This document shows positions 1-34,400 of a stretch of DNA of 34,400 nucleotides, one piece after another. The stretch is taken from assembly GCA_022791995.1 (NCBI GenBank), contig JAAWAD010000092.1:1-34400 (forward strand). Reading direction: 5' to 3'. The translations under genes and the position numbers were made by a program. Position 1 is the stretch's first letter. Every line of letters begins with the position of its first letter. The DNA comes from Lawsonibacter sp. Lineage in GTDB: Bacteria > Bacillota > Clostridia > Oscillospirales > Oscillospiraceae. The notes below the pieces were generated by a model. It was not told where the DNA came from. It saw only the letters and a program-made list of their open reading frames with translations, and made no database searches.

Positions 1-1643
1 GCCAGAGGTCCGTGGACGCAGGCCTCCCGCAGGCCCTTCTCCACCGCGGGGAAGAAGTTCTTGGGCACGGAGCCGCCGAAGACCTCCTCGGCGAAGACCA
101 TCTCCTCCTCCTCCAGGTTGGGCTCGAAGCGGATCCACACGTCGCCGAACTGGCCGGAGCCGCCGGTCTGCTTCTTGTGCCGGCCCTGCTTCTGCACGGT
201 CTTGCGGATCTTCTCCCGGTAGGGTACCCGGGCCTCCTTCAGCTCGGCCTCCACGTTGAAGCGGTTTTTCAGTTTGGCAACCAGCACATCCACCTGGATG
301 TCGCCGGCGGCGTACAGGACCATCTGGTGGGTCTCGGCGTTGTTCACCACATAGAAGGAGGGGTCCTCCTCGTTCAGGCGGTTCAGTCCCTGGGCCACCT
401 TGTCCTCCTGTCCCCGGGTCTTGGGGGCGATGGCCACGGAGTAGCAGGGCTCGGCGAAGGGAATCTGTTTCAGCGAGACCACCTTGCGCTGGTCGCACAG
501 GGTGTCTCCCGTCTTCACCTTGTCCATTTTGCCGATGGCGCCGATGTCGCCGCAACCCAGCTCCTTGACCTCCTCGGCCTTCTTGCCCCGCATCACATAC
601 AGGCGGCCCAGCTTCTCGCTGGAGCCGGTGCGGGAGTTGACCAGGGTCAGATCGGAGGTAATGACCCCGGACAGGACCTTGATATAGGAATACTTGCCGT
701 ACTGGTCAGACACGGTTTTGAACACGAAGGCGGTGGGCACGCCGCCGGGGGAGACCACGAACTCCTCGGTTTCGCCGTCCTGCTTTGTGGCCTTGTGGTA
801 GTTGCCCTCGGAGGGGTTGGGCAGCAGGTCCACGATATAATCCATCAGCATCAGCGAGCCCAGAAGGTTGATGGCCGAGCCGCACAGCACGGGGAACAGG
901 GACAGGTCCCGCACGCCCTGGCGCAGGCCCTGGATCATCTCGGCATAGGTGAAGTCGTCCCCGTCGAAGAAGCGCTCCATCAGCTCCTCGCTGGTTTCGG
1001 CCACGGATTCCTTCAGCGCGTCGTGGAACTCGGTAATGACCTCCTCCTTGCCGGCGGGGATCTCGATTTCCACCCGCTTGCCCTTCTGCATCTCATAGGC
1101 CCGCTTGTTCAGCACGTCGATGATGCCGGTGACCTTTTTGTTGTCGTCCCAGATGGGGACCACAACCGGGGCAATCTTGTTGCCGTACTTGGCCCGCAGA
1201 GCCTCGAAGGTGGCGTTGTAGTCCGAGTTCTCCTCGTCCGTTTTGGAGATGTAGAGGAAACGGGGCATGTTCCGCTCCTCCAGATATTTCCACGCCTTCT
1301 CCAGGCCCACGGACAGACCGTCCTTGGCGGAGCAGACAATGATGGCCGCGTCAGCCGCCCGCAGGGCCTCCATCACCTCGCCGGAGAAGTCAAAGCCCCC
1401 CGGGGTGTCCAGCACGTTGAGCTTGCAGCCCTTGTACTCCACCGGGGCCACGGCCAGGGAAATGGAGATCTGGCGCTTGATCTCCTCCGGGTCATAGTCG
1501 CACACGGTGTTGCCGTCTGTGGCCTTTCCCATGCGGTCAATGGCCTTGGTGATATACAGAAGGCTCTCGGCCAGGGCAGTTTTTCCGCTCCCTCCATGTC
1601 CCAGCAGGCAGACGTTTCGGATGTTTTGCACAGAATAGCTCAT
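1..1643 (-). CDS. Elongation factor G-like GTPase (C-terminus beyond window)
   Basis: About 547 codons of a translational GTPase related to EF-G are present; the C-terminus lies left of the window. The start is the ATG at 1643, with AAGGAG about ten bases upstream. The P-loop near residues 11-18 reads GHGGSGKT rather than the GHIDAGKT of canonical EF-G. The G3 motif DTPG is intact, G4 reads SKTD instead of NKMD, and the switch region has RQISI where EF-G has RGITI. Domain II and part of domain IV (QTGGSGQFGDVWI, FGGSVPKNF) follow. These features place it with the EF-G-like paralogues common in Firmicutes rather than the main fusA, which normally sits with rpsL/rpsG; here no ribosomal genes are nearby. 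Its exact role (ribosome rescue, recycling or stress) cannot be told from the sequence. It has its own sigma-A promoter. Confidence 0.88.
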   Translation of the reverse strand, partial: MSYSVQNIRNVCLLGHGGSGKTALAESLLYITKAIDRMGKATDGNTVCDYDPEEIKRQISISLAVAPVEYKGCKLNVLDTPGGFDFSGEVMEALRAADAAIIVCSAKDGLSVGLEKAWKYLEERNMPRFLYISKTDEENSDYNATFEALRAKYGNKIAPVVVPIWDDNKKVTGIIDVLNKRAYEMQKGKRVEIEIPAGKEEVITEFHDALKESVAETSEELMERFFDGDDFTYAEMIQGLRQGVRDLSLFPVLCGSAINLLGSLMLMDYIVDLLPNPSEGNYHKATKQDGETEEFVVSPGGVPTAFVFKTVSDQYGKYSYIKVLSGVITSDLTLVNSRTGSSEKLGRLYVMRGKKAEEVKELGCGDIGAIGKMDKVKTGDTLCDQRKVVSLKQIPFAEPCYSVAIAPKTRGQEDKVAQGLNRLNEEDPSFYVVNNAETHQMVLYAAGDIQVDVLVAKLKNRFNVEAELKEARVPYREKIRKTVQKQGRHKKQTGGSGQFGDVWIRFEPNLEEEEMVFAEEVFGGSVPKNFFPAVEKGLREACVHGPL

Positions 1644-1720
1644 TGTCTTGTTCCACTCCTTATGTTTGTTTCAAATGTGGCTTCCCGCGGGCGGGAGGGC
1701 CCGGTTATACGCTGTTGGTT

Positions 1721-1749
1721 ATTATACCTTAAAATCAGCCATCTGACAA
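1721..1749 (-). promoter_or_regulatory. Sigma-A type promoter of the EF-G-like gene
   Basis: On the minus strand, TTGTCA (1749-1744) and TATAAT (1726-1721) are separated by 17 bp, giving a leader of about 70 bases before the ATG at 1643. A short G+C-rich inverted repeat (around 1681-1697) lies in the leader. Confidence 0.7.
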
Positions 1750-1788
1750 CTGTTTTTTTGGCGAAGACTATCCCTGCCTCAAAGACGC

Positions 1789-1811
1789 AAAAAGCCGCCC
1801 TCGCGGGCGGC
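1789..1811 (-). terminator. Intrinsic terminator reading leftward
   Basis: On the minus strand GCCGCCC, loop GCGA, GGGCGGC is followed by TTTTT. It would stop transcripts coming from the right, such as the antisense RNA proposed to start near 2095, before they reach the promoter of the EF-G-like gene. Confidence 0.7.
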
Positions 1812-1816
1812 AGAAA

Positions 1817-1846
1817 TTGACAAAAAGCGGCGTGCTGTGGTAGAAT
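1817..1846 (+). promoter_or_regulatory. Sigma-A type promoter for the small peptide mRNA
   Basis: TTGACA (1817-1822), 18 bp, then TAGAAT (1841-1846). Transcription would start near 1853, exactly where the 11-base GGCGCTGTTAC begins, which has a perfect inverted copy at 2080-2090. Confidence 0.65.
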
Positions 1847-1879
1847 CAAACTGGCGCTGTTACATAAAAGGCGGTTGGC

Positions 1880-1920
1880 CCACCGTTACGACCCCTGGCA
1901 AATTTCCACGGGGGAGGTGG
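1880..1920 (+). promoter_or_regulatory. Hairpin enclosing the ribosome site of the small peptide
   Basis: CCACC (1880-1884) can pair with GGTGG (1916-1920), and CCCCTGG (1892-1898) with CCA plus GGGG (1906-1913, one bulged C). The Shine-Dalgarno GGAGG at 1913-1917, eight bases before the ATG at 1926, is inside this stem. Sequestration of the ribosome site is inferred from base pairing only. Confidence 0.5.
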
Positions 1921-1925
1921 TGCTT

Positions 1926-2021
1926 ATGGGATCATGGCATAGGAAGAAATTTCTGTGCCGAATCGTGAGCTGGAGCCTTGTCCTTTGGCTGTTCCTCCTC
2001 ACGGCCCCAAAAGCGTGCTAG
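1926..2021 (+). CDS. Small hydrophobic peptide, candidate type I toxin (31 aa)
   Basis: The reading frame encodes 31 residues: a short basic start (MGSWHRKKFLCR), one hydrophobic stretch rich in Leu, Val and Trp (about residues 13-26, SWSLVLWLFLL) and a short tail TAPKAC. A good Shine-Dalgarno lies eight bases before the ATG. Size, charge and single membrane span resemble the membrane-active peptides of type I toxin-antitoxin units (TxpA, BsrG, Fst, Hok classes), but I recognise no specific family. The context supports it: own promoter, hidden ribosome site, strong hairpin over the stop codon and a consensus promoter facing it from the 3' side. Toxicity is inference. Alternatives are a regulatory leader peptide or a chance frame inside a non-coding RNA. 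Confidence 0.5.
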   Translation: MGSWHRKKFLCRIVSWSLVLWLFLLTAPKAC

Positions 2022-2095
2022 CCGCTCGGTCCCAACCCGAACGGCTAGCGTTTATTAGCTGACTTCTGGGCCGACCGTCGTAACAGCGCCCTTCA
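2009..2095 (-). ncRNA. Candidate antisense RNA opposite the peptide 3' end
   Basis: A consensus promoter at 2130-2102 predicts an RNA starting near 2095 and reading leftward. It would cover the 3' region and stop codon of the small peptide mRNA. The hairpin 2049-2017 followed by ACGCTTTT (T run to 2009) could end it at about 87 nt. If it reads through, the terminator at 1811-1789 would give about 305 nt and cover the whole peptide gene. Existence and ends are predictions. Confidence 0.45.
2017..2049. terminator. Strong hairpin, probable two-way terminator
   Basis: GCTAGCCG (2017-2024) pairs with CGGCTAGC (2042-2049). An inner stem TCGG/CCGA (2026-2029, 2037-2040) leaves a seven-base loop. 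It is followed by GTTTATT on the plus strand and by ACGCTTTT on the minus strand, so it may end both the peptide mRNA and the antisense RNA. It overlaps the stop codon of the peptide (2019-2021). Confidence 0.55.
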
Positions 2096-2101
2096 TCTGT
2101 T

Positions 2102-2130
2102 ATTATAATGTCCCCCCCTTGTTTTGTCAA
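2102..2130 (-). promoter_or_regulatory. Perfect consensus sigma-A promoter, antisense to the peptide mRNA
   Basis: On the minus strand TTGACA (2130-2125), exactly 17 bp, TATAAT (2107-2102). No protein gene follows before the EF-G-like gene, whose own promoter and an upstream terminator lie in between. The promoter is therefore best explained by a non-coding RNA. Confidence 0.7.
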
Positions 2131-2187
2131 CCGACGAAAATGAGGGGGATTTTTCCCGGAGGAATACAAAAGGGATGTGGGAGAAAG

Positions 2188-2241
2188 TTTAAAGATTCTT
2201 AAGATTTTCATTGTTGCAACTTAAAAAGACTGTGTTATGCT
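2188..2241 (+). promoter_or_regulatory. Promoter with direct repeats ahead of the first response regulator
   Basis: TTGCAA (2214-2219), 16 bp, TATGCT (2236-2241) with an extended -10 TG at 2233-2234. Just upstream are two 10-bp tandem half-sites, TTTAAAGATT (2188-2197) and CTTAAGATTT (2198-2207). Direct repeats with one-turn spacing next to a weak -35 are typical of OmpR-family activator sites, so autoactivation by the adjacent regulator is plausible. Confidence 0.5.
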
Positions 2242-2276
2242 ATGGATACAAAGAGAAGAAACGGGGAGATGGGAGT

Positions 2277-2972
2277 ATGTACAACATTTTAATCTGCGAC
2301 GATGACCGGGACATTGTCTCGGCCCTGGACATCTATCTGACCAGCGAGGGCTACCAGACCATCAAGGCCTACAACGGCAAGGAGGCCATCCAGGCGGTGG
2401 AGCGCCAGGAGGTCCACCTGATTCTGATGGACATCATGATGCCGGAGCTGGACGGTATCCGGGCCACCGCCAGACTGCGGGAGGAGAGCAATGTGCCCAT
2501 TATCCTCCTCACCGCCAAGAGCGAGGACACCGACAAGATCCTGGGGCTGAACATCGGGGCGGACGACTATGTGACCAAGCCCTTCAACCCCCTGGAGGTC
2601 ATTGCCCGGGTGAAGTCCCAGCTGCGCCGGTACACCAGCCTGGGCGGGGCGGACAAGGGTCCCGGTCTGCTTACGGTGGGCCCCATTGTTCTGGACGATG
2701 GGGCCAAGCAGGTCACTTCCGACGGGGAGCCGGTGTCCCTCACCCCCATTGAATACAACATCCTGAAGCTGCTCATGTCCCACCCGGGGCAGGTGTTCTC
2801 CTCCGCCCAGATCTATGAGCAGGTGTGGAACGACCCGGCCTACGGCTCGGAGAACACCGTGGCCGTCCACATCCGCCACCTGCGGGAGAAGATCGAGATC
2901 AACCCCGCTGAGCCCCGGTATCTCAAGGTGGTCTGGGGCCTGGGGTACAAGATGGAGAAGGGAGGCGGCTGA
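2277..2972 (+). CDS. OmpR-family response regulator
   Basis: A DNA-binding response regulator of 231 residues. The receiver domain (about 1-118) has the acidic pocket DDD at 8-10, the phospho-acceptor Asp52 (LMDIMMP) and the switch Lys in YVTKPF. The C-terminal winged helix (about 130-230) carries the usual LTPIEYNILKLL and VAVHIRHLREKIE stretches. The ATG at 2277 is chosen because it starts directly at the receiver fold (MYNILICDDD) and follows GGGGAGA; a longer in-frame start at 2211 would add residues outside the fold. It reads into the kinase gene two bases after its stop, so the two form a two-component operon. It resembles the VanR/PhoB-like group; the signal is unknown. Confidence 0.93.
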   Translation: MYNILICDDDRDIVSALDIYLTSEGYQTIKAYNGKEAIQAVERQEVHLILMDIMMPELDGIRATARLREESNVPIILLTAKSEDTDKILGLNIGADDYVTKPFNPLEVIARVKSQLRRYTSLGGADKGPGLLTVGPIVLDDGAKQVTSDGEPVSLTPIEYNILKLLMSHPGQVFSSAQIYEQVWNDPAYGSENTVAVHIRHLREKIEINPAEPRYLKVVWGLGYKMEKGGG

Positions 2973-2973
2973 G

Positions 2974-5064
2974 GTGAAGAAGGTGCAGGGGAATCCCCTG
3001 GTGAAGTGGACCGCCGTGCTTCTGTTTCTGGCGCTGACCTTCTCCGGGGCCCGGGAGGGGATGGCGGCCATAGCCTGCCTGCCCTATGTGGGGACGGGCA
3101 GCTGGCAGGAGACGGGGTATTTCCAGAGCCTGATCTGGAAATGGGAGTCCGATGTGGCCGCCTTCTGCGCGGATATGCAGGCCAAGCCGGAGGAGGACGG
3201 GCTGACCTATATCGAGCGGCAGCAGCTGGAGCAGCGCCTGGAGGCGGCCAGAGCCAGACTGGCCCCCTCGGTCACCAATTTCCGCTACCGTGTCCGTCTG
3301 ACCGACGGGGCGGAGGCCGGCATCTCCAACCTGTCGGAGGGGGAGTCTCTGGAGCGGCTGGTGGACACGGTCTACTACGCTGTCTTCCTGTCCGGCCAGC
3401 GGTACGCCGTGCAGAGCATGGAGGAGCTGCGGAATATTCTGGACCAGTTTCAGCCGGAGGCCGTCCCCCAGGAGCTGGAGGGGGAGGAGGCCTTTGACGG
3501 GGCGGCCCAGACAGAGCTGCCCCAGGTTCTGGTGATTGAGTGCGGCGTGCCGGCGGTTCCCGACAGTACAGGGGGGAAGCAAGACGAGTTTGCCAACCTG
3601 TACGCCCTGTGGCAGGTCGGGCGGGACGAATTCCCGAACCGGCTGTCCAACAGCCTTCTTCTGCTGGGGCTGGCGCTGGGGTGTCTGTGCCTTCTGCTGT
3701 GGACTGCCGGCTGCCGGGAGGGGGTGGAAAAAACCGTCCTTTCCTGGCAGGAACGCATCTGGTTTGACGTGTACTGTATTCTTATGCTCGCCGGCGGCAT
3801 CGGGGCCTTCGCTGGGGCCTGGGAGCTGTGCGGACAGATGTACTGGCGCAGTCTGGATACCTGGGCCTTTGGCAGCGAATATGACTGGCTGCTCAATGGC
3901 GGCTCTCTGCTGCTGACGCTGGCTGCGCTGTGCGCCGCGCTGACGCTGCGAACCTTGACCGTCCGTCTGAAGGCTGGAAATCTGGCGCGGACCACCCTGT
4001 GCAGCAGGGTGGTCCAGTGGATGGCCAAGGCCATCCACAAGGGGATTCAGTTCGGCCGGGAGCTGGTGCGCGCCTTCCCCTTCCTGTGGCGGGTCCTGGT
4101 GGCCTATGGTGTCTACTTCTGCGCCAACTTTTTCTTTCTGCTGAACCTCCCCTACAGCACGGCGGCAGGGCTGGTCTGGTTTGCCCTCCATGCCGCCCTG
4201 CTGCTGCTCCTGTGCTGGTGGGCCATGGGCTTCCAAAGGCTGCGCCAGGGCAGCCGGGCCATTGCCGCCGGGGACCTGGATCTCCAGATCGACACCCGGC
4301 ACATGCCCTACGACCTGCGGTGCCACGCCGAGGACCTGAACAACATCTCCATCGGTCTGGCCGGGGCGGTGGACGAGAAGATGCGCAGCGAGCGGTTCAA
4401 GGCCGAGCTCATCACCAACGTGTCCCACGATTTGAAAACCCCGCTGACCTCAATCATCAACTATGTCAGCTTACTGAAGACCACCCGCCAGGACGACCCC
4501 ACGGCCCTGGAGTATATTGAGGTTCTGGACCGGAAGTCCCAGCGGCTGAAAAAGCTCACCGAGGACCTGGTGGAGGCCTCCAAGGCCTCCACAGGGGTGC
4601 TCAGCGTCAGCCGGGAGAAGATCGGCATGTCCCAGCTGATGGACCAGGCCCTGGGGGAGTGGACCGAGAAGCTGGAGGCCCGGAAGCTGACCCCTGTCAT
4701 CACCCTGCCCGAGGGGGAGACCTGGGTGTATGCCGACGGCCGCCACCTGTGGCGGGTTATCGACAACCTGCTGTCCAACTGCGCCAAGTACGCCCTGGAG
4801 AGCACCCGGATCTACCTGGATCTGACCCGGGGCAAGGGGCAGGTGCTCCTGTCGGTGAAAAATATCTCCCGGGAACCGCTGAATGTCCCGCCGGAACGGC
4901 TGATGGAGCGCTTTGTCCGGGGAGAGGAGTCCCGCACCACCGAGGGCTCCGGCCTGGGCCTGTCCATTGCCCGCAGCCTTACTGAGCTTCAGGGCGGCCA
5001 GTTTGACCTGGTGGTGGACGGCGACCTGTTCAAGGCCATCGTCACCCTGCCCCAGGCCAACTGA
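2974..5064 (+). CDS. Membrane sensor histidine kinase with multi-span sensor region
   Basis: A kinase of 696 residues, starting at the GTG at 2974 with GGAGG eight bases before it; no ATG lies near. One N-terminal membrane span (about 10-28) is followed by an extracytoplasmic region of roughly 190 residues. About five further spans lie between residues 225 and 425. A HAMP-like linker leads to the HisKA domain (His485 in NVSHDLKTPL) and a HATPase domain with N-box NLLSNCAKY and G-box GSGLGLSIA. The sensor is larger and has more membrane spans than the usual two-span kinases. Its partner is the response regulator just upstream. The ligand cannot be told; N-terminal details such as exact span limits are estimates. 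Confidence 0.9.
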   Translation: MKKVQGNPLVKWTAVLLFLALTFSGAREGMAAIACLPYVGTGSWQETGYFQSLIWKWESDVAAFCADMQAKPEEDGLTYIERQQLEQRLEAARARLAPSVTNFRYRVRLTDGAEAGISNLSEGESLERLVDTVYYAVFLSGQRYAVQSMEELRNILDQFQPEAVPQELEGEEAFDGAAQTELPQVLVIECGVPAVPDSTGGKQDEFANLYALWQVGRDEFPNRLSNSLLLLGLALGCLCLLLWTAGCREGVEKTVLSWQERIWFDVYCILMLAGGIGAFAGAWELCGQMYWRSLDTWAFGSEYDWLLNGGSLLLTLAALCAALTLRTLTVRLKAGNLARTTLCSRVVQWMAKAIHKGIQFGRELVRAFPFLWRVLVAYGVYFCANFFFLLNLPYSTAAGLVWFALHAALLLLLCWWAMGFQRLRQGSRAIAAGDLDLQIDTRHMPYDLRCHAEDLNNISIGLAGAVDEKMRSERFKAELITNVSHDLKTPLTSIINYVSLLKTTRQDDPTALEYIEVLDRKSQRLKKLTEDLVEASKASTGVLSVSREKIGMSQLMDQALGEWTEKLEARKLTPVITLPEGETWVYADGRHLWRVIDNLLSNCAKYALESTRIYLDLTRGKGQVLLSVKNISREPLNVPPERLMERFVRGEESRTTEGSGLGLSIARSLTELQGGQFDLVVDGDLFKAIVTLPQAN

Positions 5065-5104
5065 ACGTTCTGCGCCGCGGGACAGGGCTTGGCCTAGCCA
5101 GCTA

Positions 5105-5140
5105 GGCGTTCCTTTCTTGAAAGAAGGGAACCGAAAGAAC
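5105..5140 (+). repeat. Dispersed palindromic repeat A, copy 1
   Basis: The hairpin GTTCCTTTCTT-GA-AAGAAGGGAAC followed by CGAAAGAAC is closely related to the sequence at 29186-29223 on the minus strand. Differences in one arm are matched in the other. It follows a GCCTAGC-CA-GCTAGGC palindrome (5092-5107), downstream of the kinase gene. Confidence 0.6.
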
Positions 5141-5163
5141 TTTCCATGTTACAGACATTTGTG

Positions 5164-5190
5164 CAGGGGCCGCCCAAGAGGGCGGCCCTG
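5164..5190. repeat. G+C-rich inverted repeat B, copy 1
   Basis: GGGCCGCCC (5167-5175), loop AAGA, GGGCGGCCC (5180-5188). The left 12 bases CAGGGGCCGCCC recur at 20496-20507, also starting a hairpin. It looks like a REP-type intergenic element. Confidence 0.5.
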
Positions 5191-5216
5191 TCCCCCGCCT
5201 TTGCTTCGCTCTGGCA

Positions 5217-5240
5217 CCCCCTTTGCCTAAGGGGGCTTTT
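5217..5240 (+). terminator. Intrinsic terminator
   Basis: CCCCCTT, short loop, AAGGGGG followed by CTTTT. It would end the first two-component operon. The 353-base gap 5065-5417 holds this, repeats A and B, a second hairpin and the next promoter; no coding frame with a ribosome site was seen. Confidence 0.55.
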
Positions 5241-5277
5241 GCCGCTCCCCGGTTCGCTGTGCTTTTTCAACAAGCAT

Positions 5278-5317
5278 CGCCCCCCTCTTTTCTTTTTGAG
5301 GGGGGCGAAACTTTTTT
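5278..5317 (+). terminator. Second hairpin terminator
   Basis: CGCCCCCCTC (5278-5287) pairs with GAGGGGGGCG (5298-5307) across a T-rich loop. A C-T6 run ends at 5317 after three A residues. It may insulate the lipoprotein operon from upstream transcription. Confidence 0.5.
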
Positions 5318-5347
5318 GAAAAAGAGGTAGGCATTTCGGAAGATTTG

Positions 5348-5380
5348 TGCTATGATGATAAACAGGCTTCTTATAAGAAG
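5348..5380 (+). promoter_or_regulatory. Extended -10 promoter and palindrome before the lipoprotein
   Basis: TG at 5348-5349 and TATGAT at 5351-5356 form an extended -10; no good -35 is visible. The perfect 14-bp palindrome CTTCTTATAAGAAG (5367-5380) lies at the expected start of transcription, where a repressor could sit. The 9-mer GCATTTCGG occurs at 5331 and again at 5392. Confidence 0.4.
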
Positions 5381-5417
5381 GATTCTGCGGTGCATTTCGG
5401 GGAGGTGAGGGGCCAAC

Positions 5418-6875
5418 ATGAAAAAATTATGCAGGCTGCTGCTTCCCGGGGCGCTGCTTCTGCTGCTGACCGGCTGTCTGTTCCGCCCCCCCGCCGACCT
5501 GTATAAGCCGCCGGAGGCGCCCCCGGATTACGCCCAGCTTAAGGCGGCTATCAGCGAGGTGCGTTCCGGCTTGGAGGCGGAGTTTCAGACCACCCCCGAC
5601 GCGGCCTCCATCGTCTCCGGGGACAACACCGCCACCATCCAGCTCCAGGACCTGGACGGGGATGGCCTGCGGGAGAGTGCCGTCACCTTTTTCAAGGTCC
5701 CCGGCATTGAGCGTCCGCTGAAGATCTACATCTTCTCTCAGGTGGGAGAGGATTACGCCGTCACCGGTCTGGTGGAGGGGGACGGCGCGGCCATTTACTC
5801 GGTGGACTATGTGGATTTGAACGGCTCGGGCAGCCGGGAGCTGGTGGTCTGCTGGCAGATCAGCACCGGCGTGTATCAGCTGGGGGCTTACACCCTGGAC
5901 GAGCTGGACGGGGTGCAGAAGGTGACGGTGACAGGAAGCGCCGACCGCAGCACTCTGCTGGCCACCCAGATGCTTCTGACCAGCTGCAGTATGGTCACAG
6001 ATGGCTCCAACGTTTCCGGCGGCTACTGCCTGCTGGACTTTGACCAGGATACCCGCACCGAGATCGCCGTGGCCCGCATCGACTCCAGCGGTTTGGGCGG
6101 TCTGGTGGAGGTCTATGGCTGGCGGGAGGGTTCCTTTGACAGCCTGGGCAGCGTGGGGCTGTCCTCGGGCATTGTCTCCTTGAACCGGCTCCGCTCCAAC
6201 TGCCTGAAGGGAGAGCTCTACCCCCCGGCCCTGTATATCACCGGCACCCTGGATGGGGGTAGCCGGGTTATCGACGTGACAGCCTATCAGCAGGTGGAGG
6301 GCAAAACGGAAAAGCAGCTGGTCAACCTGTCGCTGGACCGGGAGACCGGGGTGAGCCGGGAGCTGCTTCAGGGCTACACCGACGCCGCCCCCACCGACAT
6401 CAACGAGGACTATGTGCTGGAGGTCCCCTCTCCCACCGCCCTGCCCTCCTTTGGGGACGCGCCGGCGGCCAACTTCTGGCTGATTGACTGGAACCAGTAT
6501 GACGCGGACGGCGGACGCACGCAGGTGATGACCACCTACCACAACCAGTCCGACGGCTGGTACCTGGAGCTGCCCGAGGACTGGCGGGACAAGATCACCA
6601 TCTCCCGCAACGACCAGGTCAGCGGACAGCGGGAGGTCATCTTCTCCCTGTGGCTGGGACCGGACGAGTCCCCCCAGCCCTTCCTCAGCATCTACCGGCT
6701 GACAGGGAACAACCGGGCCGCCGCCCTGGCCCGGGGAGGCTACTTTGTGCTGCGGGAGGAGGAGTCGGCCATCTACGCCGCCCGCTTCTACACATGCAGC
6801 TGGAGCTGCGGCCTGGACGAGACCAGCCTGCGGGACCGCTTCAAGACCATCCAGACGGGGTGGTATTACGAGTAA
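5418..6875 (+). CDS. Lipoprotein with VCBS/FG-GAP-like repeats
   Basis: A secreted lipoprotein of 485 residues. The N-terminus has KK, a hydrophobic stretch and the lipobox LLTGC (Cys20), so it should be lipid-anchored outside the membrane. Three spaced Asp-rich stretches, DLDGDGLRES (about 76-85), DLNGSGSREL (about 135-144) and DFDQDTRTEI (about 208-217), resemble the calcium-binding loops of FG-GAP/VCBS-type propeller repeats. The start follows GGGGAGGTG. It is followed 42 bases later by a response regulator and then a histidine kinase, so it may be a target or an outside sensor partner of that two-component system. Function is not recognised beyond this. Confidence 0.75.
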   Translation: MKKLCRLLLPGALLLLLTGCLFRPPADLYKPPEAPPDYAQLKAAISEVRSGLEAEFQTTPDAASIVSGDNTATIQLQDLDGDGLRESAVTFFKVPGIERPLKIYIFSQVGEDYAVTGLVEGDGAAIYSVDYVDLNGSGSRELVVCWQISTGVYQLGAYTLDELDGVQKVTVTGSADRSTLLATQMLLTSCSMVTDGSNVSGGYCLLDFDQDTRTEIAVARIDSSGLGGLVEVYGWREGSFDSLGSVGLSSGIVSLNRLRSNCLKGELYPPALYITGTLDGGSRVIDVTAYQQVEGKTEKQLVNLSLDRETGVSRELLQGYTDAAPTDINEDYVLEVPSPTALPSFGDAPAANFWLIDWNQYDADGGRTQVMTTYHNQSDGWYLELPEDWRDKITISRNDQVSGQREVIFSLWLGPDESPQPFLSIYRLTGNNRAAALARGGYFVLREEESAIYAARFYTCSWSCGLDETSLRDRFKTIQTGWYYE

Positions 6876-6917
6876 TGGGATGTGGGCCGCCCCGGCGGCT
6901 ATGGGAGGACGAGGCTT

Positions 6918-7607
6918 GTGAAAAAAATCCTGGTATTGGAGGATGAAGAGAATATCCGCAGCTTTGTGGTCATCAACCTGCGCCGCGCAGGGTATGAGAC
7001 CATCGAGGCGGAGACCGGAGAGGACGCCCTGGCCGCCCTGAAGGCCGACCCGGAGATCAAGGTGGCCCTGCTGGACATCATGCTCCCCGGCATCGACGGC
7101 TTTGAGGTGTGCCGCCGGATGCGGGCCATGGATAACAGGCTGGGCGTCATCATGCTCACCGCCCGGGCCCAGGAGATGGACAAGGTCACCGGTCTGATGA
7201 CCGGGGCGGACGACTATGTGACCAAGCCCTTCTCACCCGCCGAGCTCACCGCCCGGGTGGACGCCCTGTTCCGCCGGGCCGGCGGCGATACGGAGGCCCC
7301 CGCCGCGGACGAAATCAGCGCCCCCCCCTTCCTGCTGAACACCCGGAACCGAACCCTGGAGAAAAACGGCCAACGGGTCAAGCTGACCCAGGTGGAGTAC
7401 TCCATTGTCAAGCTGTTTATGGAGAACCCGGGGAAGGCCCTGTCCCGGGAGGAGATTCTGGATACCGTGTGGGGAAAGGACTACTTCGGCGAGCTGAAAA
7501 TCGTGGACGTGAACATCCGCCGCCTGCGGATCAAAATTGAGGACAACGCCCAGAAGCCGGTGTATATCAACACCGTCTGGGGCTATGGGTACAAGTGGGG
7601 CGGCTGA
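6918..7607 (+). CDS. OmpR-family response regulator
   Basis: A response regulator of 229 residues with a receiver domain (acidic residues EDEE at 8-11, phospho-acceptor Asp53 in LLDIMLP, YVTKPF) and a C-terminal winged helix (VKLTQVEYSIVKLF, VDVNIRRLRIKIE). The GTG at 6918 is preferred because it begins the fold (KKILVLEDEE) and has GGAGG nine bases upstream. An ATG at 6882 would add 12 residues. It pairs with the kinase starting at 7650. The two regulators in this window resemble each other but are clearly separate genes. Confidence 0.92.
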   Translation: MKKILVLEDEENIRSFVVINLRRAGYETIEAETGEDALAALKADPEIKVALLDIMLPGIDGFEVCRRMRAMDNRLGVIMLTARAQEMDKVTGLMTGADDYVTKPFSPAELTARVDALFRRAGGDTEAPAADEISAPPFLLNTRNRTLEKNGQRVKLTQVEYSIVKLFMENPGKALSREEILDTVWGKDYFGELKIVDVNIRRLRIKIEDNAQKPVYINTVWGYGYKWGG

Positions 7608-7615
7608 GAGGCGGA

Positions 7616-7634
7616 CCGTTTATTTTGTAAACGG
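7616..7634 (+). promoter_or_regulatory. Small hairpin between regulator and kinase
   Basis: CCGTTTA (7616-7622), loop TTTTG, TAAACGG (7628-7634), directly before the AAAGGAGG ribosome site of the kinase. It may tune the ratio of the two proteins or be an mRNA processing site; this is inference. Confidence 0.35.
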
Positions 7635-7649
7635 AAAGGAGGGAGAACC

Positions 7650-9077
7650 ATGGCAAGAAAGACCAACGTGACTGACAAGGGAAAGCTGCGGGGCATCCGC
7701 AAGCGCTGGCTGCTGAACAGCATCAGCGTGGTGCTGCTGATTCTGGTGCTGGCTGTGGGCTCCTTCGCCGCCGCCCTGTGGAGTTACTACTACACCAGCA
7801 CGGAGGACGACCTGTACAAAAAAGCCAGCAACATGGCCAACAGTTTTCGGAACTACACCCAGCTGGAGTACCGGGCCGCCGCCCAGCAGACCATCAACAG
7901 CTATGCGGAGAAAAACCAGCTGGAGCTGCAATTTTTGGACGTCACCGGGGCGGTGACCTTTTCGGGCAACGACCTCACGGCGGGCAGCACTCCCGAGACC
8001 CCGGATATCCAAAGCGCCCTGGAGAACCGAACCACCACCCCCTGGAGAGGGCGGGACCCCTTCACTGGAGAGCGGATTGCCGCCGCCTCCAGCCCGGTGG
8101 TCTACCGGGGGGAGCTGGTGGGGGTGATCCGGTATGTCACCTCTCTGTCGGGGATTGACCGGCAGTTTGCCTTTACCATGGTGGTCATCACCACCATCGG
8201 GGTCATTATCTTCGCCATGGTGTACCTGTCCAACCTGTACTTTATCCGCTCTATTGTAGAGCCACTGGCCGGCATCACCGAGACCGCCCGCCTGATTGCC
8301 GACGGCAGCTACGGCATCCAGATTGAAAAGAAGTTCGACGACGAGATCGGGGTGCTCACCGACACCATCAACGACATGTCCCTGAAGATTCGCCAGTCGG
8401 AGAAGACCCAGAACGAGTTTATCTCCTCCGTCTCCCACGAACTGCGCACCCCCCTCACCGCCATCACCGGCTGGGCGGAGACCATCCAGAGCGGAGAGCT
8501 GCGGGACCCCCGGGACGTGCGGAAGGGAATGGAGATCATCGTCTCCGAGGCCCGCCGCCTGGGCAACATGGTGGAGGAGCTACTGGAGTTCTCCCGCATG
8601 GCCGACGGCCGGTTCACCCTGTCGGTGGAGCCCATGGACCTGAAGGCGGAGCTGGAGGACGCGGTGTACACCTATAAGGAGTTCTTCCGCAAGGAGGGCA
8701 TTGAGCTGAACTACCAGGACTGCGAGGAGGAGTTGATCCCCATCTCCGGCGACCCGGAGCGGCTGCGCCAGGTGTTCTGCAACCTGCTGGACAACGCCGC
8801 CAAGCACGGCGGCTCCGGCAAACGCATCGACGTGTCCCTCCGGCAGGAGATTCTGGATGCGGTGATTCAGATCCGGGACTACGGCCCCGGCGTGCCGGTG
8901 GAGGAGCTGCCCTTCATCAAAAATAAATTCTACAAGGGCAGCTCCAAGGCCCGGGGCTCCGGCATCGGGCTGGCGGTGTGCGAGGAGATCATCACCCGCC
9001 ACGAGGGCCGGCTGGACGTGGGCAACGCCGAGGGCGGGGGCTGCGTGGTCACCATCCGTCTGCCGGTGGAGAGCTGA
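7650..9077 (+). CDS. Sensor histidine kinase (HAMP, HisKA, HATPase)
   Basis: A membrane kinase of 475 residues with classical layout. The first span is about 21-43, then an extracytoplasmic domain (about 44-170), a second span (about 172-196), and a HAMP domain (about 197-250). HisKA has His263 in VSHELRTPL, and the HATPase shows NLLDNAAKHG, GPGVP and GSGIGLAVC. The start has AAAGGAGGGAG at ideal distance. It resembles the PhoR/ResE/VicK-type kinases and is the partner of the regulator upstream. With the lipoprotein at 5418 it forms a three-gene set. Confidence 0.93.
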   Translation: MARKTNVTDKGKLRGIRKRWLLNSISVVLLILVLAVGSFAAALWSYYYTSTEDDLYKKASNMANSFRNYTQLEYRAAAQQTINSYAEKNQLELQFLDVTGAVTFSGNDLTAGSTPETPDIQSALENRTTTPWRGRDPFTGERIAAASSPVVYRGELVGVIRYVTSLSGIDRQFAFTMVVITTIGVIIFAMVYLSNLYFIRSIVEPLAGITETARLIADGSYGIQIEKKFDDEIGVLTDTINDMSLKIRQSEKTQNEFISSVSHELRTPLTAITGWAETIQSGELRDPRDVRKGMEIIVSEARRLGNMVEELLEFSRMADGRFTLSVEPMDLKAELEDAVYTYKEFFRKEGIELNYQDCEEELIPISGDPERLRQVFCNLLDNAAKHGGSGKRIDVSLRQEILDAVIQIRDYGPGVPVEELPFIKNKFYKGSSKARGSGIGLAVCEEIITRHEGRLDVGNAEGGGCVVTIRLPVES

Positions 9078-9126
9078 CTTGCGATTTCCCCCCTGATTTG
9101 GTAAAATTAAAGGAGAACCCGAACCC

Positions 9127-10119
9127 ATGGAAGAAAAACAGGCACAGAATCCCAACGGCTGCGGCGGCAAAGGCTTTAAGACCATGTGCGGCGGCCAGGC
9201 ACTGATTGAAGGCATTATGATGCGCGGCCCCAAAAAGCAGGCCGTGGTGGTCCGCCGGCCGGACGGCGAACTGGAAATTCAGGAGAAGGAGCTGCGGTTT
9301 ATCAAGGACCGGTTTCCCGTCCTGGGCTGGCCCCTCATCCGGGGGGTGGTCAACTTCGGCGGCTCCATGTACAGTGGCGTCACCGCCCTGATGTACTCGG
9401 CGGAGTTCTACCCCGAGGAGGAGGGGGAGGCCGGCGAGGAGCCATCCAGGCTGGAGGCGTGGCTGAACGAGAGGCTGGGCAGCGAGAAATTCACCGCCCT
9501 GATTACCACCCTGGCGGTGCTGCTGGGGGTGGGCATGTCCATTGGGCTGTTTTTCCTTCTGCCCACCCTGCTGGGCACCGCGATCACCTGGGTCACCGAC
9601 TCGATGCTGGCCCGGAATCTTGCGGAAAGCCTGTTGAAAATTGTCATTTTTGTGGGCTACCTGGCCCTCTGCTCCCGGATGAAGGAGATGCGCCGGGTCT
9701 TCTCCTACCATGGGGCGGAGCACAAGACCATCTTCTGCTATGAGGCCGGCCTGCCCCTTACGGTGGAGAACGTGCGCCGCCAGCCCCGGCACCACCCCCG
9801 GTGCGGCACCAGCTTTCTCTTTGTGGTCATTTTTGTGTCCATTCTGGCCTCTACCGTGGTTTTTGCCATCTGGCCAGTCCACAACCCCCTTCTGCGGTTT
9901 TTGGCTCATCTGGCCATGCTGCCCCTGATCGTGGGGGTGAGCTATGAGTTCAACCGCTGGGTGGGCCGCCACGACGGCCCCGTCACCCGCGTTCTGATCG
10001 CCCCCGGGCTGTGGCTGCAAAATTTTACCACCTTCGAGCCGGACGACTCCATGATTGAGGTGGGGATCCGGGCCCTGGAGCTGGTCCTCCCCGCGGAGAA
10101 GGGCGCGGACGCCTGGTAA
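9127..10119 (+). CDS. DUF1385 (YqhQ-type) membrane protein
   Basis: A protein of 330 residues with the DUF1385 signature CGGQALIEGIMMRGP near its start (about residues 19-33). Hydrophobic stretches follow at about 120-150, 163-177, 235-258 and 260-280, with conserved YHGAEHKTIFCYE and PRHHPRCGTSF before the later spans. It belongs to the family of Bacillus YqhQ, an integral membrane protein of unknown role. In Clostridia it is usually encoded just before prmC, as here. The ribosome site AAAGGAG is eleven bases before the ATG. Confidence 0.88.
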   Translation: MEEKQAQNPNGCGGKGFKTMCGGQALIEGIMMRGPKKQAVVVRRPDGELEIQEKELRFIKDRFPVLGWPLIRGVVNFGGSMYSGVTALMYSAEFYPEEEGEAGEEPSRLEAWLNERLGSEKFTALITTLAVLLGVGMSIGLFFLLPTLLGTAITWVTDSMLARNLAESLLKIVIFVGYLALCSRMKEMRRVFSYHGAEHKTIFCYEAGLPLTVENVRRQPRHHPRCGTSFLFVVIFVSILASTVVFAIWPVHNPLLRFLAHLAMLPLIVGVSYEFNRWVGRHDGPVTRVLIAPGLWLQNFTTFEPDDSMIEVGIRALELVLPAEKGADAW

Positions 10120-10163
10120 AGAAACAGACCGTTTTCCCACAAATACAACAAGAGGGTGATTCC

Positions 10164-11027
10164 ATGGCAACCACCTACAACAACCTGTTTTTAGATACCC
10201 GCGCCCGGCTGCGGAAGGCGGGGGTGGAGGGTGCCCAGCTGGAGGCCCGGGAGATTCTGTGCTACGCCGCGGACAAGACCAAGGAGCAGCTGTACCGGGA
10301 TATGTCCCTGTATGCCTCCACCCAGCTGGAGCGGCGGGTGGAGGATCTGGTCCGCCGCCGTCTGGAGGGGGAGCCAGTGGCCTATATCATCGGGGAGTGG
10401 GAGTTCTACGGCCTGTCCCTGGACATCTCTCCCGATGTGCTGATTCCCCGGATGGACACCGAGGTGCTGGCCGAGCGGGGCATCCTGAAAACCCGGGAGG
10501 CCGGAGAGGGGGCCCGGGTGCTGGATTTGTGCGCCGGCAGCGGCTGCGTGGGGCTGGCGGTGGCCGCCAACGCCCCCCAGTGCCGGGTGGTGCTGGCCGA
10601 GCTGTCGGAGAGCGCCCTGCGGGTGTGCAAGCAGAACGTGCGCCGGTGCGACCTGAACGCCCGGGTCACCTGCCTGTCCGCCAACGCCCTGGAGCCCCCC
10701 GCCTCCTCCCTGTGGGATTTTGACGTGATCGTGTGCAACCCCCCCTATATCCCCACGGAGGATATCGGGACCCTGGACGTGTCCGTCCGGGACTACGAGC
10801 CCCGGATGGCCCTGGACGGGGGAGAGGACGGCCTGGACTTCTACCGCTTCATCGCCGACAAGTGGAAGCCCGCCCTGCGCCTGGGGGGTACCCTCATTTT
10901 CGAGGTGGGTATCCAGCAGGCCCCCGCTGTGGAGGCTATTCTGGCGGAGAACGGCTTTGAGGACATCAAAACCACCGCCGACACCCAGAACATCCCCCGG
11001 GTGGTGGAGGGGACCATTAACAACTGA
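10164..11027 (+). CDS. prmC: Release factor glutamine methyltransferase PrmC
   Basis: Class I SAM-dependent methyltransferase of 287 residues that methylates the Gln of the GGQ motif of peptide-chain release factors. The N-terminal helical domain contains LEAREILCYAADKTKEQLY. The SAM site VLDLCAGSGCVGLAVA and the catalytic NPPY (192-195) are intact. RBS GAGGGTG is close to the ATG. In many Clostridia prfA follows directly; here two unrelated tandem genes and recA follow instead, so the usual prmC-prfA coupling is absent in this window. Confidence 0.94.
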   Translation: MATTYNNLFLDTRARLRKAGVEGAQLEAREILCYAADKTKEQLYRDMSLYASTQLERRVEDLVRRRLEGEPVAYIIGEWEFYGLSLDISPDVLIPRMDTEVLAERGILKTREAGEGARVLDLCAGSGCVGLAVAANAPQCRVVLAELSESALRVCKQNVRRCDLNARVTCLSANALEPPASSLWDFDVIVCNPPYIPTEDIGTLDVSVRDYEPRMALDGGEDGLDFYRFIADKWKPALRLGGTLIFEVGIQQAPAVEAILAENGFEDIKTTADTQNIPRVVEGTINN

Positions 11028-11044
11028 GACAGGAGGTATCTGCC

Positions 11045-11545
11045 ATGAGCAAGTGGGTGGAACACAGAGTATTTGTTCCCGCCAGCCAGACGCCGGACCC
11101 GATTCCCGAGGGCATTGCGGCAAAATATTATGTGTGCTGGCCCGGGAGTTTTCATGAGATCACCCCGGACAATGTCAAACGGATTATGAAAAACCTGCGC
11201 AGCGGAGAATGGATGGACATCTACCTGTACCACGAGGCGGATGAGGAGGGGGACTACCTGGACCTGGAGACCGACGGGACCCTGTACGACCTGAGCTATG
11301 GGGAGAACATGGGAGAAATCTGGTGGTCCACCTATGACCCGGAGTACCTGGACTCCGATGTGGAGACCGACATCATCCACTCCGACGGCCAGTCCATCAT
11401 CTATCGGGAGACCACCACTACCGACAAGGAGGCGGTGATGACCGCCATCGAGTACTTCATCCACACAGGAAAGCTGTGGAACGGCATCCCCTGGATGAAG
11501 CGCTGGCAGGAGCTGGAGAGCGAGAAAGGGGAACGCGCAGAATGA
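11045..11545 (+). CDS. Hypothetical protein, first of a tandem pair (weakly Imm1-like)
   Basis: A soluble acidic protein of 166 residues without signal or membrane span. It starts 17 bases after prmC with AGGAGG. Its C-terminal third (DSDVETDI, SDGQSIIYR, KEAVMTAIEYFIHTG, NGIPWMK) is almost the same as in the next gene, while the N-terminal two thirds have diverged. The ending, a helix with AIEYF-x-TG followed by a short strand with PW, reminds me of Imm1-type immunity proteins, but this is a weak resemblance and no toxin gene is near. Its stop overlaps the start of the next gene (ATGA), so the two are translated together. Confidence 0.7.
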   Translation: MSKWVEHRVFVPASQTPDPIPEGIAAKYYVCWPGSFHEITPDNVKRIMKNLRSGEWMDIYLYHEADEEGDYLDLETDGTLYDLSYGENMGEIWWSTYDPEYLDSDVETDIIHSDGQSIIYRETTTTDKEAVMTAIEYFIHTGKLWNGIPWMKRWQELESEKGERAE

Positions 11546-12048
11546 GCCATTGTACCGAACACCGGGAATTTATCCCCAGGAGCGACACCCCGGCGGCAAT
11601 GCCCAAGGGAATCGCGGTACACTATTATCAGCGCTGGCCCAGCAAGCCCCAGGAGATCACCGCAGACAGCCTGCGTCGGGTGATGAAAAACCTGTGGGAG
11701 GGCAAGTGGGAGAACCTCTTCCTCACCAACGACACAACCTTCGAGCAGAACTTTATGCAGCTGGAGAGCGGCGGCGGCCTGTATGCCCTCCAGTTTGTCC
11801 GGGACAACACCGGCGGAAGCGGGGAGGAGTCCGCCTGGTTCTCGGTCTATGACCCGGAGCACCTGGACTCCGACGTGGAGACCGACATCGAATGCTCCGA
11901 CGGCCAGTCCATCATTTATCGGGGGGACGTCACCAACGACAAAGAGGCGGTGATGACCGCCATAGAGTACTTTATCCGTACCGGGGAGCTGTGGAACGGC
12001 ATCCCCTGGATGAAGTCCTGGCAGGAGTGGGACTGGTCGGAGAAATAG
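11542..12048 (+). CDS. Hypothetical protein, second of a tandem pair (weakly Imm1-like)
   Basis: 168 residues, paralogous to the gene before it. The start at 11542 forms an ATGA overlap with the upstream stop and matches the N-terminus of the first copy (MSKWVEHRVF versus MSHCTEHREF). The segment from YDPE-x-LDSDVETD to the end is nearly identical. The middle (about 60-105) differs in length and sequence, which suggests duplication followed by selective divergence of one surface, or gene conversion of the 3' part. Its end overlaps the palindrome in front of recA. Function unknown. Confidence 0.7.
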   Translation: MSHCTEHREFIPRSDTPAAMPKGIAVHYYQRWPSKPQEITADSLRRVMKNLWEGKWENLFLTNDTTFEQNFMQLESGGGLYALQFVRDNTGGSGEESAWFSVYDPEHLDSDVETDIECSDGQSIIYRGDVTNDKEAVMTAIEYFIRTGELWNGIPWMKSWQEWDWSEK

Positions 12049-12080
12049 TCCGTTTTATCGGACACCGCCTCTGATATACT
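12048..12080 (+). promoter_or_regulatory. recA promoter with palindrome over the -35 region
   Basis: The extended -10 TGATATACT (12072-12080) is a good sigma-A element. The -35 position is poor and is covered by the palindrome GTCCG-TTTTAT-CGGAC (12048-12063). This does not match the Firmicute LexA box (CGAAC-N4-GTTCG) but could be a variant damage-response operator. It begins at the last base of the upstream stop codon. Confidence 0.45.
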
Positions 12081-12113
12081 GTCCCCATCAACCACAAGGA
12101 AAGGATGACTGTC

Positions 12114-13238
12114 ATGGCATCGAAAAAGCCCACTGTAGAGGCCGCGGCCCCTGCCGCCGATAAAAAGAAGGCTCTGAACACCTGTATTGCCCAGATTGAG
12201 CGCGCCTATGGCAAGGGTGCGATTATGCGTATGGGGGAGAACGCCGGCATTGTGGTGGAGTCCATCCCCACCGGCTCCCTGGCCCTGGACGTGGCCCTGG
12301 GCATCGGAGGGGTCCCCAAGGGGCGTATTGTGGAGATCTATGGCCCCGAGTCCTCGGGAAAAACCACCCTGGCTCTCCACATTGTGGCAGAGGCCCAGAA
12401 GCGGGGGGGCGAGGTGGCCTATATCGACGCGGAGCACGCCATGGACCCCAGCTATGCCCGGGCCCTGGGGGTGGATATCGACTCCATGCTCATTTCCCAG
12501 CCGGACACCGGCGAGCAGGGCCTGGAGATCTGCGAGGCCTTGGTCCGCTCCGGCGCCATCGACGTGGTGGTGGTGGACTCGGTGGCCGCCCTCACTCCCC
12601 GGGCCGAGATCGAGGGGGATATGGGCGACGCCCATGTGGGCCTGCTGGCCCGCCTGATGAGTCAGGCCCTGCGGAAGCTGGCCGGCTCCATCGCCAAAAC
12701 CAACTGCATTGTCATCTTCATCAACCAGCTGCGGGAAAAGGTGGGGGTCATGTATGGCAACCCCGAGGTGACCACCGGCGGCCGGGCCCTGAAGTTCTAT
12801 GCCTCCGTGCGCATCGAGGTGCGCCGCCAGGACGCCATCAAGGTGAACGGCGAGGTGGTGGGCAACCGCACAAGGGCAAAAATCGTCAAAAATAAAGTGG
12901 CGCCCCCCTTCCGGGAGGCAGAATTTGAAATTCTGTACGGCCAAGGCATCTCCAAATGGGGAGAGCTGGTGGACCTTGCAGTGAAGCTGGACATCGTCCA
13001 GAAGTCGGGCTCCTGGTTCTCCATGGGAGAGACCCGCATCGGCCAGGGCCGGGAGACCGTGATGCAGTACCTGAAGGACAACCCGGAGACCGCCCAGCAG
13101 GTGGAGGAGGAGGTCCGGGCCAACGCCCACAAGCTGATGAATAAGCCCACCGCCTCTGCCGCCTCCCCGAAGGCTGCCGGACGGGCGGTGGACGTGTCCG
13201 CCGACGATTTTGACGACGGAACCCCGCCGGAGGAATAA
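12114..13238 (+). CDS. recA: RecA recombinase
   Basis: 374 residues, full length. RecA binds single-stranded DNA, carries out strand exchange and activates LexA-type self-cleavage. Walker A GPESSGKT is at 77-84 and Walker B-like [10 protein letters not shown] follows; loop regions ([41 protein letters not shown]) are typical. The ATG at 12114 has AAGGA at eight bases; an in-frame ATG at 12105 is too close to the ribosome site. recX starts three bases after its stop. Confidence 0.97.
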
Positions 13239-13241
13239 GCC

Positions 13242-13859
13242 GTGCGTATCCGGGAATTGAAACCCTCAAAGCGGGTGCGGGGCCGGTGGCTGGCCATGCT
13301 GGAGGACGGCGCGATCCTGCGCTTGGGGGAGAGCGAGATTGCCGACTTTGCCCTGTATGCCGGCCGGGAGCTGGACGGGGAGGAGCTGGAGCGCCTCACC
13401 GGCGCGGCCCGCAGCCGGGGACTGAAGGAGAAGGCCCTGGCCCTGACCGCGGGGCGGCCCGTGTCCCGGCGAGAGCTGGAGAAGAAGCTGCTGTCCTGGG
13501 AGGCCTCCCCCCAGGAGACGGAGGAGATCTGCGGCCGCCTGGAGGAGCTGGGCTATCTCAACGACGCCGCCTACGCCGCCCAGGTGGTCCGGCACTACTC
13601 GGCCAAGGGCTTCGGCGAGAAAAAGCTCCGGGATGAGCTCTACCGCCGGGGCGTCCCCCGGGACCTGTGGGACGAGGCTTTGGAACAGGCCCAGGACACC
13701 GCGCAGGCCATTGACGCTTTCGTCGCCAAAAAGCTGGCCGACAAAACCCCCGACCGGAAGGAGCTGGGGAAGGTTTCCGCCGCCCTGGCCCGCCGGGGCT
13801 TCCACTGGGAGGAGATTAAAGAGGCCCTGGACCGCTATACCGACGGCTTCAGGGATTGA
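13242..13859 (+). CDS. recX: Regulatory protein RecX
   Basis: 205 residues, GTG start with GGAGG (inside the recA 3' end) eight bases before. RecX binds RecA filaments and limits their activity. The three-helix RecX repeats are visible: RPVSRRELEKKLLSW, EICGRLEELGYLNDAAYA, VRHYSAKGFGEKKLRDEL and DKTPDRKELGKVSAALARRGFHWEEI. The arrangement recA-recX matches many Firmicutes. Its last 25 bases overlap a convergent small gene. Confidence 0.92.
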   Translation: MRIRELKPSKRVRGRWLAMLEDGAILRLGESEIADFALYAGRELDGEELERLTGAARSRGLKEKALALTAGRPVSRRELEKKLLSWEASPQETEEICGRLEELGYLNDAAYAAQVVRHYSAKGFGEKKLRDELYRRGVPRDLWDEALEQAQDTAQAIDAFVAKKLADKTPDRKELGKVSAALARRGFHWEEIKEALDRYTDGFRD

Positions 13860-14113
13860 GGCCCGAGCAGCTCCGGGAGAAGCCGGAGGCTGAACCGGAG
13901 TCCCAGAGAAAATGCGTCCACCACATCCCATTTGGTAAGCGCGTACTCTGTCTTCTGATACTCCACCAGAAGTTCCGGCTCCACCCGCGCAAGAAGCTGC
14001 ATCTCCAAGTCGGACAGACGATTGACCGCCGCCTGATACTCCGGGCTCCGGGGCGGCGGGATCTGCATGTTGTCGGACAGAATGTAGGAGAGCTGCATCA
14101 AAAGGTCTTGCAT
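13835..14113 (-). CDS. Small hypothetical protein (possibly DUF6809-like)
   Basis: 92 residues, with GAGGAG seven bases upstream of the ATG at 14113. The sequence predicts two or three helices, with SPEYQAAVNRLSDLEMQLL and a C-terminal DAFSLGLRFSLRLLPEL. This pattern resembles the small DUF6809 proteins of Clostridia that often occur near mobile genes, but the match is from memory and uncertain. It is divergent from the regulator gene at 14202 and converges on recX with a 25-base overlap. A plus-strand frame over the same bases has no ribosome site. Confidence 0.6.
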   Translation of the reverse strand: MQDLLMQLSYILSDNMQIPPPRSPEYQAAVNRLSDLEMQLLARVEPELLVEYQKTEYALTKWDVVDAFSLGLRFSLRLLPELLGPQSLKPSV

Positions 14114-14147
14114 GTTTCTTCTCCTCTCAATATAATGTGATGTAGTT

Positions 14148-14175
14148 TAAATCTGCGTCCGTATTATCAGATTTA
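14148..14175. promoter_or_regulatory. Inverted repeat in the divergent promoter region
   Basis: TAAATCTG (14148-14155) and CAGATTTA (14168-14175) form a perfect 8-bp inverted repeat with a 12-base spacer that includes TATTAT (14162-14167), a possible -10. It lies between the minus-strand small gene and the plus-strand HTH regulator and is a good candidate C-box-like operator. Confidence 0.45.
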
Positions 14176-14201
14176 CTCTACGTTGTCAAGGGGTTTATGC
14201 G

Positions 14202-14438
14202 ATGTTGGATAAAACATTATTTGGAGTCCGCCTGCTGAAGCTGCGTACCGAGCGGGGCCTGTCCCAAAAAGCAATCGCTGAATTGCTCCAGGTAACCAGA
14301 ACCCAGGTCAGCGACATTGAAAACGGAAAGAGCGGCACAAATCTCGACCGGTTTTATCAGCTGTGCGAGTTTTACCACGTCTCCTCTGACTATCTGCTGG
14401 GCATCACCGACGACCCGACCTGGCGGGGCGACAGCTGA
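14202..14438 (+). CDS. XRE/C-protein-type transcriptional regulator
   Basis: 78 residues, a single helix-turn-helix domain (RTERGLSQKAIAELLQVTRTQVSDIENGKS broken as helices 2 and 3 at about 18-46) with the usual YLLGITDDP ending. AAGGGG lies eight bases before the ATG. Length and position directly before a restriction endonuclease match the controller (C) proteins of type II restriction-modification systems, which delay endonuclease expression until methylation is complete. The base composition is lower in G+C than in the housekeeping genes around. Confidence 0.82.
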   Translation: MLDKTLFGVRLLKLRTERGLSQKAIAELLQVTRTQVSDIENGKSGTNLDRFYQLCEFYHVSSDYLLGITDDPTWRGDS

Positions 14439-14451
14439 GAGGAGCGGCGCA

Positions 14452-15102
14452 ATGGAGCAATGGAAGAATCTGTTGCCCGGCAGTATCGCTGGCAAGTATG
14501 AGTTTTTCAATTTTAACAATGCGCTGGAAATTCTGACGCAGAGCTGTCCGGCGCTGTTTTCAGAAATTGTTGATACGTTAAGCGCGTTTGAGATACGTAT
14601 AGAAGATATTGTGGAAAAGGGCGGGAATGAATCCAAAATTCCGAAAAAGCTGAGCGAGCTTTTGCGTCCCCTGGGGTGGAAGGAGATTGAAATTTCCGGT
14701 GATCTTGTTGTTCGCCTGCTGGAAGGAAAAAAGCGGAAAGAGGTTTACCGGGAATTTTCGTTGAAAGAGTTCATCAGCGGACATAAAATTGATTATGTCA
14801 AAGAAAACGTCGCAGTTGATATGGAATGGAACAGCAAAGACCAAACTTTCGACCGGGATCTGTATGCGTTTCGTACATTTTATGAGTGCGGCGTCATATC
14901 CTGCGGCGTTATTATCACGCGCAGTGAGAGCTTAAATCAAGTGTTTGCTTCTCTTGGCGCTGAAGTAAAACAGAAATATGGGGCCAGTACAACCTGGATG
15001 GGAAAGCTTCTTCCACGCATTCACGCACGAAGGCATGGTGGGTGTCCGCTTTTTGTTGTAGGTCTGACCCCTGATACGGTGTCTGATTGGAGGCGCGGGT
15101 AA
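14452..15102 (+). CDS. BglII/BstYI-family type II restriction endonuclease
   Basis: 216 residues, close to BglII and BstYI in length. The core segment DYVKENVAVDMEWN aligns from memory with the BstYI stretch DFVKDRVAIEVQFG, and the ending GGCPLFVVGLTP with its VPLVLIGIAP. The BglII/BstYI active site is D-x8-E-x-Q; here the equivalent positions are Asp114, Asp123 and Glu125, a D-x8-D-x-E variant. The conserved FDRDL follows at 133-137. The start at 14452 has GAGAGGAG eight bases before and lies 13 bases after the regulator. The cognate methyltransferase follows after two bases. Recognition sequence unknown; G+C content is clearly lower than in recA or rimO. Confidence 0.82.
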   Translation: MEQWKNLLPGSIAGKYEFFNFNNALEILTQSCPALFSEIVDTLSAFEIRIEDIVEKGGNESKIPKKLSELLRPLGWKEIEISGDLVVRLLEGKKRKEVYREFSLKEFISGHKIDYVKENVAVDMEWNSKDQTFDRDLYAFRTFYECGVISCGVIITRSESLNQVFASLGAEVKQKYGASTTWMGKLLPRIHARRHGGCPLFVVGLTPDTVSDWRRG

Positions 15103-15104
15103 GT

Positions 15105-15749
15105 ATGGCTGTAAATGATACCTTGTACCATGAGGAGCACGAGCTGATCCAGTTCTGTGCCGGACAGCAATTTCAGACGATTCTCGCGGATCCCCCGTGG
15201 CAATTTCAAAACCGCACCGGGAAAATGGCGCCGGAGCACAAGCGGCTCAGCCGCTACCCCACAATGTCGTTGGATACGATCAAGCAGCTTCCGGTCAGTC
15301 AGGTTGCGCAGGATGCCTGTCATCTGTACCTTTGGGTTCCGAATGCTCTGCTGCCCGACGGACTGGATGTCATGAAGGCCTGGGGATTTCAGTATAAAAC
15401 AAACATTATTTGGGAAAAGGTCCGAAAGGACGGAGAACCGGATGGGCGAGGCGTGGGATTTTATTTCCGAAATGTAACAGAAATGCTCCTGTTTGGGATA
15501 AAGGGATCCAATTTCAGGACACTTTCTCCGGCCCGCACACAGGTAAACCTGATTCGCAGCCGAAAACGGGAGCATTCAAGAAAACCAGACGAGGTGATCC
15601 AGCTGATCGAGAGCTGTAGCCCTGGACCGTACCTGGAGTTATTTGCCAGGGGGGAGCGTCCCGGCTGGACACTGTGGGGCAATCAGGCAAATGAGGAGTA
15701 CGCGCCGGACTGGCCGACCTATTCGTCTGCACGCTCCCTGGCCCTTTAA
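15105..15749 (+). CDS. MT-A70-family DNA adenine methyltransferase
   Basis: 214 residues. The catalytic motif DPPW (29-32) in TILADPPWQF marks the MT-A70/beta-class N6-adenine methyltransferases. YPTMSLDTIKQLPV, HLYLWVPN, WEKVRKDG, GVGFYFRNVTEMLLFG and a C-terminal LELFARGERPGWTLWGN, all typical of this family, follow in order. The ATG at 15105 is two bases after the endonuclease stop; GGAGG is inside its 3' end. It should protect host DNA against the endonuclease, so the recognition site must contain an adenine. rimO follows after 24 bases without a visible terminator. Confidence 0.88.
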   Translation: MAVNDTLYHEEHELIQFCAGQQFQTILADPPWQFQNRTGKMAPEHKRLSRYPTMSLDTIKQLPVSQVAQDACHLYLWVPNALLPDGLDVMKAWGFQYKTNIIWEKVRKDGEPDGRGVGFYFRNVTEMLLFGIKGSNFRTLSPARTQVNLIRSRKREHSRKPDEVIQLIESCSPGPYLELFARGERPGWTLWGNQANEEYAPDWPTYSSARSLAL

Positions 15750-15773
15750 TTTTGCATAAACTGGAGCGATATC

Positions 15774-17099
15774 ATGCCATATAAAGTAGCGTTTATCTCC
15801 CTGGGCTGCGCCAAAAATCTGGTGAACACCGAGCAGATGATGGCGCTGTGCCGGGACGCGGGGTACACAGTCACAGGGGAGCCGGAGGGGGCCGATGTGG
15901 CGGTGGTGAACACCTGCGGCTTTATCGAGTCGGCCAAGAGCGAGGCCATCCAGCAGATTCTGGAGCTGGGGGAGCTGAAGCAGGCGGGGCGGCTGAAAAA
16001 GATTCTGGCGGCTGGCTGTCTGACCCAGCGGTATCCCGGCGAAATCCGTCAGGATTTGCCCGAGGTGGATGGTATGCTGGGCACGGGCAGCTACACCCAG
16101 GTGGTTCCGGCGGTGGAGGCCCTGATGGCCGGAGGACGGCCGGAGCACTTCGGGGACATCCACCGCACCGACGAGGACGGAACGCGCTGGGTGACCACGC
16201 CCCCCTACACCGCCTATCTGAAGATTGCGGAGGGGTGCAGCAACGGCTGTGCCTTCTGCGTCATCCCCAAGCTCCGGGGCCGGTACCGCAGCCGCTCTAT
16301 GGAGGCCCTGCTGGCCGAGGCCCGGGGGCTGGCCGCCGCCGGGGTGAAGGAGCTGATTGTGGTGGCCCAGGACATCACCCGGTACGGTCTGGACCTGGGG
16401 GACGGAACCACCCTGGCCAGGCTGCTGGACGGGCTGTGCCGTCTGGACTTCCACTGGATCCGCCTGCACTACCTGTACCCCGAGGCGGTGACGGAGGAGC
16501 TGATCGAAACCATCGCTCGCCAGCCCAAGATCCTCCACTACCTGGACATCCCCATTCAGCACTGCAACGACGGCATTCTGACCACCATGCGCCGCCGCAG
16601 CACCAAGGCGGAGATCACCGCCCTCTTTGCCCGGCTCCGGGCGGCCATGCCCGACGTGGTGCTCCGTACCTCCCTGATCTGCGGCCTGCCCGGCGAGGGA
16701 GAGGCGGAGTTCGAGGAGCTGTGCGAATTCCTGCAAGAGCAGAGGCTTCCCCGGGTGGGGGTCTTCCAGTTCTCCCCGGAGGAGGGCACCCTGGCCGCCG
16801 CTATGGAGCATCAGGTGGACCCCGATACCGCGGCCCGCCGGGTGGAGCTGGTGGTGGACCTCCAGTCCCAGGTGATGGACGCCTGCAACGAGGAGCGGCT
16901 GGGCTCTGTTATGGAGGTCCTGTGCGAGGGCTTCGACCCCCAGGCGGGGTGCTACGCCGGCCGGACCTACGCCGACTCGGTGGACATCGACGGCCGCGTC
17001 TATTTCACCGCCGCCGGGGCGGTTCCCGCCGGGGAATTCGTCCAGGTGCGCATCACCGGGACGGTGGATGGGGACCTGACTGGAGAACTCGAACCATAG
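15774..17099 (+). CDS. rimO: Ribosomal protein S12 methylthiotransferase RimO
   Basis: 441 residues. A radical-SAM enzyme that adds a methylthio group to an Asp of ribosomal protein S12. The N-terminal UPF0004 domain begins KVAFISLGCAKNLVNTEQM with Cys12 and further Cys in NTCGF and AAGCLTQ. The radical SAM cluster CSNGCAFC has Cys155, Cys159 and Cys162. A C-terminal TRAM domain (about 375-440) ends the protein. LGCAKN with NTE and the serine before LGC favour RimO over the tRNA enzyme MiaB. The ribosome site is CTGGAG. Confidence 0.94.
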   Translation: MPYKVAFISLGCAKNLVNTEQMMALCRDAGYTVTGEPEGADVAVVNTCGFIESAKSEAIQQILELGELKQAGRLKKILAAGCLTQRYPGEIRQDLPEVDGMLGTGSYTQVVPAVEALMAGGRPEHFGDIHRTDEDGTRWVTTPPYTAYLKIAEGCSNGCAFCVIPKLRGRYRSRSMEALLAEARGLAAAGVKELIVVAQDITRYGLDLGDGTTLARLLDGLCRLDFHWIRLHYLYPEAVTEELIETIARQPKILHYLDIPIQHCNDGILTTMRRRSTKAEITALFARLRAAMPDVVLRTSLICGLPGEGEAEFEELCEFLQEQRLPRVGVFQFSPEEGTLAAAMEHQVDPDTAARRVELVVDLQSQVMDACNEERLGSVMEVLCEGFDPQAGCYAGRTYADSVDIDGRVYFTAAGAVPAGEFVQVRITGTVDGDLTGELEP

Positions 17100-17121
17100 G
17101 GACCGTTCCCCTGAACGGTCC
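17099..17121 (+). promoter_or_regulatory. Hairpin at the end of rimO
   Basis: GGACCGTTC (17099-17107), loop, GAACGGTCC (17113-17121): a perfect 9-bp stem starting at the last base of the rimO stop. There is no T run, so it is more likely an mRNA-stabilising or processing hairpin than a terminator. Confidence 0.4.
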
Positions 17122-17181
17122 GGGATTCCATGCTGTACAGGCCGCTGGCTTTTGCAGCGACAGAGAAGGAGACGATAATCC

Positions 17182-17712
17182 ATGCCAATGAACACCGCCA
17201 ACAAGCTGACCATTCTGCGGGTGGTGATGATTCCCGCCTTCCTGCTGGTGCTCTATCTGGACGTGCCCTGGGCCAACTACTGGGCCATGGTCCTCTTCGC
17301 CGCCGCCAGCGTCACCGATACCCTGGACGGCTATATCGCCCGGCACTACAACCAGGTCACCGACTTCGGCAAGTTTATGGACCCCCTGGCGGACAAGTGT
17401 CTGGTCACGGCCGCCATGCTCTGGTTTGTAGAGGTGGGCCAGATGCCCGCCTGGGCCCTGCTCATCGTCATTGTCCGGGAGTTCGGCGTCTCCGGCCTGC
17501 GGATGATTGCCTCGGACAAGGGGCGGGTCATCGCCGCCGGCTGGTCGGGAAAGGTGAAGACCGCCTCTACCATGGTGTGTATTCTGGTGATGCTGCTGCC
17601 CATCCCAAGCACGGTGAATACCATCTGCGTGGCGGTGATTGTGCTGACCACCATCTACTCCGGCGTGGAGTACTTCATGAAGAATATGGACGTTCTGTCC
17701 GGCGCGAAATAG
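17182..17712 (+). CDS. pgsA: CDP-diacylglycerol-glycerol-3-phosphate 3-phosphatidyltransferase
   Basis: 176 residues, an integral membrane enzyme making phosphatidylglycerol phosphate, the first step of phosphatidylglycerol and cardiolipin synthesis. The CDP-alcohol phosphotransferase motif is complete: Asp46, Asp49-Gly50, Ala53-Arg54, Gly63, Asp67 and Asp71. Four to six hydrophobic segments are present. AAGGAG lies before the ATG. The rimO-pgsA order is common in Clostridia. A G+C-rich hairpin (around 17726-17741) separates it from yitT. Confidence 0.93.
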   Translation: MPMNTANKLTILRVVMIPAFLLVLYLDVPWANYWAMVLFAAASVTDTLDGYIARHYNQVTDFGKFMDPLADKCLVTAAMLWFVEVGQMPAWALLIVIVREFGVSGLRMIASDKGRVIAAGWSGKVKTASTMVCILVMLLPIPSTVNTICVAVIVLTTIYSGVEYFMKNMDVLSGAK

Positions 17713-17772
17713 GAGGCCGGCCCCTCCTCCGCCCGGAGGGGGGATTCCGCTTTGAAGGAGATATCTGTATCC

Positions 17773-18642
17773 ATGAACAAATCATCCAAGCTGAAAGAGG
17801 ATGTTCTCTGCACTCTTGCGGTGACGGCCGCGTCCTTTATTTTTGCCGCCAACTTCAAAAGCTTTATCCAGACCGGCGACCTGTTCCCCGGAGGCTTCAA
17901 CGGGCTGACCCGTCTGATTCAGCGGTGCGCCCTGGAGTTTGCCGGTGTGGAGCTGCCCTTCGGCCCCATCAATATCCTGTTCAACATTGTGCCGGCCGTC
18001 ATCAGCTTCAAGTTCATCGGGAAACGGTTCACGCTGTTCTCCTGTCTGACCATTTTGCTGACCAGCATTTTCACCGACCTGCTGCCCTCCTGGTCCATTA
18101 CGGAGGATATTCTGCTCATCTGCGTCTTTGGTGGGCTGATTAACGGCTTTGCCGCCGGTCTGTGCCTGCGGATGCGGGTGACGGCGGGCGGGACCGACTT
18201 TATCGCCATCGCCCTGTCCGAGCGGAAAAATGTGGACGCCTGGAACTACATTCTGTGCGGCAATATCATTATGCTGGCAGTGGCTGGCCTCCTCTTCGGG
18301 TGGAACCGGGCGCTGTATTCCATCCTCTTTCAGTACACCACCACCCAGGTTATCCGCATCCTGGACCCCTCCAGCCGCCGGGCCACCCTGTTCATCGTCA
18401 CCGGGCGGGAGGCCGCCGGCGGAGTGTGCGCCCAGATTCAGGAGACCAACCACACCGCCACCCTGGTGGAGGGGGTGGGCCTGTACAACGGCGACCCCTG
18501 CGTGCTGATCTACTCTGTGGTGGAGAGCGGCCAGCTCCGCCGCCTGATCCGGGACATCCACCAGTCTGACCCCAAGGCCTTTGTCAACGTGATCCGTACA
18601 GACAAGCTGGCCGGGCGGTTCTACCGGAGACCCAGAGACTGA
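17773..18642 (+). CDS. YitT family membrane protein (DUF2179)
   Basis: 289 residues. About five membrane spans occupy residues 10-190, with the family features GGFNGLTRL, GGLINGFAAGLCLRMRVTAGGTDFIA and NIIMLAVAGLLFGW. A C-terminal soluble DUF2179 domain (about 205-288) begins near ATLFIVTGREAAG. The ATG at 17773 is preferred, with AAGGAG twelve bases upstream; an in-frame TTG at 17752 would add seven residues. The role of YitT proteins is not settled. Confidence 0.88.
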   Translation: MNKSSKLKEDVLCTLAVTAASFIFAANFKSFIQTGDLFPGGFNGLTRLIQRCALEFAGVELPFGPINILFNIVPAVISFKFIGKRFTLFSCLTILLTSIFTDLLPSWSITEDILLICVFGGLINGFAAGLCLRMRVTAGGTDFIAIALSERKNVDAWNYILCGNIIMLAVAGLLFGWNRALYSILFQYTTTQVIRILDPSSRRATLFIVTGREAAGGVCAQIQETNHTATLVEGVGLYNGDPCVLIYSVVESGQLRRLIRDIHQSDPKAFVNVIRTDKLAGRFYRRPRD

Positions 18643-18660
18643 GGAGGGGGAGGAATACCT

Positions 18661-19866
18661 GTGACCGACATCCGAAGGGCCCGCACCTGGGCGGAGATCG
18701 ACCTGGATGCCCTGGCCCACAACTGCCACACCCTGCGCCAGCTCGCCATAAGCCCCTTCTGCCCCCAGCCCAGGTTTCTGGGTCTGGTGAAGGCCAACGC
18801 CTATGGTCACGGGGCGGTACCTGTGGCGAAAAAGCTGGCGAGCCTGGGGGTGGATATGCTGGCCGTGGCCTGTCTGGCCGAGGCCGCCGAGCTGCGGGAG
18901 GCAGGCGTTTCCCTTCCCATCCTCTGCCTGGGGATGACGCCCCCTGAGCTCGCCCCGGAGCTGCTGGCCTATGACGTCACCCAGACGGTGGGCGACCTGG
19001 AGACGGGGCGGGCTCTGTCCGCCGCCGCTGTGGCCGCCGGCAAGACGCTGAAGATCCATGTAAAGCTGGACACCGGCATGGGCCGGCTGGGCTTTGTGTA
19101 CTGCACGGACGACGATGAGGCCGCGCTGGAGCGCGTTGCCGGAGAAATTGCGGCCCTCTGTGCCCTGCCCGGCCTGGAGGCGGAGGGTATCTTCACCCAC
19201 TTTGCCAATGCCGACGGCAGCCAGGCCTATACCCACCGCCAGACAGACCGCTTTCAGGACGTGCTCGGAGAGCTCCACGACCTGGGCCTTGACGCTATCT
19301 CCATTCACCACTGCGCGGCCAGCGCTGCCGTGTTAAACTGTCCCTGGACCGCTGCGGGGGCAAACATGATCCGCCCCGGCATCGCCCTGTATGGCTATGT
19401 CCCCGACCCGTCGGTGGAGGACCCCGGCCTGCGCCCGGTGATGACGGTGAAAAGCCGCATCGCCGCAGTCCGGGACCTGCCCGCCGGCAGCTTCATCAGC
19501 TACGGCTGCACCGCCCGGCTGGCCCGGGATTCCAGGCTTGCGGTGGTGCCCGTCGGCTACGGGGACGGCTACCCCCGATCGATGTCCAACCGCATGAAGA
19601 TGCTGGTCCATGGGATGCCATGCCCCGTGGTGGGCCGGGTGTGCATGGACATGTGCATGGTGGACGTCACCGACATACCCGGGGTCCAGGCGGGGGACAC
19701 AGCCACGGTGTACGGTCCCGGCCTGACCCAGCGGGCGGCGGAGCTGGACGGCACCATTGTGTACGAGCTGCTGTGCCAAATTTCTCCCCGGGTTCCCCGC
19801 GTCTATCTGGAGCAGGGGCGGGAAATCGGGGGACGGACGGGCTCAAATCCGCCGGACAGCCCCTGA
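18661..19866 (+). CDS. alr: Alanine racemase
   Basis: 401 residues. A PLP enzyme converting L- to D-alanine for peptidoglycan. The PLP lysine is Lys44 in VKANAYGHG; the second catalytic residue Tyr281 is in SYGCTARL; GMGRLGF and HCAASAA are conserved. GTG start with GAGGAGG upstream. The downstream mazF recalls the alr-ndoA order of Bacillus, but no antitoxin gene lies between. The last about 20 residues extend past the usual end. Confidence 0.95.
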   Translation: MTDIRRARTWAEIDLDALAHNCHTLRQLAISPFCPQPRFLGLVKANAYGHGAVPVAKKLASLGVDMLAVACLAEAAELREAGVSLPILCLGMTPPELAPELLAYDVTQTVGDLETGRALSAAAVAAGKTLKIHVKLDTGMGRLGFVYCTDDDEAALERVAGEIAALCALPGLEAEGIFTHFANADGSQAYTHRQTDRFQDVLGELHDLGLDAISIHHCAASAAVLNCPWTAAGANMIRPGIALYGYVPDPSVEDPGLRPVMTVKSRIAAVRDLPAGSFISYGCTARLARDSRLAVVPVGYGDGYPRSMSNRMKMLVHGMPCPVVGRVCMDMCMVDVTDIPGVQAGDTATVYGPGLTQRAAELDGTIVYELLCQISPRVPRVYLEQGREIGGRTGSNPPDSP

Positions 19867-20051
19867 GGCCCCGTCGCTCTCCGTGCCCCTTCGCCTCCGG
19901 CGCGCATAGTATGGTATGGAGCGGCGGGGGACCGCGTTCCCCCGGGGCAGAACGGCAACGGCGGGAGCATACACCGCCGGCGCCCCGCCGCGAAAGGTGG
20001 CGGAACGATTTCGGAAAAAAGGTATAATTCCCGCCGCTGCGTGGGAGAATC
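19867..20051 (+). other. G+C-rich spacer between alr and the mazF leader
   Basis: No mazE-like gene is visible. A 38-codon frame from 19912 lacks a ribosome site and any antitoxin-like pattern. There are several G+C-rich inverted repeats (for example CGGGGGACC/GTTCCCCCG near 19924-19940) and one consensus TATAAT at 20023-20028 without a good -35, which is the likely mazF promoter. Confidence 0.45.
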
Positions 20052-20097
20052 ATAGTACGGCGTTACATAGGGGGCAAAACCCCGTAACGCGTGCTAT
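20052..20097 (+). promoter_or_regulatory. Long leader hairpin before mazF
   Basis: ATAGTAC (20052-20058) pairs with GTGCTAT (20091-20097), GCGTTAC (20060-20066) with GTAACGC (20084-20090) and GGGG (20071-20074) with CCCC (20080-20083), loop CAAAA. The stem holds TACAT (20064-20068), which as RNA is UACAU, the cleavage site known for Bacillus subtilis MazF. The hairpin lies downstream of the TATAAT at 20023 and 24 bases before the mazF start. Confidence 0.55.
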
Positions 20098-20121
20098 CCT
20101 TCCAGCGGAGTGTGAACGTAC

Positions 20122-20487
20122 GTGGACAACAGCGTGAAACGAGGCGACATCTTTTACGCCGACCTGAGCCCGGTGGTGGGCAGCGAGCAGGGGGGCGTGC
20201 GGCCTGTACTCATCGTGCAGAATGACACAGGCAACCGGCACAGCCCCACGGTGATTGCTGCGGCCATCACGTCCCAGACGGGAAAGGCCCGGCTGCCGAC
20301 CCATATTTCCGTCTCCCCCATGAGTTGCGGACTGCCCAAGGAGTCCGTCATCCTTCTGGAGCAGATGCGGACTTTGGATAAGCGCCGCCTGCGGGAGAAG
20401 ATGGGGCGGCTGGACGAGGGGGTCATGCGGCAGGTGGACACAGCAATCGCCGTCAGCCTGGGCCTCCATCCAGACACCCTGGTGTAA
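20122..20487 (+). CDS. MazF/NdoA-type mRNA interferase
   Basis: 121 residues, the type II toxin MazF (EndoA) family of ribosome-independent endoribonucleases. [30 protein letters not shown], the typical N-terminal barrel with the catalytic Arg in GGVRPVLI, is present; [13 protein letters not shown] and [10 protein letters not shown] follow, and the C-terminus is complete. The GTG at 20122 is the first start in frame, with GGAG about eleven bases upstream. Position after alr is as in Bacillus. No mazE antitoxin was found next to it, so it is either controlled by an antitoxin elsewhere or by its own leader. Confidence 0.9.
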
Positions 20488-20495
20488 GAGACGCA

Positions 20496-20520
20496 CAGGG
20501 GCCGCCCCCGCGGCGGTCCC
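20496..20520. repeat. G+C-rich inverted repeat B, copy 2
   Basis: GGGGCCGCC (20498-20506) pairs with GGCGGTCCC (20512-20520) with one G-T pair. The 12-mer CAGGGGCCGCCC is identical to 5164-5175. It begins nine bases after the mazF stop, without a T run. Confidence 0.5.
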
Positions 20521-20584
20521 TACATAGCTATCCTGTTGCCCCAAGGGGGGACAACACCGCTTGAGACAAAGGAGTTTACATGCC

Positions 20585-21094
20585 ATGAGAAAGAGAAGAA
20601 CCGGCGCCTTGGCTGCGGCCCTGACCCTGGCCGTTCTGCTGGCCGGCACCGCCCTGGCCGCCGGCGGCCAGGACGACCCCCTGGTCACGCTAAGTTACCT
20701 GAATCAGACCGTGCTTCCCCAGATCCTCAGCCAGGTGGAAAAGAACACCGCCCAGCAGCAGGAGGACCTGGCCAAGCGCTTTCAGGAGCAGCTCAGCCAG
20801 TATGGAAGCACCGGCTCCAGCGCCACAGGCGCCGCCTATACCCTGGTCACCCTTACCAGCGGCCAGACCATGTCCCTGGAGCTCGGGTGCGAGGTCCTGC
20901 TTCGGGTGGGGTCTGTTACCGTGTCTGCCGACAGCGCCCCCGCCCTGATTGACACCTCCTCCGGCGGCACCCTTGGCAGCGGCGCGTCCCTGCTCCAGAA
21001 TCATCTGTATCTGTCCACCATCGAGGGACGGACCTTGACCCCCACCTCAGCCACAGTGAAGCTGATGGCCCGAGGGGGCTATACCATCTCATAA
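20585..21094 (+). CDS. Small secreted protein of unknown function
   Basis: 169 residues. A clear signal peptide (MRKRR, hydrophobic core, ALA cleavage near residue 25) is followed by a helical stretch (about 35-75, LSYLNQTVLPQIL, many Gln and Glu, possible coiled coil). A beta-rich C-terminal part has the pattern TLTSGQTMSLELGCEVLLRVG, ALIDTSSGG, NHLYLS and ARGGYTIS. I have seen similar sequences in secreted proteins of Clostridia but know no function. The ATG at 20585 is chosen because it starts the signal peptide; AAGGAG is about ten bases upstream. Confidence 0.7.
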   Translation: MRKRRTGALAAALTLAVLLAGTALAAGGQDDPLVTLSYLNQTVLPQILSQVEKNTAQQQEDLAKRFQEQLSQYGSTGSSATGAAYTLVTLTSGQTMSLELGCEVLLRVGSVTVSADSAPALIDTSSGGTLGSGASLLQNHLYLSTIEGRTLTPTSATVKLMARGGYTIS

Positions 21095-21185
21095 ACTGAA
21101 AAGGTCATACCGCACATCAGGCTGCAACAGAATCCGGCTGTCTCATGCGCGGCGCTTCCATGTATAGAAAAAAGGAGCATTTCAA

Positions 21186-21998
21186 ATGAATCTGAAGAGA
21201 ATTTGTGTCCTTTCCTTTAGCCCCACCGGGGGGACGGAGAAAATTGCCCGCCTTGCCGCCGGAGAGTTGGCCGGGCGGCTGGGACTGGAACAGGTCTTTC
21301 TTGACTTTACCAGGCCGGAGGACCGCCAGTCGGAGTACCGCTTTGGACCGGACAACCTGCTGGTGATGGCCTCTCCGGTGTATGCCGGCCGGCTGCCCAA
21401 TAAGCTGATGCCGGAGTATCAGGCAAAGGTGTTTGGCGGCGGAACCCCGGCGGTGCCCCTTTGCGTCTTTGGCAACCGCAGCCCGGACGAGGCCCTGCGG
21501 GAGCTGGTCCTCCTGCTGGAGGGCAACGGCTTCCAGGTGGTCGGGGCCGCCGCCTTCGCCGGGCGGCACGCCTTCTCCGACAGGGTGGGCGCGGGACGGC
21601 CGGACGAGGCCGACCTGGCCCGGATTGCCCAGTTTGCCGCCGGAGTTGCAGAGAAGCTGACCGGGGACAGCCTGCCCCCCCTGGACATAGACCGCAGCGA
21701 AATCGGTCCCTACTACACACCTCTGAAAGAGGACGGCGCCCCCGCCAAATTCCTGAAGGCCAAGCCCCAGACCGATTGGGACAAATGCGTCCACTGTGGC
21801 CTGTGCGCCCGGTCCTGCCCCATGGGCAGCATCGACAGGGAGAGCATGGAGGCCACAGGCCTGTGCATCAAGTGTCAGGCCTGCGTCCGCGGCTGCCCCA
21901 CCCACGCAAAGTTTTTCACGGACGGCGACTTCCTTTCTCATGTGGCCATGCTGGAGCAGAACTACACCCGCCGGGCGGAACATCAAATCGTTCTCTGA
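21186..21998 (+). CDS. EFR1-type flavodoxin/ferredoxin protein
   Basis: 270 residues. The N-terminal flavodoxin-like domain has the FMN-binding loop SFSPTGGTEKIA (10-21). Near the C-terminus are two 4Fe-4S motifs, CVHCGLCARSCP from Cys201 and CIKCQACVRGCP from Cys227. It matches the EFR1 family of small electron-transfer proteins in anaerobes. The start has AAAAGGAG. It ends against the riboflavin operon, sharing a two-way terminator; this is only neighbourhood, although its FMN cofactor derives from that pathway. Confidence 0.9.
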   Translation: MNLKRICVLSFSPTGGTEKIARLAAGELAGRLGLEQVFLDFTRPEDRQSEYRFGPDNLLVMASPVYAGRLPNKLMPEYQAKVFGGGTPAVPLCVFGNRSPDEALRELVLLLEGNGFQVVGAAAFAGRHAFSDRVGAGRPDEADLARIAQFAAGVAEKLTGDSLPPLDIDRSEIGPYYTPLKEDGAPAKFLKAKPQTDWDKCVHCGLCARSCPMGSIDRESMEATGLCIKCQACVRGCPTHAKFFTDGDFLSHVAMLEQNYTRRAEHQIVL

Positions 21999-22002
21999 TA
22001 TG

Positions 22003-22040
22003 GAGAGGGCCTGCCGGATGCCCGGCAGGCCCTCTCTTTT
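22003..22040. terminator. Two-way intrinsic terminator
   Basis: GAGAGGGCCTGCCGG (22003-22017), loop ATGC, perfect complement (22022-22036), then TTTT on the plus strand. It ends the EFR1 gene and overlaps the stop of ribH coming from the other side. Confidence 0.8.
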
Positions 22041-22503
22041 ACCCCAGCGCCCGGATAAGATTCACCATCTCAATGGCACCCTGGGCGCAGTCGGCGCCCT
22101 TGTTGCCCGCCTTGGTGCCGGAGCGCTCAATGGCCTGCTCGATGGTGTCGGTGGTGAGAACTCCGAAGAGCACCGGTACGCCGCTGTGCATCGACGCGGC
22201 GGCGACGCCCTTGGACACCTCGGCGCACACATAGTCGTAGTGACTGGTGCTCCCCCGAATCACTGCCCCCAGGGCGATGACCGCGTCGTACCTTCCGCTC
22301 CGGGCCATTTTTTCGGCAATGAGCGGAATTTCGAAGGCGCCGGGGACCCAGGCCAGGGAGATGTCCTCCGCCTGCACGCCGTGGCGCAGCAGAACATCCT
22401 CGCAGCCGCTGACCAGCTTGGAAACAATAAACTCGTTGAACCGGGCGGCCACAATACCGATTTTGATGCCCTCCGACACCAGCTTGCCCTCATAAACTTT
22501 CAT
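22039..22503 (-). CDS. ribH: 6,7-dimethyl-8-ribityllumazine synthase
   Basis: 154 residues, last gene of the riboflavin operon. It joins 3,4-dihydroxy-2-butanone 4-phosphate with the ribityl-amino-uracil to make lumazine, normally as a 60-mer shell. [45 protein letters not shown] and [23 protein letters not shown] (last three stretches in order) are typical. AGGAGG is upstream of the ATG at 22503. Confidence 0.96.
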
Positions 22504-22555
22504 AGTTTTTCCTCCTGTTTTCCATTTTGTCTGCCCCCGGAGGGGCCGCGTATGC

Positions 22556-23758
22556 TCAATAGCTCAGCAGATGCCCCATACGCTGCTGCTTGGTGCGCAG
22601 GTAGAACAGGTCCTCCGGGGTGGCGGCCACTTGAATGGGCACCCTCTCCACAATCTCCAGCCCAAAGCCGGACAGCTGATAGACCTTGTCCGGGTTGTTG
22701 GTCAGCAGGCGCATAGTCCGCACACCCAGATCCCGGAGAATCTGGGCCCCTGTCCAGTACTCCCGCAGGTCGGGGGCGAAGCCCAGCTCCACGTTGGCGT
22801 CCACCGTGTCGAGCCCTCGCTCCTGAAGGGCGTAGGCCTTCAGCTTGTTTATCAGGCCGATGCCCCGCCCCTCCTGGCGCATATACAGCAGAACGCCCCG
22901 TCCCTCCGCCTCGATCTGCTCCAGGGCGGCGGCCAGCTGCCGGCCGCAGTCGCACCGTCGGGAACCGAACACGTCCCCGGTAAGGCATTCGGAGTGGACC
23001 CGGCACAACACGTCCTGTCCGTCCCCCAGTTCCCCCTTCACCAGGGCCACATGGTGCTCCCCGGTCAGGTCGTTGACGTAGCCATAGACCTGAAAGGTTC
23101 CGAATTCCGTGGGCAGCTGGGCGGCGGCCTGGCACACCACATGCTTGTCATGGCGGCGGCAGTAATCCTGAAGGGCCCGAATGGTCACCACCTTCATTCC
23201 CCACTCCGCCGCCTTCTCCAGCAGCTCGCTGGTGCGCATCATGGTGCCGTCCTCCCGCATGATCTCGCAGCACAGGCCGCACTGGGTCAGCCCCGCCAGA
23301 CGGCACAGGTCCACCGTGGCCTCCGTGTGGCCATTCCGGGCAAGGACGCCGCCCCGCCGGGCGGTCAGGGGAAAGACGTGGCCGGGCCGGCGCAGCTCCT
23401 CCGGCTTTGTGGCCGGGTCGGCGCATTTGCGGCAGGTATAGCCCCGCTCCTGGGCGGAGATGCCGGTGGTGGTGTCCATGTGGTCGATGGACACCGTAAA
23501 GGCGGTGGCGTGGTTGTCGGTGTTCACCTTCACCATCTGCTCCAGGCCCAGGCGGCCGGCGATCTCCTCACTCATAGGGGTGCAGATCAGGCCCTTGGCG
23601 TAAATGGCCATAAAGTTGACGTTCTCCGTGGTGGCGAACTGCGCGGCGCAGATCATGTCCCCCTCGTTCTCCCGGTCCGGGTCGTCGATGGTGATGATGA
23701 TGTGCCCGGCGCGCAGCTCCTCCAGGGCCTCTTCCACGGTGCAGTAGGGGTGTTCCAT
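22556..23758 (-). CDS. ribBA: Bifunctional DHBP synthase / GTP cyclohydrolase II
   Basis: 400 residues. The N-terminal half (about 1-200) makes 3,4-dihydroxy-2-butanone 4-phosphate from ribulose 5-phosphate, with [10 protein letters not shown] at 25-34 and [14 protein letters not shown]. The C-terminal half (about 205-400) opens GTP, with the zinc Cys set of [15 protein letters not shown] and the RQEGRGIGL loop. AAGGAGG precedes the ATG at 23758. It supplies both branches of riboflavin synthesis, 15 bases after ribE. Confidence 0.96.
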
Positions 23759-23773
23759 GGTATGTCCTCCTTG

Positions 23774-24421
23774 TCAAAACCCGTTTTGGGTCAGAAAATC
23801 CAGGGTAATGCCCCGGTTTGCCGGCTCCTCCTCCCGGGGGGCCAGCAGCTTTTCCACATACTTGCCGATGATGTCGGCCTCCAGATTCACCTTGTCCCCC
23901 GGGCGCTTCCGGCCCAGGATTGTCACCGCGGCGGTGTGGGGAATCAGAGAGACGGAAAACCGGTCCGTCTCCACCCGGGCCACCGTCAGGCTGACGCCGT
24001 CGATGGTGACAGAGCCCTTCTCCACCACATAGCGCAGCAGCGCGGGTGGGGCCTGGACGGTGTACCAGAGAGCGTTGTCGTCCCGGCGGAGGGCGGCGAT
24101 GAGCCCCACGCCGTCGATGTGGCCCGAGACAATGTGCCCGCCGAAGCGGCCGTTTGCCGCCATGGCCCGCTCCAGATTCACCGGGCTGCCGGGGGCCAGC
24201 TCACCCAGGGCGGAGCGGCGGAGTGTCTCGTGCATCACATCGGCGGTAAAGCCGCCGCTGTCCCAGCTGGTGGCGGTGAGGCAGACCCCGTTGACCGCCA
24301 CGCTGTCCCCGATGCGCAGGTCAGACAGGATGCAGGCGGCCCCGATGGACAGCGCTGCCGAGCGGGGGCCCCGTTGGATCGCCCGAACAGTGCCCACCTC
24401 CTCAACAATTCCGGTAAACAT
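23774..24421 (-). CDS. ribE: Riboflavin synthase alpha chain
   Basis: 215 residues with two lumazine-binding repeats (about 1-97 and 98-200). MFTGIVEEVGTVRAI begins the first; VNGVCLTA and IDGVSLTV are the matching strands of the two repeats; GGHIVSGHIDGVG is between. It dismutates two lumazines to riboflavin. Its start overlaps the end of ribD by 20 bases and its ribosome site is inside ribD, which suggests coupled translation. Confidence 0.96.
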   Translation of the reverse strand: MFTGIVEEVGTVRAIQRGPRSAALSIGAACILSDLRIGDSVAVNGVCLTATSWDSGGFTADVMHETLRRSALGELAPGSPVNLERAMAANGRFGGHIVSGHIDGVGLIAALRRDDNALWYTVQAPPALLRYVVEKGSVTIDGVSLTVARVETDRFSVSLIPHTAAVTILGRKRPGDKVNLEADIIGKYVEKLLAPREEEPANRGITLDFLTQNGF

Positions 24422-25499
24422 ATGTCACCTCTCCCTCCAGTAGAAGATCCGGGCCCACAGGGGTGATGGTCCTGTTTTTCAGCGTGAACGCCTGGTCGGG
24501 CAGCTCCACCCCCAGCCCCTCCACCGGGGAACGGGCCCTGCCGCCGAAGAGCTTGGGGGCGATGTAGGCCTGAACCCGCTGGACCAGGCCCGCCTCCAGC
24601 ATGGACCAGTTCAGGATTCCGCCCCCCTCCAGCAGCAGGCTGTCCACCTCCGCCTCCCCCAGCCGGTCCATCAGCGCCGCCAGGTCCACCCGGCCCTCCC
24701 GCAGGGGCAGGGCCCAGACCTGACAGCCCGCCTGTACATAGGGGGCGGCCCGCTCTGCCGCCGGGCCCGCCGCCAGAACGGTGGGGATCTCCCGGGCGGT
24801 GCGGACCAGCCGGCTGTCCAGGGGAGTTCGGAGCCGGGTGTCACACACCACCCGCAGGGACTGTTTTCCGCCCTCCAGACGGCAGGTCAGCAGGGGGTCG
24901 TCGGCCAGTACGGTGCCCACTCCCGCCAGAATGGCGGCGTTGGCGTGGCGGTCCTGGTGAACCCGCCGGCGGGCCTCCTCTCCGGTGATCCACCGGGAGG
25001 CCCCGGTGCGGGTGGCAATCTTCCCGTCCAGCGTCATGGCATATTTCATGGTCACATAGGGCCTTCCGGTGGTGATGTAGTGGAAAAAGGCCGGATTCAG
25101 GGCGTCGCATTCCGCCTTGAGAAGTCCCGCCTCCACCGCCACACCGCGGGCGCGGAGGATGTCCAGCCCCTTTCCGGCCACGAGGGGGTTGGGGTCCGCG
25201 GAGCCCACCACCACCCGGCGGATGCCCGCCTCCAGAATGGCGTCGGTGCAGGGGGGCTGCCGCCCGTGGTGGCAGCAGGGCTCCAGTGTCACGTACAGGT
25301 CCGCCCCGGCGGGGGATTCCGTGCAGCTGGCCAGTGCCTCCCGCTCGGCGTGGAGCCCGTCCCGCTTCCGGTGCCAGCCCTGGCCGATGATCCGGCCCTC
25401 CTTCACCAGCACCGCCCCCACCACCGGGTTGGGGCTGGTCCATCCCCGACCCCGCTCGGCCAAAGAAATGGCCAAGGCCATATATTCCACGTCCTGCAT
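24402..25499 (-). CDS. ribD: Bifunctional riboflavin deaminase/reductase RibD
   Basis: 365 residues from the ATG at 25499; a longer in-frame start in the leader at 25589 would run through the terminator hairpin and is rejected. The N-terminal deaminase has HAERE and PCCHHGRQPPC, the zinc ligands. The C-terminal reductase (about 145-365) has YVTMKYAMTLDGKIA, GVGTVLADDPLLTCR and LLLEGGG. It carries out the second and third steps of the pathway. It is the first gene after the FMN riboswitch; its ribosome site GAGGTG can be buried in a leader stem. Confidence 0.95.
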   Translation of the reverse strand: MQDVEYMALAISLAERGRGWTSPNPVVGAVLVKEGRIIGQGWHRKRDGLHAEREALASCTESPAGADLYVTLEPCCHHGRQPPCTDAILEAGIRRVVVGSADPNPLVAGKGLDILRARGVAVEAGLLKAECDALNPAFFHYITTGRPYVTMKYAMTLDGKIATRTGASRWITGEEARRRVHQDRHANAAILAGVGTVLADDPLLTCRLEGGKQSLRVVCDTRLRTPLDSRLVRTAREIPTVLAAGPAAERAAPYVQAGCQVWALPLREGRVDLAALMDRLGEAEVDSLLLEGGGILNWSMLEAGLVQRVQAYIAPKLFGGRARSPVEGLGVELPDQAFTLKNRTITPVGPDLLLEGEVTYVYRNC

Positions 25500-25558
25500 G
25501 GTTTCACCTCTTGACAAAAAGTGCCTTGAACCAAATCGTTCAAGGCACCGTGAAACCA
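25499..25558 (-). promoter_or_regulatory. Second leader terminator and stem covering the ribD ribosome site
   Basis: On the minus strand a perfect 11-bp hairpin (GTGCCTTGAAC, loop, complement; 25548-25521) is followed by TTTTT (25520-25516), an intrinsic terminator. Around it, TGGTTTCAC (25558-25550) pairs with GTGAAACCA (25507-25499). This outer stem includes part of the Shine-Dalgarno GAGGTG and the A of the ribD ATG. Confidence 0.65.
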
Positions 25559-25587
25559 ACGCAGAGCCTCTGCACCCCTGATCACAC

Positions 25588-25619
25588 AAAAACCCTGGAA
25601 CGATAGACTCATTCCAGGG
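25588..25619 (-). terminator. Riboswitch expression-platform terminator
   Basis: CCCTGGAA (25619-25612) and TTCCAGGG (25600-25593) then TTTTT on the minus strand, 40 to 70 bases after the FMN aptamer. The left arm can instead pair with the upstream stretch around 25620-25660 (CGCAGG/CCTGCG and GCGTTGCGC), a likely antiterminator. Confidence 0.75.
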
Positions 25620-25662
25620 CGCAACGCAATGGGCGCAGGCATACCAATCCTGCGTTCACACG

Positions 25663-25768
25663 ATCTTCTCCTATCAGACTATACTGTCGGCCCCGGAATT
25701 TCACCGAGTCGTGCCTTGCGGCTTATGGGCTTTACCACCGGTGGGGAATTGCACCCCGCCCCGAAGAT
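25663..25768 (-). promoter_or_regulatory. FMN riboswitch (RFN element)
   Basis: The aptamer reads on the minus strand from ATCTTCGGGG (25768) to GAGAAGAT (25663). It has the hallmarks CGGGGTGCAATTCCCCACCG, GGTGGTAAAGCCC, CCGACAGT and GATAGGAGAAGAT in order. FMN binding should stop transcription of ribD-ribE-ribBA-ribH. Confidence 0.95.
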
Positions 25769-25786
25769 CCTGATTCAATTTGTACC

Positions 25787-25816
25787 AGTATAGCACCCGG
25801 GCGGGGCGTTTGTCAA
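25787..25816 (-). promoter_or_regulatory. Promoter of the riboflavin operon
   Basis: TTGACA (25816-25811), 18 bp, TATACT (25792-25787) on the minus strand. The start near 25780 gives a leader of about 280 bases that holds the riboswitch and both terminators. Confidence 0.8.
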
Positions 25817-25854
25817 GGGGGAGACGGCATTCTGCCGGAATGCGCAATTCCTGC

Positions 25855-25883
25855 TTGACTGTGGAAACGCGGCAACGTATAAT
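25855..25883 (+). promoter_or_regulatory. Sigma-A promoter of the hemerythrin gene
   Basis: TTGACT (25855-25860), 17 bp, TATAAT (25878-25883). It is divergent from the riboflavin promoter. Confidence 0.8.
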
Positions 25884-25938
25884 AAAGAGGATATTCCAAA
25901 GCGACAAAGATTCCAGATGCAAAGGAGTATGATGCTAC

Positions 25939-26337
25939 ATGAGATATGAGCTGACAAAGGATTTGGAGACGGGCAACCCGGTCATTGACCGGGAACACCG
26001 CGAGCTGTTTCAGGCGGTCAACCAGCTGATGGATTCCTGTAGCAAGGGACAGGGACGGGCGATGATTCTGCCCGCAATCCAGTTCCTACAGAGCTATGTG
26101 GACAAGCACTTTTCGCATGAGGAGCAGCTTCAGCAGAGCAGCGGGTACCCCGGTATAGCCGCGCACAGAACGTTTCACAAGGAATATAAAAAGACGCTGC
26201 GGGAGATCATGGCTCAGATCCCCGAGGCGGGCCCCTCCGTGGCGGATTTGGGAAGGCTGAACAAGCACATTGCCCTTCTGGTCAGCCACATTCGGAGCGA
26301 GGACAAGAAGCTGGGCGCCTTTTTACGGCAGTCTTAG
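25939..26337 (+). CDS. Bacteriohemerythrin
   Basis: 132 residues, a single four-helix-bundle hemerythrin domain that binds O2 at a non-heme di-iron centre. The iron ligands are in the right order: His20 (IDREH), His57 and Glu61 (HFSHEE), His76 and His80 (HRTFH), His117 and Asp122 (HIRSED). AAAGGAG is upstream of the ATG. In strict anaerobes such proteins are thought to sense or scavenge oxygen. It is a monocistronic unit with its own promoter and a terminator at 26379. Confidence 0.93.
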   Translation: MRYELTKDLETGNPVIDREHRELFQAVNQLMDSCSKGQGRAMILPAIQFLQSYVDKHFSHEEQLQQSSGYPGIAAHRTFHKEYKKTLREIMAQIPEAGPSVADLGRLNKHIALLVSHIRSEDKKLGAFLRQS

Positions 26338-26378
26338 GAAGATGAATTCCCCTTCTGACTGCAATACGGCAAGGGCGG

Positions 26379-26414
26379 ACAGCCTTGGGTCCCCATGGAC
26401 TCAGGGCTGTTTTT
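26379..26414 (+). terminator. Intrinsic terminator after hemerythrin
   Basis: ACAGCC (26379-26384) pairs with GGCTGT (26405-26410), with inner GTCC/GGAC, followed by TTTTT. The dnaD-like gene starts 22 bases later, so this may instead act as an attenuator for it. Confidence 0.65.
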
Positions 26415-26436
26415 CACACGGGAAAGGAGGCGGCCC

Positions 26437-27381
26437 ATGGCCCAAACGATGACCCCCGGCAGTATCCTGGCCCTTACCGGTCAGGCGGCGGACTGCCTTC
26501 TGAAGCTGGACAGCGGTGATGCCGCCCTGCTCTACCTCCACCTTCTCCGCCGGGGGGGGACCGCCGGACTGAACTGGCCGGAGCCGCGGCTTCGGGCCGC
26601 CCTGGACCTGCTCAACCGCCAGGGTTTGGCCGCCCAGCCCGCCCCTCCCGAGCCCCCTCTTCCCCCAGCGGAGCCCCCGGATTACGCCACCGAGGACATC
26701 ACCGCCGCCCTGTCCAACCGGTCCGACCCCTTTCCGGCCCTGTGCGACGAGGTGGAGCACCGCCTGGGAAAGAAGCTGTCCGCCAGCGATTTGAAGCGGC
26801 TGTATACCCTCTATGACCACCTGGCCCTCCCGGTCGAGGTCATTCTGCTGGCGGTGGGCTGGTGCGCCGAGGAAACGGCCCGAAAATATGGCCCCGGCCG
26901 GCGGCCCTTTCTGTCCAGAATTGAGAAGGAGGGCTTTGCATGGGCCCGGCAGGGGATCGACACCCTGGAGCGGGCGGAGGAGCATGTGGCCCGTCTGACC
27001 CGGATGCGCAGCCGGGAGGGGGAGGTGCTCCGCCTGCTGGACATCCCCCTGCGCCCCCTGGTGGAGCGGGAGCGGGCCTACATTGCCGCCTGGGACGACA
27101 TGGGCTTCGACAACGGGGCCATCCGCATGGCCTATGAGCGGACCGTGGTGAAAAAACAGTCCATGGACTGGAGCTACATGAACGGAATTCTGCGCCGCTG
27201 GCACGAGAAGGGCCTGCACACCGCCGCCGCCGTGCAGGCGGGGGACCGGCCCTCCCGGCCGGTGCAGGCGGGAGGGCCGCAGCCCCCCCGCCCCGCCTCT
27301 GCGGCAGAGGAGCAGCGAGCCCGGGAGGATATGGAGCGGATGCGCCGTCTGCTGAAGCAGATGGATCAGGAGGGGGAATAA
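26437..27381 (+). CDS. DnaD domain replication protein
   Basis: 314 residues. An N-terminal winged-helix-like part (about 1-70) is followed by a Pro-rich linker (about 70-85) and two DnaD/DnaB_2 domains. The marks are LKRLYTLYDHLALPVEVILLAVGWC and, later, YIAAWDDMGFDNGAIRMAYERTVV with the YMNGILRRWHEKG ending of the family. A Pro/Ala tail ends the protein. In Firmicutes DnaD helps load the replicative helicase. Start with AAAGGAGG. The helicase loader gene follows after three bases. Confidence 0.85.
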   Translation: MAQTMTPGSILALTGQAADCLLKLDSGDAALLYLHLLRRGGTAGLNWPEPRLRAALDLLNRQGLAAQPAPPEPPLPPAEPPDYATEDITAALSNRSDPFPALCDEVEHRLGKKLSASDLKRLYTLYDHLALPVEVILLAVGWCAEETARKYGPGRRPFLSRIEKEGFAWARQGIDTLERAEEHVARLTRMRSREGEVLRLLDIPLRPLVERERAYIAAWDDMGFDNGAIRMAYERTVVKKQSMDWSYMNGILRRWHEKGLHTAAAVQAGDRPSRPVQAGGPQPPRPASAAEEQRAREDMERMRRLLKQMDQEGE

Positions 27382-27384
27382 GAG

Positions 27385-28389
27385 ATGCCATATGACGCCA
27401 ATGTCATGCGCCGGGCCACGGAACGGCTGGAGACCGAGCGGCTGGCCCGGTCAGACCGGACCGAACGACTCCGAGCCTGGGCCTATGCCCAGGAGCCCCG
27501 GCTGGCCCAGCTGGACCGGCAGCTGCAAAGCACCATGTCCCAGCTGGTAGCCGCCGCCCTGCGCCGGGGCGAGGACCCCGTCCAGGCGGTACGGGCTGTC
27601 CGAACCCAGAATCTGGAGCTCCAGCGCCAGCGGGCCGTGCTGCTGGGGGCCCTGGGACAGCCGGAGGATGCCCTGGATGATAAGCCGGACTGCCCTCTGT
27701 GCAAGGACACCGGCTGGCAGGGGGCCCAGATGTGTACCTGCCTGCAAAGGCTGTGCGCCCAGGAGCAGATCCAGGAGCTGTCCAAGCTGCTGGATCTGGG
27801 GGAGCAGTCCTTCGATGCCTTCCGCCTGGACTACTACAGCACCTCCCCCTGGCCGGAAATGGGCTGTTCTCCCCAGGAGAACATGGAGGCCGTGCGGGAC
27901 ATCTGCTGGGGCTATGCCCAGAAATTTGGCCGGTTCCCCATCAAAAACCTGTTTCTTTCCGGCCCTCCGGGGCTGGGGAAGACCTTCCTGTCCGCCTGTA
28001 TCGCCCGGACTGTGTCCGAGTCAGGGCGTTCCGTGGTTTACGACACCGCCATCAGCATCTTCACCCAATTCGAGACCCGAAAGTTCCAGCGGGGCAGCCA
28101 GGACGGCCAGGAGGCCAAGGACGAGACCCGGCGCTATCTGGGCTGTGATCTGCTGATTCTGGACGACCTGGGCAGCGAGGTGCCCAACCAGGTGACCCAG
28201 TCCTCCCTCTATGAGCTGATCAATACCCGGCTGGTGGGGGGACGGCACACCGTCATTTCCTCCAACCTGACCATGGAGGAGGCTGCCCGCCGCTATGCCC
28301 CCCAGATCGCCTCCCGCCTGGAAGGGGAATACCATCTGCTGCGCTTCTTCGGCGACGACATCCGCCTGCTGAAAAAGCGCTTACAGTAA
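27385..28389 (+). CDS. DnaI/DnaC-like helicase loader ATPase
   Basis: 334 residues. An N-terminal helical part is followed by a Cys cluster CPLCKDTGWQGAQMCTC (about 107-123), a likely zinc site as in DnaI. The AAA+ domain has Walker A GPPGLGKT (193-200) and Walker B LLILDDLGSE, and an Arg-rich C-terminus. Together with the DnaD-like protein it forms the primosome loading unit. It ends 18 bases before the convergent sigE. Confidence 0.9.
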   Translation: MPYDANVMRRATERLETERLARSDRTERLRAWAYAQEPRLAQLDRQLQSTMSQLVAAALRRGEDPVQAVRAVRTQNLELQRQRAVLLGALGQPEDALDDKPDCPLCKDTGWQGAQMCTCLQRLCAQEQIQELSKLLDLGEQSFDAFRLDYYSTSPWPEMGCSPQENMEAVRDICWGYAQKFGRFPIKNLFLSGPPGLGKTFLSACIARTVSESGRSVVYDTAISIFTQFETRKFQRGSQDGQEAKDETRRYLGCDLLILDDLGSEVPNQVTQSSLYELINTRLVGGRHTVISSNLTMEEAARRYAPQIASRLEGEYHLLRFFGDDIRLLKKRLQ

Positions 28390-28407
28390 CGCTGCGATTG
28401 ACCGCCC

Positions 28408-29151
28408 TTACATCAGGCGGACAATCTCTTTTTTCAGCCGGGCGATGATCCGCTTCTCCAGCCGGGAGATGTAGGACTGCGAAATCCCCAGATGGTCGGC
28501 CACCTCCTTCTGGGTACACTCCCGCCGGCCGTCCAGCCCGAAACGCAGGGTGATGATGTGCTTATCACGGGGGGCCAGACGGTCGATGGCCTGGTGGAGG
28601 AGTTGACGCTCCACGTCGGCCTCAATGGGCCGCATCACCAGATCCCCGTCGGTGCCCAGCACGTCGGACAGCAGCAGCTCGTTGCCGTCCCAGTCGGTGT
28701 TCAGCGGCTCGTCAAAGGAGAGCTCCGTCTTCTGGTTTGCCGTCTTGCGCAGGTACATCAAAATTTCGTTTTCAATGCAGCGGCTGGCGTAGGTAGCCAG
28801 CTTGATGCTCTTGGCGGGCTGGTAGGTCCCCACCGCCTTGATCAGCCCGATGGTCCCGATGGAGATCAGATCCTCAATGTTGATGCCGGTGTTTTCAAAA
28901 CGCCGGGCGATGTAGGCCACAAGGCGCAGGTTGTGCTCAATCAGGGCGTTGCGGGCTTGGGGGTCTCCCTCCTCCAGACGGGCGATGAGGCGGGCCTCCT
29001 CCTCCCGCTCCAGGGGGGCGGGGAGGGTGTCGCTCCCGCCGATGTACATCACCTTCCCCGGAAGGGCCAGACCCAGACGGCTCAGCAGAGCGGCCAGCCG
29101 CTCCCAGAGGTTACACGGAGCATATCTCACAGCGTATTTCATCCTTTCCAT
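28408..29151 (-). CDS. sigE: Sporulation sigma factor SigE (pro-form)
   Basis: 247 residues from 29151. It directs early mother-cell transcription. The pro-sequence (first about 30 residues, [19 protein letters not shown]) ends at [14 protein letters not shown], matching the cleavage region VYYIGGSEALPPPL of Bacillus pro-sigma-E. Regions 2 ([22 protein letters not shown]) and 4 ([22 protein letters not shown]) are intact. The start is uncertain: 29151, ATG 29142 (which best matches the Bacillus N-terminus) and GTG 29130 are all in frame, and none has an ideal ribosome site. A dispersed repeat lies just upstream. Confidence 0.95.
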
Positions 29152-29185
29152 ATGTACTCAAGCAAAGCGAAGCTTTGCGCCGAAT

Positions 29186-29223
29186 GTTCTTTCTGGTTCT
29201 CTTTCTTTCAAGAAAGAGAACGC
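29186..29223 (-). repeat. Dispersed palindromic repeat A, copy 2
   Basis: On the minus strand GTTCTCTTTCTT-GA-AAGAAAGAGAAC is followed by CAGAAAGAAC. The same element, with matched changes in both arms, is at 5105-5140. It fills much of the 95-base gap between spoIIGA and sigE. Confidence 0.6.
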
Positions 29224-29246
29224 CCGCCCGGCGAGGGCGCGTCATG

Positions 29247-30107
29247 TCACAGCGGCCCCACCAGCGCCCGGTACCCACCTCCGTCGGAGACGGGGGTGGG
29301 GGACAGGGCCACCAGAAGGGGGCCCCGCTCCTGGCCGTCCAGGCGCAGGCCGTCCACCCGCAGAGCCAGCAGCAGGCCCCGGTCCACCCCCACCGCCCGG
29401 TAGGGCAGCAGACGAAACCGCCTCCGCCACACCCCGGCGCTTAGGCGTTCCATGGCCCCCGTCGGGTCCCGCAGGTCAGACAGGGAGGGGCGGCACTCCC
29501 GGGGGAACAGCTCCAGCAGACACGCCCCCTCGGCCACCATCACCGGGGCCCCTGACACCGGGTCGGTGAGGGTATTCCCCGTGTCTACCAGGGCGGTAAG
29601 CTCCACCGACCGCTTCCCCAGGCGCAGCCGGGCGGGGAGGAGCTCCCCCCGGAGGGCGCTGTGCCGCCCCACCCGCCGGAGGGCCAGGGTGAGAATCGCA
29701 TACCAGACCGCCGCCGACAGCAGGACCATTTTTACATCCAGAGAGGAGTAAAATACCCCCCGCCCCAGGGACAGGCCCTGATGCCCCAGCATTCCCAGGG
29801 CGACCACCCCGCCCCCCAGGGCGCAGGTGAGGGCCAGAAAGAGGATCCCCTGGCGGAGCAGCCGCCGGCTGCCTCCGTAGGCTATCACCAGCATCAAAAC
29901 AGCGGCGGCCACGCGGCACAGAGGATGGGACAGAAAGCCCAGCCCGGGCAGGAAGATGGCCACGGCGTACAGCCCTCCCAGCACGGCGCCCCCCAGAAAA
30001 CGGAGCCGCCGCAGGGGCTCCCCCGCCAGCCGGGCGGCCGCCAGCAGCAGCAGATAGTCGATGACCCCGTTGAGCAGAAACAGGGTGTCCACATAGATGA
30101 CAGTCAC
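29247..30107 (-). CDS. spoIIGA: Sigma-E processing peptidase SpoIIGA
   Basis: 286 residues. Five membrane spans fill the first about 140 residues (IYVDTLFLLNGVIDYLLLL at the start). The C-terminal aspartic-protease-like domain has the catalytic Asp175 in ALVDTGN. It cleaves the pro-sequence of SigE after a signal from the forespore. The GTG at 30107 is chosen: GGGGAGG lies just before and the first membrane span starts directly; an upstream ATG at 30155 would sit inside the -10 region. It is followed by sigE as in Bacillus. Confidence 0.93.
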   Translation of the reverse strand: MTVIYVDTLFLLNGVIDYLLLLAAARLAGEPLRRLRFLGGAVLGGLYAVAIFLPGLGFLSHPLCRVAAAVLMLVIAYGGSRRLLRQGILFLALTCALGGGVVALGMLGHQGLSLGRGVFYSSLDVKMVLLSAAVWYAILTLALRRVGRHSALRGELLPARLRLGKRSVELTALVDTGNTLTDPVSGAPVMVAEGACLLELFPRECRPSLSDLRDPTGAMERLSAGVWRRRFRLLPYRAVGVDRGLLLALRVDGLRLDGQERGPLLVALSPTPVSDGGGYRALVGPL

Positions 30108-30153
30108 TGCGCCCTCCCCTCTGTCCCGGCGGTCCCCGCCGCTGGACAGGTCC

Positions 30154-30186
30154 ATTATAGAGACTTGGACGGGCGAAAGGGGTCAA
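30154..30186 (-). promoter_or_regulatory. spoIIG-type promoter with long spacer and 0A-box-like sites
   Basis: On the minus strand TTGACC (30186-30181), 21 bp, TATAAT (30159-30154). The Bacillus spoIIG promoter also has an over-long spacer and needs Spo0A. Two sites resembling TGNCGAA lie on the plus strand exactly 10 bp apart: GGGCGAA (30171-30177) and GGTCAAA (30181-30187), the second over the -35. Confidence 0.6.
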
Positions 30187-30254
30187 ATCCGGCGGAGGGA
30201 ATTTTGGCGTTTTTGGAGCGGGCCAATCCAGGGACGGCTGTCCGCCCCTCCGCG

Positions 30255-30292
30255 CAAAAAACAGCAGCCCGACAAGAACGTCGGGCTGCTGT
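30255..30292 (-). terminator. Intrinsic terminator of the ECF sigma operon
   Basis: A perfect 13-bp stem (30292-30280 with 30273-30261; ACAGCAGCCCGAC arm), loop of six, then TTTTTT on the minus strand, just after the stop of the DUF4179 gene. Confidence 0.9.
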
Positions 30293-30294
30293 GC

Positions 30295-31467
30295 TTATTC
30301 CACCGTCACTGGGATTTTCGTGTCCCCAAACATGACATAGTCCACCTGGGAGAGGTCCAAAGGCTCGTCAAAGGCAAAGTAGCCCTCCTGGTCCGCCCCA
30401 GGGATGCCGGGCAGGGGGAGAATGTCCTCCGGCTCCGCGTTGTAGTACCCCTTCAGATAGTCGACGATCTCCTGGGTGGAGTCGAAGCCGGGGACAAACC
30501 GGGTTCCGTCCTTCAGGACGATGGCAATAGAGACGTCGGGGCCGAAGTACTTGTTCTCCGGCAGGGTGGTGCTGTAGCGGTAGGACACACTCAGAGGGGA
30601 GAGGGTCATCTCCTCCAGGGTGTTGGTGTAGTCCAGCCTCTCGTCCGTCCAGGTGAGGCCTTCTGTGTCCAGCTGGATGGTCTGGGACTGGAAATTCTGA
30701 CCAATGTCAAACTGGAACGCCCCAGTGAAGACGGGGGTGTAGCCCTTTCTGGCATCCTGAATCCACAGCCCATAGATGGTAAGGACCTTGGATATTCCGT
30801 CGTTGAACTTCATATTCCCCTTTGCCCCGTGCTGGGCGGAGAAACAGAGGACGAATTCCTTCCGGTTGTCCTCCGGGTTGTCGTCCGGCAGGACCGTCTT
30901 GTCCACATTGTAGCCAAAGACGGAGTAGTGCCCCGGGGCGGGCTCCAGGGTGAGTATCTCTCCTGGGGCATTTCCGAAAAACTGGTAGTAGTGCTCCCCG
31001 TCCAGGTTGGGCAGGGCGGTCCCCTCCGGGGCCTCCACCCGCAGACGGAGGTAGTACACATTTTCGTCGGCCAGGGCGGCGACGGGGGTGATGGTGGCGC
31101 CATTGGAGGTGACAGGGGCGGGGGGATTGCCGCCTTCCCCGCCGAAGACCTGCCCCAGCCGATCGATGGCGTCCACCTGCCCCTGGGACAGGGTTCCGTC
31201 CTCCGGGGCAAAGAAGTCCTGGAACAGGCCGCCTGCTTTCATCAGGCGCCCCGCTGCAAAGGTAGTGACCGTAAGGGCTGCCACGGCCGCCGCTGCGGCC
31301 AGCAGGCGCACGGGCCGGAACGGGGGCTGTGTCCGTTTGGCATGGGTTGTTTCAATCTGGTGCATTGTCAGCTCCTTAATCCGTGATGGGGAGTAGGGGA
31401 CGCTGCCGCCCAGCTCCATCTCCTCCGCCGGGTACTGGTCCAACAGGTCTGCAATATTACGCTTCAT
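30295..31467 (-). CDS. DUF4179 protein, putative anti-sigma factor
   Basis: 390 residues. A short cytoplasmic N-terminus (about 1-50) is followed by one membrane span (about 53-72, LLAAAAAVAALTVTTFAAG) and a large extracytoplasmic region containing the DUF4179 domain. It overlaps the end of the sigma factor gene by 11 bases, the usual arrangement for a membrane anti-sigma factor with its ECF sigma factor. No zinc-binding HxxxCxxC motif is seen in the N-terminus, so it is not a ZAS-type factor. Inference for function: it holds the sigma factor at the membrane until an outside signal. Confidence 0.82.
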   Translation of the reverse strand: MKRNIADLLDQYPAEEMELGGSVPYSPSRIKELTMHQIETTHAKRTQPPFRPVRLLAAAAAVAALTVTTFAAGRLMKAGGLFQDFFAPEDGTLSQGQVDAIDRLGQVFGGEGGNPPAPVTSNGATITPVAALADENVYYLRLRVEAPEGTALPNLDGEHYYQFFGNAPGEILTLEPAPGHYSVFGYNVDKTVLPDDNPEDNRKEFVLCFSAQHGAKGNMKFNDGISKVLTIYGLWIQDARKGYTPVFTGAFQFDIGQNFQSQTIQLDTEGLTWTDERLDYTNTLEEMTLSPLSVSYRYSTTLPENKYFGPDVSIAIVLKDGTRFVPGFDSTQEIVDYLKGYYNAEPEDILPLPGIPGADQEGYFAFDEPLDLSQVDYVMFGDTKIPVTVE

Positions 31468-32008
31468 AGAGAAACCCCTCCCGCGTCAAAAATTCCTTCA
31501 GCTTCATCCGGCCCCGCCGGAGTCTGGTTTTCACCGTGGATTCATTGAGCGCCATGCAGTGTGCAATCTCCTGTACCGTCTGGGCGTAGTAGTAGTGCCG
31601 GAGAAAGATCTCCCGGTCCTGCCCAGGCAGGGCGTACACCGCCCGGCGGACCAGCCGCCGCTCCTCCGCCTGCTCGATGTCGCCCGGCGGGTTGTCGGGA
31701 CCGGGGATGTCCAAAACGACCTCCTCCAGGGGCAGGTCCACTCCGGCCTGCCGCAGCTTGTTTTTGGCCTTGTTCCGGGCCACTGCCGCCAGCCAGCCCT
31801 TCACCAGCCCAGGCTTCAGGCTCTGGGGCTGCTGCCAAGCCGCCAGGAATACGTCGGACACCACCTCCTCCCCGTCCTCCCGGGACATGGAATGGCGGAG
31901 GATGTTCCACACCACGGTGGAGACATAGGGGATGTACCGGTCCATCAGCGCCTCCAGTCCGGCAGGATCACCCGATTGTATTTTTTCTAAGATTGTCTCT
32001 TCCCGCAT
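31457..32008 (-). CDS. ECF-type RNA polymerase sigma factor
   Basis: 183 residues. Region 2 (about 15-85) contains LMDRYIPYVSTVVWNIL, SDVFLAAWQQP and WLAAVARNKAKNKLR. Region 4 (about 125-175) contains ALPGQDREIFLRHYYYAQTVQEIA and a helix-turn-helix with LNESTVKTRLRRGR. GAGGAG precedes the ATG at 32008. It is the first gene of a two-gene unit with the DUF4179 protein. Confidence 0.92.
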   Translation of the reverse strand: MREETILEKIQSGDPAGLEALMDRYIPYVSTVVWNILRHSMSREDGEEVVSDVFLAAWQQPQSLKPGLVKGWLAAVARNKAKNKLRQAGVDLPLEEVVLDIPGPDNPPGDIEQAEERRLVRRAVYALPGQDREIFLRHYYYAQTVQEIAHCMALNESTVKTRLRRGRMKLKEFLTREGFLYEA

Positions 32009-32030
32009 ATGCTAAACTCCTCGCTTGATT

Positions 32031-32080
32031 TGAAAGCCGCTTTCACCTATAGTATCACAGATGGGGAGTCCCCGGTTTCA
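32031..32080 (-). promoter_or_regulatory. Possible self-directed ECF promoter and palindrome
   Basis: On the minus strand TGAAACC (32080-32074) resembles the common ECF -35 motif, with GATACT 17 bp on (32056-32051) as a possible -10. A perfect TGAAAG-CCG-CTTTCA palindrome (32031-32045) lies in the leader. Confidence 0.35.
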
Positions 32081-32112
32081 CGGCTTTCCAGAAAAATTTT
32101 GCCTACCCCGCC

Positions 32113-32169
32113 TTGACAGGCAGACTGTGGACTGCTATAATATCGGTATACAATATCGAAGCGCGATAT
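32113..32169 (+). promoter_or_regulatory. Consensus promoter and ATATCG operator of the PadR unit
   Basis: TTGACA (32113-32118), 17 bp, TATAAT (32136-32141). ATATCG occurs at 32140-32145 (over the -10) and 32153-32158; its inverted form CGATAT is at 32164-32169, giving a 17-bp inverted repeat just before the ribosome site. This is where a self-repressing PadR protein would bind. Confidence 0.7.
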
Positions 32170-32181
32170 AAGGAGGCGCAC

Positions 32182-32493
32182 ATGGGAGCAAAGGACCGGG
32201 GCCCCCTGACGGAGCCCATGTTTTACATCCTGCTGGCCCTGTGGGACCGGGAGCTGTGTGGCACGGAGATCCGCGAGTGGGCGGCCCGGAAGACCCGGGA
32301 CCGGGTGTGCCTGGGCCCAGGGACGCTGTACACCCTGCTGGGGAAGTTTCTGGAGGAGAAGTACCTGGAGGAGGCCGAGGTGGAGGGCCGGAAACGGACC
32401 TACCGTCTGACGGAGCGAGGTCGGGCCGCCTTTCAGGAGGAGCTGGACCGGCTGCGGGCCTGTGTGGCCGACGGAGAGGAGGCGCTGTCATGA
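32182..32493 (+). CDS. PadR family transcriptional regulator
   Basis: 103 residues from the ATG at 32182, with AAGGAGG upstream. The winged helix has the family features GPLTEPMFYILLALWD, LGPGTLYTLLGKFLEEKYLEE and RKRTYRLTERGR. The short form lacks the long C-terminal helix domain of larger PadR proteins. It overlaps the following DUF2812 gene by four bases (ATGA), the usual pairing of such regulators with membrane proteins. Confidence 0.92.
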   Translation: MGAKDRGPLTEPMFYILLALWDRELCGTEIREWAARKTRDRVCLGPGTLYTLLGKFLEEKYLEEAEVEGRKRTYRLTERGRAAFQEELDRLRACVADGEEALS

Positions 32494-33719
32494 AAACAGA
32501 TACCTATGCCATCGTCCCTGTGTCCCTGTACGACATCCCGGGGATGGAAACCTGGCTGGAGGAGCAGGCCAACCAGGGCCTCTTTCCCCTCCACCTGGGC
32601 TCCTATGCCCACTTTACTCGGTGCGGCGTTCCGGGTACCCGCTTCCGCCTGGAGCCCTTCGGCAAGGGGGAGACGGACCCCGCCCCAGAGCGGCTGTCCC
32701 TGTACAAGCAGGCGGGGTGGGCCTATGCCATGCCGGTGGGGAACGTCTACCACCTGTTTTACGCCGAGGACCCGGCGGCCCCGGAGCTGTACTCTGACTG
32801 GTCCAGCCGGGGAATGTCCCTGGAGCGGCTTGCAAAGCAGGTGCGGCGCCTGCGTTACCAAAACTGGCTGGTGCTTGGCGCGATTCTGCTGATATTCCTC
32901 TCAGCGGTTTTTATCGCAACTACCTTCTCTCCGCTCAGGCGGTTTGACGTTCAGCCTGACCCGTGGGTCCAGCTGCCCCTGCTGCTGCTGGACTTTACCC
33001 ACCCGTTTTTGGTGCTGGCCATATTTTATTTGCCGGTTTCCGCACGAAGCGCAAAAAAACAGCACAAGGTCCTGCTGGACACCTACCAGAATTTGAGCCA
33101 GGGCCTGCCGCCCCCGCCCTCCCCCGGGCCAAGCAAGGCCATCCGGCGGGAAAACCTGCTTGGGCTGCTCATGCTGCCGGTTCTCATCCTGTTCTGGATT
33201 GTGAATTTTTTCCACATTGGGGAGACCGTCCCCCTGGAGGGCTTCCGCCGGCCCTACATCGCCCTGGAGCAGCTGGAGCAGGTCCCAGTAGTCCACTGGG
33301 AGGCGCTGTATCGGGATCCACTACCCCAGAACGACAATCAGGTCAAGCGGGACTTCTCCCTCCTGGCCCCGACGTGGTACACCGTCAGCGAACGGGTGTA
33401 TCGGAATCCAAGAAACGGCACCAATTCCATCTGGATGGACGCCACATATCTCCGCCTGCTGCTCCCCGCCATGGCCCGACCCATTGCCCGGGCCACGCTG
33501 GACCGGATGCGGCTGGTGAACGTGTATTGGGTCTATGAGGAGGCGGAGTACCCCGGTCTGGATTTTGTCATCCTGGCCTGGGAGGAGGGGGAGGAAGCGG
33601 CGGCCGACCGCTTTCAGATGGCTGCCCTGGGCCGGGGCGGGCATGTGGCGGTGTTTCGATATTACGGGCCGGAACATCTGGCAAACCGCCTGGAGCTGCT
33701 GGCCTCCGCCGTGCAATAA
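32490..33719 (+). CDS. DUF2812 domain membrane protein
   Basis: 409 residues. The N-terminal DUF2812 domain (about 1-115) has the pattern of a conserved WLEEQANQGLFPLHLG and RFRLEPF. Three membrane spans follow at about 125-146, 160-182 and 225-247, then a C-terminal extracytoplasmic or cytoplasmic part of about 160 residues. GGAGG lies before the ATG that overlaps the PadR stop. DUF2812 proteins are commonly regulated by a PadR partner; their function is not known. The C-terminal part is less familiar. Confidence 0.85.
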   Translation: MKTDTYAIVPVSLYDIPGMETWLEEQANQGLFPLHLGSYAHFTRCGVPGTRFRLEPFGKGETDPAPERLSLYKQAGWAYAMPVGNVYHLFYAEDPAAPELYSDWSSRGMSLERLAKQVRRLRYQNWLVLGAILLIFLSAVFIATTFSPLRRFDVQPDPWVQLPLLLLDFTHPFLVLAIFYLPVSARSAKKQHKVLLDTYQNLSQGLPPPPSPGPSKAIRRENLLGLLMLPVLILFWIVNFFHIGETVPLEGFRRPYIALEQLEQVPVVHWEALYRDPLPQNDNQVKRDFSLLAPTWYTVSERVYRNPRNGTNSIWMDATYLRLLLPAMARPIARATLDRMRLVNVYWVYEEAEYPGLDFVILAWEEGEEAAADRFQMAALGRGGHVAVFRYYGPEHLANRLELLASAVQ

Positions 33720-33724
33720 CAGAG

Positions 33725-33767
33725 AGAGGTCCGCTGTCTGGACTGCCCAGACAGCGGACCTCTTTTC
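33725..33767. terminator. Two-way intrinsic terminator
   Basis: A perfect 16-bp stem (33725-33740 with 33748-33763; AGAGGTCCGCTGTCTG arm), loop of seven, then TTTT on the plus strand. It lies between the convergent DUF2812 and hydrogenase-like genes. Confidence 0.85.
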
Positions 33768-34400
33768 TTATGCCTTTTCGGCGCTCCCCTCGGCCTTGGC
33801 TGCTGCCTTGGCGGGGGCGGTCCCCTTGGCGGTTTGGACGGCGTCCATCACGCTCCGGCCCTCGGCCTCCTTGGCGTGCTTCTCCACGTCCATCCGGTTC
33901 TTGGGGCTTCGGACCAGACAGCCGGCCCCCTGGACACAGCCGCCCTCGCAGGCCATGCCCTCGATAAAGTTGCCCTCCAGACGGCCCAGCTTCAGCTTAA
34001 TCAGGGCGGTTTCGCAGGCGGCGATGCCGCTGCACGGCACGGGCTTCAGGTCGAACTGGGTCTTCTTTTCCTCCATGACCTGGGCCACGGCCTGGGCCAC
34101 GCCGCCGCTGCGGGCGAAGTTGCGGCCGAAGGGGCTGGCCTCGTCCAGGGAAGCCTCCGCCAGCTTCTCCACCTCGATGTCCCGGGACTGGAAGAGGGCG
34201 TACAGCTCCTCATAGGTGAGGACGCAGTCGATGGCGTTCATGGTGCGGCCCAGCTGGAACTCCTTTTTCTTTGCCACGCAGGGGCCGATGAAGATGACCT
34301 TGGCGTCGGGGTCCTTCTCCTTCAGGTGCAGGCCGATCATGACCATGGGGGAGGGGGTGTGGGAGACATACTGGTTCAGCTCGGGGTGCTTCTTCTTCAC
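33768..34400 (-). CDS. [FeFe]-hydrogenase-type protein, C-terminal part (partial)
   Basis: 210 codons, open to the right edge, so the N-terminus with the first H-cluster motif (TSCCP) is outside. The second motif IFIGPCVAKKKE and the third MACEGGCVQGAG are present with their Cys residues, which indicates that a hydrogen cluster could be bound. The usual third-motif ending GGGxP is altered to GAGCLV. The last about 25 residues are an Ala/Lys-rich tail (KAAAKAEGSAEKA), unusual for a catalytic subunit. The protein could be a monomeric or sensory (group C type) hydrogenase; the missing part decides. Confidence 0.85.
   Translation of the reverse strand: MKKKHPELNQYVSHTPSPMVMIGLHLKEKDPDAKVIFIGPCVAKKKEFQLGRTMNAIDCVLTYEELYALFQSRDIEVEKLAEASLDEASPFGRNFARSGGVAQAVAQVMEEKKTQFDLKPVPCSGIAACETALIKLKLGRLEGNFIEGMACEGGCVQGAGCLVRSPKNRMDVEKHAKEAEGRSVMDAVQTAKGTAPAKAAAKAEGSAEKA

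Follow-up and report, generated by a model that had tools for sequence, protein, structure and literature searches.

The 34,400-nucleotide stretch of Lawsonibacter sp. DNA analysed here (the window) raises the question of what is encoded by a module at positions 1789-2154, lying in the gap between two ordinary genes that were recognised by eye as encoding an EF-G-like protein and a response regulator. A sequence-only reading had seen in it a candidate type I toxin-antitoxin unit. Systems of this type are hard to find, because their toxins are too short to be annotated and their antitoxins are RNA, and a 2019 review (PMC6563280) describes those experimentally validated in Clostridia as restricted to C. 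difficile. The module is, with high probability, such a unit, and it would define an undescribed family from gut bacteria of the Oscillospiraceae and their relatives. Its parts are collected in Table 1.

Table 1 Features of the module, numbered from the first nucleotide of the window
Feature	Position	Strand	Basis or value
Sense (peptide mRNA) promoter TTGACA-18-TAGAAT, TG ahead of -10	1817..1846	+	11/12 consensus
Antisense promoter TTGACA-17-TATAAT	2102..2130	-	12/12 consensus; predicted start near 2095
Antisense RNA terminator, stem 1811-1794 then TTTTT	1789..1811	-	-15.8 kcal/mol
Sense RNA terminator, stem 2114-2148, T-run 2150-2154	2114..2154	+	-19.2 kcal/mol
Predicted antisense RNA, complementary to mRNA 5′ end through ~2095	1789..2095	-	Inferred from promoter and terminator
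Shine-Dalgarno tract GGGGGAGGTGG	1910..1920	+	Sequence, fold prediction
Hairpin over first part of Shine-Dalgarno tract (1892-1897 with 1909-1914)	1892..1914	+	Fold
ORF, 31-residue peptide ending KAC, stop TAG, MGSWHRKKFLCRIVSWSLVLWLFLLTAPKAC	1926..2021	+	Frame
Start codon region, predicted pairing with 2006-2014 near ORF end	1922..1930	+	RNAalifold consensus stem
Hairpin containing stop codon (2017-2024 with 2042-2049)	2017..2049	+	Fold, covariation
5′ arm A of end-to-end pairing (with 2080-2090)	1853..1863	+	Fold, covariation test
5′ arm B of end-to-end pairing (with 2067-2079)	1870..1882	+	Fold, covariation test
3′ arm B of end-to-end pairing	2067..2079	+	Fold, covariation test
3′ arm A of end-to-end pairing	2080..2090	+	Fold, covariation test

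Both facing promoters, the leftward terminator, the 31-residue ORF, the ribosome site within a hairpin and the stem at the stop codon were found where the sequence-only reading had placed them. The arms of its 5′-3′ fold-back also pair as described, the count of 21 pairs having to be corrected to 24, i.e. 11 pairs (1853-1863 with 2080-2090) and 13 pairs (1870-1882 with 2067-2079) with one 6-base bulge. The rightward terminator, the stem linking start codon and ORF end, and the existence of a multicopy family had gone unreported. Four promoter-like sites are present in 801 bases, compared with 0.5 expected from shuffles, and the -35 box of the antisense promoter lies inside the stem of the sense terminator. 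Since a promoter and a terminator exist for each of the two RNAs, these would overlap over ~240 bases, with predicted starts near 1853 (sense) and 2095 (antisense). The peptide, with 15-residue hydropathy windows of up to 2.16, has the size (usually <60 residues) and the membrane segment by which type I toxins are judged. As for the rest of the window, an ordinary FMN riboswitch (25659-25772, minus strand) precedes riboflavin-synthesis-like ORFs, and two neighbouring ORFs (11045-11545 and 11550-12048, plus strand) encoding similar proteins are positioned upstream of a RecA-like ORF, the ORFs having been compared and assigned by eye.

The module belongs to an unnamed dispersed multicopy family. 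When 60 genomes were searched at the DNA level, 13 gave matches, among them the window's own genome, with a single copy, and genome G046, the 21-base match of which is probably due to chance; up to 10 matching pieces occurred per genome, some of them in tandem. The exact pattern of the 5′ arm was present in 28 stretches of named genomes, the titles of which include Oscillospiraceae, Lawsonibacter, Colidextribacter, Pseudoflavonifractor and Oscillibacter, with Pseudoflavonifractor sp. 60 and Colidextribacter sp. OB.20 as cultured carriers, as well as in 15 stretches on 10 contigs of IMG/VR. The 74 loci yielded 46 full copies that are distinct from one another, besides 17 partial copies. With strong and weak hits counted alike and the window's own included, a covariance model of the module's 3′ half, designated R1, matched 109 of 400 genomes from the taxonomic family, spread over 48 of 106 genera. 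It also matched 32 of 391 genomes in a sample of the class, where the matches listed, except that of the window, reach ~30-45 bits; in these two samples, as in the 250 family genomes used for the model R2 described below, few candidates were scored per genome. A deeper R1 search of 11 genomes found matches in seven and none in four. The single-contig genome G007 has 17 R1 matches, the window's own genome four. At the level of the order, a profile of the peptide had matches in 17 of 394 genomes, several matches being weak and at least one falling within a 394-residue frame.

Concerning the surroundings of the copies, two of the ten IMG/VR contigs were checked, and both carry tail tape measure genes, one of them together with an endolysin and the other with an integrase. 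Modules close to phage tail genes were observed in L068 (603-1015) and L070 (5029-5496), and tandem modules in L190, L191, L006 and L196, the last having three units with a spacing of 379, of which the second and third encode identical peptides. A blastn comparison with annotated phage and plasmid collections gave no match. Within 1.5 kb of the response regulator, a module was found in none of 29 relatives; the EF-G gene is absent from this interval in all 29, so that no empty site could be read. Around the other copies, the neighbouring genes were recorded simply as ORFs.

The predicted mRNA folds with a minimum free energy of -121.9 kcal/mol (z = -8.1), a stability equalled by none of 200 shuffles. 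So stable and closed a fold would suit a structured non-coding RNA, or a pair of such RNAs, in which the ORF occurs by chance, and as Rfam gave no match above a gathering cut-off—just three sub-threshold ones far below the cut-offs—this could be an undescribed RNA class. The copies, however, speak for a coding function. Of the 46 distinct full copies, 45 have an intact frame, a Shine-Dalgarno tract is found just 5′ of the ORF, and gaps in the coding part of the 32-copy alignment measure 9 or 3 bases, save for a single base added to the start codon of L007. In 13 disjoint copy pairs (coding lengths 93 and 84, the first and last three codons excluded), 48.8 synonymous differences at 247 sites (pS 0.198) are accompanied by 44.2 non-synonymous ones at 743 sites (pN 0.059), i.e. 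pN/pS in the peptide frame is ~0.30. The corresponding pS/pN values are 0.106/0.081 and 0.061/0.109 in the other sense frames, and 0.116/0.089, 0.179/0.074 and 0.058/0.099 in the antisense frames, the middle one of which is a milder form of the synonymous bias of the peptide frame. When all 60 overlapping pairs are pooled, the ratio is weaker (0.41) and some pairs are without synonymous excess. The peptide is protein-coding and under selection, as befits a type I toxin, and an RNA with a merely accidental ORF is extremely unlikely.

The peptides of the family have 27-33 residues with a basic start, a hydrophobic middle and, mostly, the ending KAC or NAC. They form two subtypes, MG...APKAC, mostly of 31 residues, and MW...IKAC or INAC, of 28 residues; a TTG start, a GTG start and a KAR ending occur once each. 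The situation named beforehand as contrary to the toxin reading, a broken frame with the RNA structure kept, was seen in a single full copy of the 46, namely L011, where ATG is directly followed by TAG; partial copies exist, too.

The pairing itself has been retained while the letters changed. In 32 copies, 94.1% of all cells are paired, as against 24-48% in slid controls. In closing helix 1, 90.8% of cells are paired and 5 of the 11 pairs show two-sided changes; in helix 2, 93.2% are paired and all changes are one-sided; the stop-codon hairpin is paired in 100% of cells, with two-sided changes in 4 of 8 pairs, so that TAG and TGA stops alternate with matching partners. The paired cells, the cells with a two-sided change (47 compared with 15.2 after shuffling) and the covariation score (0.232 compared with 0.170, reached by 0 of 500) each exceed all 500 shuffles. 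The number of pairs with a two-sided change, nine, was reached by 6 of 500 shuffles, and the further pair types (25) show no excess over the shuffles (27.6). RNAalifold adds the Shine-Dalgarno hairpin and the stem joining the start codon with the ORF end; covariation in the latter tracks the split into the two peptide subtypes and may therefore reflect one event. In L042, L046 and L062, a second purine-rich hairpin further upstream resembles the Shine-Dalgarno hairpin and could be a standby site for the ribosome or a decoy.

It should be pointed out that removal of the 3′ end did not open the ribosome site in thermodynamic folding of the window mRNA: the predicted unpaired probability is 0.37 at full length and 0.31 after a cut at 2060 for the Shine-Dalgarno tract, and 0.16 and 0.17, respectively, for the start codon region. 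Activation by 3′ trimming in the manner of hok or AapA is thus unsupported, and the fact that predicted access is not raised by the cut speaks against a simple release by trimming. As the site stays closed in the trimmed form, the inertness of the mRNA through 5′-3′ pairing, suggested by the sequence-only reading, is still hypothetical.

The loci L001-L129 yield 86 full copies, and in 74 of these the antisense promoter matches the consensus perfectly; it has one mismatch in 10, two in one and three in one, and the sense promoter has none in 20, one in 41, two in 15, three in 4 and four to five in 6. At most three mismatches are thus found in 86/86 antisense and 80/86 sense promoters, a level reached by single-base shuffles in 18% and 14%, respectively; the profile used to find the copies includes the promoter columns and so favours copies with conserved promoters. 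Sense terminators were detected in 53 of 86 copies (11 in shuffles) and not found in 33, antisense terminators in 33 of 72 (4 in shuffles) and not found in 39. The gene for the antisense RNA, predicted from the DNA, has a consensus promoter conserved in the family and a terminator in the window.

A MITE-like or other mobile repeat, with the inverted ends as transposon ends and the ORF incidental, would likewise be dispersed, multicopy and bounded by inverted ends, and would leave truncated copies. It would hardly preserve the frame in 45 of 46 copies, and here the ends vary from copy to copy yet remain paired, the promoters and terminators lie outside them, and the copies are divergent, those of L003, L005, L008, L009 and L035, from different genomes, having a common right flank. 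This origin is, therefore, very unlikely.

The weaker R1 matches turned out to share the layout of the module while encoding other peptides, so that the toxin seems to be exchangeable. Three of them belong to the window's own genome, with the peptides MSTSEVLQLCLVIIGVCSLFIQSKKK (L187), MSTSEVLQLCLVIIGICSLFIQSKKK (L189) and the 20-residue MPVTVTFHVFGLTVTIRIKR (L188). The 17 matches of G007 comprise six intact modules of the KAC type, seven Hol_Tox-like ones with three different peptides, one of the 20-residue type and three truncated ones (L201, L203 and L204). The truncated copies keep the ORF end, the stop-codon hairpin and the antisense side, and could be remnants or else antidotes without a toxin. 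The 20-residue peptide, MPVTVTFHVFG[LF]TVTIRIKR, occurs in the same layout in L188 (395-454, plus strand) and L193 (reverse complement, 483-542); it looks strand-like rather than helical by eye, matches Bac_small_YrzI at sub-threshold level only (E = 0.02 and 0.038) and is a possible third kind of toxin. In the loci L167, L169, L172, L177, L178, L182 and L184, from other families of the class, the same layout carries peptides ending with KAM, KAQ, KAI or KVK.

A scanner free of R1, requiring a short ORF with a ribosome site, a stem of at least 7 pairs at the stop codon and an antisense promoter whose boxes each have no more than one mismatch, accepts 18 of 24 class-sample loci; its yield from 140,577 control bases is the module and one other place. 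L163, L164, L171, L174, L179 and L185 failed and were counted as misses; similar layouts were observed by eye in L174 and L185. Among the loci from the two genomes above, L188, L189, L201 and L204 failed a first scanner and L203 passed only by way of another ORF, L188 and L189 having been read by eye. A second model, R2, built from 13 Hol_Tox-like scaffolds alone, matches all 26 KAC loci tested, a part of the set, with 31 matches at E-values from 5e-10 to 0.042; at a threshold of E = 0.1, the window module is all that it matches in the 140,577 control bases, and it matches 86 of 250 genomes of the family. R1 and R2 share no sequence, but the R2 scaffolds were found via R1, so that the choice of loci is not independent.

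With regard to known families, the KAC peptides have none in Pfam, NCBIfam, PHROGs or the PDB, and they, the window peptide included, do not match Hol_Tox (PF16935) or PepG1. No name for the KAC family emerged from the titles and abstract openings listed from the open-licence PMC literature, nor was any paper on Lawsonibacter toxin-antitoxin systems found there. Of ten Hol_Tox-like scaffold peptides, six match Hol_Tox in Pfam with E-values from 1.2e-4 to 0.3 and four do not, none passing the cut-off of 23.3 bits; the best is L195 from genome G017 (E = 1.2e-4, 22.2 bits), for which NCBIfam also gives a weak match with PepG1, a type I toxin (E = 0.0097), and L187 from the window's own genome matches at E = 0.3. 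Homology with Hok, suggested by the pattern VCLxxLL...KxxC in some members, was rejected, 0 of 34 members matching PF01848 and hhalign giving a probability of 0.1% with a three-row profile.

A conserved and coding peptide that resembles no known toxin family might also be a small regulatory or signalling membrane peptide, modulating a membrane protein or being exported, with the antisense RNA only setting its level; a constant partner gene would be possible, the neighbours of the copies having been read as ORFs only. Such a role is nevertheless considered unlikely, since genomes hold several paralogues, of which some are in tandem and some lie on phage contigs, and since the same scaffold is used for peptides weakly similar to Hol_Tox and PepG1. 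The window peptide is best read as an unrecorded toxin, ending with KAC, on a scaffold that would carry other toxins as well.

A more far-reaching reading, held tentatively and at somewhat less than even chances, is that the scaffold—paired ends, stop-codon hairpin, consensus antisense promoter and overlapping sense terminator—may be an exchange platform spread across the class, on which unrelated peptides are swapped, at least the KAC and Hol_Tox-like types and perhaps also the 20-residue, KAx and YAS types. Copies of the 3′ half with the antisense promoter could then be antidotes, and as the pairing arms diverge between copies, each antisense RNA would serve its own mRNA only. In 24 of the 41 modules analysed (L165 and L198 being one module counted twice), the end-to-end pairing is better than that of any of 100 shuffles, i.e. 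in 7 of 9 of the KAC type, the two failing ones having clipped 5′ windows, 13 of 16 of the Hol_Tox-like type, 4 of 8 of the class-level KAx type and 0 of 8 of the remaining types, and this last figure lowered the estimate for the platform.

The type I reading is thus supported by coding conservation, covarying RNA, near-invariant convergent promoters and a scaffold in common with Hol_Tox-resembling peptides. On this reading, the weaker promoter would deliver an mRNA for a membrane peptide of 27-33 residues and the stronger facing promoter an antisense RNA spanning nearly the whole of it. The mRNA, folded end to end with the Shine-Dalgarno tract and the start codon in stems, would be translated poorly by itself and, by analogy with known systems, pairing with the antisense RNA would lead to its degradation. 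Should the antisense RNA be lost, e.g. together with a prophage or gene region, the longer-lived mRNA could yield a membrane-damaging peptide. Transcription, pairing in the cell, RNA lifetimes, antisense action, toxicity and a role in DNA maintenance are what we infer from this arrangement. The family would extend type I units, often several of them, to many gut commensals as well as to some phages of these bacteria, and the common scaffold offers a searchable RNA model for toxins of any sequence; if toxins are exchanged under one scaffold, the separate evolution of antisense specificity and toxin identity becomes testable.

Comparison with known systems places the family as follows. The hok/Sok system has an mRNA closed end to end, a membrane peptide and antisense control, and the mid and terminal cysteines of some members recall Hok; the two differ in that no profile similarity is found. 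Hol_Tox is related to toxins of the TxpA/BsrG type, and Hol_Tox-like peptides are carried by this scaffold, in the window's own genome as elsewhere, whereas the window peptide has neither a Hol_Tox match nor a lysine tail. Several type I units of B. subtilis are located in prophages, according to the review cited above, which also describes CD2517.1-RCd8 and related pairs of C. difficile, in which toxin and antisense genes converge and overlap, with several pairs to a genome and many of them in prophages (PMC6563280). The layout and prophage location of the latter resemble those of the window family, but their toxins have 34-59 residues and charged C-termini, in contrast to the 27-33 residues and the mostly KAC or NAC ending found here. 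The aapA/IsoA systems of Helicobacter pylori, as described in PMC6733600, are multicopy and chromosomal, with a short peptide, an overlapping antisense RNA, a 5′-3′ long-distance interaction and Shine-Dalgarno hairpins. The window family parallels these features by sequence and prediction, with a putative antisense RNA and with paired mRNA ends that covary in helix 1; the differences are the other phylum and the predicted 3′ trimming, which in the window module leaves the ribosome site closed. With its 5′-3′ interaction and several copies, the window family would work most like aapA/IsoA.
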